54,634 nt of DNA, taken from NCBI GenBank assembly GCA_900319525.1, contig ONOU01000028.1, forward strand, positions 1 to 54,634, in the 5' to 3' direction. The notes below the pieces were generated by a model, which had not been told where the DNA came from, ran no database searches, and saw nothing but the letters and a program-made list of their open reading frames with translations. Position 1 is the stretch's first letter. Each line of letters starts with the position of its first letter. The stretch is from an uncultured Prevotellaceae bacterium (GTDB taxonomy: Bacteria > Bacteroidota > Bacteroidia > Bacteroidales > Muribaculaceae). Position numbers and translations under genes: made by a program. Positions 1-54,634 of this stretch are shown piece by piece.

Positions 1-98
1 AAAGCCAAGTTAAATGGTATGAGCCCGGTACAATACCGAGCTCAATACCATAGTGAGTTATAAACGTGTTTAACGTCTAACTTTTTGGGGGCACTTCA
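1..98 (-). mobile_element. End of an IS3-family (IS150-group-like) insertion sequence, partial
   Basis: Read on the minus strand, the element starts at position 98 with TGAAGTGCCCCCAAAAAGTT, which resembles the terminal inverted repeat of IS3-family, IS150-group elements. Inside it, positions 14-51 form a long imperfect hairpin (ATGGTAT pairs with ATACCAT, GAGC with GCTC, CGGTA with TACCG), the kind of structure seen near the left end of such elements. The transposase genes would lie to the left, outside the window, so the family call rests on end similarity from memory only. The other end and any target duplication cannot be seen. Confidence 0.5.
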
Positions 99-249
99 TC
101 ATTCAAATGCTGCAATAATTTCCCGTGCGATAGCACGGTTAAAATGTGCGCAGGTGAGGAACTTGAAGATATAACAAAAGGATCGGCAATTCTCGGTTTT
201 ATTGTCATTTCTTTTGTACATTTGCCGACAGTTATCAAAACAAATCAGG

Positions 250-1113
250 ATGATGAGACGATTTTTGACTTTAATGATGGTGCTGGCCTTGGCTGTATTG
301 CCGTGCCAGGCGGGCCGCTTTGCCGACGACTCGGTCAAGGTGGACGGCCACATGCGGCACCTGGCCATGTACCTGCCCGACGGCTTGCAGCCTGATGCCC
401 CGCTGGTGCTGATCCTGCACGGCTATGGCGCGGGCATCTGGCGTGAGAATCCCATGCTGGCGGCAGCCGACCGTCACGGCTTTGCAGTATGCCTTCCACA
501 AGGGCTGAAAGACCCGCAGGGGGAGCCCAGCTGGAACGTGGGCTATCCCTTCCAGCAGGGGTGGCAGGTCGATGATGTCAAGGCATTGTGCCGCATCGCC
601 CGCCATGTGCAGCAGCGCTACCGCTTGAGCCGCGAGAACACCTTCCTGACCGGCATGTCTAACGGTGGCGAGATGTGCTACCTGATGGCCTATAGCAAGC
701 AATCGACTTTCAAGGCCGTGGCCCCCATCGCTGGCCTGACAATGGCGTGGATCTACAACACGATGCAGGCTCCGTGCCCCATCCCGCTGATGGAGATCCA
801 CGGCACCGAGGACCGCGTGAGCGAGTGGGCTGGCGATATGGAGAATAAAGGTGGCTGGGGCGCCTATCTTCCCGTCCCCGTGGCCATTGGCTACTGGGTG
901 GCACGCAACCGCTGCACGGGCTATGAGCAAGAGCGCGTCGAGAGCCTCATGGGTAAAGAGGGCCATCCCATCATCAAGCACCGCTACAGCAGTCCCACGA
1001 CGGGCTGCGACGTGTGGCTCTATGAGGTCGTCGGCGGCGTCCACTCCTGGCACACTGGCGACATCGACACGGGCGAGGAAATCTGGCAATTCTTTGCCCG
1101 TTACCTCAAGTGA
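250..1113 (+). CDS. Secreted alpha/beta-hydrolase esterase, LpqC / PHB-depolymerase type (CE1-like)
   Basis: This is a 287-residue protein with a signal peptide (about residues 1-22, ending CQAG) and an alpha/beta-hydrolase core. The oxyanion HGYG lies at 57-60, the nucleophile motif GMSNGG at 135-140 (Ser137), a likely acid Asp188 in HGTEDR, and a likely His265 in GGVHSWH. That pattern matches the LpqC/polyhydroxybutyrate-depolymerase family, whose members include feruloyl and acetyl-xylan esterases, so release of acyl groups from plant polysaccharides in the periplasm is plausible; the substrate is inferred. The ATG at 250 is chosen because the signal peptide begins there; an upstream in-frame start at 202 would add a charged, signal-less extension. 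A -7-like TACATTTG lies at 217-224. It stands alone, with its own promoter. Confidence 0.75.
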   Translation: MMRRFLTLMMVLALAVLPCQAGRFADDSVKVDGHMRHLAMYLPDGLQPDAPLVLILHGYGAGIWRENPMLAAADRHGFAVCLPQGLKDPQGEPSWNVGYPFQQGWQVDDVKALCRIARHVQQRYRLSRENTFLTGMSNGGEMCYLMAYSKQSTFKAVAPIAGLTMAWIYNTMQAPCPIPLMEIHGTEDRVSEWAGDMENKGGWGAYLPVPVAIGYWVARNRCTGYEQERVESLMGKEGHPIIKHRYSSPTTGCDVWLYEVVGGVHSWHTGDIDTGEEIWQFFARYLK

Positions 1114-1234
1114 AAGCCTCAAGACAGGCCTCCAGGAGCGATTTTTTTTCATATTCAGCCTCGATTATCGGAAAAAGAAATAACTTTGTACCGATAACAC
1201 ATAATGTGAAACCATCTTCAAATCTTTAACCCTT

Positions 1235-2248
1235 ATGAAGCAATATACACATGCATGGTTGGCCATGATGGCCATGAAACGCCTTGAAATGGCCAATCTC
1301 CCCGAGACTGAAGGCCGCGCCAAGGAACCGCAACGGGTGGCGCACTATGCCCGAAGCCTGGTGCGCTGGTTCAAGAATTACCGCGATTTTGTCGTGCAGG
1401 GTGCATGGTACCCCGACCAGGTGTTCTTTGACCAGGGCACGAGCCATGGCGCGAAATACTCGATAGGCGACCCGCTGGTAGTGACCGAGAAATTCATGAC
1501 CTTGCCCAAGACGATGGAAATCTACAACCTGATGAAGAAAGAATCCCCGTTGTTTGATGAATCGTTCGTCTTTGTGGGCGGCAACGTCGTGGACCGCTGC
1601 AACGCCATGTGCCATACCATTGTGGACAACTTCAAGATCCAATACCGCGAGGAGAAGGGAAACCCCATCAGCCCGTCTTCCACCCACATGTCGTTGCGCT
1701 TCTTCATCCTGAGCCACTACATTGCCGATGCCCACATGCCCCTGCATTGCGACAAGCGCAATCTGGCCAAGATCCACACGGCCATTGAGGAACAATGGGA
1801 GACGGAAGTGAGGGCCTCCTACCGCATCGACATGGACAACCTGCGTTTCTTCTATGACCCCGACGGCTATCCGCTGGCTACAGGGAAAATGACCAGCCTC
1901 ATCAATACGGTCGAGGAAAAGATCATTTCACGGCCCTTTGTATATAATTGGGGCAATTCAAAGTATGACGCGGCCAAGTACATCAAGGCCGTGACCGAAT
2001 TTTCCTACCTGCTGGCGCATGAGATGGTGCCCGATGAATTGGGGAACTGCACATGGACCAAATACACGAAGAGTGAAGTCTATAAACGCTTTGAGGAATA
2101 CAGTTCCAAACTGATGGCTGACGCCGTGGATTCCATCGCGCGCACGTGGCTCCACGTGTGGGCACGCTACCGCGACTGGGGACCAGAAAATGCCGGAGGC
2201 GTGATCGCCGAGCCATCGGAATCGGGCGAGGCTGGAGACAGCATCTAG
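1235..2248 (+). CDS. Zinc-dependent phospholipase C / S1-P1 nuclease-like protein
   Basis: The 337-residue protein has the metal-ligand pattern of the zinc phospholipase C / S1-P1 nuclease superfamily: an N-terminal His6 in THAW, WYPD at 58-61, His71, Asp/His residues around 120-131, and SHYIADAHMPLH at 160-171, which closely resembles the H-x3-D-x-H-x-P-x-H signature. No signal peptide is visible, which is unusual for this superfamily, so it may be cytoplasmic or exported another way. The last 30 residues are low in complexity (Gly/Glu/Ser). It follows the esterase by 121 nt, with a TAACTTTG -7-like box at 1181-1188, and is convergent with the protease gene downstream. Whether the substrate is a phospholipid or a nucleic acid cannot be told. 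Confidence 0.6.
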   Translation: MKQYTHAWLAMMAMKRLEMANLPETEGRAKEPQRVAHYARSLVRWFKNYRDFVVQGAWYPDQVFFDQGTSHGAKYSIGDPLVVTEKFMTLPKTMEIYNLMKKESPLFDESFVFVGGNVVDRCNAMCHTIVDNFKIQYREEKGNPISPSSTHMSLRFFILSHYIADAHMPLHCDKRNLAKIHTAIEEQWETEVRASYRIDMDNLRFFYDPDGYPLATGKMTSLINTVEEKIISRPFVYNWGNSKYDAAKYIKAVTEFSYLLAHEMVPDELGNCTWTKYTKSEVYKRFEEYSSKLMADAVDSIARTWLHVWARYRDWGPENAGGVIAEPSESGEAGDSI

Positions 2249-2283
2249 CCGTCATCACCCCACCCCGCACCCATTGACTGGAA

Positions 2284-2341
2284 AACCAGGAAGGGCAACC
2301 GCATCCTGTCATTACCCGACAGGCGATTGCCCTTCCTGGTT
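2284..2341. terminator. Long nested bidirectional stem-loop between convergent genes
   Basis: AACCAGGAAGGGCAA at 2284-2298 is the exact reverse complement of 2327-2341, giving a perfect 15-bp stem. A second stem is nested in the loop (CCTGTC 2305-2310 with GACAGG 2318-2323). It sits between two convergent stop codons (2248 and 2365) and most likely terminates transcription from both sides. No long T-run follows either arm. Confidence 0.75.
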
Positions 2342-2364
2342 CATTGCCATGTGGCAGTGGCCGG

Positions 2365-5300
2365 TTACTTCATCATCTCCTGGATGGCGCGCTCGAGCTG
2401 GCGGTCGTGGCCCGTGAGGTAGTCCTCGGGGGTGTTATAGACCTCGATGTCGGGCTTGAGCTCGGTGTTCTCGCAGTAGTTGCCGCGCATGTCACGGCAG
2501 CCCACCTGCGGGATGCCAAAGACAAGACTGTTGTCGATCAACGTCTCCCACCACACGGCGGTCATCGTGCCGGGAACGGGGGTGCCGATAAGTTTGCCGA
2601 TGCCCAGTTCCCTATAGACCCACGGGAAACCGTGGCCATTGCTGTAGTCGTCCTCACAAACGAGCACGCACGACGGCTTGGTCCACTTGTTGAACGGGTC
2701 GGCGCCCACGACCTTGCCGTGGGGCACGAATTCCTGGTACTGCTTGCCGCTGAGCAGGGTGCACAGGTCATCGTGCAGCCAGCCGCCGCCATTGTGGCGC
2801 TCGTCGACGATGACAGCCTTGCGGTTGCGGTTGCGGTCGCTCAACAGCTCACGATAGACGGTGCGGTAGCTCTCGCTGTTCATCTCCTTGACGTGGACAT
2901 AGGCCAGCTGGCCCCCTGACAAGCTATCTACCAGCGCGCGGTTGCGGTCCACCCAGCGCTTGTAGAGCAGTTCGTTTTGCTCCCCCTTGCTGATGGCCTT
3001 GACGGTGACGTCAAAACGCTTGCCCTGCTTGGGGTTATAGACGCTCACGCGGATCGGCTTGCCGGCCTTGCCGTCGAGCATCCAGTTGTAATCCTCGCCC
3101 TCACGGATCTCGTTACCGTCGATCTTCTCGATGATGCAGCCTGCGGTCACTCCCGTCTTCTTGACTGCAAACGGGCCACGCTTGATGACCTCCACGACGC
3201 GCAGTCCGTTGCCCTGATAGGTGTCGTCCAGGAACAGACCCAGCGCGGCGGTCTTGAGGGTGGGTCCCTCGGGATTGTAACGTGCGCCCGTGTGGGAGCC
3301 GTTGAGCTCGCCCAGCATCTCGCTGAGCATGTCGCGGAAGTCGTAGTTGTTGTTGATGTAGGGCAGGAAGCGCTTGTAGTTGTCGCGGTAGCCTTCCCAG
3401 TCCACACCGTGGATGTCCTCAACGTAGAACTTGTCTTTGACCTGCTGCCAGATGTGGTTGAAGATGTACTCGCGCTCCTCCTGGGGGCGATAGTTGAAGT
3501 TGGCCTCATAGTTGACGGCCTCGGGCTTGCCCTTGGCCAGGTCCACCTTCTTGATGCCGCCACGGGTGCACAGGTACAGGTTCTTCACGTCCTTGTCGGC
3601 CTGCATGGCGCCATAGCCCACGTCCTTGAGCACGATTTCGGTCTTGTTCTCGCGCAGGTCATGTTTCCACAGGTCCATGCCGCCCTCAAATGCTGCCTGA
3701 TAGTACAGCGTGTCGCCACCCTTGCTGAGCACCATGTCGCCCAGGCGCGACGAGTTCACCGTCAGTCGCACGATGCGGTCGCGGCAGTTCTCCAGGTCAA
3801 ATTGCAGCGCGGGCACTGCGGGCTTGTCCTCGCTGGCGCCTTTTTTCTTCTTGTCGGCTTTCTTCTTGGCATTCTTTTCGTCCTTGGCCTTGTCGGCCTC
3901 CTTCTTCTGCTCCTTGTCGGCCTCCTCACGCAGGACTTTCTCCTCCTTGGTCATCGTGAAGCGCTCATAGGCGTCCAGGTCAAAGAACATGATATAGACG
4001 TCGTCCTCGGCGCCCCAGCTGCCGTGGCTGCGGAAACCCGCGCGGTCGCTGGTGAAGATCATCGCCTTGCCGCCAAGCACCCACTTGCCGTTGCCCTCGT
4101 TGTAGCCGCTCTCGGTCAGGTTGTGCACCTCGCCGTTGCCGCTGGCGTTGACCAGCGCCACGTCCTGGCTGTTCCAGCCGCCCGTGCCGATGTAGGACGA
4201 CAACAGCCAGCGGCTGTCGGGACTCCACTCATACCACACGTCGCCGTCGCTATAGGAGTAGATGTACTTGCCGTCCATGAGCGTGCGCACGGCCTTGCTC
4301 TTGACGTCCACGGCGCGCAGTGTGGCGCGGTCTTCCAGGAAGGCTACGCTCTTGCCGTCGGGGCTGTAAGTGGGCTGGATGCTGGTTTTGCCGGTGTTGG
4401 TGAGCTGTTCCTCGACCAGGTCGCTGGCATAGGTGAACAGCTTCTCGTCCTTGTTCTTGATGGTGGTCTGGTAGATCTGCCACATGCCGCCGCGCTCGCT
4501 GTCATAGACGATGCTGCGGCCGTCGGGCGAGAAGTCGATGGTGCGCTCCTGCTCGGGGGTGTTGGTGACCTGCTTGGTGGTGTTATAGTCCACCGAGGTC
4601 ACATACACGTCACCATGCATGACAAAGGCCACCTCCTTGCCGCTGGGCGACACGCTGATGGCTGTGGCGCCGCTCCTCTTGATCTGGCGCACGAGCTCTT
4701 TTTCGGTCTGGTCGGCGGCGATAGTGATGGGCACGCGCTGGGGCTCACTGCCCTCGCGCAGGGTGTATATCTCACCGTTGTAGCCGTAGCACAGCGTGCC
4801 GTTGCTGGCCACCGTCAGGAACCGCACGGGATTCTTGGTGTGGCGGGTGAGCTGCACGGGCTTGCCGCCAACGGTGCTCTTGTAAACATTGAAGGTGCCG
4901 TCCTGCTCGCTCAGGTAATAATAGGCCTTGCCGTCGGCAGCCCAGCGGGGTGTGCGGTCCTCACCGTTGAAGCCGGTGAGCTTGGTGAACTTGCCGTCAC
5001 GCTTGAGCCACACGTCACGCGTGATGGACGAGGTGTGATGCTTGCGGAAGGGGTCCTCATAGCCCTTGATGTCGTGGAACAGGATGTCGCCATTGGCGTT
5101 GACGCTCAGGTCCTGCATCGGCAACTCCGAGAACAGGCGTGCACGGCCGCCGCTGGTGCTCACCTGATACACCTGGGGGAACGAGCGGCTGGCAAACAGG
5201 ATGGACTGTGCCGTGGGCATATTGGTGGCCTCGAACAGCACTGTGCCGTTGTCCAGGAAGCACAGCGGGGTCTCGTTGCCGCTGTCGGTAGTCAGGCGAC

Positions 5301-5607
5301 GAGGCGTGCCGCCGTCCTTGCCCACGATGTACACGTCGAGGCTTCCCTCACGTGCCGACGCAAAGGCAACCTGCTGCCCGTCGGGACTCCACACGGGATA
5401 GGCGTCATAGGCCGCATTGGTGGTGATCTGATGGGCTAAGCCGCCCTGCACGGGTACTGTAAACAAATCTCCCTGATAGGAAAAAGCGATAGTCTGCCCA
5501 TCGGGCGAAATGGCGCTGAAGCGCATCCACAACGGATTGTCTTGAGCCGATGCTCCGATAGCCAGAACGGCAGCGGCAACCGCCGCCAGTTTTCTCTTGA
5601 TGCTCAT
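2365..5607 (-). CDS. Tricorn-like S41 family peptidase with beta-propellers and PDZ domain
   Basis: The 1080-residue secreted or periplasmic protease has a signal peptide (MSIKRKLAAVAAAVLAIGAS), then TolB-like/WD40-type propeller blades carrying repeated SPDGQ motifs, a second propeller, a PDZ-like segment and a C-terminal tail-specific protease (S41) core. Catalytic candidates are the His in ELNGSHTGA, the DERHNGGG loop, and Ser in DDYSNGHGFP. This is the architecture of bacterial tricorn proteases, which degrade peptides. A strongly Lys/Glu-rich linker of about 45 residues lies around residues 575-625. The ATG at 5607 is used because the signal peptide begins there; an open frame runs 83 codons further upstream without signal character. 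A TACCTTTG-type -7 box on the minus strand is at 5646-5639. The gene is divergent from the DUF4298 gene. Confidence 0.85.
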   Translation of the reverse strand: MSIKRKLAAVAAAVLAIGASAQDNPLWMRFSAISPDGQTIAFSYQGDLFTVPVQGGLAHQITTNAAYDAYPVWSPDGQQVAFASAREGSLDVYIVGKDGGTPRRLTTDSGNETPLCFLDNGTVLFEATNMPTAQSILFASRSFPQVYQVSTSGGRARLFSELPMQDLSVNANGDILFHDIKGYEDPFRKHHTSSITRDVWLKRDGKFTKLTGFNGEDRTPRWAADGKAYYYLSEQDGTFNVYKSTVGGKPVQLTRHTKNPVRFLTVASNGTLCYGYNGEIYTLREGSEPQRVPITIAADQTEKELVRQIKRSGATAISVSPSGKEVAFVMHGDVYVTSVDYNTTKQVTNTPEQERTIDFSPDGRSIVYDSERGGMWQIYQTTIKNKDEKLFTYASDLVEEQLTNTGKTSIQPTYSPDGKSVAFLEDRATLRAVDVKSKAVRTLMDGKYIYSYSDGDVWYEWSPDSRWLLSSYIGTGGWNSQDVALVNASGNGEVHNLTESGYNEGNGKWVLGGKAMIFTSDRAGFRSHGSWGAEDDVYIMFFDLDAYERFTMTKEEKVLREEADKEQKKEADKAKDEKNAKKKADKKKKGASEDKPAVPALQFDLENCRDRIVRLTVNSSRLGDMVLSKGGDTLYYQAAFEGGMDLWKHDLRENKTEIVLKDVGYGAMQADKDVKNLYLCTRGGIKKVDLAKGKPEAVNYEANFNYRPQEEREYIFNHIWQQVKDKFYVEDIHGVDWEGYRDNYKRFLPYINNNYDFRDMLSEMLGELNGSHTGARYNPEGPTLKTAALGLFLDDTYQGNGLRVVEVIKRGPFAVKKTGVTAGCIIEKIDGNEIREGEDYNWMLDGKAGKPIRVSVYNPKQGKRFDVTVKAISKGEQNELLYKRWVDRNRALVDSLSGGQLAYVHVKEMNSESYRTVYRELLSDRNRNRKAVIVDERHNGGGWLHDDLCTLLSGKQYQEFVPHGKVVGADPFNKWTKPSCVLVCEDDYSNGHGFPWVYRELGIGKLIGTPVPGTMTAVWWETLIDNSLVFGIPQVGCRDMRGNYCENTELKPDIEVYNTPEDYLTGHDRQLERAIQEMMK

Positions 5608-5725
5608 ATTGATGTTAGGTTTGGTTATTAGTTTGTCGCAAAGGTACATAAAAACCTTTGAACCTGCCTTCCCTATCTCAAAAAATGACACTATCTTTGT
5701 TTCTTGATTTAACGACAAAAAGATA

Positions 5726-6028
5726 ATGCCAACTAAAAGGAACAACCAACAGACGGCCCGCATCCGCAGCATGGAGCGCTGCCTGACGCGTGCCACCGCC
5801 GCAGTGAAGCGGCTCAATACCGCCCTCGACAACTTTGAGGCCGTGCAGGCCGACATTGCCGCCCTGGAACAATACTACGGCAGCGACCTGTGGCGACAGG
5901 ACCTCGCCGACGACGAGGCCGCCCTCCTGCCCGATGGCCTAAAGCGCGGCGTCCTCAGCCAGGACGCCGTCTGGAACCTCCTCACCGACCTCCGCGACCT
6001 CACCACCCGCCTGCACAATAATCAATAG
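5726..6028 (+). CDS. DUF4298 family protein
   Basis: The 100-residue soluble protein shows the DUF4298 signature: an N-terminal helical heptad region (R-x-E-x-C-L..V-x-x-L), LEQYYGSDLWRQD around residues 46-58, and LKRGVLSQDAVW near 72-83. The function of this family is unknown; it is small, helical and cytoplasmic. A TATCTTTG -7 box lies at 5693-5700, so the gene has its own promoter in the divergent interval shared with the protease gene. The stop is 43 bases before the MITE-like element. Confidence 0.8.
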   Translation: MPTKRNNQQTARIRSMERCLTRATAAVKRLNTALDNFEAVQADIAALEQYYGSDLWRQDLADDEAALLPDGLKRGVLSQDAVWNLLTDLRDLTTRLHNNQ

Positions 6029-6067
6029 TGGCGGGTTGTGCCTCGGCGTTGAGGTGAGATGTGGTGC

Positions 6068-6252
6068 TTTAGGGGACTTCTATAAATTACCAAAAATATA
6101 GTTTTTAGTGTTGGATGTCTTTGGCCGCTTTTCGGCATCTTTTGCCTTACCTTCTTGGACCATAGCCTGCTATGCTCCTGCGAAGTCAAGTCAAAATCTA
6201 CTCGAAAATCAATCCAAATCCATTCCAAGCTAATTTATAGAAGTCCCCTTTA
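6068..6252. mobile_element. MITE-like element with 18-bp terminal inverted repeats and TTTA target duplication
   Basis: Positions 6072-6089 (GGGGACTTCTATAAATTA) are the exact reverse complement of 6231-6248, and the 177-bp interval is flanked by TTTA on both sides (6068-6071 and 6249-6252). That is the structure of a miniature inverted-repeat element with a 4-bp target duplication. The interior has no credible gene; it contains a small hairpin (CATAGC..GCTATG around 6162-6175). The right-hand TTTA supplies the stop codon of the downstream minus-strand gene, so insertion left that protein intact. The parent transposase is unknown and no second copy lies in the window. Confidence 0.7.
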
Positions 6253-7770
6253 TTTCTTTTTCCAGAAATTGGCGCCTTTGGCTTTTAGTTGCTGGGTGAA
6301 GGCGAGGGCTGCTGCGCGTGTGGCGGCCTCGTCCTCGGGGCTGGCCATGGCGTGGTGGTAGCCTCGGGTCTTGTTCCACTCGCCGCGGGTGAAATCGGGC
6401 ACCTGGACGGGCAGGTTGCCGTTGTCCATCGACAGGCTTCCCAATTCGGCCAGGCAACACCACTCGGCCAGGTCATACACGTCGATGTCGAGCGGTAGCC
6501 CGTTCTGCAGGCAATACACGAGCCGTGAGTCCATGATGAAGTCCATGCCGCCGTGTCCGCCCACCTCGCGTGCCTCCTCGCCATATCGCAGCACGAGGGG
6601 CGCGGTGAACGACTTCATGAGCGCCTCGGTGTCCTCCTTGTTGAGGTAGGAGTGCCCCGTGTAGTTCTTGCTCACGCTGATACCTGCCTGGGCCATCGCG
6701 TCGGACGCCAGCGCATAGCCCTCGACAGGGTATTTGTTGGCAAATCCCTTGGTGCCCGTGAGCTGGTACATGCGGTTATAGGGTTGCGGGGTCATCACGT
6801 TGTGGTGAATCTCGATGACCTTGCCGCCCTCGGTCGAGATGAGCGTGGTGGTGTGATCACCGTTCCTGAAGCCGGGGCAATCCTCGCCGGTGCGGTCCTT
6901 GACCAGCGCCTTGCCGTTGAACGAGCGGGTATCCATCGCCACGAGCGTCTTCATGCGGTCGCCACGGTGGATGTTCAGCACCTGAGCAATGGGTCCCAAG
7001 CCGTGGGTGGGATAGATGTCGCCGCGGAACTTGCTGTTATAGTCCAGACGCCAGCCGAGCTGATCCTCGGCACCCTTTTTCCAGTATTCATCCCAATAGG
7101 GCGACAACTCGTGGCGATAAGCGCCCTGCACATAGATAACCTCGCCCAGCAGCCCCTGTTGAGCCATGTGGAGCGAGTTGAGCTCAAAGAAGTCATAGCA
7201 GCAGTTCTCGAGCATCATCACGTGGAGGCGCTTGCTCTCGCTCAGGTTGATCAATGACCATATCTCGGTCATGTTCATTGCCGACGGCACCTCGATGGCG
7301 ACGTGGTGGCCGTGCTCGAGCGCCTCGCGTGCCACCAGGTAGTGATGGAGCCAGTCGGTGGCAATATAGACCAGGTCGATGTCGGTGCGGCGGCACAGGT
7401 CCTTATAACCGTCTTCCCCGTCATAGATGTCGGCGGCTGGCATCGATGCCTCCTTCAGGATCTGCTGGCAGGCCTCGGCACGCTCGCGTTCATGGTCACA
7501 CAGGGCCTTGACCTCGATGCCGGGGATGTGCGTCCATCGCTCGACGGCGTCAGGTCCGCGCATGCCCAAACCGACAAACGCTACCCGCACGACGGGAATT
7601 TTTTCTACTGCCATCCCTAACGCCGACTGCTGGCCGGCAGGCCGCTTGGGAACTTGGGTGACAATCGTCCCGTCCTGGATGGTATAGGGCCAGTTGAACT
7701 GTGCCCACGAGCTGGCTGGCAGCAGCACGAATACTGCCAACAGGAGTGCAATGATATCTCTCGTTCTCAT
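6250..7770 (-). CDS. Gfo/Idh/MocA-family protein, GH109 alpha-N-acetylgalactosaminidase-like
   Basis: The 506-residue exported enzyme has a signal peptide (about 1-23, ending SWAQ), then a Rossmann NAD-binding domain with GLGMRG at 67-72, and a Gfo/Idh/MocA C-terminal half. The EVPSAMNMTEIW segment is typical of GH109, which uses a bound NAD to cleave alpha-N-acetylgalactosamine, for example on mucin or blood-group glycans; assignment to GH109 rather than another oxidoreductase is inferred from resemblance. The start at 7770 is chosen for the signal peptide. A minus-strand TATATTTG -7 box at 7817-7810 has a TTTG 22 nt upstream. The stop codon overlaps the target duplication of the MITE-like element. 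It stands alone, 135 nt upstream of the patatin gene stop. Confidence 0.75.
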   Translation of the reverse strand: MRTRDIIALLLAVFVLLPASSWAQFNWPYTIQDGTIVTQVPKRPAGQQSALGMAVEKIPVVRVAFVGLGMRGPDAVERWTHIPGIEVKALCDHERERAEACQQILKEASMPAADIYDGEDGYKDLCRRTDIDLVYIATDWLHHYLVAREALEHGHHVAIEVPSAMNMTEIWSLINLSESKRLHVMMLENCCYDFFELNSLHMAQQGLLGEVIYVQGAYRHELSPYWDEYWKKGAEDQLGWRLDYNSKFRGDIYPTHGLGPIAQVLNIHRGDRMKTLVAMDTRSFNGKALVKDRTGEDCPGFRNGDHTTTLISTEGGKVIEIHHNVMTPQPYNRMYQLTGTKGFANKYPVEGYALASDAMAQAGISVSKNYTGHSYLNKEDTEALMKSFTAPLVLRYGEEAREVGGHGGMDFIMDSRLVYCLQNGLPLDIDVYDLAEWCCLAELGSLSMDNGNLPVQVPDFTRGEWNKTRGYHHAMASPEDEAATRAAALAFTQQLKAKGANFWKKK

Positions 7771-7905
7771 GATCTCGGATATTGAATGAATGATTGTGTA
7801 TATTGCTTGCAAATATAGGAAAAATGTGCAGGATTGATGCAAATTCTTCCAGATTTTATCGACAGTAGCCCCCTCCCTCTCATGCTAAAGAGCCGGCAAG
7901 GGCGG

Positions 7906-9924
7906 CTAGAAGTCGAAGCCCAGCGAGATGTAGGGATAGACCTGACGGGTGAAGTTGCTCCAACTCAGTGAAGCGCCCAGGGGCCCGAAGATGCTGTTGT
8001 AGCAATAGCCGACCTGTACGCCCCAGATGGGCTTGCCGTCAAAGATGTCGCCTAATTCATCATTCTGCTCGGCAACGTGTCCCTTGACCATGAGGTAGTG
8101 CTCCTGGTACAGGCGCTGCTGCACCCTCATGCCCGCCACGAGCACGTTCCTGTCCATGATGTGGCAATGTCCAAAGCCCGAGAACGGCAGCTGCTGGTCG
8201 TAATAGATGCCTCCGCGGTTGCCGCCCATCATGTTCATGGCCGTGATGGGAATGCCCTTGCCGAACAGCATCTGGCCATAGACCTGGGGCTGCAGATGGG
8301 TTGTCGCCGTCAAGGGCAGGCTCATGCGCCAGCGGGCGCTCAACTCGCTGAATCCGGCATGGCCTTTCCACTGGGCGAAGTTGTCGGTGTAGTAGGCATA
8401 TCGGACTTCGGCACGCATGCCCGTGTGGGTGAAGTACCAGTGGTCCTCGCTGTTGTACTGGGCGCGGACATGGTAGTTGAAGTAGTACTCGTTCTTCTTG
8501 AAATCGCTGCCGTATTCGCTGTTCAGCACATCATAGTGGTGGTAATGCTCCCAGGCGATGCCCAGGTCAACATTCAGGTTGAGCGCGTCAAACGAGAACA
8601 GGGTGGCATTGGCCTTCTGATAGATGAACTTCAGGTTATCGGAGCGATGCTTGCCTTGATACAGGTCGATGTCCTCGTGCCAGATCTCATAGGACAGGCC
8701 GATCCTGCGGTGTGGCTTGGGAATCATGTTCCACGCCAGGCGGCCCATGGAGCGTTTACCCAGCCTGAGCGTGAGGTCCAGCGTCTTGTCGAGCGTGTTG
8801 CCGAAGTAATAGGTCGCACCGATTTGTGTTGCCACCAGTTCCTCGTTGTCATAGCGCAGGGCTATGCTCGCCTTGATGGAGTTCTTGGCATTTCCCTCAC
8901 TCACGAGTTTGCCCGCTGTGGTGTTATCGACGTCGCTCAGCTGTATAATGCTGTACTCGGGCCTGTAGTCGGCAGGCACGCCGACCATCTGCTTGAGCAG
9001 CATGATCGAGTCCATCTGGGCCCTTGTCGCCTCTTCGCCTCGCTTGATGAGCTGCTTGATTGCCGAGCTATAGAAATGGGCTGCCGAGTAGCCCCTGACG
9101 GGGACGCGGATGACCAGGTCGCAGTATTTCTCGTTCTCGTCGCTGCGGTTGTGGATGTCGGCCCCCACCGAGCGCTCCAGGATGTCGGATGTGGAATAAA
9201 ACTTGTCGTTCAGTCCCAAATCGGTCCTGATGCCGATGACGATGTCGGCGCCCATCTTGCGGGCCAGGTCGGCCGGGAAGTTGTTCTTTGTGCCGCCATC
9301 GACAAGGATATAAGAACCCATTCTCACGGGAGCGAAGACGCCGGGGACGGCCATGCTGGCGCGGATGCACTTGGCCATCGAGCCGTGGTCCAGCACCACC
9401 TCGCTGTCGGTAACCAGGTCGGTGGCGATGCAGCCAAACGGGCGCGGCAGCGACTTGAAGTCGATGTCCTCGGGCTGGCGCAGGTAGTGGCGCAGGGTCT
9501 TCTCGACGTTGGTGCCGCGAATTAAGCCACCGGCCAGCGAGTCCTTGCTGCTGTCGAGGAACAGGCGGTAGTCAAACAGGTAGATGTTTTGCCGTTCACG
9601 CTCACCAAGCGTCTGGTTTCTCATCGACAGGCGGTCGCGCAGGATGTCGCCCCAGTCCATGCTGTTGATGATGTTCTCGATGTCCTGGGCGTCATAGCCC
9701 ACGGCATACATGCCGCCGATGATGCTGCCCATCGACGTGCCAGTGACCATGTCGATGGGGATGCCGGCCTCTTCAAGCACCTTGAGGGCGCCGATGTGAA
9801 TGGTTCCCAAGGCACCGCCGCCACACAGTACGACAGCCACTTTTTTACGCTGTTGTGTTGCAGGTTGGGCTACGAGGCCGATGGCGGCAAGTAGCAAGAC
9901 TAGGGTAGATAAAATCCTTTTCAT
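7906..9924 (-). CDS. Patatin-like phospholipase fused to outer-membrane beta-barrel
   Basis: The 672-residue protein has a signal peptide (1-19), a patatin lipase domain with GGGALG at 35-40, the nucleophile motif GTSMG at 62-66 (Ser64) and the catalytic DGG at 209-211, then a linker and a C-terminal region rich in alternating aromatic strands ending in Phe (YISLGFDF). This is the layout of RssA/PlpD-type autotransporter phospholipases, in which a barrel carries the lipase to the cell surface. The oxyanion loop reads GGGALG where most patatins have GGGxRG or GGGxKG, so the basic residue is replaced by Leu. It is divergent from rmlB, with a minus-strand TAACTTTG -7 box at 9954-9947. Confidence 0.85.
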   Translation of the reverse strand: MKRILSTLVLLLAAIGLVAQPATQQRKKVAVVLCGGGALGTIHIGALKVLEEAGIPIDMVTGTSMGSIIGGMYAVGYDAQDIENIINSMDWGDILRDRLSMRNQTLGERERQNIYLFDYRLFLDSSKDSLAGGLIRGTNVEKTLRHYLRQPEDIDFKSLPRPFGCIATDLVTDSEVVLDHGSMAKCIRASMAVPGVFAPVRMGSYILVDGGTKNNFPADLARKMGADIVIGIRTDLGLNDKFYSTSDILERSVGADIHNRSDENEKYCDLVIRVPVRGYSAAHFYSSAIKQLIKRGEEATRAQMDSIMLLKQMVGVPADYRPEYSIIQLSDVDNTTAGKLVSEGNAKNSIKASIALRYDNEELVATQIGATYYFGNTLDKTLDLTLRLGKRSMGRLAWNMIPKPHRRIGLSYEIWHEDIDLYQGKHRSDNLKFIYQKANATLFSFDALNLNVDLGIAWEHYHHYDVLNSEYGSDFKKNEYYFNYHVRAQYNSEDHWYFTHTGMRAEVRYAYYTDNFAQWKGHAGFSELSARWRMSLPLTATTHLQPQVYGQMLFGKGIPITAMNMMGGNRGGIYYDQQLPFSGFGHCHIMDRNVLVAGMRVQQRLYQEHYLMVKGHVAEQNDELGDIFDGKPIWGVQVGYCYNSIFGPLGASLSWSNFTRQVYPYISLGFDF

Positions 9925-9946
9925 GCGAGTTTTTTTAGTGATTGTG

Positions 9947-9975
9947 CAAAGTTATATCTTTTTTTGCTACCTTTG
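9947..9975. promoter_or_regulatory. Back-to-back -7 promoter elements (patatin gene and rmlB)
   Basis: CAAAGTTA at 9947-9954 is a minus-strand TAACTTTG -7 element for the patatin gene, and TACCTTTG at 9968-9975 is a plus-strand -7 element for rmlB. Clear TTTG elements at -33 are not present for either, so the call rests on the TAnnTTTG match and position only. Confidence 0.5.
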
Positions 9976-10002
9976 CGCATAATCTAAAAGAGTTGCTTCA
10001 TT

Positions 10003-11202
10003 ATGAAAACATATCTCGTGACGGGAGCCGCAGGTTTTATCGGCTCAAACTTTGTAAAGTATATTCTCAACAAGTATGGCGACAATATTGAGATCATCAT
10101 CCTCGACGCCTTGACCTATGCCGGCAATCTCGCCTCAATCAAGGAGGAGATTGAGCGCTCCAACGTCACTTTTGTCCGTGGCGACGTGCGTGACCGCGAG
10201 CTGGTGCAGGGCATCATGCGTGACAACGATGTGGACTACATCGTCAACTTTGCCGCCGAGAGCCATGTGGACCGCAGCATCACCAATCCGCGCCTCTTTC
10301 TCGAGGTGAACATCTTGGGCACCCAGAATATGCTCGACTGTGCCCGCGAGGCCTGGTTTACGGGCAAGGACGCCCAGGGCCGCAACACCTATGCCCCAGG
10401 CAAGAAATACCTGCAGATCTCGACCGACGAGGTCTATGGATCGCTCAGCAAGGACTATGACGAGCCGCAGCCGCTGGAGGTGAGCGACGACGTGCGCGAG
10501 GTGATCGAGGGCCGCACCGACCTCAAGACCTATGGCCGCCACTTCTTCACCGAGGAGACGCCGCTGGCTCCGCGCTCGCCTTACTCGGCCAGCAAGACCA
10601 GCGCCGACCTCATCACGATGGCCTATCACGAGACCTACGGCTTGCCGGTGAACATCACCCGTTGCAGCAACAACTACGGACCCTACCACTTCCCCGAGAA
10701 ACTCATCCCGCTGATCATCAAGAACATCCTTGAGGGCAAGAAACTGCCCGTCTATGGCAAGGGCGAGAACGTGCGCGACTGGCTCTATGTCGAGGACCAT
10801 TGCAAGGGCATCGACCTGGTGCTGCGTCAGGGCACCGTGGGCGAGGTCTATAACATCGGCGGCTTCAATGAGGAAAGCAACATCAACATCGTCAAGCAGG
10901 TCATCGCCATCATCGCCCGCATCATGCGCGAGGAGCCTGAATACCAGCAGTTGCTCAAGTGTGACCTCGACGTCATCAACAACGACCTGATTGAGTTTGT
11001 CACCGACCGTCCCGGCCACGACATGCGCTACGCCATCGACCCCGGCAAGATTGCCCGTGAACTTGGCTGGTACCCCGAGACGCCTTTCACCGTAGGCATC
11101 GAGAAAACCATCCGCTGGAACCTCGACCACCAGCCCTGGGTGGCTAGCGTCACCAGCGGCGACTACCAGCGCTACTACGACGAGATGTACGGCAACCGAT
11201 AA
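10003..11202 (+). CDS. rfbB: dTDP-glucose 4,6-dehydratase
   Basis: The 399-residue short-chain dehydrogenase/reductase makes dTDP-4-keto-6-deoxyglucose, the precursor of dTDP-rhamnose and related sugars for surface polysaccharide. TGAAGFIG (7-14) binds NAD, TDEVYG at 141-146 carries the catalytic Thr-Asp-Glu, and YSASK at 194-198 gives the Tyr/Lys pair. It is about 40 residues longer than most RmlB proteins because of an insertion between TDEVYG and YSASK (about 150-185), as seen in Bacteroidota homologues. The other rml genes are not adjacent; a HigA-like regulator follows after 47 nt. Confidence 0.92.
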   Translation: MKTYLVTGAAGFIGSNFVKYILNKYGDNIEIIILDALTYAGNLASIKEEIERSNVTFVRGDVRDRELVQGIMRDNDVDYIVNFAAESHVDRSITNPRLFLEVNILGTQNMLDCAREAWFTGKDAQGRNTYAPGKKYLQISTDEVYGSLSKDYDEPQPLEVSDDVREVIEGRTDLKTYGRHFFTEETPLAPRSPYSASKTSADLITMAYHETYGLPVNITRCSNNYGPYHFPEKLIPLIIKNILEGKKLPVYGKGENVRDWLYVEDHCKGIDLVLRQGTVGEVYNIGGFNEESNINIVKQVIAIIARIMREEPEYQQLLKCDLDVINNDLIEFVTDRPGHDMRYAIDPGKIARELGWYPETPFTVGIEKTIRWNLDHQPWVASVTSGDYQRYYDEMYGNR

Positions 11203-11249
11203 AGAAAACAGGGGCAAGAGGAGTTGGTATTATCGCAGTAAATAAAGAT

Positions 11250-11561
11250 ATGGGAAACCTTGGATATGGCGCTTACCCGACACACCCTGGCGAGGTGTTG
11301 AAAGATGAAATTGAATCTCGTGGTATCACACAGCGTAAACTTGCCGAAGGCATGGGACTGACCTATTCTGTAGTCAACGAGATATTGAATGCTCGTCGCC
11401 CATTGACGGCAAAAACCGCACTGATGTTCGAGGCTGCATTAGATGTGCCAGCCGACTCCCTCATGTACCTTCAATCGAAGTACAATATGCAAATGGCTCG
11501 TGCAGATAAGTCTCTTAACGGGTTGCTCAAATCAATCCGCAAAATTGCGGCAGTACTTTAA
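11250..11561 (+). CDS. HigA-family helix-turn-helix regulator, no toxin beside it
   Basis: The 103-residue protein has the HigA antitoxin layout: the N-terminal HPGEVLKDE motif, then an Xre helix-turn-helix (TQRKLAEGMGLTYSVVNEIL, about 28-47) and the RRPLTAKTALMFEAALD segment. HigA normally binds the HigB RNase, encoded directly upstream, and represses the pair. Here the upstream neighbour is rfbB and the downstream gene is a 75-residue unknown, so no HigB is present and it is probably a solitary regulator. An alternative is that the downstream small protein is its partner. Confidence 0.8.
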   Translation: MGNLGYGAYPTHPGEVLKDEIESRGITQRKLAEGMGLTYSVVNEILNARRPLTAKTALMFEAALDVPADSLMYLQSKYNMQMARADKSLNGLLKSIRKIAAVL

Positions 11562-11578
11562 TTTAGGCTAACAATATC

Positions 11579-11806
11579 ATGCAGTATCGGGTGATTTTTG
11601 AATTCCAGAGCGAGGACGGCGCGATGAGCGACGTGTACAACTATCGAGACGAGCAGCAGGCACGGGACAAGTTCGACGAGTTGCGTGACGAGATCATGGG
11701 CGCCATCGGACGCGCGCAATGCGAGGTCATTGACGAGCCCACGCACTACAGCGTCATCAACCGCAGTGAGGGCATCTACGGCTACGTCCGCCTGCTCGCC
11801 GACTAG
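11579..11806 (+). CDS. Small hypothetical protein
   Basis: I do not recognise this 75-residue soluble protein. It starts 17 nt after the HigA-like stop codon and is probably co-transcribed. The sequence is acidic and looks like a compact alpha/beta fold (MQYRVIFEFQSEDG, then a helix YRDEQQARDKFDELRDEIM, then GIYGYVRLL). It lacks the basic catalytic residues of RelE/HigB-type RNases, so it is unlikely to be a standard toxin. Confidence 0.6.
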   Translation: MQYRVIFEFQSEDGAMSDVYNYRDEQQARDKFDELRDEIMGAIGRAQCEVIDEPTHYSVINRSEGIYGYVRLLAD

Positions 11807-11828
11807 ATTTCATGCTCGCCATGCGAGT

Positions 11829-13556
11829 TTAATCTGTGGTAAGAATTGTGTCTATGATGCTGACGATGTCGCTTATATTGAGTTCGCCATCGTTGTTGTA
11901 GTCTGCCCGCCGTTCATTGATGGTTACATCTTGCGGATTCAGTATATAGTCGATATATGACGTGATGTCATTGATGTTGACCTTGTGGTCAAAGTTTACA
12001 TCGCCCATGGGATAAGGGACGAATACTTTCTCGTCAAGAAAAGCGATGTGGCGGGTCCACCAGTCTTGCAGGTAGTCAAGTTCGGTGTCAAAATTCAGCT
12101 CTCGTTTCCCCAAGTCGGTGCCATGACTCCAACGAGTGATCTCTCGCCTGTCGGCACCGCATCCCTTCATTTCGGTAAAATAGGCTTTATAACGTGATAC
12201 AATGCTGTCGGGATTGAAGGTCGTGGCGCGTAACTCCCAATAACGTTCGGTTGCCAAGCCATGGAATGACGGGTCAAGGTTACACAAGCGCTTGAAAACC
12301 TGGTGGTCTTTTAACTTGGTTCTGAAATCCACCTCTGGGCCCACATCGGCATGGTGGTAATAGGTGCCCGTGTTGCTCCAGTATTGTCCCTGAGTGCAGT
12401 CAAGGTCCCAAATGGCTATCGTCAGGCGCTTGTCGGTCTGGGTGTCGTAACATGCGTAATAAACGTTTTTGCCGACATTGTCGGGCGCTTGCATCAATAT
12501 CGTGAAAAGATAATAGTCACGGAATACAGGGATGTCGAAGTACTCGCTGGCGCGCTCAAGAAACGTTGCGTTGGTCGAGTTGCGGGTGAAGTTGATAGCA
12601 TTGTAGAGGGTTTGGAAATTTGTAGGGTTCACATCATCGATGTTCGGGTATTTTACATAGAACTGGTCCCATGTCTTTTGGTTAGGGGTTATCTGCGGCA
12701 AACTGCTGAAGATGGTGGTATAGGTCCATTCCATGGGTTTCCACAGTCCACCATGAAAAACGCCGTCATGATAGTCGTAAGGCTTGAGTTTGAGCTGTTG
12801 CCGGTCCATGTGTTCATTCAAGCTGTAAATGCCCATATATTCGTCATTGAGAAATACCTCGACAAAATCGCCGCGGACATAGTTGCGGGGCGTTTTGTGC
12901 TCAAGGGCGGCATAGTAGGGCAGCGAGGCAAACGTTGCCCAGATGTCTTTTGCAACGCGGTTGCGCACGCGGGCAAAATCGACTTGGCCAGCATCCAGCC
13001 GCCAATGGAAATCACTGCGAAGGCCAAAGAAACTCATGTCCTTCTTGCTGCCGTCGCTATTATAAAACTTCAAGTGGAAGTTATGCTTTTTACGGTCGGC
13101 ACCCGCTGTTGAACTGCCTGCCCAACGAACGCGCGAACTGATGGCCTCCTGGTGGCATGAGTCGGGATAGGTGATGATGACGGTTCCCGTGTTGTAGGGC
13201 GTTTTGACAAAGGATCCGTAGATTTGAATCACAGGCCAGTAGGTGAACTGGATGTTCGCGGTGATGGACTGAGCGTCAGTAGTGATAATAATAGGGTATG
13301 ATTTTCCTGGCTGTATGTCGTGAAACGTATAACTGTCAGTAACTTGGGCTCCATCGATTAAACAACTGGTGACCGTGTTGTCAAGGGTTACCGATGCATG
13401 ATAGTCGCTGCCAAAGGAGACCTCCGGAACCGTGAGCAGCCATGTGCCTGTCAGTGTATCGATAGCTACTTTCTTGCCGTTAAACTGGACTTGTGCAGGG
13501 GCAGTTAGTATTATCAAGATTGCTGCTAATGCGGTAATTAGTCTATTAGAACTCAT
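11829..13556 (-). CDS. CotH-like kinase-fold secreted protein with C-terminal dockerin-like repeats
   Basis: The 575-residue exported protein has an N-terminal signal (MSSNRLITALAAILIILTAP), a small beta-rich domain, then a CotH-type domain: RNYVRGDFVEVFLNDEYMG around residues 220-240, SLNEHMDRQQLKLKPYD, and IAIWDLDCTQG near 395. CotH proteins are atypical protein kinases; Bacteroidota members are cell-surface or secreted and poorly studied. The last 60 residues hold two dockerin-like calcium-binding repeats (GDVNFDHKVNINDI and ADYNNDGELNISDI). The ATG at 13556 is preferred over a TTG five codons upstream. A minus-strand TAATTTTG -7 box is at 13605-13598. Confidence 0.75.
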   Translation of the reverse strand: MSSNRLITALAAILIILTAPAQVQFNGKKVAIDTLTGTWLLTVPEVSFGSDYHASVTLDNTVTSCLIDGAQVTDSYTFHDIQPGKSYPIIITTDAQSITANIQFTYWPVIQIYGSFVKTPYNTGTVIITYPDSCHQEAISSRVRWAGSSTAGADRKKHNFHLKFYNSDGSKKDMSFFGLRSDFHWRLDAGQVDFARVRNRVAKDIWATFASLPYYAALEHKTPRNYVRGDFVEVFLNDEYMGIYSLNEHMDRQQLKLKPYDYHDGVFHGGLWKPMEWTYTTIFSSLPQITPNQKTWDQFYVKYPNIDDVNPTNFQTLYNAINFTRNSTNATFLERASEYFDIPVFRDYYLFTILMQAPDNVGKNVYYACYDTQTDKRLTIAIWDLDCTQGQYWSNTGTYYHHADVGPEVDFRTKLKDHQVFKRLCNLDPSFHGLATERYWELRATTFNPDSIVSRYKAYFTEMKGCGADRREITRWSHGTDLGKRELNFDTELDYLQDWWTRHIAFLDEKVFVPYPMGDVNFDHKVNINDITSYIDYILNPQDVTINERRADYNNDGELNISDIVSIIDTILTTD

Positions 13557-13701
13557 GTGAAAAGTGTGCAATAACGTTAGGTGTGTTAATTAAATTGCAA
13601 AATTATACATAATAAGTCAATCAAGCCACATAATTGGAATAAATAAATTGATTTTTAAATCAATCGCGCATGTTTTTTCTCTTGTATCTGGCTGATTTAT
13701 A

Positions 13702-13763
13702 TTATTGTCCGGGGTAAGTTTAGCAGGCCAGAAGGCCTGCACAAGACCAGCGGCCTTGACTTT
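13702..13763. repeat. GC-rich hairpin repeat headed by TTATTGTCCGGG
   Basis: TTATTGTCCGGG at 13702-13713 is followed by a perfect 7-bp hairpin (GCAGGCC 13723-13729, loop AGAA, GGCCTGC 13734-13740) and a second weaker hairpin (AAG.CC with GGCCTT, about 13743-13758). The same 12-base head occurs at 54496-54507, also followed by GC-rich hairpins, so this looks like an interspersed intergenic repeat. It lies between the CotH gene and the DUF262 gene. Confidence 0.5.
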
Positions 13764-13818
13764 CTTCCCCAGACACAGATTCTTTGTATTCCCTCTTAGG
13801 CGTTGTTGTGGAAAGAGA

Positions 13819-13850
13819 AAGGTCGAGCCTCAAGAGAAGAGACTCGACCT
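13819..13850 (-). terminator. Stem-loop terminator of the DUF262-methyltransferase operon
   Basis: AGGTCGAG at 13820-13827 pairs with CTCGACCT at 13843-13850; an inner CTC/GAG pairing extends the stem past one mismatch. Read on the minus strand, the hairpin is followed by TTTCTCTTTCC, and it lies about 27 nt after the stop codon of the DUF262 gene. This is a reasonable intrinsic terminator. Confidence 0.65.
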
Positions 13851-13876
13851 GTAAATTTGTTGTGCCCGAGTGGGGG

Positions 13877-15001
13877 TTACTTGGCGCTTTTGTGGCGGTT
13901 ACAGTCGCGGCACAGCATCTGGCAGTTCTCGATGACGGTGCGGCCACCCTCGCGCCACGGCTTGATGTGGTCGCCCTCCATAAACTCAAAGTCGAACTCC
14001 TTGCCGCACAGCGGACAGATGTGCCCCTGCTGCTCCCACACGGCCAGCTTGATGTCCTCGGGAAAAGCGCGCAGGTCCAGATGCCGTTCGTCGCCCGTGA
14101 GCACATAGGGGATGATGCCCGACTGCCGCTGTATTTCGCTGTCACGCATCAACGTCGATATCCGCTTGGCCATCTCCACCGTGTCGAGCGTTTTGTCGTG
14201 GTAGTTATCATAGTACAGCGCCCAGTCCAGGCCCTTCATGATTTTCTTGAACTTCTTCATTTCAAAGTTGGTAATGGCCCAGTTCAGCACGTTTTGGAAA
14301 TAGGTCCACAGGTTGTTGGCGTTGGGGTCATGCTGGTGCTGAGCCATATAGCTCACACGGCTTTGCGCTTTGCCCTCGCGTTGTTCATGTTCGGCCATCC
14401 AATTCAAGGCTACTTTCAGGAAGTCTTGTCGTATGGGTGAGCCATTCACAAGATCTTTTCCCAGCTTATAGGCACCGCAGTTGCTTTTGGAGAAGTGCCG
14501 CTTGGCATCACTCACAAACGGGCCTGCATAGATGGCATTAAGGATTTCCTGCTCATAGAGCGGTTTACCCGCGATGTTGATGGTCTTGAACCATTCCAGT
14601 TTCTCGCTATGCTCACCCTCGCACACATACACGGTGAGCGGGTAATCCAATATCCGCTTTTGGATATCAGCGGGCTGGTTAAAGAAGTTCTTAAACTCAA
14701 AACTGTATTTCCCCGCCACATATTCGCACAGCGACAGCGTCCGCTGTTGGCCGTCCATCACCTCGTAGGGGCACTCGGCGTCATCGTTGCGCTTGACCCA
14801 ATACATGACGTTCAAGGGGTAGCCTTTCAGCACCGTGTTGATGACAGCCTGCTGTTCCTTGTCGTTGTAGATAAACTCACGCTGATAGGGTGGACGGATA
14901 TCCAACAGCCCGTTATAGCCCCTAACGCCCTGCTCCTCGTTGTTCACATAACCCTGAGTGATCTCCCCCACGGTCACACTGATTTGTTTTATCGTCATCA
15001 T
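13877..15001 (-). CDS. DUF262 protein with C-terminal HNH nuclease
   Basis: The 374-residue protein has an N-terminal DUF262 (ParB/GmrS-like) domain with PPYQREF at 37-43 and the hallmark DGQQRT at 83-88, a helical middle, and a C-terminal HNH domain: CPLC at 329-332, catalytic GDH (His345), Asn359 and CRDC at 364-367. DUF262 domains in GmrSD-type enzymes act as NTP-dependent sensors of DNA for a nuclease, so a DNA-cleaving role is likely. It is the last gene of an operon, 66 nt after the stop of an EcoRI-type DNA methyltransferase. Two adjacent ATGs (15001 and 14998) are possible starts. The partner enzyme suggests restriction-modification or defence, but this is inference. Confidence 0.85.
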   Translation of the reverse strand: MMTIKQISVTVGEITQGYVNNEEQGVRGYNGLLDIRPPYQREFIYNDKEQQAVINTVLKGYPLNVMYWVKRNDDAECPYEVMDGQQRTLSLCEYVAGKYSFEFKNFFNQPADIQKRILDYPLTVYVCEGEHSEKLEWFKTINIAGKPLYEQEILNAIYAGPFVSDAKRHFSKSNCGAYKLGKDLVNGSPIRQDFLKVALNWMAEHEQREGKAQSRVSYMAQHQHDPNANNLWTYFQNVLNWAITNFEMKKFKKIMKGLDWALYYDNYHDKTLDTVEMAKRISTLMRDSEIQRQSGIIPYVLTGDERHLDLRAFPEDIKLAVWEQQGHICPLCGKEFDFEFMEGDHIKPWREGGRTVIENCQMLCRDCNRHKSAK

Positions 15002-15067
15002 AGCTTCTTAGGATGTTTGTTGCGGATAATTATTCTTGAATATGGCTCTTTAGGTTTGCCGGTTTTA

Positions 15068-16111
15068 TCATAAAAACCTATGTGACTTGGCCGAGAATTT
15101 GGATTTAAAAAGTTTAATTTTTTCATATATACTTCTGTCAACAATCACATTACCGCCGTCTCTGCCTAATCCTATTAGCTCAAATTGTTCAGGATTATAA
15201 CAACCTAAGATAGTATCAGGTACTCCCATATTTCCGCTATAATCACAGGGTATAGCTGATAGCTCACCAACATCAATCGCGTTATAATTATAATAAGTTG
15301 GATAGTCTTCTTCGGTGTAACGACAAACAAGGTCTAACTGTTCGTGACGTTTGCTTATATCTAGATTTGTATACCAACAGATGGCAGGAACCTTTATGTA
15401 ATTATCATCAGGATTGAGTCCTTTTGCCCGAACAAACTTTCTATTTGTCTCTAAAGTGTTCTCATAGGGCGCCTTGTAGACCACCGAGATATTGAAGCCG
15501 TAGCCACACCACAATTTATTATTCATAAATAGTGGGAAAATTTCTGAGTAATGTAACGCACTCATACGTCCCATAATGATAAATTTTTTCTCATACTTAA
15601 TCAGTTGGGCGACGTATTCTCTAAAGAGGGAGAATGGTGGATTGGTAACGACGACATCGGCTTGTTTGAGTAGCTCGATGCATTCTGGGTCGCGGAAGTC
15701 GCCTGTTTTGAGAATGGAAAGCACGTTCTTGTCGTTTTGGAGCAAATATTGCACGTCGCTTAGGTCAACGGCACCATCGCCGTTCATGTCGCGAACTTCG
15801 GTGATCTCAACCTTGTAGGCGATTTTCTTGGGCTCCTCGGTAAAATCACCCCAGTCAATCATCAATTCATCGCCTTGCACTGGCGAGCCGTTGTAACAGG
15901 TACAAATCAGCTTCTTTAGCCCAAGTTGGTTGAAGCGTAAGGCAAAATATTTAAAGAAATTGCTCTCGTAGGGGTCATCACAGTTGCACAGGATGGTCTT
16001 GCCGCGAAAGTGCTGCCAGTAGTGCTGCAACTCCCGTTCGATATCGCTCATCTGAGTGTAAAACTCGTCTTTCTTGGCCGTCTTTGCGGCATTCAGGTTC
16101 TTGTTTGCCAT
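15068..16111 (-). CDS. EcoRI-family adenine-specific DNA methyltransferase
   Basis: This 347-residue protein resembles M.EcoRI throughout: KDEFYTQMSDIERELQHYWQ (14-33), CNCDDPYESNFFKYFA (42-57), GLKKLIC, the catalytic NPPF at 157-160 in VVVTNPPFSLFREY, CWYTNLD, and GVPDTILGCYNPEQFELIG near the end. M.EcoRI methylates the inner adenine of GAATTC; the specificity here is not proven. Compared with M.EcoRI it has an insertion holding a calcium-loop-like motif, DMNGDGAVDLSDV at 108-120. The ATG at 16111 gives the MANKN start of the family-like N-terminus; an upstream extension would run through the palindrome at 16118-16150. It is first of two large genes, with the DUF262-HNH gene downstream. It is less GC-rich in its 3' half than its neighbours. 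Confidence 0.9.
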   Translation of the reverse strand: MANKNLNAAKTAKKDEFYTQMSDIERELQHYWQHFRGKTILCNCDDPYESNFFKYFALRFNQLGLKKLICTCYNGSPVQGDELMIDWGDFTEEPKKIAYKVEITEVRDMNGDGAVDLSDVQYLLQNDKNVLSILKTGDFRDPECIELLKQADVVVTNPPFSLFREYVAQLIKYEKKFIIMGRMSALHYSEIFPLFMNNKLWCGYGFNISVVYKAPYENTLETNRKFVRAKGLNPDDNYIKVPAICWYTNLDISKRHEQLDLVCRYTEEDYPTYYNYNAIDVGELSAIPCDYSGNMGVPDTILGCYNPEQFELIGLGRDGGNVIVDRSIYEKIKLFKSKFSAKSHRFL

Positions 16112-16117
16112 AGGCGT

Positions 16118-16150
16118 TTGATAGTCAATTAGAAGGCAATCGACTATCAA
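16118..16150. promoter_or_regulatory. 9-bp inverted repeat directly upstream of the methyltransferase start
   Basis: TTGATAGTC at 16118-16126 is the exact reverse complement of GACTATCAA at 16142-16150, with a 15-nt loop. The proximal arm ends only 6 nt from the methyltransferase ATG, so in RNA it would cover the ribosome-binding region, and in DNA it could be a repressor site. It also lies just after the stop codon of the small upstream ORF. Confidence 0.55.
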
Positions 16151-16300
16151 TCACGCCGCTGAACGTAAAAAAGACGTGATGACATCCTTATCGCGTTCAG
16201 CTTTGAGGCAGCCTCGCATGGAAACCTCAGCAACCGTATAAGAATGCACCACGCCTAGGGCGTAATGCATCGCTATAAATACGGTCGCAATGGTATCCAT
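16151..16300 (-). CDS. Possible 49-residue small protein in the methyltransferase leader
   Basis: On the minus strand an ATG at 16300 opens a 49-codon frame ending at TGA 16153-16151; an internal ATG at 16270 would give 39 residues. The peptide has a hydrophobic start (MDTIATVFIAMHYALGVV) and a charged end (MRGCLKAERDKDVITSF). It lies about 120 nt into a transcript from the promoter at 16459-16429 and 39 nt before the methyltransferase ATG. It may be a leader peptide or a small regulator of the operon, or part of a structured leader RNA; GGCGT/ACGCC around 16253-16265 can pair. I do not recognise it with confidence, and coding is not proven. Confidence 0.35.
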   Translation of the reverse strand: MDTIATVFIAMHYALGVVHSYTVAEVSMRGCLKAERDKDVITSFLRSAA

Positions 16301-16428
16301 ACGGAATACCCTCACTCATTATTTCGGTGTTTTGTTATTTCCAAAAAGTTTGCGAGGCTTTTGGCTGAACGCGAAATAATAGCGAATGCTTGTTATTGTC
16401 CTCGGGATTTCTCCCCCGATTTCATCCG

Positions 16429-16459
16429 CAAAGATAAGCCCTTTTTGCGTAAAAACAAA
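16429..16459 (-). promoter_or_regulatory. Promoter of the methyltransferase / DUF262 operon
   Basis: On the minus strand, TTTG (16459-16456), 19 nt, then TATCTTTG (16436-16429) matches the Bacteroidota sigma-70 consensus exactly. Transcription would start near 16422, giving a leader of about 310 nt before the methyltransferase. A second, weaker candidate lies 39 nt upstream: TTTG 16498-16495, 18 nt, TACTTTTG 16476-16469. Confidence 0.65.
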
Positions 16460-16498
16460 AAATCGGTGCAAAAGTAGCAGAGTATCTTGGAAGGCAAA

Positions 16499-16735
16499 GC
16501 GCTTATTGTAAGGAGTAATGACGGTGGTGGCAGATGGGGGTGACGATTTGTCACTTTATTCTGTAATGGCATGTTATTTGAGGTGGAGTGGGGCAGTGAA
16601 CTGCCTCCACGACTGTTATCAAAACAACAGTAACAACAAGACAGACAACTCAATTATGTGTTGTTCTTTATAGTCAATTAGTTGTTTTTGTTGTTTGACA
16701 AAAATTATTGACTAACAACTAAAAAACAAAATATT
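16499..16735. other. Intergenic interval upstream of htpG
   Basis: No gene is supported here. The interval is AT-rich near htpG and shows no clear TTTG/TAnnTTTG promoter and no recognisable heat-shock element for htpG. A 12-base direct repeat, ATAGTCAATTAG, occurs at 16670-16681 and at 16121-16132; its meaning is unknown. Confidence 0.4.
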
Positions 16736-18784
16736 ATGCCAAAAGGAACTATTGGGGTAACGACGAACAACATCTTCCCCGTCATCAAGAAATTTTTGTA
16801 TAGTGATCACGAGATTTTCCTGCGTGAGCTGGTGAGCAACGCCGTTGACGCCACTCAGAAGCTGAAAACCCTGTCGGGTGCCGGTGAGTTCAAGGGCTCG
16901 ACCGAGGGCCTGAAAGTTACTGTCAGCGTCGATAAGGAGGCCGGCACGCTCACCGTGAGCGACAGCGGCATCGGCATGACAGCCGAGGAAATCGACAAGT
17001 ACATCAACCAGATCGCCTTCTCGGGAGCCGAGGAGTTCCTGGAGAAGTACAAGGATACCGCCAACGCCATCATCGGCCACTTCGGCTTGGGCTTCTACTC
17101 GGCGTTTATGGTCGCCAAGAAGGTAGAGATACGCACGCTGAGTTGGCAGGAGGGTGCCAAGGCCGTGCAGTGGACCTGCGACGGCTCGCCCGAGTTTGAG
17201 ATGAGCGACTGTGACAAGACTGAGCGCGGTACCGACATCATCCTCACCATCGACGACGATGAGAAGGAATTCCTGGAGACCGCCCGCATCGAGGGTCTGC
17301 TGAAGAAGTATTGCCGCTTCCTGCCCGTGCCAATCATCTTCGGCAAAGAGCAGGAATGGAAAGACGGCAAGTACCAGGATACCGACAAGGACAAGGTCAT
17401 CAACGACGTCGAGCCCCTGTGGTCACGCATGCCCGCCGATCTCAAGGACGAGGATTACCTGAAGTTCTACCATGCCATCGAGCCGATGCAGGACGATCCC
17501 CTGTTCTGGATTCACCTCAACGTGGACTATCCCTTCACCCTGACGGGAATCCTCTATTTCCCCAAGATCAAGAACAACCTCGACATACGCAAAGACCGCA
17601 TCCAGCTCTATTGCAACCAGGTCTATGTCACCGACAGCGTCGAGGGCGTCGTGCCCGACTGGCTGATGCTGCTGCAGGGCGTCATCGACAGCCCCGACAT
17701 CCCGCTGAACGTGTCGCGCAGCTACCTGCAGAGCGACCGCGCCGTGAAGAAGATCTCGACCTATATCACCAAGAAGGTAGCCGCCCGCCTCGAGGAGATT
17801 GCTAAGCAGCAGCCCGACGAGTTCGAGAAGAAGTGGAACGACATCAAGATCTTTATCGAGTACGGCATGCTCAGCGACGAGAAGTTCTGCGAGTCAGGCC
17901 TCAAGTTCGCCCTGCTGCAGAACTGCGACGGCAAGTATTTCAAGATCGAGGACTACCGCAAGCTCATCGAGGGCGAGCAGACCGACAAGGACGGTAACCT
18001 GATCTGCCTGTATGCCACCGACAAGGAGGCGCAATACTCCTACATCAAGGCTGCCACCGACAAGGGCTATGACGTGCTGCTGATGAATGGCGAGCTGGAC
18101 ACCCCCTTTGTGGGCATGCTGGAGCAGAAGCAGGAAAAGATGCGCTTTGTGCGCGTTGACAGCGACGTGCTTGACAACCTCATCCGCAAGCAGGATGACA
18201 ACAAGCCGCAGTTCTCGCCCGAGCAGCAGGATATTGCGCGCACGCTGTTCCACTCCCAGATCCCGACCGTCGAGAAGGCCGAGTTCATGGTCAGCTTTGC
18301 CGCCATGTCACCCGACGACAAGCCCGTTGTCATCACCCAGGCCGAGTATATGCGCCGCATGAAGGACATGGCCCGCTTCCAGCCCGGCATGAACTTCTAT
18401 GGCGAGATGCCTGACATGTATGGCCTGGTGCTCAATACCAAGCATCCGCTCATCCAGAAGGTCGTTGAGGATGCCGAAAAAGCCCTCGAGACCGAGCTCA
18501 AGCCAGTGAACGAGGAGATCAACGCCACCCAAAATGTGGTCAAAGCCATCCGTGACCTCGATAAGGACAACAAGGGTGTTCCCGAGGACAAGAAGAAGGA
18601 TCTGGAGGACAACGAGAAGCATCTGGACGAGTTGCGCAAGAAGAAGGAGAACATGGTCACCGCCTATGCCGCCGGTGAGAGCCGTGTGCACCAGCTCATC
18701 GACATCGCCCTGCTGAGCAATGGTATGCTCAAGGGCGAGGGTCTGGAGAACTTCCTGAAGCGCTCCATCGGATTGCTCAAGTAA
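16736..18784 (+). CDS. htpG: Molecular chaperone HtpG (Hsp90)
   Basis: The 682-residue protein is a full-length bacterial Hsp90. The N-terminal GHKL ATPase has ELVSNAVDA at 31-39, DSGIGMT at 76-82 and GHFGLGFYS at 114-122; the middle domain carries NVSRSYLQSD with the conserved catalytic Arg; the C-terminal dimerisation part is present, with a charged segment (DKKKDLEDNEKHLDEL) typical of Bacteroidota. It folds or remodels client proteins in the cytoplasm. It is monocistronic, with an imperfect stem-loop after the stop. Confidence 0.95.
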   Translation: MPKGTIGVTTNNIFPVIKKFLYSDHEIFLRELVSNAVDATQKLKTLSGAGEFKGSTEGLKVTVSVDKEAGTLTVSDSGIGMTAEEIDKYINQIAFSGAEEFLEKYKDTANAIIGHFGLGFYSAFMVAKKVEIRTLSWQEGAKAVQWTCDGSPEFEMSDCDKTERGTDIILTIDDDEKEFLETARIEGLLKKYCRFLPVPIIFGKEQEWKDGKYQDTDKDKVINDVEPLWSRMPADLKDEDYLKFYHAIEPMQDDPLFWIHLNVDYPFTLTGILYFPKIKNNLDIRKDRIQLYCNQVYVTDSVEGVVPDWLMLLQGVIDSPDIPLNVSRSYLQSDRAVKKISTYITKKVAARLEEIAKQQPDEFEKKWNDIKIFIEYGMLSDEKFCESGLKFALLQNCDGKYFKIEDYRKLIEGEQTDKDGNLICLYATDKEAQYSYIKAATDKGYDVLLMNGELDTPFVGMLEQKQEKMRFVRVDSDVLDNLIRKQDDNKPQFSPEQQDIARTLFHSQIPTVEKAEFMVSFAAMSPDDKPVVITQAEYMRRMKDMARFQPGMNFYGEMPDMYGLVLNTKHPLIQKVVEDAEKALETELKPVNEEINATQNVVKAIRDLDKDNKGVPEDKKKDLEDNEKHLDELRKKKENMVTAYAAGESRVHQLIDIALLSNGMLKGEGLENFLKRSIGLLK

Positions 18785-18790
18785 CGGGAA

Positions 18791-18818
18791 CGGCACGCGA
18801 CCGCAACCGCGTGTGCCG
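18791..18818 (+). terminator. Imperfect stem-loop after htpG
   Basis: CGGCACGCG (18791-18799) pairs with CGC (18808-18810) and GTGCCG (18813-18818), leaving a 2-nt bulge. It starts 6 nt after the htpG stop codon. No T-run follows, so termination is only likely. Confidence 0.4.
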
Positions 18819-18941
18819 CACACATACAAGAACAGGAGAGGCTTGCCGCCGTGCGGGAGGCCACTCCTGCTCAATTAGTGAGGCAGAATCATTGAATCAG
18901 GTCACTGCTATGCCGTCAATTCTACTTTTGAGGGTATCGGT

Positions 18942-18973
18942 TTTGGCGTTTAGGCGAATAATGGTTAACTTTG
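18942..18973 (+). promoter_or_regulatory. Bacteroidota-type promoter for the dockerin-tailed protein
   Basis: TTTG at 18942-18945, 20 nt, then TAACTTTG at 18966-18973 matches the TTTG/TAnnTTTG consensus. It is 36 nt upstream of the start codon at 19010. Confidence 0.7.
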
Positions 18974-19009
18974 CACATTATTATTATAACCTAACTAAAT
19001 TAGGACCCT

Positions 19010-19684
19010 ATGAGACGAAATTTATTACTTGCAGTTGCTCTACTGGTGTCCATGCTCGGCATGGCACAGATACCCCAATTCTCCGCTGAAGAGTTTGACG
19101 ATTGGGAATATAATAACCCGGGTGTGGCCTTGAGCGCTTCCAACATTCTGGGAGGCAAGATCGCCTTGTACGTCACTTCGACAGGCGTGCCGTTGACGCT
19201 CACGTCGCCCCCATTCGCATGCCATCGTGGCGAGACGATAGACATGGCTGTCAAGTGGCTCACGCCGCAATGGCAGAATCCCGGATTCCAGCTCAACCGG
19301 GTTGCGTTGACTGCGGCTCTGCTCGACGAAAGCGGCCACACCGTTGACTCGGTGACCTGCATTCCCAGCACTGCGAGCCGCACGAACAACCTGACCCTGT
19401 CGCTGGCCGTGTCGCGCAACATCGGTCATGCACGCTTGCGGTTTGTCGCGTGGAAGTCTATCGTGAGCAACTGCGGCATGATTGAGAAGATCCAGATTGC
19501 CTGTGCCAACAAGGCCGATGTGAACGGTGACGGAGAGGTGTCTATCGGCGACATCAATGCCATTATCGGTGTGATATTGGGCTTGGACGATGATGCTGAG
19601 CTGAAAAAGAAGGCCGACGTCAATGATGACGGAGAGGTGACCGTGCCCGACGTCAACTATGTGATAGACGTCATCCTTGGCTAG
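19010..19684 (+). CDS. Secreted protein with two C-terminal dockerin-like repeats
   Basis: The 224-residue protein has a signal peptide (1-19, ending GMAQ), a beta-sandwich-like domain of about 140 residues that I cannot assign, and two dockerin-like calcium-binding repeats at the C-terminus (ADVNGDGEVSIGDIN and ADVNDDGEVTVPDVN, each followed by a hydrophobic helix ending in VILG). The N-terminal domain carries repeated polar strands, consistent with a binding module on the surface. It has its own promoter and no operon partner. Function unknown. Confidence 0.7.
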   Translation: MRRNLLLAVALLVSMLGMAQIPQFSAEEFDDWEYNNPGVALSASNILGGKIALYVTSTGVPLTLTSPPFACHRGETIDMAVKWLTPQWQNPGFQLNRVALTAALLDESGHTVDSVTCIPSTASRTNNLTLSLAVSRNIGHARLRFVAWKSIVSNCGMIEKIQIACANKADVNGDGEVSIGDINAIIGVILGLDDDAELKKKADVNDDGEVTVPDVNYVIDVILG

Positions 19685-19845
19685 AAAGCTGTCCCTAAAA
19701 TTTGTGTAATCCGATTTTTGGTTTTATATTTGCGTGTCAATGTGTGCAACAAGCAAAAATTGAGGCATAATTAGGGTGAAAGTATTCTATTTTGCACTAT
19801 TATGTTCCAATTTTGTCGATTTTTCATTCTTAATGAATGTTAAAT

Positions 19846-19877
19846 TTTGGCTGTGTTAGAAATTTGTATTACTTTTG
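19846..19877 (+). promoter_or_regulatory. Bacteroidota-type promoter of the OmpA-like gene
   Basis: TTTG at 19846-19849, 20 nt, then TACTTTTG at 19870-19877. It is 43 nt upstream of the ATG at 19921. The preceding interval (19685-19845) is AT-rich and has no gene that I can support. Confidence 0.75.
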
Positions 19878-19920
19878 CCGAAAATATCGTCTAATAATAG
19901 TGTTTAATAAATTTATTAAA

Positions 19921-21171
19921 ATGAAAAAGATTATCTTGACTTTAGCCCTTCTTATGGGTGTGTTTGCTGCTCAGGCTCAGTCCATGGAGCAGAACAAGTT
20001 CTTTGACAACTGGTCGATAACCTTGAAGGGTGGTGCTATCATGCCCTACCAGGGTTATGCTTTCTGGCCCAGCGCTCGTGGCATTTTTGGTGCCGAGATC
20101 CGCAAGCAGCTCACTCCGGTGTTCGGCTTGGGCGTAGAGGGTGAAGCCACCATCAACACCACCAGCTGGGACAAGCCCGACAAGTACTGGGGCCCCAAGA
20201 GTCCTAACATCATCGACCACACTCTGGCCGGTATGTTTGGTACCGTAAACCTGAGCAACCTGTTTGCAGGTTACAAGGGCAAACCCCGCGCCTTTGAGCT
20301 CGAGGGTGTAATCGGTGCTGGTTGGCTGCACGCTTTCCACCGCGCAGAGGCTGCCAACATGTATGGCAATGACTACAACAGCTGGTACACCAAGGCAGGT
20401 GCAAACCTGAACTTCAACTTTGGTGAGAGCCGCGCTTGGACCTTCAGCCTGAAGCCCTCAGTGGTTTGGGACATGAACGGTGACATCATGATTCCTTATC
20501 GTGACAACACCAACGCCCGCGCCCGCTGGAACGGTGAGCCCCACAATGGCAAGAGCCAGATGAACGCTAACCACGCTGCTGTAGAGCTTGAGGCTGGTAT
20601 CACCTACCACTTCAAGGGTAGCAACGGCGAGCGTTACATGACCTTCTGCCCCTACAAGTACAGCCAGGATGACATCGATGCTCTGAATGGTCAGATCAAC
20701 GGTCTGCGTGGTCAGCTCAATGGCCTGCAGGGTGACCTGGACGCTGCTAATGCCCGCAACGCTCAGCTCCAGCGCGATCTGGATGCTGCCCGCAAGGCAA
20801 AGCCCGCCGAGGTAGACAAGACCAAGTACATCGACCGCGAGAGCGCTATGATGAATGTCCTCGTTCACTTCAAGGTTAACAAGACCAACATCACTGCTGA
20901 CCAGCAGCCCAATGTTGAGCGCGTTGCCATGTACCTGAAGAACAACCCCACCGCCACTGTTGACATCAAGGGTTATGCTTCAACCGAGGGTCCCAAGGAC
21001 AACAACATCCGTCTGGCCAATGGCCGTGCCGAGGCTGTTAAGAACATGCTCATCAACAAGTACAAGATTGATGCTAGCCGCATCAGCGCTCAGGGTTGTG
21101 GTGAGACCGACATGTTCCAGGAGCTGAGCTGGAACCGTGTTTCGATTTGCGAGCTCATCGTTAAGAAGTAA
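19921..21171 (+). CDS. OmpA-family outer-membrane protein
   Basis: The 416-residue protein has a signal peptide (MKKIILTLALLMGVFAAQAQ), an N-terminal 8-strand-like barrel domain, a short coiled coil (about 260-300, repeated QINGLRGQLNGLQGDLDAA pattern), and a C-terminal OmpA/MotB peptidoglycan-binding domain (VHFKVNKTNITADQ.. GYASTEGPKDNN.. NGRAEAVKNML). It anchors the outer membrane to peptidoglycan and is probably abundant, as it has a near-consensus promoter, a strong terminator and a codon choice unlike its neighbours (more GGT, GCT, CGT). The ATG at 19921 begins the signal peptide; the frame is open upstream, but that part is AT-rich leader. Confidence 0.9.
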   Translation: MKKIILTLALLMGVFAAQAQSMEQNKFFDNWSITLKGGAIMPYQGYAFWPSARGIFGAEIRKQLTPVFGLGVEGEATINTTSWDKPDKYWGPKSPNIIDHTLAGMFGTVNLSNLFAGYKGKPRAFELEGVIGAGWLHAFHRAEAANMYGNDYNSWYTKAGANLNFNFGESRAWTFSLKPSVVWDMNGDIMIPYRDNTNARARWNGEPHNGKSQMNANHAAVELEAGITYHFKGSNGERYMTFCPYKYSQDDIDALNGQINGLRGQLNGLQGDLDAANARNAQLQRDLDAARKAKPAEVDKTKYIDRESAMMNVLVHFKVNKTNITADQQPNVERVAMYLKNNPTATVDIKGYASTEGPKDNNIRLANGRAEAVKNMLINKYKIDASRISAQGCGETDMFQELSWNRVSICELIVKK

Positions 21172-21203
21172 TTCCTGACGACTTGTAAATCCAAACGGTA
21201 ATT

Positions 21204-21249
21204 AAAAGAATCGCCCCGCTGGCATTGAGCCGGCGGGGCTAATTCTTTT
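21204..21249. terminator. Strong bidirectional terminator after the OmpA-like gene
   Basis: AAAAGAAT (21204-21211) pairs with ATTCTTTT (21242-21249), GCCCCGC (21213-21219) with GCGGGGC (21233-21239), and GGC with GCC around loop ATTGA (21224-21228). The A-run and T-run flank the GC stem, so it works as an intrinsic terminator on both strands, for the OmpA-like gene and the convergent lipoprotein gene. Confidence 0.9.
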
Positions 21250-21258
21250 ACATTGCTG

Positions 21259-21969
21259 TCAGGGGGATTGATCGCCATTGTTCGGGCTCACCCGATAAAA
21301 GGTGGGGGCGGTGTGGTCGAAGGCCACAGCAAGGCCGCTGGCCTTGGCGAGGTCTTTCGACCTCATGCTTGCCCCCGCTAATTGCTGCCCATAACGCTCG
21401 CGGATGATGCGTCCCACGGCATCGCCGCGGTTGATGTAATCGACGGTGATGCGTTGCAGCGAGTCGTTGAGAAGGCTGTCCTGGAGCGCCATGCGCTGTT
21501 CGTCGTCCTGCTTGAGCGACGAGTCGGCAGCCATCTTGAGGTACTCCTGCCATGTGGCGATGCGTGCGTTCATGATGCCGTCGCGCTGATTGATGTAGTG
21601 CAGATAGGTGCTGTTGTGCGGGCTGCCGGTGATCTGCCATGAGCCAGGCTTGATGGTGATGGCGGTGGTGCCCCCCTCGAGCACGAAGTAGAACGGATCG
21701 ACCGTGTCGTTGTCCCAGCGGATGATTGCGGCCTTGGGCCTGTCGGTCTGGCCGGTGAAGGTGAATGTGCCGTCGGTAGAACGCTGTGCGCCGCACACTC
21801 TCAACTTGTTGTAATCGTCTTCAAGCACCAGCAGGGTAGCGCTATCGTGGCGCATGGACTTGTCGATGGTGAGCGAGACCTGGTAATCCAGTCTGTGGGA
21901 TTGATTGTCACAACCTGTGGTGGCCATGATGGCAAGCAATGTGCCGATGGATAGAATCAACTTTTTCAT
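21259..21969 (-). CDS. DUF4369 lipoprotein, C-terminus formed by an interspersed repeat
   Basis: The 236-residue lipoprotein has a type II signal (lipobox MATTGC, Cys20) and a DUF4369 domain (about 28-130), followed by a helical stretch with DSLLNDSLQR. In full-length relatives DUF4369 is followed by a thioredoxin-like AhpC/TSA domain; here it stops short. Residues about 198-228 are encoded by a copy of the 93-bp hairpin repeat found again at 42299-42391, so the natural C-terminus was lost and replaced by repeat sequence (KDLAKASGLAVAF..). It is probably truncated, and may still act as a small envelope lipoprotein. A minus-strand TAATTTTG -7 box is at 21982-21975. Confidence 0.65.
   Translation of the reverse strand: MKKLILSIGTLLAIMATTGCDNQSHRLDYQVSLTIDKSMRHDSATLLVLEDDYNKLRVCGAQRSTDGTFTFTGQTDRPKAAIIRWDNDTVDPFYFVLEGGTTAITIKPGSWQITGSPHNSTYLHYINQRDGIMNARIATWQEYLKMAADSSLKQDDEQRMALQDSLLNDSLQRITVDYINRGDAVGRIIRERYGQQLAGASMRSKDLAKASGLAVAFDHTAPTFYRVSPNNGDQSP
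21285..21377. repeat. 93-bp three-hairpin interspersed repeat, copy 1
   Basis: This stretch is about 93% identical to 42299-42391; they differ by a few substitutions and one extra T. It holds three short palindromes: TGGTC..GGCCA, AAGGCC..GGCCTT, and AGGTC..GACCT. It lies inside the 3' end of the DUF4369 gene and encodes its tail. Confidence 0.8.
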
Positions 21970-21990
21970 GTTGGCAAAATTACTAAACTT

Positions 21991-22021
21991 TTTGAAATCT
22001 CACCAGAAAAGCATACCTTTG
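21991..22021 (+). promoter_or_regulatory. Bacteroidota-type promoter of the DPP-IV-like gene
   Basis: TTTG at 21991-21994, 19 nt, then TACCTTTG at 22014-22021; 30 nt upstream of the ATG at 22052. The interval also carries the -7 box of the divergent lipoprotein gene. Confidence 0.75.
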
Positions 22022-22051
22022 CGACCATAATAGAGAAAAACCAAATTTCCA

Positions 22052-24238
22052 TTGACAATGAAAATGACTAGACGACATGGCTTGGCGCTGTTGTTCATGG
22101 CGCTCTTGATGTTACCCGTTGCAGCCCAGCAGCAGTTCACGCTCGAGGATCTGAACTTCGGCGGAACGAATTACAGGAACATGATTCCCAAAAGCATTTC
22201 TCTCGCTTGGTGGGGCGACCAGCTGGTGCGTTTCTCGAGCCACCGTGACAGTTGCTGGACTGTCAATCCCACGACGGGCAAAGAGAAATTGCTGTTCACC
22301 GTGGATCAACTCGACAAGAAGGGCGGACGCATTCAAGATGACGCTCAGCGCATCTCTATGGTTGAGTCATTCCCCTATTCCGGCAAGCCGCTTGTCATGG
22401 CGCACAATAAGGGCCGCATGCTTGTCAACATCAAGACGGGTAAGGTGGAATGGAGCCAGCCGTCGCTAGGGACCACGCAGGCCGAGGAATGGAACGCCAC
22501 GAGCCGTGCCACGGCCTATGTCAAGGACGATAACCTGTATGTCATCGATGGCGCCGGAAACACGCGCCAGGTGACCAGCGACGGGTCGCGCGAGTTGGTC
22601 TATGGCCAGAGCGTGCACCGTAACGAGTTCGGCATCGAGGGCGGCTTGTTCTGGAACCCCCAGGGCACCCGCTTGGCCTTCTATCGCATGGATCAAAGCA
22701 TGGTCTCGGATTATCCCCTGATCAACGTTCCCGAGTTGGACGACAGCACCCAGGTAATAGCAACACCTGCCCCTGAAAAGTATCCCATGGCAGGGCAGAC
22801 TTCCCACCTGGTATGGGTGGGTGTGCTCGATGTGGCAACCGGCGACACCGTTTATCTCAAGGCTGGCGACCCGACCGACCGCTATTTCTCTAATATCTCG
22901 TGGAGCCCCGATGGGGACATCGTCTATGTGATGGAGGGCAACCGTGACCAGAACATCGTGGACCTGGTGGCCTATGACGCCGTAACGGGCACCCGCATCA
23001 AGTCGATTTATCACGAGGAACACCCGAAATATGTGGAACCGCAGCACCCCATCACGTTCCTGCCCTGGGACAAGAATCAGTTCCTCCTGTGGAGCGAGCG
23101 TGACGGTTACAACCACCTCTACATCCTTGACACGGCAGGCAAGCAGGTGAAACAACTCACCAGTGGCAACTGGGTGGTGATGGACCTGCTGGGCTTTGAC
23201 ACGGCCCGCAAGGCTGTCATCATCAGTGCCAATGCCGAGAGCGCTATCCAGCAGAACCTCTACCGCGTGGATGTGGCAACGGGTAAGATGACCCGTGTCG
23301 ATGAGGGCGGCAAGGGTTGGCATGCGGGCCGGTTGAGCGCTAGCGGCCGTTTCCTGATCGACAACTACCAGGAGCCTGACGTGCCCCGCAACATCGCTGT
23401 AGTGGATACCCGCACCGGCAAGTCGATGCGCTGTTTCACGGCTCCCGATCCTTGGGCTGGCTACACCGTGCCCGAGTACCGCTGCGGCACAATCAAGGCT
23501 GCCGACGACAGTACCGACCTGTACTACCGCATGGTCATGCCCGTGGACTTTGACCCCACTAAAAAATATCCCACCGTTGTCTATGTCTATGGTGGCCCTC
23601 ATGCCCACAATGTCGATGCCCGCTGGCATTACAGCAGCCGCAGCTGGGAAACCTACATGGCGCAGCGCGGTTACCTGCTCTTCATCCTGGATAACCGTGG
23701 CAGCGAGAACCGTGGCCGTGACTTTGAGCAGGCCACTTTCCGCCAGCTGGGGCAGGTCGAGATGCAGGATCAGATGCGCGGTGTGGATTTCCTGCGCACG
23801 CTCAACTATGTAGATACCGCGCGCTTGGGTGTGCACGGATGGAGCTTTGGCGGTTTCATGACCATCAGCCTGATGACCAACTATCCCGAGGTCTTCAAGG
23901 TGGGTGTCGCCGGTGGTCCGGTGATCGACTGGAAGTGGTATGAGGTGATGTATGGCGAACGCTACATGGACACCCCGCAGACCAACCCCGACGGATATGC
24001 CCGCACCAGCCTGCTGAATAAGGCCGCAGACCTCAAGGGCCGTCTGCAGATCATCATTGGCCTCAATGACCCCACCGTAGTGCCGCAGCATGCCTACAGC
24101 TTCCTGAAGGCCTGTATCGCTGCCGGCACCCAGCCTGACTTCTATGTCTATCCAGGCCAGGGCCACAACATGAGGGGCCATCAGAGTGTGCATCTGCACG
24201 AGCGCATCACGCGCTACTTTGACGACTATCTCAAGTGA
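22052..24238 (+). CDS. Dipeptidyl peptidase IV-like S9 serine peptidase
   Basis: The 728-residue exported enzyme has a signal peptide (ending PVAAQ, about residue 26), an N-terminal eight-bladed-propeller DPPIV_N domain, and a C-terminal alpha/beta-hydrolase S9 domain. The nucleophile is Ser598 in GWSFGG, the acid is the Asp of GLNDPTVVP, and the base the His in GQGHNMRGH. It removes dipeptides, mostly X-Pro, from peptides in the periplasm or at the surface. A second in-frame ATG (22058) is also possible as start. The gene has its own promoter and is convergent with the C26 fusion gene 23 nt away. Confidence 0.9.
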   Translation: MTMKMTRRHGLALLFMALLMLPVAAQQQFTLEDLNFGGTNYRNMIPKSISLAWWGDQLVRFSSHRDSCWTVNPTTGKEKLLFTVDQLDKKGGRIQDDAQRISMVESFPYSGKPLVMAHNKGRMLVNIKTGKVEWSQPSLGTTQAEEWNATSRATAYVKDDNLYVIDGAGNTRQVTSDGSRELVYGQSVHRNEFGIEGGLFWNPQGTRLAFYRMDQSMVSDYPLINVPELDDSTQVIATPAPEKYPMAGQTSHLVWVGVLDVATGDTVYLKAGDPTDRYFSNISWSPDGDIVYVMEGNRDQNIVDLVAYDAVTGTRIKSIYHEEHPKYVEPQHPITFLPWDKNQFLLWSERDGYNHLYILDTAGKQVKQLTSGNWVVMDLLGFDTARKAVIISANAESAIQQNLYRVDVATGKMTRVDEGGKGWHAGRLSASGRFLIDNYQEPDVPRNIAVVDTRTGKSMRCFTAPDPWAGYTVPEYRCGTIKAADDSTDLYYRMVMPVDFDPTKKYPTVVYVYGGPHAHNVDARWHYSSRSWETYMAQRGYLLFILDNRGSENRGRDFEQATFRQLGQVEMQDQMRGVDFLRTLNYVDTARLGVHGWSFGGFMTISLMTNYPEVFKVGVAGGPVIDWKWYEVMYGERYMDTPQTNPDGYARTSLLNKAADLKGRLQIIIGLNDPTVVPQHAYSFLKACIAAGTQPDFYVYPGQGHNMRGHQSVHLHERITRYFDDYLK

Positions 24239-24261
24239 AACAAGAAAAGGGCTGAAGGAAA

Positions 24262-25836
24262 TCAGCGGACGATGTCCTCTTCACTGACTGAATTGTGATG
24301 GGGACAATCATCCCCGCACAGGTAGCCGAAGGGGTCACTCTTGGCCGTGGGAAAGCTGTAAAATATCCAGTGGGACGGCTTGCGGAAACCGAACCGGCGG
24401 CCGTTGTGCTCGTGCACGGTAGCTTGGTAGCATACAGTCACGCCGCTGACGTATTTGTCCTTCTGGTAAGGGCTGTACCGCACACCATCGGTCTCGATAT
24501 AGGCCAGATCTTCGACACAATCATGCTCAAGAATGTAGGACGGCATGACGCGCTTGCCGCCCAGTACCGAGTGAGCCACGGCGACATACTCGGGGCCGGC
24601 AGTCGTCTCCCAGCGGCGTGAGGCATGGGCAAACCAGCCGCAGTCGGTAGCCCATTGTGCAACCTCCTGGATGCTGGGATCGGCAGCGCCAGGGTGACGG
24701 CTCTCGTACAGGTTGAGCAGCAACGACAACTCGGCCTCGGCGCCGGCAGGGCTGCCTTGTTCGGCCTTGCCCAGCACAGCAAAGAACATGTAGCACTCGT
24801 CGGCAGTCTTGCCGTTGACGGTGACGTCCGATCGGGTATAGGCCTTGGCCTTGATGCGGCGGCTGGCGGCCCCGATGAGTGCCTTGAAGTACTTGACGGC
24901 ATCCTCCAGCGGCATGAATTGGGTAGCCTGCGGCTCACCGGCAAGGTGCATGCGCACGGCCTCTTCGGGATGGAACTGCACGCCCAGGGCGAAGTGACGG
25001 TCGGTGCGCTCAACGGCCTCAATCACATCCACACCATCGTGGGTAGTCACGGCCGTCACCCTCAAGGGGGTGCCCGAGATGTCGCCTGCGGCCTGATGGT
25101 GCCATGAGGGGACATTGTGGATGGTTGTCGTGCGGCAGATGGAGTAGAGCAGCGACGTGGTGTCGGTGACAGTGACGTCGTGAGGAGTGTAATGGCGGTT
25201 GCCGTCGGCATCACGGGCCGAGCGGTGGACATAGCGGTCCTGCTTGCCCAAACTCCGGTAATAGGCTCCCAGGTCTTGAATGAGGGGCGCTCCAGAGACG
25301 ACTGTCAGCATCTGCATGCCCCGGCACAGGCCCAGGATGGGTATATCATGGTCGAGGCAGTAAGTCATTGTCAAGTATTCTGACAGGTCGCGGGTCGTCT
25401 GGTAGTTTAGCTCAGCCTCTATTCCGTGCCATGGCTCGGGAGACGCAAACAGGGTGGGGCTGATGTCGCCGCCGCCCAGGAACACCACGGCATCAATGTC
25501 GCGCATCACGCTGTCGATGTCAGTGCCGTGATAGGTGTCGCGCTTGACCATGTCGGCATATTGCTGCAACAGGATGCCATTCCCGTCAAGGTACTTGGCC
25601 TGAATTTCGGTCCCGTCATAGGCAAAGCCCGCCGGCCGCATCTGCGGCAGGATCACGGGCTTGCCCCCGGCGGCCTTGATGGCCTGAATGGCCCGGTAGA
25701 AGTTGCTGGCTTTCTGCTGCCAAGCAATCCCTATAGTTACCTCTGCTGCTTGATCTGCTGCCCACCCGTTGATGGCGGCGCCCACGACAAGCGATATGGT
25801 AATCAGGAAAATCTTAAAGCTGCGGTTCATATTCAT
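24262..25836 (-). CDS. C26 glutamine amidotransferase-like hydrolase fused to a cell-wall-hydrolase-like domain
   Basis: The 524-residue exported protein has a signal peptide (about 1-26). Residues 33-300 are a class I glutamine amidotransferase / gamma-glutamyl hydrolase (peptidase C26) with GLCRGMQM (Cys171) and FHPEE (His289, Glu291). After a linker, about residues 345-524 form a second domain with AELSLLLNLYES, ATDCGWFAHA, YILEHDC and SFPTAKSDPFGY, which resembles uncharacterised peptidoglycan-hydrolase-like proteins of Firmicutes and their phages; that match is from memory. C26 enzymes cleave gamma-glutamyl amides, so the fusion may act on gamma-D-Glu bonds of muropeptides in the periplasm. 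Start 25836 or 25830 are both possible. A minus-strand TATTTTTG -7-like box is at 25887-25880. Confidence 0.7.
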   Translation of the reverse strand: MNMNRSFKIFLITISLVVGAAINGWAADQAAEVTIGIAWQQKASNFYRAIQAIKAAGGKPVILPQMRPAGFAYDGTEIQAKYLDGNGILLQQYADMVKRDTYHGTDIDSVMRDIDAVVFLGGGDISPTLFASPEPWHGIEAELNYQTTRDLSEYLTMTYCLDHDIPILGLCRGMQMLTVVSGAPLIQDLGAYYRSLGKQDRYVHRSARDADGNRHYTPHDVTVTDTTSLLYSICRTTTIHNVPSWHHQAAGDISGTPLRVTAVTTHDGVDVIEAVERTDRHFALGVQFHPEEAVRMHLAGEPQATQFMPLEDAVKYFKALIGAASRRIKAKAYTRSDVTVNGKTADECYMFFAVLGKAEQGSPAGAEAELSLLLNLYESRHPGAADPSIQEVAQWATDCGWFAHASRRWETTAGPEYVAVAHSVLGGKRVMPSYILEHDCVEDLAYIETDGVRYSPYQKDKYVSGVTVCYQATVHEHNGRRFGFRKPSHWIFYSFPTAKSDPFGYLCGDDCPHHNSVSEEDIVR

Positions 25837-25887
25837 CAATGTTTCATGTGCCCGTGACGGGCAATTAAACTTCACACTGCAAAAATA

Positions 25888-26085
25888 CAATTAAAACGAG
25901 TTATAAACGCGATGCTCCGGCGAAAAAGTGTTAGCTGAAAATGATGTGGCAGAGCAGATATTATGGATGTGAGAATAAGGTGATGAGGTGTTGTTGTGAT
26001 AAGTTTAGCGGTTGAAATACAATAAAAGGCGCTTTTCTTAGTTAATTAGTAAAAAAGACAAACCAATTTTTTCTAATTAGAAGGA
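25888..26085. other. Divergent interval between the C26 fusion and porV
   Basis: No gene is supported. It is AT-rich near porV. No clear TTTG/TAnnTTTG pair is seen for porV; the ribosome-binding region before the ATG reads AGAAGGA. Confidence 0.4.
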
Positions 26086-27258
26086 ATGAAACTGACAAAA
26101 TCTATAGTTGCCATCGCAATGATGGCGAGTGCTGTGACGGCATGGTCACAGGACGACATCAAGAATACGGAGTTTAATCCCCTCACCACTGGTGTGACCT
26201 CGTTGAGCATCACCCCCGATGCCCGTGGCGCGTCGATGGGTGACCTGGGTGCCGCTACCGAGGCCGACGTGAACTCGCAGTTCTGGAATCCGTCGAAGTA
26301 TGCCTTTGCTTACAGCCGTGCCGGCGTGTCGCTGTCCTACACACCCTGGTTGCGCAAGATTGTCAACGACATCTACCTTGCCAACCTGTCGGGTTACTAC
26401 AAGATTGGAGGAAATGACAACCAGGCAGTGAGCGCATCGTTGCGCTATTTCTCGCTGGGTGAGGTGATGGCTACCGACGGTGATGGAGCGATGGTATCGA
26501 CGATTAACCCGTTCGAGATGTCGGTCGATGCGGGATATAGCCGCAAGTTGAGCGAGAAGTTCTCGATGGGTGTTGTACTGCGTTACATCTATAGTGACCT
26601 GGGCTACAGCGACATGAACACCGGTGACCAGACGTCGAGCGCATCGGCCTTCTCGGCCGACTTGTCGGGCTACTACACGACCTATCCCGTGATTGGCCGC
26701 AACGAGTGCCAGTGGTCGCTGGGCTTCAATATCTCCAACATCGGTTCTAAGGTGGCCTATAACAAGGGTAACGATCCTGCCTACCTGCCCGCCAATCTGA
26801 GGCTGGGTACGGCATTCACTTTCCCGCTGGCTGACTACAATAACCTGACGATAGCCCTGGATGCCAACAAGATGCTGGTTCCCGCCAAGCCGCGCCTGGC
26901 CGACTTTGAGGACAATCTGGCCTATGACGATGCCCTCCAGGAGTGGAAGGACAAGTCGAGCATATCGGGTATCTTTGACAGCTTCAAGGATAATTTTGCC
27001 AAACGCATCACATACTCGGTGGGTGCCGAGTATGCCTACAACCAGCAGTTCTTCCTGCGCGGCGGCTACTACTACGAGAGCAAGTATGCCGGTAACCGTC
27101 AATACTTTGGCTTGGGTGCCGGATTTTCACTCAACGTCATCAAGATTGATGCCAGCTACATGATCGCTACGGCCCAGAACAGCCCTTTGGACCAGACGTT
27201 GCGCTTCACCTTATCGTTTGACATGGATGGCATCAAGGACCTGTTTGGTCGCAACTGA
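26086..27258 (+). CDS. porV: PorV/LptO-like outer-membrane protein of the type IX secretion system
   Basis: The 390-residue protein has a signal peptide (ending AWSQ, about residue 21) and a predicted FadL-like beta-barrel. The segments SLSITPDARGASMGDLGAAT and SQFWNPSK near the N-terminus are hallmarks of PorV, the shuttle that receives type IX cargo from the translocon and delivers it to the attachment complex. The barrel ends with TLRFTLSFDMDGIK. The other T9SS genes are not in the window. ispF follows 49 nt downstream, so they may be co-transcribed. Confidence 0.85.
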   Translation: MKLTKSIVAIAMMASAVTAWSQDDIKNTEFNPLTTGVTSLSITPDARGASMGDLGAATEADVNSQFWNPSKYAFAYSRAGVSLSYTPWLRKIVNDIYLANLSGYYKIGGNDNQAVSASLRYFSLGEVMATDGDGAMVSTINPFEMSVDAGYSRKLSEKFSMGVVLRYIYSDLGYSDMNTGDQTSSASAFSADLSGYYTTYPVIGRNECQWSLGFNISNIGSKVAYNKGNDPAYLPANLRLGTAFTFPLADYNNLTIALDANKMLVPAKPRLADFEDNLAYDDALQEWKDKSSISGIFDSFKDNFAKRITYSVGAEYAYNQQFFLRGGYYYESKYAGNRQYFGLGAGFSLNVIKIDASYMIATAQNSPLDQTLRFTLSFDMDGIKDLFGRN

Positions 27259-27307
27259 TCCGTTAGGCTTTAGGTTTTAGGAGACTAATTCAGAACTGAG
27301 AAATGAC

Positions 27308-27790
27308 ATGATGCGCATTGGCTATGGATTTGATGTACACCGGCTGGTCGAGGGTAGAGCCCTGTGGCTAGGCGGTGTCAATATTCCCTGGGAGAAGGGG
27401 CTGCTGGGTCACAGCGATGCCGACGTGGCCATCCATGCCCTGTGTGACGCCCTGCTGGGCGCTGCTGCCTTGCGTGACATCGGTTACCATTTCCCTGACT
27501 CCGACCCTCAATACAAGGGCATTGACAGCCGCTTGCTGCTGCGTCATGTGATGCGCCTGCTTGACGAGAACGGCTATCGGCTGGGCAACTGCGACATCAC
27601 CATCTGTGCCGAGCAGCCCAAGCTCAATCCCCACATCCCCGCCATGCAGCAGGAACTGGCCGCATGCATGGCCTGTGACCCCGGGCAGGTGTCCATCAAG
27701 GCCACCACTACCGAGCGGCTGGGCTATACCGGCCGTGGTGAGGGCATTGCCGCCCATGCCGTAGCGTTGATCGAAACAAAACCTGAGTAA
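27308..27790 (+). CDS. ispF: 2-C-methyl-D-erythritol 2,4-cyclodiphosphate synthase
   Basis: The 160-residue enzyme closes the ring of the methylerythritol phosphate pathway for isoprenoids. The metal ligands Asp9 and His11 (GYGFDVHRL) and the GHSDADV motif are present, as is the C-terminal [17 protein letters not shown] segment that is signature IspF. The length is normal. It is followed by an acyltransferase gene after only 2 nt, so the two are coupled. ATG at 27308 or 27311. Confidence 0.95.
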
Positions 27791-27792
27791 CC

Positions 27793-28863
27793 ATGATGGC
27801 ACCGTCTAGACAGCAACGGCGTGTCCCCTATCTTGACATCTTGCGTGTCATCGCTTGCCTGCTGGTTATCCTCATCCACACGCCCATCCGTCAATACGAC
27901 ACCTATTATAACACGCCGTCGGTGGCCGGTGCGGTCTATACCGTGCTGGTGGCGGTGAACTGCAACCTGTTCTTCATGATCACGGGTGCCCTGTTGCTGC
28001 CCGTGACGATGACCGGCCGCCGCTTTGTCAAGCGCCGCCTGAGCGTGGTGTTGCCTCCGCTCGTGGTGTGGACGGCGATTTATCTGCTGGAACATGCTTT
28101 CCTGCTTCACAATTTCACTCCAAGGCTGTTGACCTCCATCCTGTTCCATCCCGTTGAGGGGCTGCTGTGGTATGTGTATGTGCTGCTGGTCATCTATGTG
28201 ACCTTGCCGCTGGTGAGCCGCTGCATCGACGCCATCGGCAGGCGGGGCGTTGAAGTGTTGCTGGTGCTGTGGGTGCTGTCATCGTTTATCCCTTATCAGC
28301 ATGGCCTCTTCATGGAAGCCTCACAGTACAGCCACAACATGTTCGGCGCCTTTGCCAACTACTACGGCTATGTGCTGCTGGGCTACTACCTGCACCATTA
28401 CGGATTGCCCGTCTTTACCCGTCAACATGGCTGGAAGTGGGCGCTGCTGCTGGCCTTCGGCATCGTGGTGATGCCCATGTTTGAATTCACGATACAGGGT
28501 CAATTCGGGATTAGCTGGCAGCAGCATCTCGACACTATCACCAATGACATCAGCGTCAACAACATTGCCATGGCGACCCTGCTCTTTGTGCTGGTGCAGC
28601 GTTTCGCCCCCGAGCGTTATGACCGCAAGAGCCGACCTGCGTCTGCCACATGGTGGCCCATGTTGAGCCGTTGCACCTTTGGCATCTATCTGTCCCAGAT
28701 GATTGTCCTGCGCCAAATCATTTGGCCCCTCACGCCGTGGCTGGGCCGCGCGCACTGGGTCGTCGATAGCCTGGTGAGTGGTGTGTTGGCCTTCGTCATC
28801 TGTTTCGTGCTGGTTTTCTTCTTGCGCCGCCTCCCCATCCGCCGCTACCTCGTCGGCAAGTAA
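27793..28863 (+). CDS. Membrane acyltransferase (acyltransferase-3 / OafA-like)
   Basis: The 356-residue integral membrane protein has about ten hydrophobic segments and the family start YLDILRVIACLLVILIHTPI, with the conserved His of the acyltransferase-3 fold. Such enzymes O-acetylate or succinylate lipopolysaccharide and exopolysaccharide at the inner membrane. The start codon is 2 nt after the ispF stop, so it is translationally linked with that gene. The substrate is unknown. Confidence 0.8.
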   Translation: MMAPSRQQRRVPYLDILRVIACLLVILIHTPIRQYDTYYNTPSVAGAVYTVLVAVNCNLFFMITGALLLPVTMTGRRFVKRRLSVVLPPLVVWTAIYLLEHAFLLHNFTPRLLTSILFHPVEGLLWYVYVLLVIYVTLPLVSRCIDAIGRRGVEVLLVLWVLSSFIPYQHGLFMEASQYSHNMFGAFANYYGYVLLGYYLHHYGLPVFTRQHGWKWALLLAFGIVVMPMFEFTIQGQFGISWQQHLDTITNDISVNNIAMATLLFVLVQRFAPERYDRKSRPASATWWPMLSRCTFGIYLSQMIVLRQIIWPLTPWLGRAHWVVDSLVSGVLAFVICFVLVFFLRRLPIRRYLVGK

Positions 28864-28887
28864 ATATAGCAAAAAAACTTTCCCTTT

Positions 28888-28918
28888 TTTGAAATCTCGT
28901 CAGTTAAGATTATCTTTG
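28888..28918 (+). promoter_or_regulatory. Bacteroidota-type promoter of the NAGPA-type glycosidase gene
   Basis: TTTG at 28888-28891, 19 nt, TATCTTTG at 28911-28918; 29 nt upstream of the ATG. Confidence 0.8.
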
Positions 28919-28947
28919 CATAATCGCTAACTGTAAATTCCTGTGTT

Positions 28948-31398
28948 ATGATGAATAGAAGTTTTTTCCTGTTAGTAGTGGCTGTTGTCACGATTTGCTT
29001 GTCAGCTCGAGCTGACTTTGTGATCGATGATAAGACCTATAGTGCCGACACGCTGGTGCATCGGCAGGTGGGCCCAGGCATGGTCAATACCATCGTGCGC
29101 ATTCCTGATTATCCGCTCAACGTGTATGTGATGGAGGTGGACCTCAATAATCCCAATAACCGCATCGAAACCACCATCGGCTACAATACCGTGGGCCGTA
29201 CCGAGGGCCTGGCCAATGCCTACACGCGTAACCGCACGGCCACCAAGCGCCCAGTGGCGGGCTGCAACGCCAACTTCTGGGTCGTGTCGGGCAACGGGGC
29301 GCCATGGAGCAGCTTCCAGCTGGGCACGCCGCTGGGCGGTGTGGTGCGTAACGACACCACACTGGTCAACGACAACACGACGTGGGACTGGTGGAACGGA
29401 GGACCTACGCGCACTGCCGCCGCAGCCATCAGCCACGACAAGACGCTGATGCTGGGCCGCCTGCAGTGGGAAGGCTCTATCACGAGTGATAAGTTGCCCC
29501 AGCCGTTAGCCTATCATAACGTTAACCGCCGTGCCGTGGCGGGCGAGATCTGCCTGTGGAATGGAGCCTATACCCGAACCCGCGAGTTTGAGGACGATTG
29601 GACGGGCTTTAACGAGCGTGGCAACAACCATACCGATAATTATTACCTCACCCTTGCCGACGGCGAAGGCTGGAAGAACAACGCCCCGATGAGGTTTGTT
29701 ATCGCCAGTATCGTCACCGATGCCGATCGTCAGACCCTGGGCAGTTATGACGCCTGCCTCACAGTCACCGGCGAGGCCAACAAGGCCGCCATGGCCGCAC
29801 TCGCTGTGGGTGACGAGATTGCCGTGACCTCTAGCTGGCTCAGCATCGATGGCGGAATTGCCGGCGAGCGCCCCGACATCGAGAACATGGTGTGGGGTAA
29901 TGCTCCCATCATGCACAACGGCGAACTGCTGGGCCGCAACTATGACGAGACCTATAACAGCCAGGTGTACTCCCGCACGTGCTACGGCAGCAGCGCCGAT
30001 GGCAAGTACCTCTATCTGCTGGTGATTGACAAATCGATCAGTCCCCTCTACGGGCCGTCGGCAGGTTGTCCCACGGCAGTGGCTTGCCAGATATTGAAGC
30101 AGATGTGTCCCGACGTCACCGAGATTGTCAACATGGATGCCGGAGGCTCGGCCGAGATGATGGTCGCTGGCAAAATCATCAACACCACGACCGAGGGCAC
30201 CCCGCGTGCCGTTGCCTGCGGCTGGCTCGTCGAGGCCGTGGGCGAGGAGGATAACGAAGTGGCCAGCATCGCATTTGACCTGCATCGCCTGGATGCACCC
30301 GTTTACTCGTCGGTGAAGCCCCGCATTTTGGGCTATAACAGGATTGGCGAGCTGGTGGACGAGGATGTACAGGGATTTACCTTGACGTGTGACAAGTCTA
30401 TCGGCAGCACGAGCTGCGACACCTTTATTGCCGGGGGTGACCCAGCCACGGGCGTCCTTACGGCAACTCTCAACGGCATGACTGCCGCGGTGCCCGTCCG
30501 CATCATGGCCGCTCAACCGGCTATCGCCCTGCGGCCGATTCTCATCGATAACCGGGATTATCCCATCGAGGTTACCGCCATGGTTAATCAAAACACATAT
30601 TATTACAATCCCTCGATGCTCAACTGGAGCGTTGACGATGCTGGAGTCGCTGCCATCACAGGCGGCGTGTTAAGGGGTGTGTCCAACGGCCAGACCGTCA
30701 TCAGTTGCAACATCGGCGGCTTTAACGACAGCGACACGGTGAATGTCGAAATCAGCCCCGACGCCTATCTTTATCAGGCGTGGGACGGGTGGACCCTGAG
30801 AGGCGCTGGAGCCAAGAACATCGGGATTGACGAGGCAACGGGCGTGGTTACCTTCACTTACAGCAGCAATCGCGCGCCCTATCTGCAGATGAGCAAGGAT
30901 GTGACACTCTACAGCCTGCCCGACAGTGTCGTGTTGGCATTTAACTCCACCATGCCCATCGACTATATCCAGATAGATGCCCGCAACCGTTACAACACCA
31001 CGTCCAACTTCCTCAGGATTGACCCGCCCGAGGGCGAGATGTTCCAGCCGGGCCAAGACTATCGCGTCATGCTCGACCTTGAGGCCCTGGGCGGCGCCGA
31101 TAACATTGGCACCTTCCCCGTCTCAGTCAAGTCCATCAAGTTCACCCTCAACAAGGGAGGCGAAGTGGGAGAGCATACCCTGGCGCTGAAATCCTTCTAT
31201 TGCCACTACCCGCACACGGCAGGGCCGGGCGTCAAGGGCGACGTCAACAGCGATGGCGAAGTCAACATCGCCGACGTGAATGCCATCATTGACGTCATCC
31301 TGACGGGAGTTCCCAACCCAAACTCAGACGTCAACAACGACGGCGAGACCAATATCGCCGATGTCAACACCGTCATCGACATCATCCTCACAGCATAG
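28948..31398 (+). CDS. Phosphodiester glycosidase (NAGPA domain) with dockerin-like tail
   Basis: The 816-residue exported protein has a signal peptide (ending ARAD), a NAGPA (phosphodiester glycosidase) domain in the first 430 residues with CNANFW near 107 and NMDAGGSAEMMV near residue 395 as the active-site signature, Ig/BIG2-like domains in the middle, and two dockerin-like repeats at the end (GDVNSDGEVNIADVN and SDVNNDGETNIADVN). Family members cleave N-acetylglucosamine-1-phosphodiester bonds; bacterial substrates may be wall or lipid-linked glycans. The tail matches those of the CotH-like and 19010 proteins. Confidence 0.8.
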   Translation: MMNRSFFLLVVAVVTICLSARADFVIDDKTYSADTLVHRQVGPGMVNTIVRIPDYPLNVYVMEVDLNNPNNRIETTIGYNTVGRTEGLANAYTRNRTATKRPVAGCNANFWVVSGNGAPWSSFQLGTPLGGVVRNDTTLVNDNTTWDWWNGGPTRTAAAAISHDKTLMLGRLQWEGSITSDKLPQPLAYHNVNRRAVAGEICLWNGAYTRTREFEDDWTGFNERGNNHTDNYYLTLADGEGWKNNAPMRFVIASIVTDADRQTLGSYDACLTVTGEANKAAMAALAVGDEIAVTSSWLSIDGGIAGERPDIENMVWGNAPIMHNGELLGRNYDETYNSQVYSRTCYGSSADGKYLYLLVIDKSISPLYGPSAGCPTAVACQILKQMCPDVTEIVNMDAGGSAEMMVAGKIINTTTEGTPRAVACGWLVEAVGEEDNEVASIAFDLHRLDAPVYSSVKPRILGYNRIGELVDEDVQGFTLTCDKSIGSTSCDTFIAGGDPATGVLTATLNGMTAAVPVRIMAAQPAIALRPILIDNRDYPIEVTAMVNQNTYYYNPSMLNWSVDDAGVAAITGGVLRGVSNGQTVISCNIGGFNDSDTVNVEISPDAYLYQAWDGWTLRGAGAKNIGIDEATGVVTFTYSSNRAPYLQMSKDVTLYSLPDSVVLAFNSTMPIDYIQIDARNRYNTTSNFLRIDPPEGEMFQPGQDYRVMLDLEALGGADNIGTFPVSVKSIKFTLNKGGEVGEHTLALKSFYCHYPHTAGPGVKGDVNSDGEVNIADVNAIIDVILTGVPNPNSDVNNDGETNIADVNTVIDIILTA

Positions 31399-31415
31399 AA
31401 ATGAGAGGTTGAATG

Positions 31416-31446
31416 TTGCCTATTAGGGCAAATATTAGTACCTTTG
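31416..31446 (+). promoter_or_regulatory. Promoter of the suf cluster
   Basis: TTG at 31416-31418, 20 nt, TACCTTTG at 31439-31446; 34 nt upstream of sufB. No clear IscR/SufR-type palindrome was seen. Confidence 0.6.
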
Positions 31447-31480
31447 TGCCGCTTTAAGCAAGAGGTAATGTAATTGACTG

Positions 31481-32941
31481 ATGAAAGAAAAGGAAAAACC
31501 TGAAAAAAAGAATAAGATAATTGAGGAAGCGGCTGAGGCTGAATACAAATACGGCTTTGTGACCGATATCGAGACCGAGGTCATCCCCAAGGGACTGGAC
31601 GAGGATGTGGTGCGCCGCATCTCGGCCCTGAAGGGTGAGCCCGAGTGGTTGCTGGAGTTCCGCCTGAAGGCCTATCGCCACTGGCTGACGCTCAAGGCTC
31701 CCACCTGGGGTCACGTGCATGTGCCCGAGATCGACTACCAGGACATCAGCTACTATGCCGCCCCGCGCCACAAGAAGGAAGGCGAGGCCAAGGAGATCGA
31801 CCCTGAGCTGAAGAAGACGTTTGACAAGCTGGGCATCCCCCTGGAAGAGCAGCTGCGCTTGAGCGGCATGGCCGTTGACGCCGTCATGGACAGTGTGAGC
31901 GTGAAGACGACCTATCGCGAGCGCCTGGCCGAACTGGGCGTGATCTTCTGCTCCATCAGTGAGGCCGTGAAAGACTACCCTGACCTGGTGCGCAAGTATC
32001 TGGGCAAGGTGGTGCCCTATACCGACAATTTCTATGCCGCATTGAATTCGGCCGTGTTCAGCGACGGCTCGTTTGTCTATATCCCCAAAGGCGTGCGTTG
32101 CCCCATGGAGCTGTCCACCTACTTCCGCATCAACGCCGCCCAGACGGGCCAGTTTGAGCGCACACTCATCGTGGCCGACGATGACGCCTACGTCTCCTAT
32201 CTGGAGGGCTGCACCGCTCCCATGCGTGACGAGAACCAGCTGCATGCCGCCATCGTCGAGATTATCGTCGAGGACCGTGCCGAGGTCAAGTACAGCACCG
32301 TCCAGAACTGGTATCCCGGTGACAAGGACGGCAAGGGCGGTATCTATAACCTGGTGACCAAGCGCGGACTGTGCCGTGGTGACCACAGCAAGCTGTCGTG
32401 GACCCAGGTCGAGACCGGCAGCGCCATCACGTGGAAATACCCTAGCTGTGTGCTCAAGGGTGACCACTCGGTGGGCGAGTTTTACAGCGTGGCCCTGACC
32501 AACAACTGGCAGGAGGCCGACACGGGCACCAAGATGATCCACCTGGGCAAGAACAGCACGAGCACCATCGTGAGCAAGGGCATCAGCGCCGGGCACAGCC
32601 AGAACAGCTACCGTGGCATGGTCAAAATCGCTCCCAAGGCCAGCGGATGCCGCAACTTCACCCAGTGTGACAGCCTGCTGCTGAGTGACACCAGCGGCGC
32701 CCACACTTTCCCCGTGATTGAGGTGGGTAACGACACATCGGTGGTCGAGCATGAGGCCACGACGAGCAAAATCAATGAGGATCAGATCTTCTATTGCAAC
32801 CAGCGCGGCATCTCCACCGAGGACGCCGTGGGCCTCATCGTCAACGGCTATGCCAAGGAGGTGATGGCCAAGTTGCCGATGGAGTTTGCTGTCGAGGCAC
32901 AGAAACTGCTCAGCGTCTCGCTCGAGGGAGCCGTGGGATAA
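31481..32941 (+). CDS. sufB: Fe-S cluster assembly protein SufB
   Basis: The 486-residue scaffold subunit of the SufBCD complex has the SufB family core: [48 protein letters not shown], and [14 protein letters not shown] near the end, with a conserved Cys in [12 protein letters not shown]. It builds Fe-S clusters with SufC and SufD from sulfur delivered by SufS. It is first in a run sufB-sufC-sufD-sufS; sufC starts 117 nt on. Confidence 0.95.
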
Positions 32942-33058
32942 CAACAGATAAGAGATAAAAAAAGATAACTGATTCAGTTAACAGTCAATAGTTAGACGCT
33001 CAACGTTGATGGGCGATAGTATTCAGAGTTAAAACTAACAACTACACAACTATATATT

Positions 33059-33817
33059 ATGCTAGTAATTAAAGATTTACAGGCATCGATTGAGGATAAG
33101 CAGATATTGAAGGGCGTGAACCTCACCGTCAAGCCCGGTGAAGTGCATGCCATCATGGGTCCCAATGGATCGGGCAAGAGCACGCTGAGCGCTGTGCTCA
33201 CGGGAAATCCCGCCTATACAGTGACGGGAGGCAGTGTCGAGTTCTATGGCAAGGATCTGTTGGCCCTGTCGCCCGAGGATCGTGCCCATGAGGGCCTGTT
33301 CTTGAGTTTCCAGTATCCTGTCGAGATCCCTGGCGTGTCGATGGTCAACTTCATGCGCACGGCCTTGAACGAGAAGCGCAAGTACTACGGCCAGGAGCCG
33401 CTGAGTGCCGCCGACTTCCTGAAGATCATGCGTGAAAAGCGTACGATCGTTCAACTCGACAACAAGTTGGCCTCGCGAGCAGTGAACGAGGGCTTCTCGG
33501 GCGGAGAGAAAAAGCGCAACGAGATTTTCCAGATGGCTATGCTTGAGCCCCGCTTGAGCATCCTTGACGAGACCGACAGCGGCCTTGATATCGATGCCCT
33601 GCGCATCGTGGCCAATGGCGTGAACACACTCAAGAGCAAGGACAACGCCACCATCGTCATCACCCACTATCAGCGTCTGCTGGATTACATCAAGCCCGAC
33701 TTTGTGCACGTGCTGTACAAGGGACGCATCGTCATGAGTGCCGGTCCCGAATTGGCCCTCGAACTCGAGGAGAAGGGATATGACTGGATCAAGGAGCAAG
33801 TCGATTCACAGCAATAA
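33059..33817 (+). CDS. sufC: Fe-S cluster assembly ATPase SufC
   Basis: The 252-residue ABC-type ATPase has Walker [10 protein letters not shown] at 34-42, signature [10 protein letters not shown], and Walker [13 protein letters not shown]. SufC drives the SufBCD scaffold rearrangement. It sits between sufB and sufD, 9 nt before sufD. Confidence 0.96.
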
Positions 33818-33826
33818 CGCAACCCG

Positions 33827-35176
33827 ATGAACGCACTACAGCAATATATCGACTTGTTCGACGAGAGCCGTGAGCTCATCGAGCAGCAATCGCCCGAACT
33901 GCTGAACACGATGCGCCGTGCCGCCCGTGAGCAGCTGCAGGACGCACGCTTGCCCCGCAAGGGCAGCGAGGACTATGAGGCCACCGACCTCGAGGAAGTG
34001 TTCGCCCATGACTATGGCGTGAATGTGAACCGTCTGCCCTTTGATGCCGATCCGGGTGAAGCATTCCATTGTGACGTGCCCAACCTGAGCACCTGCCTGT
34101 ACTACAGCAGCAACGACGCCTTCCACAGCAGTGCTACTGCTGAGCGCAACATCGGCAAGGTCGTGGTGGAACCCTTCAGCATCGCCGCACATGATTATCC
34201 CGAGTTGATGGCCGCCCACTATGGCAGACTTGCCAATATGGATGATCCCACAGTTGCCCTGAATAGCCTGCTGGTTCAGGACGGATTGTTTATCTATGTG
34301 CCCGACGGTGTGGTCGCCGAGCGCCCCATCCAGCTGGTAAACATCTTCAATGCCGCCCTCGACATGATGGTGCAGCGCCGCCTGCTCATCATCGTTGGCA
34401 AGAATGCGGGCATTAAGGTGCTCGCGTGTGACCATACCCAGAGCCCCGACTATCATTACCTGAACAATCAGGTAGTCGAGATTGTGGCGATGCAGGGCAG
34501 TTCGGTGGATTACTATGACCTGGAGGAAAGCACTCCGCTCACCCGCCGCGTTTCGTCAATCTATGTCGATCAGCATGAGGGCAGCAATGTGCTCATCGAC
34601 GGCATCACGCTCACCAACGGCATCACCCGTAATAACTACCACGTCGAGGTCAATGGCGAGCATGCCGAGACCCACCTGCTGGGCATGACCATCGCCAGTG
34701 GCGAGCAGCACGTCGATAGCCACACCTTCATCAGCCACAATAAGCCCCGTTGCAACAGCAACGAGATGTTCAAGTATGTGCTCAACGACAATGCCGTGGG
34801 CGCTTTTGCCGGAAAGATTCTGGTGAAGCCGGGATGTCCGCGTGTCGAGGCCTATCAGGGTAACCGCAACCTGTGTGGAGCCCCGACGGCCAAGATGTAC
34901 ACTAAGCCGCAACTTGAGATCTATACCGACGATGTGATGTGCTCCCATGGCTCGGCAGTGGGCCAGCTCGACGAGGAGGCGCTGTTCTACATGCGCACGC
35001 GCGGCATCGGTCTGGACGAAGCCCGCAGGCTGCTGATGCAGGCCTTTGTGGCCGATGTTATCGAAGGTGTCCGCCTTGATGCCCTCAAGGACCGCCTGCA
35101 TTATCTGGTCGAAAAGCGCTTTGCCGGCACGCTGAGCAACTGTGCCGGTTGCCTGGCTGCCTGCAAGGGTAGTTAA
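33827..35176 (+). CDS. sufD: Fe-S cluster assembly protein SufD
   Basis: The 449-residue SufB-paralogue partner subunit has the Suf core segment GSSVDYYDLEESTP, HLLGMTIASGEQHVDSHTFI, KCAPTA-like NLCGAPTAKMYTKPQLEIY, and the C-terminal CSHGSAVGQLDEEALFYM, typical of SufD. Its N-terminus is an alpha-helical domain. It is encoded between sufC and sufS. Confidence 0.95.
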   Translation: MNALQQYIDLFDESRELIEQQSPELLNTMRRAAREQLQDARLPRKGSEDYEATDLEEVFAHDYGVNVNRLPFDADPGEAFHCDVPNLSTCLYYSSNDAFHSSATAERNIGKVVVEPFSIAAHDYPELMAAHYGRLANMDDPTVALNSLLVQDGLFIYVPDGVVAERPIQLVNIFNAALDMMVQRRLLIIVGKNAGIKVLACDHTQSPDYHYLNNQVVEIVAMQGSSVDYYDLEESTPLTRRVSSIYVDQHEGSNVLIDGITLTNGITRNNYHVEVNGEHAETHLLGMTIASGEQHVDSHTFISHNKPRCNSNEMFKYVLNDNAVGAFAGKILVKPGCPRVEAYQGNRNLCGAPTAKMYTKPQLEIYTDDVMCSHGSAVGQLDEEALFYMRTRGIGLDEARRLLMQAFVADVIEGVRLDALKDRLHYLVEKRFAGTLSNCAGCLAACKGS

Positions 35177-35223
35177 GAGGTGTTAATAGTACGAACTGGA
35201 ACTGAAAGCTAGTAACTAGAATA

Positions 35224-36435
35224 ATGGACATCAACAAGATACGTGAGGATTATCCTATCCTGCAACGCCAGATCGAGGGCCGCCCGCTGGTCTATCTCGA
35301 CAATGCGGCCACGTCCCAGACACCGCGACAAGTTGTAGAAGCCATTGACCAGATGTATTACCATTACAAGGCCAATGTGCATCGTGGCGTGCATACCCTC
35401 TCGCAGGAAGCCACCGACCTGGTTGAACTCACCCGAGAGAAGGTGCGGGCCTTTATCAATGCCGGCAGTACCCAGGAGGTGATCTTTACCCGCGGCACGA
35501 CCGAGGGCATCAACCTTGTGGCCTCGTCATTTGGCCAAATGCTCGAGAATGGCGACGAGATCATTGTCACCGTGATGGAGCATCACAGCAATATCGTGCC
35601 CTGGCAGCTCATCGGGCAGCGCAAGCGAGTGACGCTGCGTGTCGTTCCCATCGATGACAGCGGTCAGGTGGATTTGCAGGCCTATGAGGACTTGTTCAGT
35701 GACAATACCCGTTTTGTCGCCCTGGCGCATGTGTCTAACGTGCTGGGAACGGTCAACCCCGTCAAGCAGATGGTCGAGATTGCCCATCGACATGGCGTGC
35801 CTGTGCTCATCGATGGAGCCCAGGCCGCGCCCCATGTGTCAGTTGATGTTCAGGATCTGGATTGTGATTTCTATGCCTTTTCCAGCCACAAGATGTATGG
35901 ACCTGCCGGTGTGGGCATCCTGTATGGCAAGCGCTACTGGCTGGAGAAGATGCCGCCCTATCAGGGTGGAGGAGAAATGATCGGGCAGGTGACGTTTGAG
36001 CGCACGACGTTTGCCGAACTGCCGTTCAAGTTCGAGGCCGGCACGCCCGACTTTGTGGATATCGCCGCCTTTAGCGCCGCTATCGACTACATCAATGCAT
36101 TGGGAATCCAGAATATCGCAGCCCATGAACACGAATTGCTCACTGCCGCGGTCGAAGGCTTGCAGACGATAGACGGCATCCGCCTGTTTGGTACCGCGCC
36201 AGGCAAGAGCGGCGTCGTCTCGTTCCTGGTGGGCAATATTAGCAGCTATGACATGGGACTGCTGCTTGACAAACTGGGTGTCGCTGTGCGCACCGGCCAT
36301 CATTGCGCCCAGCCGTTGATGGCGCGTTACGGGGTCACGGGCATGGTTCGTGCCTCGTTTGCCGTCTATAACACCCTCGACGAGGTGGCCGCCTTTGTCG
36401 CCGCCACGCGCCGTGTCGCCATGATGCTGCAATAA
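35224..36435 (+). CDS. sufS: Cysteine desulfurase SufS
   Basis: The 403-residue PLP enzyme takes sulfur from cysteine for SufBCD. The PLP lysine is K223 in FSSHKMYGPAG, and the persulfide cysteine is C361 in HHCAQPLM; the N-terminal EDYPILQRQI and HHSNIVPWQ are SufS-type. No sufE or sufU is adjacent, so the sulfur acceptor must be encoded elsewhere or the enzyme acts directly. Confidence 0.95.
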   Translation: MDINKIREDYPILQRQIEGRPLVYLDNAATSQTPRQVVEAIDQMYYHYKANVHRGVHTLSQEATDLVELTREKVRAFINAGSTQEVIFTRGTTEGINLVASSFGQMLENGDEIIVTVMEHHSNIVPWQLIGQRKRVTLRVVPIDDSGQVDLQAYEDLFSDNTRFVALAHVSNVLGTVNPVKQMVEIAHRHGVPVLIDGAQAAPHVSVDVQDLDCDFYAFSSHKMYGPAGVGILYGKRYWLEKMPPYQGGGEMIGQVTFERTTFAELPFKFEAGTPDFVDIAAFSAAIDYINALGIQNIAAHEHELLTAAVEGLQTIDGIRLFGTAPGKSGVVSFLVGNISSYDMGLLLDKLGVAVRTGHHCAQPLMARYGVTGMVRASFAVYNTLDEVAAFVAATRRVAMMLQ

Positions 36436-36452
36436 CGCTCTTGAGGAGTGTC

Positions 36453-37436
36453 ATGCCGTTCAGCACTGCCATCGATAGGAATCATGGCCTTGATTTCCTG
36501 AAAGGAATCATGGCGTGTCTCATCGTGTTTGTTCACGTTCCTTTTCCTAGGCCAATCGGTCTGTTTGTGGCCTATCTGGGCACGGTGTCGGTATCAGTAT
36601 TCTTTATGGTTTCGGGCTACTTCTCGTCAGATGCTTCTAGCCAGAAACTGCGTCGAAGCATCAGGCGCACGCTGCTTTATCTGCTTGTCGCCGAGGTTCT
36701 CTATCTTTTCAAGATGCTGATTGAGAGTGGATTTGATTGGCAGCAGATGTCCCGTTTCCTGCTGGATGAAGTGCTGGCGCCAGATCACCTGCTCAAGCTG
36801 TTGATCATCTCGCAGTCCAAGGTTTGCTTCGTTGCCTGGTTCCTGATTTCCCTCCTGGTGTGTTATGTCCTGAGGCTGCTGTTAGGCAAGCATCTGCGCA
36901 TTTTGGGCCTTGTCGGCCTGGTGGCTGGCATTGTAGTGTCGTTGCCACCCATCGACACTCACATGGATTTCCCGATGAGTAATCCCTGGATGTGGGGAAT
37001 TCCTTTCTTTACCCTGGGCGAGTTGATTCACGGGCATGAAAACAGCATCCTCAATGTGCTGGGGCGGCGCGCTCTTGCTGGCTGCTGCCTGGTGGGGCTG
37101 GCCGTTATCATGATGTCGCGTTATTGTGGAACCCAGTGGTGGTATGTGGGAAACTGCCTGCTGGCCCCGGCTCTGTTCCTGCTTTTTGCCCATCGAAGCA
37201 TGAAGGAAAACCGGTTTTGCCTGCTAGGCAGCACCTATGTCTTTTTTGTTTACATCATGCATCCGCTGGTGTCGGCCTGTTATCATGCCGTCAGGACAGA
37301 TATCGGTGTGGTCGAGTCCTGGCTGCGTCCCCTCATTGTGCTGGCCGCGACAGTGCTCCTGGCAGCCATCTATTATCATGTGAAATCGCAGATTGCGCCT
37401 TTGATGCTTTCCCGGGACAATAATAGTAAAATATAA
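36453..37436 (+). CDS. Membrane acyltransferase family protein
   Basis: The 327-residue integral membrane protein has about ten transmembrane segments and an acyltransferase-3-like start (NHGLDFLKGIMACLIVFVHV). ATG 36453 is preferred over a TTG at 36441 because a GGAG ribosome-binding site lies just 4 nt before it. The start is 17 nt after the sufS stop, so it is probably in the suf transcript, an unusual position. Substrate unknown; it may O-acylate a surface glycan. Confidence 0.7.
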   Translation: MPFSTAIDRNHGLDFLKGIMACLIVFVHVPFPRPIGLFVAYLGTVSVSVFFMVSGYFSSDASSQKLRRSIRRTLLYLLVAEVLYLFKMLIESGFDWQQMSRFLLDEVLAPDHLLKLLIISQSKVCFVAWFLISLLVCYVLRLLLGKHLRILGLVGLVAGIVVSLPPIDTHMDFPMSNPWMWGIPFFTLGELIHGHENSILNVLGRRALAGCCLVGLAVIMMSRYCGTQWWYVGNCLLAPALFLLFAHRSMKENRFCLLGSTYVFFVYIMHPLVSACYHAVRTDIGVVESWLRPLIVLAATVLLAAIYYHVKSQIAPLMLSRDNNSKI

Positions 37437-37452
37437 TCTCCCATGATGAAAC

Positions 37453-37484
37453 AAAAAAGGCAACGTTCACACGCTGTCTTTTTT
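37453..37484. terminator. Terminator between convergent genes
   Basis: AAAAAAGGCA (37453-37462) pairs with TGTCTTTTTT (37475-37484) over 10 bp with one G-U pair, ending in a T-run on both strands. It lies 16 nt after the acyltransferase stop. The rest of the interval to 37692 is AT-rich and holds no gene that I can support. Confidence 0.6.
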
Positions 37485-37692
37485 CTGTTCTTTGTGTTCT
37501 GAAGCCTAAAAACTTTTAACTAAACCCAAATGATCATGGTCATTAGATCAGGTAAATGAATTCTTTCTCTTTGGATGTTTTGATAATGCAAAATAAAAAG
37601 ATAAGGTTGAGATGACCAAATCTTTTCTATAAATGGGTGTTTTTTTTCGGTGAAAAATGGCGTGGTTACCAGATCTGGTAGTGCTTTGGGGC

Positions 37693-38673
37693 CTATGGTG
37701 CGGGTTGGTAGTTCTTTCCTGCAATGTCACACAACAGATGGCGCCCGCCGTAGGAAGCCAGAATGCCGAGTTTGTTTTTAAGCCTGACCTGCTTGTCAAA
37801 GAGACACTTGCCGCGCAATCGCTTGATGCCGTTCCAGCAGCGGTCTTCGGTCAGCTTGTGGTCGGCAGCTTTGTCCTGGTGGCTGAGCAGCAGGATGTTG
37901 AAATAAGCGCTCAACAAGCGGCTGCGTATGGCGTCCAGGTACTGGACATCCTCTTGCTGCATGTGCCGCTCCAGACCCTCGCACACGTCGAGCACGGCCG
38001 AACGCCGTTCTGAGAATACTCTCATGCTGTTGCTCTCGTGTTGCCGATACCCATAGAGCACCTCGCCGAGTGCCGTGATGCGGCGGCAACGCTTGAGCAG
38101 CGGATAGATGATTGCTAGGTCTTCGTAGATGATTCCCAGCGGAAAACGGATTTCCTCGAAAAGCGAAGCCTTGAACAGCCGTCCCCATGGCGAGTGGGTG
38201 AGTCCCTGCTGGTAGAATACGGCCAGCATCGCCTCTTGCTGGTTATAGTCCCTGACAGGGGCGTTACCGGCAAGCATGGGGAACGCAGGCTTGTCGCCAT
38301 AGAAGGCCAGATAGCCGCCCACGGCGATATCGGCCTCATGCCCGTTCATGACCTGGAGAAGCCTGGCGGTAAATTTAGGGTGAATGATGTCGTCGCTGTC
38401 CACCATCATCACCAGTTGGCCTGTCATAACGTCGAGTGCGGCATTGCGGGCCGCAGAATGGCCACCGTTGGGCTGGTGGATGACGCGGATGCGGTCATCA
38501 CGTCCAGCCCAACGGTCGCACATCTCTCCGCTGCCATCGGTGCTGCCATCGTCCACCACGATGATCTCCAGGTGGCGGTAGGTCTGTGCCGTGATGCTCT
38601 CCAGGCATTGGTCCAGAAAAGCCTTGGCATTATATACCGGTACGATGACTGATATTAGCGGCTCGGAATTCAT
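37693..38673 (-). CDS. Family 2 glycosyltransferase
   Basis: The 326-residue GT-A enzyme has the GT2 start ISVIVPVYNAKAFLDQCLES, the nucleotide-binding VVDDGSTDGS around 36-45, and the metal-binding MVDSDD near 90. The C-terminal 120 residues are typical of capsule/O-antigen glycosyltransferases. It begins 1 nt after the cysS stop, so it is the last gene of a minus-strand operon, although its role in sugar transfer to surface glycans is unrelated to tRNA charging. Confidence 0.88.
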   Translation of the reverse strand: MNSEPLISVIVPVYNAKAFLDQCLESITAQTYRHLEIIVVDDGSTDGSGEMCDRWAGRDDRIRVIHQPNGGHSAARNAALDVMTGQLVMMVDSDDIIHPKFTARLLQVMNGHEADIAVGGYLAFYGDKPAFPMLAGNAPVRDYNQQEAMLAVFYQQGLTHSPWGRLFKASLFEEIRFPLGIIYEDLAIIYPLLKRCRRITALGEVLYGYRQHESNSMRVFSERRSAVLDVCEGLERHMQQEDVQYLDAIRSRLLSAYFNILLLSHQDKAADHKLTEDRCWNGIKRLRGKCLFDKQVRLKNKLGILASYGGRHLLCDIAGKNYQPAP

Positions 38674-38674
38674 T

Positions 38675-40150
38675 TCACTTCACTTTCCACTCAAAGCCGT
38701 CCTTGGTGTCCTTGACCTCGAAGCCGAACTCGCTGAGTTTGTCTCGTATCAGGTCACTGGTGGCCCAGTCCTTGTTGGCCTTGGCCGTGCGGCGCATTTC
38801 CAGCAGCAGGTCAACGGCATGGCGATAGGGCTCCAGATTGACGCTGTCGCCACCGGCGGCATCGTCGCGGATGCCCAGCACGTCAAACAGGTAGGTCTGG
38901 AAGACGCTCTTGAGCTCGTCGATGTCGGCCTGGCTGAGCGTGGCATGACCGTCGTTGGCCTGATTGATGATCTTGCAGGCGTCAAACAGGGTGGCAATGA
39001 CAGTGGGCGTGTTCAGGTCGTCATTCATCGCGTCGGCACAGCGCTGACGGTAGTTGTCGAGCGTGATTGACGACTGGGGGGCGGCAGTGAGGGCATTCAG
39101 GCGATGCCAGCCATCGAGCATGCGCTCCAGGGCCTTCTCGGCTGCCTGCAGAGCCTCGTTGCTGAAGTCCACCGTGCCACGATAATGGGCCTGGAGGATA
39201 AAGAAGCGTATTGTCATGGGCGTGTAAGCCTGGGTCAGGGCCGGGTGATCACCTGTGAAGAACTGCTCCAGCGTGATGAAGTTGCCTAGCGACTTGCCCA
39301 TCTTCTGGCCATTGATGGTGATCATGTTGTTGTGCATCCAGTAATGCACCATCTCATCGCCCTGGCTGGCTACAGCCTGTGCAATCTCGCACTCGTGGTG
39401 CGGGAATACCAGGTCCATGCCGCCGCCGTGGATGTCGAAGTGGTTGCCCAGGTACTTGCGTCCCATGGCCGTGCACTCGCAGTGCCAGCCGGGGAAGCCG
39501 TCGCTCCATGGCGAAGGCCAACGCATGATGTGTTCGGGCTGGGCCTTCTTCCACAGGGCGAAATCGGCCTGGTTGCGCTTCTCGCCCACGCCCTCGAGTT
39601 CGCGGCTGGCATTGAGTATGTCGTCAAGGTTGCGTCCCGAGAGCACGCCGTAGCGGTGGTCGCGGTTGTAGGCCTCGATGTCAAAGTAGATGCTGCCGTT
39701 GCTCTCATAGGCGTAGCCGTTGTTCATGATCTGCTTGACCAGCTCCTCCTGCTCGATGATGTGTCCCGTGGCATGGGGCTCGATGCTGGGAGGCAGCACG
39801 TTGAGCGACTGCATGGCGGCATGGTAGCGGTTGGTGTAGTACTGTGCCACTTCCATGGGCTCGAGCTGCTCGATGCGTGCTTTCTTGGCAATCTTGTCTT
39901 CACCCTCGTCGGCATCGTGTTCCAGGTGTCCCACATCGGTGATGTTGCGCACATAGCGCACCTTGTAGCCCAGCTGTTGCAGGTAGCGGAACAGCACGTC
40001 AAAGGTGATGGCCGGACGGGTGTGGCCCAAGTGCGGGTCTCCATAGACCGTTGGGCCGCACACATACATGCCCACCATGGGCTCGTTCAGGGGCTTGAAC
40101 TGCTCCTTGCGCCGCGTGAGGGTATTGTATATGAACAGTGGATGTTCCAT
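38675..40150 (-). CDS. cysS: Cysteinyl-tRNA synthetase
   Basis: The 491-residue class I synthetase has Cys31 in YVCGPTVYG as a zinc ligand, the HLGH (40-43) version of HIGH, zinc-site WHCECTAMG with the downstream HHECEIAQ, and KMGKSLGNF as the KMSKS loop. Length and layout are normal. It lies between the DUF3467 gene (45 nt upstream) and the glycosyltransferase. Confidence 0.97.
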
Positions 40151-40195
40151 TTTTAAGTTTTTAGTTGTTAACCCAACTATTATGTGAAAACGCTA

Positions 40196-40519
40196 TCAGG
40201 CTTGTCCCTTGGGCAGGGGGAAATCCATGATGCCGCCCTGATTGCCGGCGGGACGGTTGATCTTGATTTCGCCGAAGTTCTGCTCATAGCGGCGGATGTT
40301 GTCCTGGAGGGCCAGCATCAGCTCCTTAGCGTGCTGGGGAGCCATGATGATGCGGCTCTGAACGCGTGCCTGGGGCATATTGGGGCCGCGCAGGATCATA
40401 TCAATGAAAAAATCGTTGGGACCGTGGGCAATCATTGCCATGTTGGCGTAGCGTCCTTGCAATTCTTCCTTGGGAATTTCGATTTTGATTTGGTTCTGGT
40501 TCTGATTTTCGTTTGCCAT
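40196..40519 (-). CDS. DUF3467 family protein
   Basis: The 107-residue protein has the family core QGRYANMAMIAHGPNDFFIDM, and VQSRIIMAPQHAKELMLALQDNI. The ATG at 40519 begins MANENQNQNQ; an open extension upstream lacks family sequence and overlaps the preceding gene region. Function unknown; it lies in the lolD-cysS operon, 34 nt after the nigD-like gene. Confidence 0.85.
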   Translation of the reverse strand: MANENQNQNQIKIEIPKEELQGRYANMAMIAHGPNDFFIDMILRGPNMPQARVQSRIIMAPQHAKELMLALQDNIRRYEQNFGEIKINRPAGNQGGIMDFPLPKGQA

Positions 40520-40553
40520 AATGTTTTTTATGATAAAATGTTTTACAAAATGA

Positions 40554-41225
40554 TTATTGTTTGTTGAAATCGTAAAATTCATTGTTGGGATAGACCACAT
40601 CGTTGAGATGGATCCTCAGGCAGTGGAACGTGGAGCGTTTCCACAGGGCGCCCACATTGAACGAGGCATAACAGTCGCGCCAAAAAGTGGCCCGCTCGCC
40701 CATCAGATCATGGACCAGATAGCAGTCCACCGTGTCCTGGTTGAGTGTGTTGCCGTCGGCCACAAGCATAAAGGTGCGAGCCTTCCTCGTGTACTCCACC
40801 TGGCAGTGCAGGTTGATGAATTCGCCCGTGCGCCACAGGCTGCGCAGTTTCACCCGCTGGCGGGGCAGGCTATCGGGTGGCAGCGTCGTCTGCCGCAGCG
40901 AGTCGTTCATGATGCTGCTGCAGCTATACAAGTCGATGGCGCGGTCGCTGCCCGTTGTGTTGTCAGCGTAGTTGTACCGCAGCAGCACACGCTGGTTTGC
41001 CTTGATGTCCTTATCCACGCTAGCGCTTGACTGCAGCGTGATTGCCGTTGAATCACCGTGCCCCAAGTACTCAAACACAGCTCCGGTGGCATTATCTCCC
41101 AGGTAGGTGACGATGTCATAGCGGTAGTCGGTGTAGGAGCGGTCGATGTCCTCCTGCTTGTCGCATGAGGAAAGGGCCACAATGGTGGTCAAGAGCAATA
41201 TGGTCAAGTGGCGTAGCTGGGTCAT
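40554..41225 (-). CDS. NigD-like lipoprotein
   Basis: The 223-residue lipoprotein has a type II signal with lipobox ALSSC (Cys20), and a beta-rich domain ending in [17 protein letters not shown], which resembles NigD-like proteins of Bacteroidales. NigD's own role is bacteriocin-associated and unclear. Its start overlaps the lolD stop by ATGA (41225-41222), so it is translated with lolD, suggesting lipoprotein trafficking or a shared envelope role. Confidence 0.65.
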
Positions 41226-41902
41226 GTCGTCGAGGCGCGTTTGGTCTGGTCCACGATGAGTCCGTCGCGCATGTGCAAGGTGCGGTCGGCCTGGGCGGCC
41301 AGACCCTCATCATGGGTGACAATAATAAAAGTCTGTCCCAGTTCATCGCGCAGTTCAAAGAACAGCCGATGCAGTTCCTGCTTGTTTTGGGTGTCAAGGC
41401 TTCCCGAGGGCTCATCGGCAAGGATGACCTTTGGACCGTTGATCAAGGCTCGCGCCACCGCTACCCGCTGGCACTCACCTCCCGACAGCTGCGATGGCTT
41501 GTGGTCGAGGCGGTCGCTCAGGTGCATGCGCTCCAGCAACCGTTTGGCACGGGCGATGGCGTCGCTGCGGCTGTCTCCTCCCAGCAGGGCGGGGATGGTG
41601 ACATTCTCGAGCATGGTGAACTCGGGCAGCAGCTGGTGAAACTGGAACACGAACCCGATATTGCGGTTCCTGAAGTGAGCCAGCTCACGGTCACGCAGGG
41701 TGAATACGTCCTTGCCGTCGTATCGCACGGTGCCCGCTTGAGGCGTGTCGAGCGTGCCCAGGATGTGCAGCAAGGTGGTCTTGCCAGCACCGCTGGGACC
41801 CACAATCGACACAATCTCGCTCTGGACGATGTCAAGGTCAACGCCTCTCAACACCTCCAGGTCTCCATAACGCTTGATTATATTGCGTGCTTCAATCATC
41901 AT
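41222..41902 (-). CDS. lolD: LolD-like ABC transporter ATPase
   Basis: The 226-residue ATPase has Walker [10 protein letters not shown] (35-43), Q-loop [11 protein letters not shown], signature [15 protein letters not shown], and Walker [13 protein letters not shown]. It matches LolD/MacB-type ATPases that drive lipoprotein release from the inner membrane; the membrane subunit is not in the window. ATG at 41902 or 41899. It is the first gene of the operon, with a minus-strand TAACTTTG -7 box at 41919-41912. Confidence 0.85.
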
Positions 41903-41919
41903 ATTGAATTGCAAAGTTA

Positions 41920-42298
41920 GCAATTCTTTTGCAATCATGGCCACGTTTAATACATTTTTAGGGAAATAAACAGGAGAGCGTATGGTTTGCAAAAGTGTCT
42001 TTTAGACAGCAAATGGGCGGAAAAATGTTACAGATCTATTTCAATTGCAGGAAATTTGCCATAAAAATGGGGAAATCGCAAACTTTTCACAATTTTTAAA
42101 CTTTCAAATCATGCCCAATAGGGAATAATTTCCTTAATTTGCAGCGTCAAGAGAATACAAGAAGTGTTAAACTGATTGTATATCGAAGGAGAAATGCTTT
42201 TATGGGGTAAATATAGTTTTCAAGTATTAGTAATTATGAGGGTCTCAGCAGTGATGCTTGGACCTTTATTTTATTAATAAGTTTTCTCCCATCTTCAA
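41920..42298. other. Gene-free AT-rich interval between lolD and the repeat region
   Basis: No gene can be supported. Minus-strand reading frames here run out of the repeat at 42299-42391 and are not credible. Sequence is AT-rich, with no clear terminator for wbqC apart from the hairpin repeat itself. Confidence 0.4.
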
Positions 42299-42391
42299 GG
42301 CTCACCCGATAAAAGGTGGGGGCGGTCTGGCCGAAGGCCACAGCAAGGCCAGCTGCCTTGGCGAGGTCTTCGACCTCATGCTTGCCCCCGC
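42299..42391. repeat. 93-bp three-hairpin interspersed repeat, copy 2
   Basis: This is the second copy of the repeat at 21285-21377, in the same orientation. It holds the palindromes TGGCC..GGCCA, AAGGCC..GGCCTT-like and AGGTC..GACCT. It lies just beyond the duplicated end of wbqC, on the downstream side of a minus-strand gene as in copy 1. Confidence 0.8.
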
Positions 42392-42395
42392 AAAT

Positions 42396-42501
42396 TTTCC
42401 GCTGAGCCATCTTCAAGAGCGTGAAAATTCCTTCCCTGCCCATGTTCATTTCCGCTGAGCCATCTTCAAGAGCGTGAAAATTCCTTCCCTGCCCATGTTC
42501 A
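42396..42501. repeat. Perfect 53-bp tandem duplication spanning the wbqC stop
   Basis: Positions 42396-42448 and 42449-42501 are identical (54 bases if the first base after each unit is counted). The unit encodes the last residues of WbqC (MGREGIFTLLKMAQRK). The stop codon TGA at 42448-42446 is created at the junction between the units, so the second unit is outside the gene. It abuts the 93-bp repeat by 4 nt. Confidence 0.9.
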
Positions 42502-43090
42502 TCATCAGGTCCAGAATGCTCAGGTCGCTCCTGAACGCGTCGTTGCCGGTCCACATCTGGTAATAGGGCACATTGGCGATAGGGAGCGTGTCGGCCTTCT
42601 TGGTGCCGATGCGGCCCCTCAGGTCTATCGCGTCCTGCGGTACCCGGCTCCCCTCGATGTAAAGGGTCTCCATGTCCAGGTCCATAAAATCGACAATCAC
42701 CTCATGCAACTCGCGGTTGAACTCGTGCAGGTAACGCTGCGAGCCGTGGATGACGCGTGACAGGTCGTCGGCGGCATAGTCGAAGTAGGGTGACCGCCCG
42801 TAGGCCGAGAACAGTGCGCCCCAGTGCAGGCGGCGCCAGTCGCCGTGCTCCGAGATGAGCACGTCCTTGAGAGGCGTCATCATGTTGTTGGTGCTGCCCA
42901 CAAGGGGGATGGTGAGCGTTTGCACACCGTTAGGGCCGTCAATGCGGTAGCGGTGATGGCTGTGCCGCAGCGGCAGGTGCCGCTCGTCCAGGTCAACAAT
43001 CAAAGTGCGCGTCTGCAGTGCCGCTGCATAACAGCGCACACTGGCCGCACTCATGCTGCCCATGACGACAGCGGCTTGGTCCGGGATCAC
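42446..43090 (-). CDS. WbqC family protein
   Basis: The 214-residue protein has the WbqC core: a short substrate-like N-terminus, then LTIPLV, APISYYA-like segments (GALFSAYGRSPYFDYAAD), and YYQMW near the C-terminus. WbqC-like proteins are linked with surface polysaccharide gene sets and are of unknown chemistry. The start is a GTG at 43090 that overlaps the lepB stop (GTGA), so translation is coupled. The stop TGA is formed at the junction of a 53-bp tandem duplication, so the C-terminus may have been altered. Confidence 0.75.
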   Translation of the reverse strand: MIPDQAAVVMGSMSAASVRCYAAALQTRTLIVDLDERHLPLRHSHHRYRIDGPNGVQTLTIPLVGSTNNMMTPLKDVLISEHGDWRRLHWGALFSAYGRSPYFDYAADDLSRVIHGSQRYLHEFNRELHEVIVDFMDLDMETLYIEGSRVPQDAIDLRGRIGTKKADTLPIANVPYYQMWTGNDAFRSDLSILDLMMNMGREGIFTLLKMAQRK

Positions 43091-44514
43091 TTCTTGTCGG
43101 GGTTGGGCATCTTGAAGATGCGGTTCCAGCGGATGCCGCCGTCAAAGAGCTTGTGGTCCTTATCAAACGAGATGAGAATGATGGACGGGGTTCCCACAAT
43201 GTGGTCCTCGGGCACAAAGCCCCAGTAGCGGGAGTCGAGCGAGTTGTCGCGGTTGTCACCCTGCATCCAGTAGTAGTCCATCTTGAAGGTGTAGCTCGTT
43301 GCGGGCTTGCCGTTGATGAGGATTTGGTTGCCTTTCACCTCAAGGGTGTTGCCCTCGTAGTTGCGGATGCAGCGTTCATACAGCGGCAGGTTCTGGAGCG
43401 TCAGGTCAAGCTTGGCGCCCTTCTTGGGAATCCAGATGGGGCCGTAGTTGGCATGGTCCCAGCCATAATCCACACCCACGGGATAGGTGCGCATGATGTC
43501 GCTGGCGTCAGGCTGCAGGCGCTCAATGACAGCTATCCAGGGTTTGGCCTGCAGGGTCTTCTTCATCGCTGCGGTGAGCGGCAGCACGCATTCGGTGGCA
43601 CTGAAGTATCCGCGGTCACGGTCCTCATTGGAGATGCCCAGTTCGTCAAACATTTCTTGACCGATGGGCGTGCCGTCGGTTCTGACATAGTAGCAGTACT
43701 GCACGTTCTTGGGCTGGGGGACGGCCTTCCCGTTGGCATAGACGATGCCGCCCTTGATCTGCAGCGTCTCACCGGGCAGGCCCAGGCAGCGCTTCACATA
43801 GTTGTCGCGACGGTCAACAGGACGATAAACGATGTCGCCAAACTTGTCCTTGCTAGCCCAAACGGCATCGCGGCCATAGTCGTAACACGAGGTGTAGTAG
43901 TCGGGGTTGGGGCAATTCAGCGTCACGGTGTCTCCGGCGGGGAAGTTAAACACCACGATGTCCATGCGCTCAACGTTGCGCAGACCCTTCAAGCGGTGAT
44001 AGGAGAGCTGCGGAGTCTCGATATAGGACTTGCAGTTGAAGAAGGGCAGGGTGTTCTGGGCCAGCGGGAAGTGCAGCGGGGTTTGCGGCACTCGGGGGCC
44101 ATAGGTGACCTTGTTCACCCACAGGAAGTCGCCCGTCAACAGCGACTTCTCGAGCGATGACGAGGGAATCTGGTAGTTCTGGCCAACGAACAGGAACAGG
44201 AAATAGACCAGCACCAGGGCATAGATAATGGCATCCACCCAGCTCATGATGGTCTTGAGCGTCTTGTTCTTCAGGCCCTTCCAGGCACCCCAGGGCAGGA
44301 ATTGTGTCAAGTAGATGTCGCCAAGCAGGATCAGGCCCAGCAGCAACCACGGGTTGCCCATCCAGATGGTCCACAGCACGTAGATCAGCGCCACGATGCC
44401 GAAACGCCACCAGCGTGTCGTTTTCACACGTCCCAGGCGCTCCTTGAGCGAACCGGTCTGCCTTACATATTCCTCTTCCTCTTTTTCTTTATTCTTGTTG
44501 ATGTCTGTAGTCAT
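43087..44514 (-). CDS. lepB: Signal peptidase I
   Basis: The 475-residue enzyme has two or three N-terminal membrane segments (40-66, 95-112), IPSSS at 116-120 with nucleophile Ser120, the catalytic Lys241 in NYVKRCLGLPGE, and the C-terminal GDNRDNSLDSRYWGFVP. It is longer than E. coli LepB, as usual for Bacteroidota. It cuts signal peptides on the outer face of the inner membrane. It is coupled to wbqC by a 4-bp GTGA overlap. Confidence 0.93.
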   Translation of the reverse strand: MTTDINKNKEKEEEEYVRQTGSLKERLGRVKTTRWWRFGIVALIYVLWTIWMGNPWLLLGLILLGDIYLTQFLPWGAWKGLKNKTLKTIMSWVDAIIYALVLVYFLFLFVGQNYQIPSSSLEKSLLTGDFLWVNKVTYGPRVPQTPLHFPLAQNTLPFFNCKSYIETPQLSYHRLKGLRNVERMDIVVFNFPAGDTVTLNCPNPDYYTSCYDYGRDAVWASKDKFGDIVYRPVDRRDNYVKRCLGLPGETLQIKGGIVYANGKAVPQPKNVQYCYYVRTDGTPIGQEMFDELGISNEDRDRGYFSATECVLPLTAAMKKTLQAKPWIAVIERLQPDASDIMRTYPVGVDYGWDHANYGPIWIPKKGAKLDLTLQNLPLYERCIRNYEGNTLEVKGNQILINGKPATSYTFKMDYYWMQGDNRDNSLDSRYWGFVPEDHIVGTPSIILISFDKDHKLFDGGIRWNRIFKMPNPDKK

Positions 44515-44615
44515 AGCGTATTTGCTTAGTTTGAAAAAAATCGGTGCGAAATTACTAAATAATGTGGAATTAAGCAGTAACTTTGCACAATAAGATACTT
44601 TTTTTAGGATAAGTT

Positions 44616-44978
44616 ATGAAAATCAGCAAGATTATCGCCCAGGGCGAAACCATCCTCTATGAGCCTAAACTCAGTAAATGGGCTTATCTGCACTTGGGTA
44701 GCCTCGTCCGCAACCTCACGACGACCATCTTTGTGAGCGACAAGCGCTTTTTTCACAGTCACGGCTGGATTCACCGCCATGCCCACGAGATCGTCATCGG
44801 CAAGGTAGAGAGCATCCTCGTGGAGCAGAACCTGTGGGGCCGCGTCTTTAACTATGGCACCATCAAGGTCTCGGGTACCGGGGCTGGCACCATCGTGCTG
44901 CGCTATATCAAGCGCCCCCTCGAGTTCCAGCGCCAGGTGCGCGCCATCCAGGGCGCCGGTAACGCCCCCATCGAGTAA
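44616..44978 (+). CDS. PH-domain protein (bacterial PH / DUF304-like)
   Basis: The 120-residue protein is one bacterial pleckstrin-homology-like beta-barrel: GETILYEPKLSKWAYL at the start, TTTIFVSDKRFFHSHG, and KVESILVEQNLWGRVFNYGTI. Such proteins are membrane-associated and of unknown role. A TAACTTTG -7 box is at 44578-44585. It is followed after 15 nt by a TrmH-type methyltransferase. Confidence 0.75.
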   Translation: MKISKIIAQGETILYEPKLSKWAYLHLGSLVRNLTTTIFVSDKRFFHSHGWIHRHAHEIVIGKVESILVEQNLWGRVFNYGTIKVSGTGAGTIVLRYIKRPLEFQRQVRAIQGAGNAPIE

Positions 44979-44993
44979 ACTGAGTGATAGAAT

Positions 44994-45797
44994 ATGCCGA
45001 TTATTGAGATAACATCGCTGGACCATCCTGGAGTGGAGGTCTATGGCACGTTGACCGAGGCCCAGTTGCGCAACCGGCTGGAGCCGGACAAGGGCATCTT
45101 CATTGCCGAGAGCCCTAAGGTGATCCATGTCGCCCTCGATGCGGGCTATGAGCCGTTGTCGCTGCTGTGCGAGCGCCGGCACATCACGGGGGATGCCGCC
45201 AGCATCATCGAGCGTTGCGGTGAAATTCCTGTCTATACCGGCGAGCGCGATCTGCTGGCCGCCCTCACCGGTTACACGTTGACGCGTGGAGTGCTGTGTG
45301 CCATGCGACGCCCGCTGCCGTTGCCCGTCGAGCAGGTGTGCCGTGATGCCAGCCGCATCGTGGTCATCGATGGCGTGACCGACACGACCAACATCGGGGC
45401 CATCTTCCGCTCGGCGGCCGCGTTGGGCATTGATGCCGTGCTGTTGACGCCAACCGCGTGCGACCCGCTTAACCGCCGTGCCGTGCGCGTGTCGATGGGC
45501 TCGGTCTTTTTGGTGCCCTGGACATGGATTGAAGAACCTGTGACACCCCACCTGAACGAACTGGGCTTCCGCACAGCCGCCATGGCGTTGAGTGACGACT
45601 CCATCGCGCTCGATGACCCTATCTTGAAAGACGAGCCCCGCCTGGCCCTGATCATGGGCACCGAGGGCGACGGCCTCTCCCGTGAGGCCATCACCGCTGC
45701 TGACCACGTCGTGCGCATCCCCATGCAGCACGGTGTCGATTCACTCAACGTCGCCGCTGCCGCCGCCGTCGCCTTCTGGGAACTGCGCCCCCGCTGA
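44994..45797 (+). CDS. TrmH/SpoU family RNA 2'-O-methyltransferase
   Basis: The 267-residue SPOUT enzyme has motif 1 VVIDGVTDTTNIGAIFRSAA, motif 2 LALIMGTEGDGLS, and motif 3 IPMQHGVDSLNVAAAAAV, so it binds S-adenosylmethionine in a trefoil knot. It methylates the 2'-OH of a tRNA or rRNA nucleoside; the exact target is unknown. It has an N-terminal substrate-binding domain. Confidence 0.9.
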   Translation: MPIIEITSLDHPGVEVYGTLTEAQLRNRLEPDKGIFIAESPKVIHVALDAGYEPLSLLCERRHITGDAASIIERCGEIPVYTGERDLLAALTGYTLTRGVLCAMRRPLPLPVEQVCRDASRIVVIDGVTDTTNIGAIFRSAAALGIDAVLLTPTACDPLNRRAVRVSMGSVFLVPWTWIEEPVTPHLNELGFRTAAMALSDDSIALDDPILKDEPRLALIMGTEGDGLSREAITAADHVVRIPMQHGVDSLNVAAAAAVAFWELRPR

Positions 45798-45825
45798 TAC
45801 CGCAAAAAGATTAGCGAAACTAGTG

Positions 45826-47130
45826 TTATTTGCCGAGTTGTGCGATAAACGGGCCGCAGCAGTATAGTGGCACATTGGTCATCCATTCTTGTTCTCGGTA
45901 GTCCATCATGGAGAATCGGATACCTTTCATGCCAGGGTGGCGCTCTACAAACAAGCGCAGGCTTTTTGCCTTGACATTCTCTTCTGCTTTCACTTCAATG
46001 GGAATAACGCGCCCGGCATGTTCTATAATAAAATCTATTTCACCTGATGAATTTCCTGCACTCCAATAATAGATGTCCCTATTTGTTGGGCGCAGTTGGG
46101 TGAATACATACTCTTCGGTGAGCGCGCCTTTATACATGTTAAATAATTCATTGCCATCAACAAGGGCTGCCGCTTGCAGGTTGCACATGGCACCAAGCAG
46201 CCCAACATCATGCAAGAATAGCTTAAATGCCGAGAAGTCAGCAAATCCCGCAAGAGGCATTTCGCCGCTGTTCACACGCTTCACCTTGGCCAGTAGTCCT
46301 GCATCACATAGCCATTGAATGGCTTTCTCAAATTTAGCGGCTCTGGCTCCTTGCTTAAGCATGCCGTAGATGAATTTTTTGTTTTCTTTAGACAATTGGG
46401 CCGCAATGGAGTTCCAGACAATATTGATCAAAGGCAACTCTTCTTCGGGTGCATGCTTGGAAAAGTCCGCCGAATAGGCTGTCAAGATATTATGCTGTAA
46501 ACGTCTTGCCTCATCATAATCTTCATTTTCGATGAAGTTTGATACCACTTCTGGCATGCCGCCCACAAAGTAATAATCTTTCAAATAACGTTTCAGTTTA
46601 TCGGCTACGACTGGTAAAAGAGTAGTATCACATCGCTTCAACAAGTCAACGATTTGGTTCTGTTCACGTGCTTCCAGGTACTCGACAAATGACATGGGAT
46701 AAAGGTCTAGGAAATCGACCTTACCAACAGGGAAAGAATCTCCCTCGTGTATCGAAATTCCTAGCAATGATCCCGCCGCCACGACATGGAGTTGAGGAGC
46801 TTTTTCATAGAAGTATTTCAATGCCATAACGCCACGGCGAGCTGCCTGCAACTCGTCAAAGATGATGAGGGTGCCTTCATCGACCATGATGCCGGTTCTC
46901 AACTCGATGGCTGAGAGGATGCGCTTGATGTCAAAGTCGGTTGTAAAGACATCTTGCAGCACTTCATCATCCTCAAAGTTTACATAAACTGACTTGCCAT
47001 GATAAGCGACTCGTGCAAACTCCTTCATGAGCCACGTTTTACCCACCTGGCGTGCTCCTCGCAATACCAACGGTTTTCTGTTTTCGCGAGATTTCCATTT
47101 AATAAGATCTTTGATTGCTTCTCTTCTCAT
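45826..47130 (-). CDS. AAA_14 / DUF4143 ATPase
   Basis: The 434-residue protein has an AAA_14 P-loop GARQVGKTW at 25-33, Walker B LIIFDELQAARRG, a helical DUF4143 middle, and a PD-(D/E)xK-like C-terminus with EIDFIIEHAGRVIPIEVKA. These ATPases are common, often duplicated, in Bacteroidales; their function is unknown, perhaps mobile or toxin-like. Base use is less GC-rich than the neighbouring genes. The start codon is preceded by a -7-like TAATTTTG at 47166-47159 and three direct repeats. Confidence 0.85.
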   Translation of the reverse strand: MRREAIKDLIKWKSRENRKPLVLRGARQVGKTWLMKEFARVAYHGKSVYVNFEDDEVLQDVFTTDFDIKRILSAIELRTGIMVDEGTLIIFDELQAARRGVMALKYFYEKAPQLHVVAAGSLLGISIHEGDSFPVGKVDFLDLYPMSFVEYLEAREQNQIVDLLKRCDTTLLPVVADKLKRYLKDYYFVGGMPEVVSNFIENEDYDEARRLQHNILTAYSADFSKHAPEEELPLINIVWNSIAAQLSKENKKFIYGMLKQGARAAKFEKAIQWLCDAGLLAKVKRVNSGEMPLAGFADFSAFKLFLHDVGLLGAMCNLQAAALVDGNELFNMYKGALTEEYVFTQLRPTNRDIYYWSAGNSSGEIDFIIEHAGRVIPIEVKAEENVKAKSLRLFVERHPGMKGIRFSMMDYREQEWMTNVPLYCCGPFIAQLGK

Positions 47131-47185
47131 TTCCTTCAGCGATTTTGTATAACTGCTGCAAAATTAGTCATTTATTTCAAAACGC

Positions 47186-47267
47186 GACATTTTTTAGTCG
47201 GAATAATTGTCGATTTTGACATTTTTTAGTCGGAATAATTGTTGATTTTGACATTTTTTAGTCGGAA
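47186..47267. repeat. Three direct 32-bp repeats upstream of the AAA_14 gene
   Basis: Unit starts are at 47186, 47218 and 47250, exactly 32 bp apart; units 1 and 2 differ at one base (C/T), and unit 3 keeps only the first ~18 bases, GACATTTTTTAGTCGGAA. Relative to the minus-strand -7 box at 47166-47159 the first unit starts at about the -33 position. A spacing of about three helical turns suggests a regulator-binding array. The rest of the interval to 47495 holds no supported gene; it ends in a TACCTTTG -7 box at 47482-47489. Confidence 0.85.
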
Positions 47268-47495
47268 AAAATGTAAGCCGCTGACTGCTCTGGTTTTTTT
47301 TGATGGCATCCGCGCCGAGTTTCATCTTGAAAGATTTCCTGGATTATAAGAGTGTTGTCATGCCTCGTTTTTCTTTTGGGATTTTAAGGATTCAGAGCAT
47401 TCAGAATGATCAGTTGCTTGAATTTTTGCCAAATCGAGGTGTTTTTCGTCGTTTTTGGCAAGTTATAAGGATAATAATTTCTACCTTTGCGGGAT

Positions 47496-47687
47496 ATGGA
47501 GGAATTTGATATCAGGAGGGAACAGCTCAAGACCGATCAGGATTTTGAGCGTGCGTTGAGGCCGGTGCGGTTTGAGGACTTTGCCGGTCAGGACAAGATT
47601 ATCGAGAACAACACAGACGGCATGCTCACCTCCCCAACCAGCATCACCTCCTCCTACCTGAAATCTAAAAACTACGGGTGTTTCTGA
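47496..47687 (+). pseudogene. ruvB: Truncated 5' copy of ruvB
   Basis: ATG 47496 opens a 63-codon frame. Codons 1-38 are homologous to the N-terminus of the intact RuvB at 49772. The first 33 bases differ by synonymous and few coding changes, then 47529-47609 is 81 bases identical to 49808-49888. After 47609 the similarity ends abruptly and unrelated sequence runs to a stop at 47687. It keeps a TACCTTTG -7 box, so it may still be transcribed. It is a remnant of the gene split by insertion, not a functional protein. Confidence 0.9.
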
Positions 47688-47787
47688 TTACTAATAGGAT
47701 ATTCGCCTTTATTATCAACAACTTACAAGCGGCCAAAATAAGTCGTTTTGGTCGCTCTACACACATAAAATTTCAAAAGACTGTGTA

Positions 47788-48858
47788 TTATTTAGGTTTT
47801 ATCCAAATATCAACTGGATTCCGACTACAATAATCATCAAATTCTTTTATCCTCAATTGGATTGAATTGATATCAATGCGAAAATACTGGCATCTTTGGG
47901 CATCATTATCTGAAGAATCTCTGTTTGTACCATACTTTTTGTATAGCTTACAAATACCGAAGCCATCTAGCATATCATAAACATGATACTTACACAAACA
48001 GCAGTGCTTTAATTCCCTATTGTACTGGCTCGCAACGGCAAAAGCTATGCTGAAAAATCCCCCATCACCAATAAAATCAGGGACACAGTCGATATGTGGA
48101 ATTGTAATCTCTATTTCTCCACGTCGATTGAGTAATTGGCTACAATGAATTGTTTGTACATTTCCCTTTTTTGAAGAGAAAATAATGAATTTTTGAAACA
48201 AACTCTCAAACTCATTAGCCGAAGAATACTTTTCTCTTGGTTGAAAGTTATACAACCGTACCCTGTTGCTCTTCTGAATTCTATGATTAATAATTTCATC
48301 TATGTCGTCTTCTGATTTAATAACAAACTCAATTATTCTAATTCCAGAGTTTAGTTTTTCTTTCTCACAAGGGTGCGACACACATATTTCTATAAAGAGA
48401 GGCTCATTTTTCTCATTTACAGGATAACAAAGTAAATCAGCTACATATTTTTGCCCATTTTTCTCATAATGTTTTTCTTTTTCACAGGAACTATAATACT
48501 GTTTGAGATTAAACGCTTTTGTATTTATCACCTTTTGGCATATCTCCTTTCTGTAGAAAGCACATGCATTATGTCTTTCACAAATCTCATTTGCCTGTAG
48601 AACTAACGATACATCATTTGTGTTATTGAACCATTCTAATAATCTTTGCTCTGCAATTGTATGTAAATAATTATCATAATTACACTTAGCTTTCACATGA
48701 GCAAAATGCCAAGCATTCTTTGTACCACACCTACAAACCATTTGGTCCCCACATTGGGGACAATAATACTCTCCTCCCAATCGATGAGCATCATGAATCT
48801 CAATGAGTTCGTTATCTACATTCAAAGCAAAACGATATTTGACTTGGTCTTCTTTCAT
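47788..48858 (-). CDS. CoiA-like nuclease with zinc ribbon
   Basis: The 356-residue protein resembles competence protein CoiA: an N-terminal zinc ribbon (CPQC at 33-36, CRC at 42-44) ending in HFAH (51-54), then an LHTIAEQRL helix, a PD-(D/E)xK-like nuclease core with Asp in KYVADLLCY and Glu in PLFIEICVSH, and a C-terminal Cys cluster (CCLCKYHVYDM..CKLYKK..CQYF). ATG 48858 is preferred over a TTG at 48870. The gene is AT-rich compared with its neighbours, a sign of transfer. DNA processing or defence is plausible; no competence genes are nearby. Confidence 0.65.
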   Translation of the reverse strand: MKEDQVKYRFALNVDNELIEIHDAHRLGGEYYCPQCGDQMVCRCGTKNAWHFAHVKAKCNYDNYLHTIAEQRLLEWFNNTNDVSLVLQANEICERHNACAFYRKEICQKVINTKAFNLKQYYSSCEKEKHYEKNGQKYVADLLCYPVNEKNEPLFIEICVSHPCEKEKLNSGIRIIEFVIKSEDDIDEIINHRIQKSNRVRLYNFQPREKYSSANEFESLFQKFIIFSSKKGNVQTIHCSQLLNRRGEIEITIPHIDCVPDFIGDGGFFSIAFAVASQYNRELKHCCLCKYHVYDMLDGFGICKLYKKYGTNRDSSDNDAQRCQYFRIDINSIQLRIKEFDDYCSRNPVDIWIKPK

Positions 48859-49044
48859 GGGGAGAAACAATCAATCATGTGTTAAACTTTCAATAATACA
48901 CAGTCCAAACATGAATAGTCATTCCACCATTAAATAATGACCAATCCACATTCTTCTGCATGATATAATTATGTTCGAATTTCTTATCCAAGATTGTTAT
49001 CCTTTCAGAAATGAAAGATATGTACCCAATCGAAATCATTAGAA
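48859..49044. other. AT-rich interval between the CoiA-like and Xre genes
   Basis: No gene and no clear promoter are seen on either strand. The downstream CoiA-like gene may use the Xre transcript or an unrecognised promoter here. Confidence 0.35.
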
Positions 49045-49494
49045 TCAATTTTCTACTATATCAACGCTTGCCCCAATTGCGTTTGCAATTTTGGAGAGTA
49101 TGTCTAACCCGACAGAATATTTTCCAGCTTCTATCTTACTAAGGTTAGACGGGTCAATTCCAGCTATTTTTGCAATGTTTTTTGCTTCCATCTTTTTTTT
49201 CTCACGTATTTCTTTTAGACGAGCTCCAATTCTGGAACGTTCTTCGGCCCTATCGCTTGACCAAGATGAAAATGATATACCTAGATTAGCCTGTACATCG
49301 CAAAATACGAAATAAACCATTAGTGACTTATCTTGTGAATAATTCCGATCAAAACTATTTGCAACATAAGTTGCTATCTTTCCAAGGTCATTTTTTTCTA
49401 GAGAGAAGGCAAACACGATCTTAAACACCTCTCCTTCAGGGTCAACAACTACTAATGTTTTGTTGTCGATAAATGTTGATTTAGATTTGTCCAT
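49045..49494 (-). CDS. Xre-family transcriptional regulator
   Basis: The 149-residue protein has an N-terminal domain of about 80 residues that I do not recognise, and a C-terminal Xre helix-turn-helix (IGARLKEIREKKKMEAKNIA, then AGIDPSNLSKIEAGKYSVGL). ATG 49494 begins MDKSKSTF; a GTG eight codons upstream (49518) is the alternative. It is on AT-rich, probably transferred, DNA with the CoiA-like gene and is likely autoregulated through the palindrome over its own promoter. Confidence 0.75.
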   Translation of the reverse strand: MDKSKSTFIDNKTLVVVDPEGEVFKIVFAFSLEKNDLGKIATYVANSFDRNYSQDKSLMVYFVFCDVQANLGISFSSWSSDRAEERSRIGARLKEIREKKKMEAKNIAKIAGIDPSNLSKIEAGKYSVGLDILSKIANAIGASVDIVEN

Positions 49495-49543
49495 TTTTGC
49501 AGGATTTAAAAGATTCACATTAATTTTATTATTATTTTTGATG

Positions 49544-49591
49544 CAAAGATATATGTTTTTTTTGAATTGGCAAATTTACCAATTCAAAAAA
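49544..49591 (-). promoter_or_regulatory. Xre promoter overlapped by a 13-bp inverted repeat (likely operator)
   Basis: The minus-strand promoter has TTTG at 49574-49571, 19 nt, then TATCTTTG at 49551-49544. The inverted repeat TTTTTTGAATTGG (49558-49570) and its exact complement (49579-49591) surround the -33 TTTG, which lies in the 8-nt spacer. A bound repressor would block polymerase. A further ATTGGCAAA half-site is at 49662-49670. Confidence 0.75.
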
Positions 49592-49771
49592 TGCAAATAA
49601 TGCCTTAATTATTTAAAAATCGACGTCAAATGAAACTATAACCCTCACTTTGTTCCTATAGATTGGCAAAATTCGGGATTATCTGCATTGCAGACATTAA
49701 AGAACATGTATTTCTATATTAGTTCGTGTAATTCGTAGTTTATAAAACTTTTTACTATCTTTGCAGTTGGT

Positions 49772-50791
49772 ATGGACGAAGAATTTGACATCAGACGGGA
49801 GTCGTTAAAGACCGATCAGGATTTTGAGCGTGCGTTGAGGCCGGTGCGGTTTGAGGACTTTGCCGGTCAGGACAAGATTATCGAGAACCTGCGCGTGTTT
49901 GTCGCTGCGGCCAAGCTGCGCGGCGAGTCGCTGGACCATGTGCTGTTTCACGGTCCTCCGGGTTTGGGAAAGACCACGTTGAGCAACATCATCGCCAACG
50001 AGTTGGGTGTGGGCTTCAAGGTGACGTCAGGGCCCGTGCTCGACAAGCCGGGCGACCTGGCTGGACTGCTGACGTCGCTCGACGAGAATGACGTGCTCTT
50101 CATCGACGAGATCCACCGCCTGAGCCCCATCGTGGAGGAGTACCTCTACAGCGCGATGGAGGACTACCGCATCGATATCATGATTGACAAGGGTCCCGGT
50201 GCCCGCTCAGTGCAGCTGACGCTGGCCCCATTTACCCTTATCGGCGCGACGACACGCAGCGGCCTGCTGACCTCGCCCCTGCGTGCCCGCTTCGGCATCA
50301 ACTGCCATCTGGAATACTATGACCACAAGGTGCTGGAGGGCATCATCCGCCGCTCGGCCCGCCTGATGGCTGTTCCCATCGATGACAAAGCGGCCACCGA
50401 GATTGCCCTGCGCAGCCGTGGCACGCCCCGAATCGCCAACTCGCTGCTGCGCCGCGTGCGCGACTTCGCCCAGGTGAAGGGCAGCGGACGCATCGACCTG
50501 GACATCGCCCGCTATGCCCTGGAGGCGCTGAACATCGACAAATATGGCCTCGACGAGATTGACAACAAGATTCTGCTGACCATCATCGACAAGTTCGGTG
50601 GCGGCCCCGTGGGCTTGAACACCATCGCCACCGCCATGAACGAGGATGCCGGCACCATCGAGGAGGTCTATGAGCCCTATCTGATCAAGGAAGGCTTCAT
50701 CAACCGCACCCCCCGTGGACGCGAGGCGACCATGCTTGCCTACAACCACCTGAAGCGCGAGCGCCCCGGCGAAGTGGGAAGCATTTTTTAA
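49772..50791 (+). CDS. ruvB: Holliday junction branch-migration helicase RuvB
   Basis: The 339-residue AAA+ protein has Walker [10 protein letters not shown] at 61-69, Walker [28 protein letters not shown] with the arginine finger, and the C-terminal winged helix. It drives branch migration of Holliday junctions with RuvA. The intact gene has a TATCTTTG -7 box at 49756-49763, only 8 nt before the ATG, so the leader is very short. Bases 49808-49888 are identical to the broken copy at 47529-47609; the promoter and first codons come from the inserted DNA or its junction. Confidence 0.96.
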
Positions 50792-50829
50792 TGAGTTTTT
50801 AGTTGATAGTTGTTAGTTGCATCCGCTTT

Positions 50830-50872
50830 CTGGGAACTGGCAGCTGAAAAACTGGGAACTGGCAGCTGAAAA
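50830..50872. repeat. 22-bp direct repeat, two copies, after ruvB
   Basis: CTGGGAACTGGCAGCTGAAA starts at 50830 and again at 50852; the second unit ends at 50872. It is a simple intergenic duplication between ruvB and the flippase gene. Confidence 0.7.
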
Positions 50873-50894
50873 CTGAAAAATTGAAACTAAGCTT

Positions 50895-52382
50895 ATGGCT
50901 AATTTGAAATCTCTGGCAAAGGATACTGCCATCTATGGCTTGAGCAGCATTGTGGCTCGTTTTGTCAACTACCTGCTCGTGCCGATACAGACGTTGAAAT
51001 TCGCTTCCACCGGAGGCGAATATGGCATCATCACCAACGTCTATGCCTATGTGGCTATTCTCATCATGGTGCTGACCTTCGGTATGGAGACCACTTTCTT
51101 CAGGTTCATGAACAAGGAGGGTATGGACCGGAAAAAGGTGTACTCCACGGTGCTGAGGATGGTAGGAACGGTGGGGATGGTGACTACGGTTATCGTGTTG
51201 CTCTTCAGTGGGGAAATCGCAGCCTTGTTAGGTTATGGCGACCACCCGGAATATGTGGCGGTGATGTATATCACCGTTGCCCTTGATGCCTTCACGGCGA
51301 TTGCGTTTGCCTACTTGCGCTGTGAACACAAACCCATCAAATTCGCCTCTTTGAAGATTGCCAACATCGGCTTGAACATTGTGCTCAACCTGATTTATTT
51401 CTTCGGGTTGCCCATGCTGCATCTCAACCCCTTCGGCATCTATGGCGAGACGTTCCACTACGACGTGGTGTGGGTGTTCTACATCAATCTGTTCTGCTCG
51501 ATGTTCAACCTCGTTTTCCTACACAAGGAATTGCGTGGTATCAACTCAGGATTTGACAAGAAGATGTGCCGCCAGATGTTGTCCTATGCTTGGCCCATCC
51601 TAGTCATGGGTATCGCCGGCCAGCTCAATCAGAGCCTCTCGCAGATCATGTTCCCCAAGGTGTATCAAGGCGGCAACGCGATGAGCGAATTGGGCATTTA
51701 TGGTGCCTGCATCAAGATAGCGATGATCATGATGATGATCACTCAGGCCTTCCGCTTTGCCTACGAGCCGTTTGTGTTCAGCAAGGTCAAGGACAAGGAC
51801 AGCAAGGAGGTTTATGCCCAGACGATGAAGTACTACATCATCTTCACCCTGCTGGCATTCCTTGTGGTGATGGCCTACATTGACTTGCTCAAGTACCTGA
51901 TCGGCGAGAGCTACTGGAGCGGCCTGCGCGTGGTGCCCATTGTGATGGCGGCCGAAATCGTGTTTGGCGTCTTCTTTAACCTCTCATTCTGGTACAAGCT
52001 CACCGACCGCACCATCTGGGGAGCCTATTTCTCGGGCATTGGCGCCGTTGTGCTGTTCGTGATCAATCTGCTGTTCATCCCACGCTTCAGCTACATGGCG
52101 TGTGCCTGGGCAGGACTCATTGCTTATAGCGTGTCGATGCTCTTATCTTATTTCATTGGTCAGAAGTACTTCCCGATCCGCTACCCGTTGCGCGACATTG
52201 CCATTTATACCGTTGTGGCCGCCATCCTGTTCACGGCGATGATGCTGCCCGTGGAGAACATGTGGCTCCGGTTGGCCTGCCGCACGGTGCTGCTGTTGCT
52301 GTTCATGGGCTTCATCTACCGCAAGGAGCACCTGGGCCAGATGCTGGCCAAGCTGCCTGTCGTGGGCCGCTTCTTCAAGTAA
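50895..52382 (+). CDS. Polysaccharide flippase (Wzx / MATE-type)
   Basis: The 495-residue integral membrane protein has about 12-14 transmembrane segments with the MATE/Wzx arrangement (AIYGLSSIVARFVNYLLVPI at the start; long hydrophobic repeats to VVGRF). It moves lipid-linked oligosaccharides or related lipids across the inner membrane. It stands alone, not inside a glycan cluster, so the substrate is not known. Confidence 0.8.
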   Translation: MANLKSLAKDTAIYGLSSIVARFVNYLLVPIQTLKFASTGGEYGIITNVYAYVAILIMVLTFGMETTFFRFMNKEGMDRKKVYSTVLRMVGTVGMVTTVIVLLFSGEIAALLGYGDHPEYVAVMYITVALDAFTAIAFAYLRCEHKPIKFASLKIANIGLNIVLNLIYFFGLPMLHLNPFGIYGETFHYDVVWVFYINLFCSMFNLVFLHKELRGINSGFDKKMCRQMLSYAWPILVMGIAGQLNQSLSQIMFPKVYQGGNAMSELGIYGACIKIAMIMMMITQAFRFAYEPFVFSKVKDKDSKEVYAQTMKYYIIFTLLAFLVVMAYIDLLKYLIGESYWSGLRVVPIVMAAEIVFGVFFNLSFWYKLTDRTIWGAYFSGIGAVVLFVINLLFIPRFSYMACAWAGLIAYSVSMLLSYFIGQKYFPIRYPLRDIAIYTVVAAILFTAMMLPVENMWLRLACRTVLLLLFMGFIYRKEHLGQMLAKLPVVGRFFK

Positions 52383-52403
52383 CTGGCCGTGTCGTGTGGG
52401 TCT

Positions 52404-52416
52404 GAGGCACAGCCTC
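52404..52416. other. Short stem-loop in the interval after the flippase
   Basis: GAGGC (52404-52408) pairs with GCCTC (52412-52416) over a 3-nt loop. It has no T-run and is a weak terminator candidate. The remaining interval to 52551 is unremarkable. Confidence 0.3.
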
Positions 52417-52551
52417 GGAATACGGGACAGCGCCATTCCCTAGCTATTATTTGGAGAAGGGTGTAATGTACAAGGTCACCGATGCCACGGCAACCTTCTT
52501 CAAACTGATGGAACCAGTAGAAACTGTAACCTTTTAAATAGTTCAATAACA

Positions 52552-52725
52552 ATGAAAGAGCAAGTATTACAAGTGATGCGTGAGGCAGGCAAGCCCATGT
52601 CGGCTGGCGACGTGACCAAGGCGTTAAATGCCGACCGCAAGGAAGTGGACAAGGCCTTTGCCGAGTTGAAGAAAGAGGGCGCCATCGTCTCGCCCGTGCG
52701 CTGCAAGTGGGCTCCCGCTGAGTAA
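52552..52725 (+). CDS. Small winged-helix regulator-like protein
   Basis: The 57-residue protein is a compact winged helix: MKEQVLQVMREAGKPMSAGD, DRKEVDKAFAELKKEG, IVSPVRCKWAP. Close relatives are widespread, short, in Bacteroidales and are usually annotated as MarR-like or transcriptional regulators without tested function. It lies between the flippase and the ZIP gene and could be the regulator of the ZIP gene's inverted repeats, but that is speculative. Confidence 0.7.
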   Translation: MKEQVLQVMREAGKPMSAGDVTKALNADRKEVDKAFAELKKEGAIVSPVRCKWAPAE

Positions 52726-52738
52726 TAGAGGAGTTTGC

Positions 52739-52800
52739 GTACTAAAAACTGGCTACAAGATGTACTTGAAAAAGTTTTTTTAGTACATTTGTAGCCAGTT
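52739..52800 (+). promoter_or_regulatory. Overlapping inverted repeats and -7 box upstream of the ZIP transporter
   Basis: AACTGGCTACAAGATGTACT (52747-52766) pairs with 52782-52800 across one bulged G. A second inverted repeat uses part of the same right arm: GTACTAAAAA (52739-52748) with TTTTTAGTAC (52777-52786). The ZIP gene's TACATTTG -7 box (52784-52791) sits inside the right arm. The two pairings exclude each other, so this could be an operator or a switching leader. Confidence 0.7.
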
Positions 52801-52823
52801 AATTTATCCTCAGGAATACTGTC

Positions 52824-53609
52824 ATGACCCCAACAATCATCATCGGCTTACTCATCCCGTTATTGGGAACGATGCTTGGTTCGGCATTTGTCTTCTTCAT
52901 GAAGGGCGATATGCCCGAGCGGGTGCAGAAGGCGCTGCTCGGCTTCGCCTCGGGCGTCATGGTTGCCGCCTCGGTGTGGTCGCTGCTCATTCCCGCCATG
53001 GAGATGGGCACGGCCGGCGACGGCTGGCAATCGGTGATTCCCGCTGCGGTGGGTTTCCTGCTGGGCATCGGTTTCCTACTGGCCCTTGACGAGCTGACAC
53101 CCCACCTGCATCTGGGTTCCGAGCGTCCTGAGGGGCCGCGATCCAAACTCTCACGCACTGCCATGCTGGCCCTGGCGGTCACCATCCACAACCTGCCCGA
53201 GGGCATGGCCGTGGGTGTGGTGTTTGCCGGTGCCGAACAGGGCATTGCCGACATCTCGTTGGCATCGGCGGTGGCGGTCTCGTTGGGTATCGCCATCCAG
53301 AACATCCCCGAGGGAGCCATCATCTCGATGCCCATGAGGGCCGAGGGCAACTCCCGCTGGCGTGCCTTCTGGCTGGGCAGCCTCAGCGGCGCCGTCGAGC
53401 CCATCGGCGGGTTGGCCATCATCCTGCTGGCCTCGCTGCTGACGCCCGTGCTGCCCTATCTGCTGGCCTTTGCGGCAGGCGCCATGTTCTATGTCGTCGT
53501 CGAGGAACTGATACCCGAGGCATCGACAGGCCAGCACACCAACCTGAGCACCGTCGGCTTCGCCATCGGTTTTGTGCTGATGATGGTTCTCGACGTGGTA
53601 ATGGGATAA
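52824..53609 (+). CDS. ZIP family metal transporter (ZupT-like)
   Basis: The 261-residue membrane protein has eight transmembrane segments, TIHNLPEGMAVG and IQNIPEGAIISM as the paired metal-binding helices, and a large loop after the third helix. ZIP transporters import zinc or iron and other divalent metals. It has its own promoter inside the overlapping inverted repeats, so expression is probably metal-responsive or otherwise controlled. Confidence 0.9.
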   Translation: MTPTIIIGLLIPLLGTMLGSAFVFFMKGDMPERVQKALLGFASGVMVAASVWSLLIPAMEMGTAGDGWQSVIPAAVGFLLGIGFLLALDELTPHLHLGSERPEGPRSKLSRTAMLALAVTIHNLPEGMAVGVVFAGAEQGIADISLASAVAVSLGIAIQNIPEGAIISMPMRAEGNSRWRAFWLGSLSGAVEPIGGLAIILLASLLTPVLPYLLAFAAGAMFYVVVEELIPEASTGQHTNLSTVGFAIGFVLMMVLDVVMG

Positions 53610-53659
53610 AAAGAACGCAACATTAACATTAACCTTGGCCAATGCTCTTGTCGAGGCCA

Positions 53660-53687
53660 CTCTATCATGATAATGATGATGATAGAG
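53660..53687 (+). promoter_or_regulatory. 9-bp inverted repeat upstream of the MBL-fold gene
   Basis: CTCTATCAT (53660-53668) is the exact reverse complement of ATGATAGAG (53679-53687) with a 10-nt loop. It ends 22 nt before the start codon at 53710 and could be a regulator site or RNA hairpin. Confidence 0.45.
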
Positions 53688-53709
53688 ATATTTGAGAGCA
53701 ACGATTTTT

Positions 53710-54459
53710 ATGGAAATTAAAGCAGTCAGAATGTTTGATGGCGGGTTCATGAACCAGCAGTTCGCCTTCGGCGGCGAGGAGGGAAAAGACAAGTTTGACG
53801 AGCAGATCATCTATCGCAGCAGTCTGCAGAACTTCCTCATTGATACCGATGACGAGGTGATCCTTGTGGACACGGGCTTCGAGAACGGCTACAAAGGGCC
53901 GGCCAAGAGGCTGGGAGCCCCCCTCTATATGGGTGAGAAGATCAACGACTACATGATCGCCCTTGAGGAACTGGGTTACACGCCTGACCGGGTAACCAAG
54001 ATCCTGGTAACGCACAAGCACCCCGACCACTCGGGCGCTCTACAGTATTTCCCCAACGCCAAGATCTATATTTCGCCTGAGGATGCCGATGCCATGAAGC
54101 TTGATGGCGACAACATCGTGCGTGCCACCTATCAGGATGGCCCCTACCACAACTTCCCCGGGGCCCAGAAAGTGGCTGAGGGCATCTGGTTTATCGCAGC
54201 CAAGGGCCACACCTATGGCAACAGCATCGTCATTGCCGAGAACGAGGGCCTCTACTATATGTTCCACGGCGACGTGACCTACTGTGACGCCGCGCTCAAG
54301 GCCAATAAACTCTCAGTCGTGTTTGACGACGTCAAGGCCGCCCGCGAGACACTCGACCGCGTGCGCGAGTTCGTAAAGAACAATCCCACGGTCTATCTGT
54401 CCACCCATTGCCCTGAGGGCTACGAGAACCTGGAGCTCAAGCGCGTGATAACGCTGTAA
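53710..54459 (+). CDS. Metallo-beta-lactamase-fold hydrolase
   Basis: The 249-residue protein has the MBL metal motif THKHPDHSG (His102, His104, Asp106, His107), a further His in KGHTYGN, and Asp in FHGDVTYCD. The layout resembles N-acyl-homoserine-lactonase-like hydrolases, but the substrate is unknown and AHL signalling is not expected in this phylum. The ATG at 53710 is used because MEIKAVRMFDGG is the likely first strand. Confidence 0.8.
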   Translation: MEIKAVRMFDGGFMNQQFAFGGEEGKDKFDEQIIYRSSLQNFLIDTDDEVILVDTGFENGYKGPAKRLGAPLYMGEKINDYMIALEELGYTPDRVTKILVTHKHPDHSGALQYFPNAKIYISPEDADAMKLDGDNIVRATYQDGPYHNFPGAQKVAEGIWFIAAKGHTYGNSIVIAENEGLYYMFHGDVTYCDAALKANKLSVVFDDVKAARETLDRVREFVKNNPTVYLSTHCPEGYENLELKRVITL

Positions 54460-54495
54460 CGCCCAGTTACCTCATCCCTCTCATTTTTACAATTA

Positions 54496-54613
54496 TTATT
54501 GTCCGGGAAAAGCCCCGCTAGGGGCGACCAGAGTATAGGCAGGGGTGTAACGAGGCGAAGCCGAGTGAAACCCCTGCAATAGCCAAGACACATCACCAAG
54601 CCCCGCTAGGGGC
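54496..54613. repeat. GC-rich hairpin repeat at the window edge
   Basis: TTATTGTCCGGG (54496-54507, also at 13702-13713) is followed by GCCCCGCTAGGGGC (54512-54525), a perfect 5-bp hairpin, then GCAGGGGT (54539-54546) pairing with ACCCCTGC (54570-54577), and a second GCCCCGCTAGGGGC at 54600-54613. This is an interspersed repeat of palindromic units that may continue beyond the window. Confidence 0.6.
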
Positions 54614-54634
54614 GGCAGGAAATCATTGATATAC

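Follow-up and report, generated by a model that had tools for sequence, protein, structure and literature searches.

Organization of the ruvB Locus

The window analyzed in this work (the whole stretch of 54,634 nucleotides) harbors, upstream of an intact ruvB gene, a second copy of the 5' end of the same gene; this is directly followed by residual sequence from the 3' end of a uvrA paralogue (hereafter uvrA2), which the initial annotation had missed, and by a block embedding two genes on the opposite strand, coding for a CoiA-like protein and an Xre/Cro-type regulator, respectively (Table 1). The interval is AT-rich, as previously noticed, its GC content being 34-40% in each 500-nt bin between 47000 and 49999 versus 64% in the bin 50000-50499.

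Table 1. Features of the ruvB locus in the window, with the evidence for each of them.
Feature	Position	Strand	Evidence
Promoter region, left ruvB copy	47440..47495	+	TACCTTTG box at 47482-47489
Left ruvB 5' fragment (nt 1-114)	47496..47609	+	Homology to the intact ruvB
81-nt repeat	47529..47609 (= 49808-49888)	+	Exact identity; shared rare T at 47552/49831
Joint	47601..47609	+	ATCGAGAAC of ruvB overlaps ATCGAGCAC of the G054 uvrA2, 8/9
uvrA2 3'-end remnant	47610..47665 (end approximate)	+	Similar ends upstream of ruvB in relatives
CoiA-like protein, 360 aa	47788..48870	-	PF25164 (CoiA_N), E 2.4e-10, 40.2 bits (cut-off 26.3)
Xre/Cro-type regulator, 157 aa	49045..49518	-	HTH_3, E 2.7e-11
Palindrome (candidate Xre operator)	49560..49589	.	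TTTTGAATTGGTAAATTTGCCAATTCAAAA (as read on the minus strand), just upstream of the Xre promoter box
Promoter region, intact ruvB	49690..49771	+	TATCTTTG box at 49756-49763
Intact ruvB	49772..50791	+	NF000868 and TIGR00635 above cut-off; Pfam RuvB_N, AAA_lid_4, RuvB_C

The two ruvB copies share 92% identity over 111 nt (47499-47609 and 49778-49888, with a spacing of 2279 nt), and their mismatches are confined to the first ~35 nt. The fragment, the exact repeat, and the divergence of the first ~35 bases had been described in the initial annotation and hold on closer inspection, the two copies having different starts and different promoters. Probing the assembly with its own positions 47450-47650 retrieved only the two ruvB copies. 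When 105 nt of the gene were compared among 40 relatives of the genus, none of the 780 pairs had an identical run of at least 81 nt (the longest was 75), and the T common to both copies (49831 and 47552) was found in two of the 40; because of these two results, the identity of the 81-nt stretches goes beyond chance. The left fragment is in frame with the uvrA2 remnant, forming a 63-codon ORF with its ATG at 47496, and probably represents the start of the former resident gene.

The TACCTTTG box is one that we take to be a promoter element, after the Bacteroidetes -7 consensus; a scan for promoters and terminators gave counts no different from those of shuffled sequences. The promoters and the first ~35 nt of the two copies belong to different allele types. 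The region 49700-49806, comprising the initial 35 coding nucleotides of the intact ruvB, is 94.4% identical to that of genome G054 of the same genus, and the best six of the 26 matches to the left promoter plus the first 33 nt of the left copy are from G099, G095, G088, G071, G082, and G084, G054 being absent from these six.

The CoiA-like Protein and the Xre Regulator

The CoiA-like protein has a zinc-finger-like N-terminus and relatives at 54 loci, and it may possess a PD-(D/E)XK-like core: residues D144 and E160 are invariant in 20 aligned sequences (that of the window and those of 19 of the 54 loci), and the strand order of the structure model (pLDDT 89) is compatible with this fold. The search of the PDB with the model retrieved no fold at E <= 0.001 (best E 0.023), and the one with the sequence retrieved two matches (E 0.039 and 0.18). 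No NCBIfam match was obtained at E <= 0.001, and the sole PADLOC match was DruB (E 0.014). The Xre protein matched HTH_VI (E 3.7e-12) and Control_protein (E 7.2e-8) in PADLOC. The core of the palindrome upstream of xre also occurs in G054 and, with changes, in G078; it might function as the Xre operator. On the whole, the two genes may represent a self-regulated nuclease module of the defence type.

The CoiA gene was found in six of the 101 genomes of the genus. It is adjoined by xre in this genome (G000), G024, G092, and G001, and across a contig break in G054; xre was not found in G018, where the contig ends inside the CoiA gene. The Xre protein is 90% identical to its G054 counterpart, and the CoiA-like protein 65%. 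In 10 of the 54 loci, such an Xre regulator is encoded no more than 1.5 kb upstream of the CoiA gene (in three of the remaining ones, the CoiA gene is less than 700 nt from the start of the locus); thus, the pair is loosely linked outside the genus, and the idea of a fixed operon was discarded. Plasmid records with matches to the CoiA-like protein numbered 799, none of them reaching 60% identity (at most 31% for the ten listed), and one phage record matched as well; no sign of a carrier of this copy emerged among these plasmid and phage matches.

The uvrA2 Remnant and the Comparison with G054

The uvrA2 remnant is an allele other than the one that this genome harbors elsewhere: positions 47618-47661 are identical to the G054 uvrA2 at 39 of 44 nucleotides versus 27 of 44 for the intact uvrA2 on contig C9 of the same genome. 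Relative to G054, about 90 nt are absent inside the remnant. At the joint, ruvB nt ~106-114 and uvrA2 share the microhomology ATCGAG-AC; of the 39600 position pairs of 9-mers from the ruvB and uvrA2 regions, 10 reach 8/9 identity. When the joint was written as a degenerate pattern, only this genome out of the 101 of the genus matched.

In G054, POP, uvrA2, and the CoiA gene lie at one contig end and the CoiA gene, xre, ruvB, and MATE at another, and the inserted block is colinear with this uvrA2-CoiA-Xre-ruvB order. When the region that starts with the uvrA2 remnant and stops at ruvB nt 35 was divided into six segments, G054 turned out to be the best match in five of them; the sixth is the uvrA2 remnant itself (70.7 bits for G081 versus 68.9 for G054). 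The best matches switch to other species at the 81-nt identical stretch, and for ruvB nt 115-500, ruvB nt 501-1020 (where G054 is a close second, 754 versus 761 bits), and MATE, they all belong to species other than G054.

In 50-nt bins, G054 is mostly 80-98% identical to the region, and ruvB is ~91% identical between species of the genus. The allele differences speak for an insert foreign to the recipient, but G054 is no closer to it than species of the genus are to one another, so that the CoiA-Xre-ruvB arrangement could also have been inherited vertically, with the left copy as the later arrival. As for the downstream gene, the MATE allele class of this genome was found in seven of nine relatives whose ruvB 5' end has Gln before LK (L-type) and in seven of 28 of those with Ser (R-type), the three of the 40 relatives with Arg being left out (Fisher p = 0.014, a statistic that ignores kinship), an association in favor of an L-type resident.

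The ruvB Locus across the Genus and the Family

The cargo between the core genes varies across the 60 ruvB loci retrieved from the genus. Within 6 kb upstream of ruvB, uvrA2 is present in 22 of them, an IVP-type gene in 13, type II RM homologues (a label taken from the proteins of one genome) in four, a SusD-like gene in two, and the CoiA gene in two, not counting the window itself.

Another species, G099, carries an independent scar of the same ruvB-uvrA2 kind. It comprises, in order, the terminal portion of a SusD-like gene, ruvB nt 142-189 (by blastn), and a uvrA2 tail, after which come an IVP-type gene and the intact ruvB. The joint lies near ruvB nt 189, versus nt 114 in this genome, and, read by eye, it matches TTCCATGGC of ruvB to TTCCAAGGC of the G082 uvrA2 at 8/9 positions. 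Also in this case, the remnant differs from the genome's own uvrA2 (41/65 identical), its similarity to G081 being 88.5% over 61 columns. Related remnants are carried by G068 and G100, the scar of the latter resembling a tandem duplication of the ywqG-POP 5' region.

Extra 5' pieces were detected at two of 60 ruvB loci (one of them, G068, had been fetched because its second match had already been seen), two of 20 uvrA2 loci (26-40 nt), one of 13 POP loci, none of 58 MATE loci, and none of five metK loci; with such pieces occurring also at uvrA2 and POP, this control led us to reject ruvB as a special target. In the family, a 39-residue query of the RuvB N-terminus, to which a piece such as that of G099 is invisible because of its length, gave two matches in three of 397 genomes (G000, G068, and G409) and none in 24. 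In G068, the second match corresponds to a decayed fragment that precedes ruvB, whereas the two of G409 are not remnants, since both are in frames of 348-349 aa. Given these three genomes out of 397, a recurrent duplication of ruvB in the family was rejected. A second, weak ruvB match in G069 (40 nt) was dropped, its surroundings being, by eye, unlike those of ruvB.

Possible Origin of the Locus

The CoiA-Xre pair appears to have been gained by this gut-type bacterium through ordinary recombination with the DNA of a relative and not through an element endowed with its own integration enzyme. We lean towards reading the region as the scar of a recombination event, in a hotspot that is free of integrases and adjacent to DNA-repair genes, where linear DNA from a relative was added by a crossover in ruvB and an end-join at a microhomology. 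What is directly observed comprises the anatomy of the locus, a remnant allele different from the genome's own, a block colinear with G054, the microhomology, a contig free of recombinases, and the independent scar of G099; as to the donor, the direction, and the intermediate of the addition, the following is what we infer. Linear chromosomal DNA from a relative, extending from the uvrA2 3' end through the CoiA-Xre pair to the 5' part of ruvB, would have entered a recipient with a different promoter and different first ~35 nt at its ruvB. On one side, a RecA-type homologous crossover might have occurred within the 5' region of ruvB (the 81-nt identical stretch); on the other, ruvB nt ~106-114 would have been joined to uvrA2 at ATCGAG-AC. 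The likeliest route would be the joining of the ends of the piece into a ~2.3-kb circle, followed by its single-crossover integration at ruvB; a close alternative might be a one-step event with linear DNA, that is, homology-facilitated illegitimate recombination (HFIR). Either way, ruvB would remain intact under the incoming promoter, the old start would be left as a 114-nt fragment, and the cargo would be added to the hotspot rather than swapped. Both a homologous joint (81 nt) and a microhomology joint (8/9) are present, as in one-sided integration, and the event is a variant of known processes. There are counterpoints: under the circle model, donor and resident would have to match along the 81 nt, unless a conversion followed; recipient DNA is usually deleted in classical HFIR, and no deletion is seen here; joints devoid of homology prevail among the HFIR clones of PMC3240628 (three of four); and the CoiA-like proteins of this genome and G054 are only 65% identical.

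The initial annotation had proposed an element that enters ruvB and rebuilds its 5' end. Integrative elements can indeed enter the 5' end of a gene and rebuild it, as at prfC, and a site-specific or cis-mobilizable element, with its integrase lost or acting in trans and the 81 bp as attL/attR, would fit the geometry, i.e., divergent outer parts, an identical core, and a new 5' end supplied. The addition of DNA and the rebuilding of the promoter and of the first ~35 nt stand; a discrete element with attachment sites is not supported. The absence of a visible integrase was borne out, as none of the 15 PF00589 (tyrosine recombinase) and none of the two PF00239 (serine recombinase) matches in the genome is on this contig (C28), all of them being on other contigs; one of the former, at 59 kb on C9, the presumed next contig, could be cited in favor of an enzyme in trans. 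The block follows the order of a chromosomal uvrA2-ruvB spacer, the pattern of the joint occurs in one of 101 genomes of the genus, the joint of G099 is at a different position of ruvB, and, in the family, double N-terminal matches are limited to the three genomes mentioned above, those of G409 not being remnants. Because the contig lacks a recombinase, the block is colinear with G054, and the joints are not fixed, an integrase-type element is disfavored, and we hold it to be very improbable. The entry route, previously left unexplained, is best accounted for by homologous recombination on one side and microhomology joining on the other, as we read it from the two joints.

A tandem duplication within one genome, in which a segment from the uvrA2 tail to the ruvB 5' end was duplicated by recombination between short repeats and the upstream part and promoter of the left unit were later exchanged, would produce exactly the junction between ruvB nt 114 and the uvrA2 tail expected from a 2279-bp duplication, on a short repeat of 8/9, and the G100 scar looks like such a duplication of ywqG-POP 5'. 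Against it, the remnant differs from the genome's own uvrA2 (27/44, and likewise 41/65 in G099), the two ruvB copies differ in the allele type of their promoters and first ~35 nt, and further exchanges would be required afterwards; we consider it rather unlikely. Finally, two strains, one with SpoU-AAA14-ruvB and the other with uvrA2-CoiA-Xre-ruvB, might have been merged in one contig. Exact 81-bp repeats are hard for short-read assembly graphs, the genome may be metagenomic, as are those of G001, G018, G024, G054, and G092 in the same genus, and 59 bp are common to the end of this contig and the start of C9. Yet an assembly graph that goes wrong at shared words would not yield a ruvB/uvrA2 joint whose two sides agree at just 8/9 nt, an independent scar of the same kind is present in G099, and the remnant has an internal deletion relative to G054, as in an old sequence, which makes such an artefact improbable.

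Extending one-sided addition to the genus, we advance, with due doubt, the possibility that the interval upstream of ruvB, often that between uvrA2 and ruvB, is a stacking hotspot, in which defence-type cargo would accumulate without an integrase, end-joined DNA of relatives being added, rather than exchanged, by single crossovers at a repair gene, each providing the gene of the Holliday-junction helicase (ruvB) with a new promoter and leaving a ruvB-uvrA2 fusion remnant by which past additions could be counted. Searching the open-licence PMC literature with required terms, which is no proof of absence, we found no paper on a ruvB/uvrA hotspot or on such scars.

Comparison with Known Systems

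The CoiA-Xre pair resembles the nuclease operons controlled by C proteins or Xre regulators in the CoiA_N domain, the control-protein-like HTH, and the palindrome preceding the regulator gene; unlike them, it has no NCBIfam match at E <= 0.001 and, in PADLOC, only DruB (E 0.014) for the CoiA-like protein, whose activity is putative. With the prfC-type integrative elements, the locus shares a target whose reading frame is preserved although its 5' end is new, but the contig has no integrase, no fixed site was seen, and the block is colinear with the chromosome of a relative. A housekeeping gene with a rebuilt 5' end and a repeat is thus not by itself a sign of an integrative element.

The closest process is HFIR or the single-crossover integration of re-circularised linear DNA, as described in PMC3240628. 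There, with one-sided homology in E. coli, the PCR product that marks a partial duplication was obtained from 56 of 60 recombinants, 14 being sequenced, and was attributed to the single crossover of a circular, probably re-circularised, molecule; HFIR joints are described as having 3-10 bp of microhomology in most cases, and homology at the joint was absent in three of four HFIR clones (PMC3240628). The likeness consists of one homologous joint, one with little or no homology, and a target partly duplicated in most clones; those were laboratory E. coli conjugation constructs, whereas here the scar is natural, the joined sequences are chromosomal neighbors, the microhomology is 8/9, and the intermediate is presumed. 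The scars suggest that the products of one-sided recombination in the laboratory also occur in nature.

Lastly, in a survey of 80 species, evidence of mobile elements was lacking in half of the transfer hotspots, and recombination at the flanking core genes was proposed from rates and not from single events (PMC5635113). The ruvB locus agrees with this core-gene model in the variable cargo between core genes, the contig devoid of a recombinase, and the recombination/repair type of the flanking genes. As outlined there, the model swaps cargo by double crossover, whereas at ruvB the addition of cargo left behind a remnant in which the two flanking genes are fused, and such remnants are physical traces of single additive events that can be searched for in sequences.

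The two ruvB 5' copies and the uvrA2 remnant

Two copies of the ruvB 5' end, as reported by the initial annotation, were confirmed: copy L consists of 114 nt of ruvB followed by a break, and copy R is the 5' part of the intact gene, which encodes a full RuvB according to family and domain profile matches. The two share 92% identity over 111 nt, are identical over 81 nt, and have a spacing of 2279 nt; a search of the assembly of this genome retrieved ruvB 5' matches at these two sites only. An exact run of 81 nt occurs in none of the 780 pairs of 40 genus relatives (105 nt compared; longest run, 75), and both copies carry a T present in 2 of these 40; thus, the 81 nt probably have a recent common source.

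Directly after copy L lies a piece of the 3' end of uvrA2, a uvrA paralogue, which the first reading had overlooked. The uvrA2 product is a UvrA-like protein of 767 aa, whose top NCBIfam match (TIGR00630, 686 bits) is under the model cut-off of 730. Compared with its parents, the scar follows ruvB up to ATCGAGAAC and then uvrA2 from ATCGAGCAC AAC ACC GAC, after which about 90 nt are absent and the sequence resumes with the final ~47 nt of uvrA2. At the joint, ruvB and uvrA2 overlap by 8 out of 9 nt, a degree of overlap found in 10 of 39600 position pairs. The own uvrA2 is intact on another contig (C9) and has a different end; since the remnant matches it at 27/44 positions, versus 39/44 for the uvrA2 of the congeneric genome G054, its source is not the own gene.

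Features of the ruvB locus and of the loci compared with it
Feature	Sequence	Position	Strand
AAA_14/DUF4143 ATPase gene	window	45826-47130 and 47186-47281 (with direct repeats)	
ruvB 5' fragment (copy L)	window	47496-47609	
Joint	window	47609/47610	
uvrA2 remnant	window	47610 to about 47665	
CoiA-like gene	window	47788-48870	-
Xre gene	window	49045-49518	-
Palindrome	window	49560-49589	
Intact ruvB (copy R), start	window	49772	
T common to both copies	window	49831	
Polysaccharide-export-type gene	window	50895-52382	
Contig-end identity (59 bp)	window; C9	54576-54634; 1-59	
Inverted copies of uvrA2 3' end	L035 (G094)	6658-6703 and 10431-10476	
Degraded ruvB piece	L161 (G068)	9009-9088	
POP scar	L054 (G100)	2996-3167 and 4270	

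The CoiA-Xre cargo

In the window, the remnant is followed by the CoiA-like gene, the Xre gene and the promoter of the intact ruvB. The presence of both genes between the copies, already proposed, was supported by a CoiA_N domain and an HTH_VI-type match, respectively; a structure was confidently predicted (pLDDT 89) but matched no PDB structure at E ≤ 0.001, so that the protein is at most a plausible nuclease. Relatives of the CoiA-like protein occur at 54 loci, and H54, H57, C62, D144 and E160 are invariant in 20 aligned sequences (the window and 19 of the 54 loci). With PADLOC, the top match of the Xre protein was HTH_VI (E 3.7e-12), and restriction control proteins were also matched (E 7.2e-8). 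Upstream of Xre, just before its promoter box, lies a palindrome with core AATTGGTAAATTTGCCAATT, which is conserved in G054 and, in part, in G078; by eye, resembling half-sites precede some other Xre homologues. For the CoiA-Xre pair we infer a role in defence.

Gene order upstream of ruvB

Sixty genus loci were considered, that is, the 40 best DNA matches and 20 more distant ones (a non-random set, with some loci shortened by contig ends). Of the genes uvrA2, metK and SpoU, the one closest to ruvB in the 6 kb upstream was uvrA2 in 22 loci, metK in four and SpoU in two, and 32 loci had none of the three. At four of the 60 loci, homologues of type II restriction-modification systems are found upstream of ruvB, and beyond them uvrA2 (two), metK (one) or no core gene in view (one). 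In G094, such a cassette lies between uvrA2 and ruvB, and the 3' end of uvrA2 recurs at both of its borders as perfect inverted copies of 46 nt; G013 (L061) has a cassette of like type in opposite orientation. The G094 cassette is possibly invertible or lately flipped.

In the window, the interval from SpoU to the ruvB fragment holds an AAA_14/DUF4143 ATPase gene, whose start is immediately preceded by a 32-nt direct repeat in three copies. Among the matches listed in the genus search, none in other genomes spans SpoU into this gene, and its longest separate match is in G072 (64% identity). The identity between the window end and the start of C9 suggests that C9 (recA, metK, uvrA2 on the minus strand, POP) follows the window; this, in turn, would imply that the uvrA2 block is inverted relative to ruvB in comparison with many relatives.

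A mosaic locus and its possible resident copy

G054 harbors POP-uvrA2-CoiA at one contig end and CoiA-Xre-ruvB-MATE at another, with the break inside CoiA. By eye, the TTTTTAGTGGACA-type sequences at these two ends (the starts of L041 and L149) resemble each other, which would fit an insertion sequence lying within the gene. From the remnant to ruvB nt 35, G054 is the top match in five out of six segments, the sixth (the remnant) scoring 70.7 bits with G081 versus 68.9 with G054. Other species give the top matches for ruvB nt 115-500, nt 501-1020 (by a small margin) and MATE, the latter sharing 63% identity with that of G054 and 98% with those of G094 and G088. This switching along the segments, together with the MATE identities, indicates that the locus is a mosaic. 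G054 is not specially close to this genome, however, most of its 50-nt bins being 80-98% identical to the window, a level similar to that of ruvB between genus species (~91%); these comparisons rest on one genome per species. In the genus, the polysaccharide-export-type gene after ruvB falls into several allele classes, which share >90%, ~72% and ~60% identity with that of the window, and it is apparently exchanged often.

The residue before LK is Gln in copy L and Ser in copy R. Among 40 relatives (three with Arg excluded), the MATE class of this genome (at least 85% identity) accompanies the Gln type in 7/9 and the Ser type in 7/28 (Fisher p = 0.014). Because relatedness is uncorrected in this statistic, it gives weak support to the view that copy L was resident and that copy R arrived later.

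Similar scars in the genus

In G099, the order is SusD-like gene end, ruvB nt 142-189 (as delimited by blastn), uvrA2 tail (differing from the allele of G099 itself), IVP-type gene and intact ruvB; the joint word TTCCA-GGC likewise matches the uvrA2 of G082 at 8/9 nt (by eye). This scar is a case independent of the window. G068 has a degraded ruvB piece that covers nt 13-92 and contains in-frame stops; it lies 1.2 kb before ruvB, from which it is separated by a formylglycine-enzyme-like gene (named by eye) directly ahead of ruvB. Moreover, at the neighbouring gene POP, G100 shows an architecture like that of the ruvB scar: a remnant of the POP 5' end is followed by another copy of ywqG and then by an intact POP.

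Extra 5' pieces were found for ruvB at 2/60 loci, uvrA2 at 2/20 (26-40 nt), POP at 1/13, MATE at 0/58 and metK at 0/5; these are counts and not rates, the window being outside the 60 loci and G068 having been fetched with its second match already known. Their occurrence also at uvrA2 and POP led us to reject ruvB as a special target.

Possible mechanism

The combination of a homologous joint with a microhomology joint is the signature of one-sided integration. The absence of a visible integrase, previously noted, holds for both families searched, neither tyrosine (PF00589) nor serine (PF00239) recombinases being found on the window contig; C9, which presumably follows this contig, has one tyrosine recombinase at 59 kb. 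Alternatively, the arrangement might be an assembly artefact; the 59 bp common to the contig end and the C9 start suggests a graph-type assembly, and we consider such an origin improbable.

In one study (PMC3240628), one-sided substrates in E. coli gave a PCR product for a partial target duplication in 56/60 recombinants (14 sequenced), ascribed to a single crossover of a circular molecule; the remaining four were apparent classical homology-facilitated illegitimate recombination, three of them with a joint lacking homology. Furthermore, PMC5635113 describes hotspots that lack integrases and recombine at the core genes on either side, with a tendency of the borders towards recombination and repair genes. 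The duplicated piece of the window (111-114 nt) lies inside the 109-950 bp range given for the E. coli recombinants (PMC3240628).
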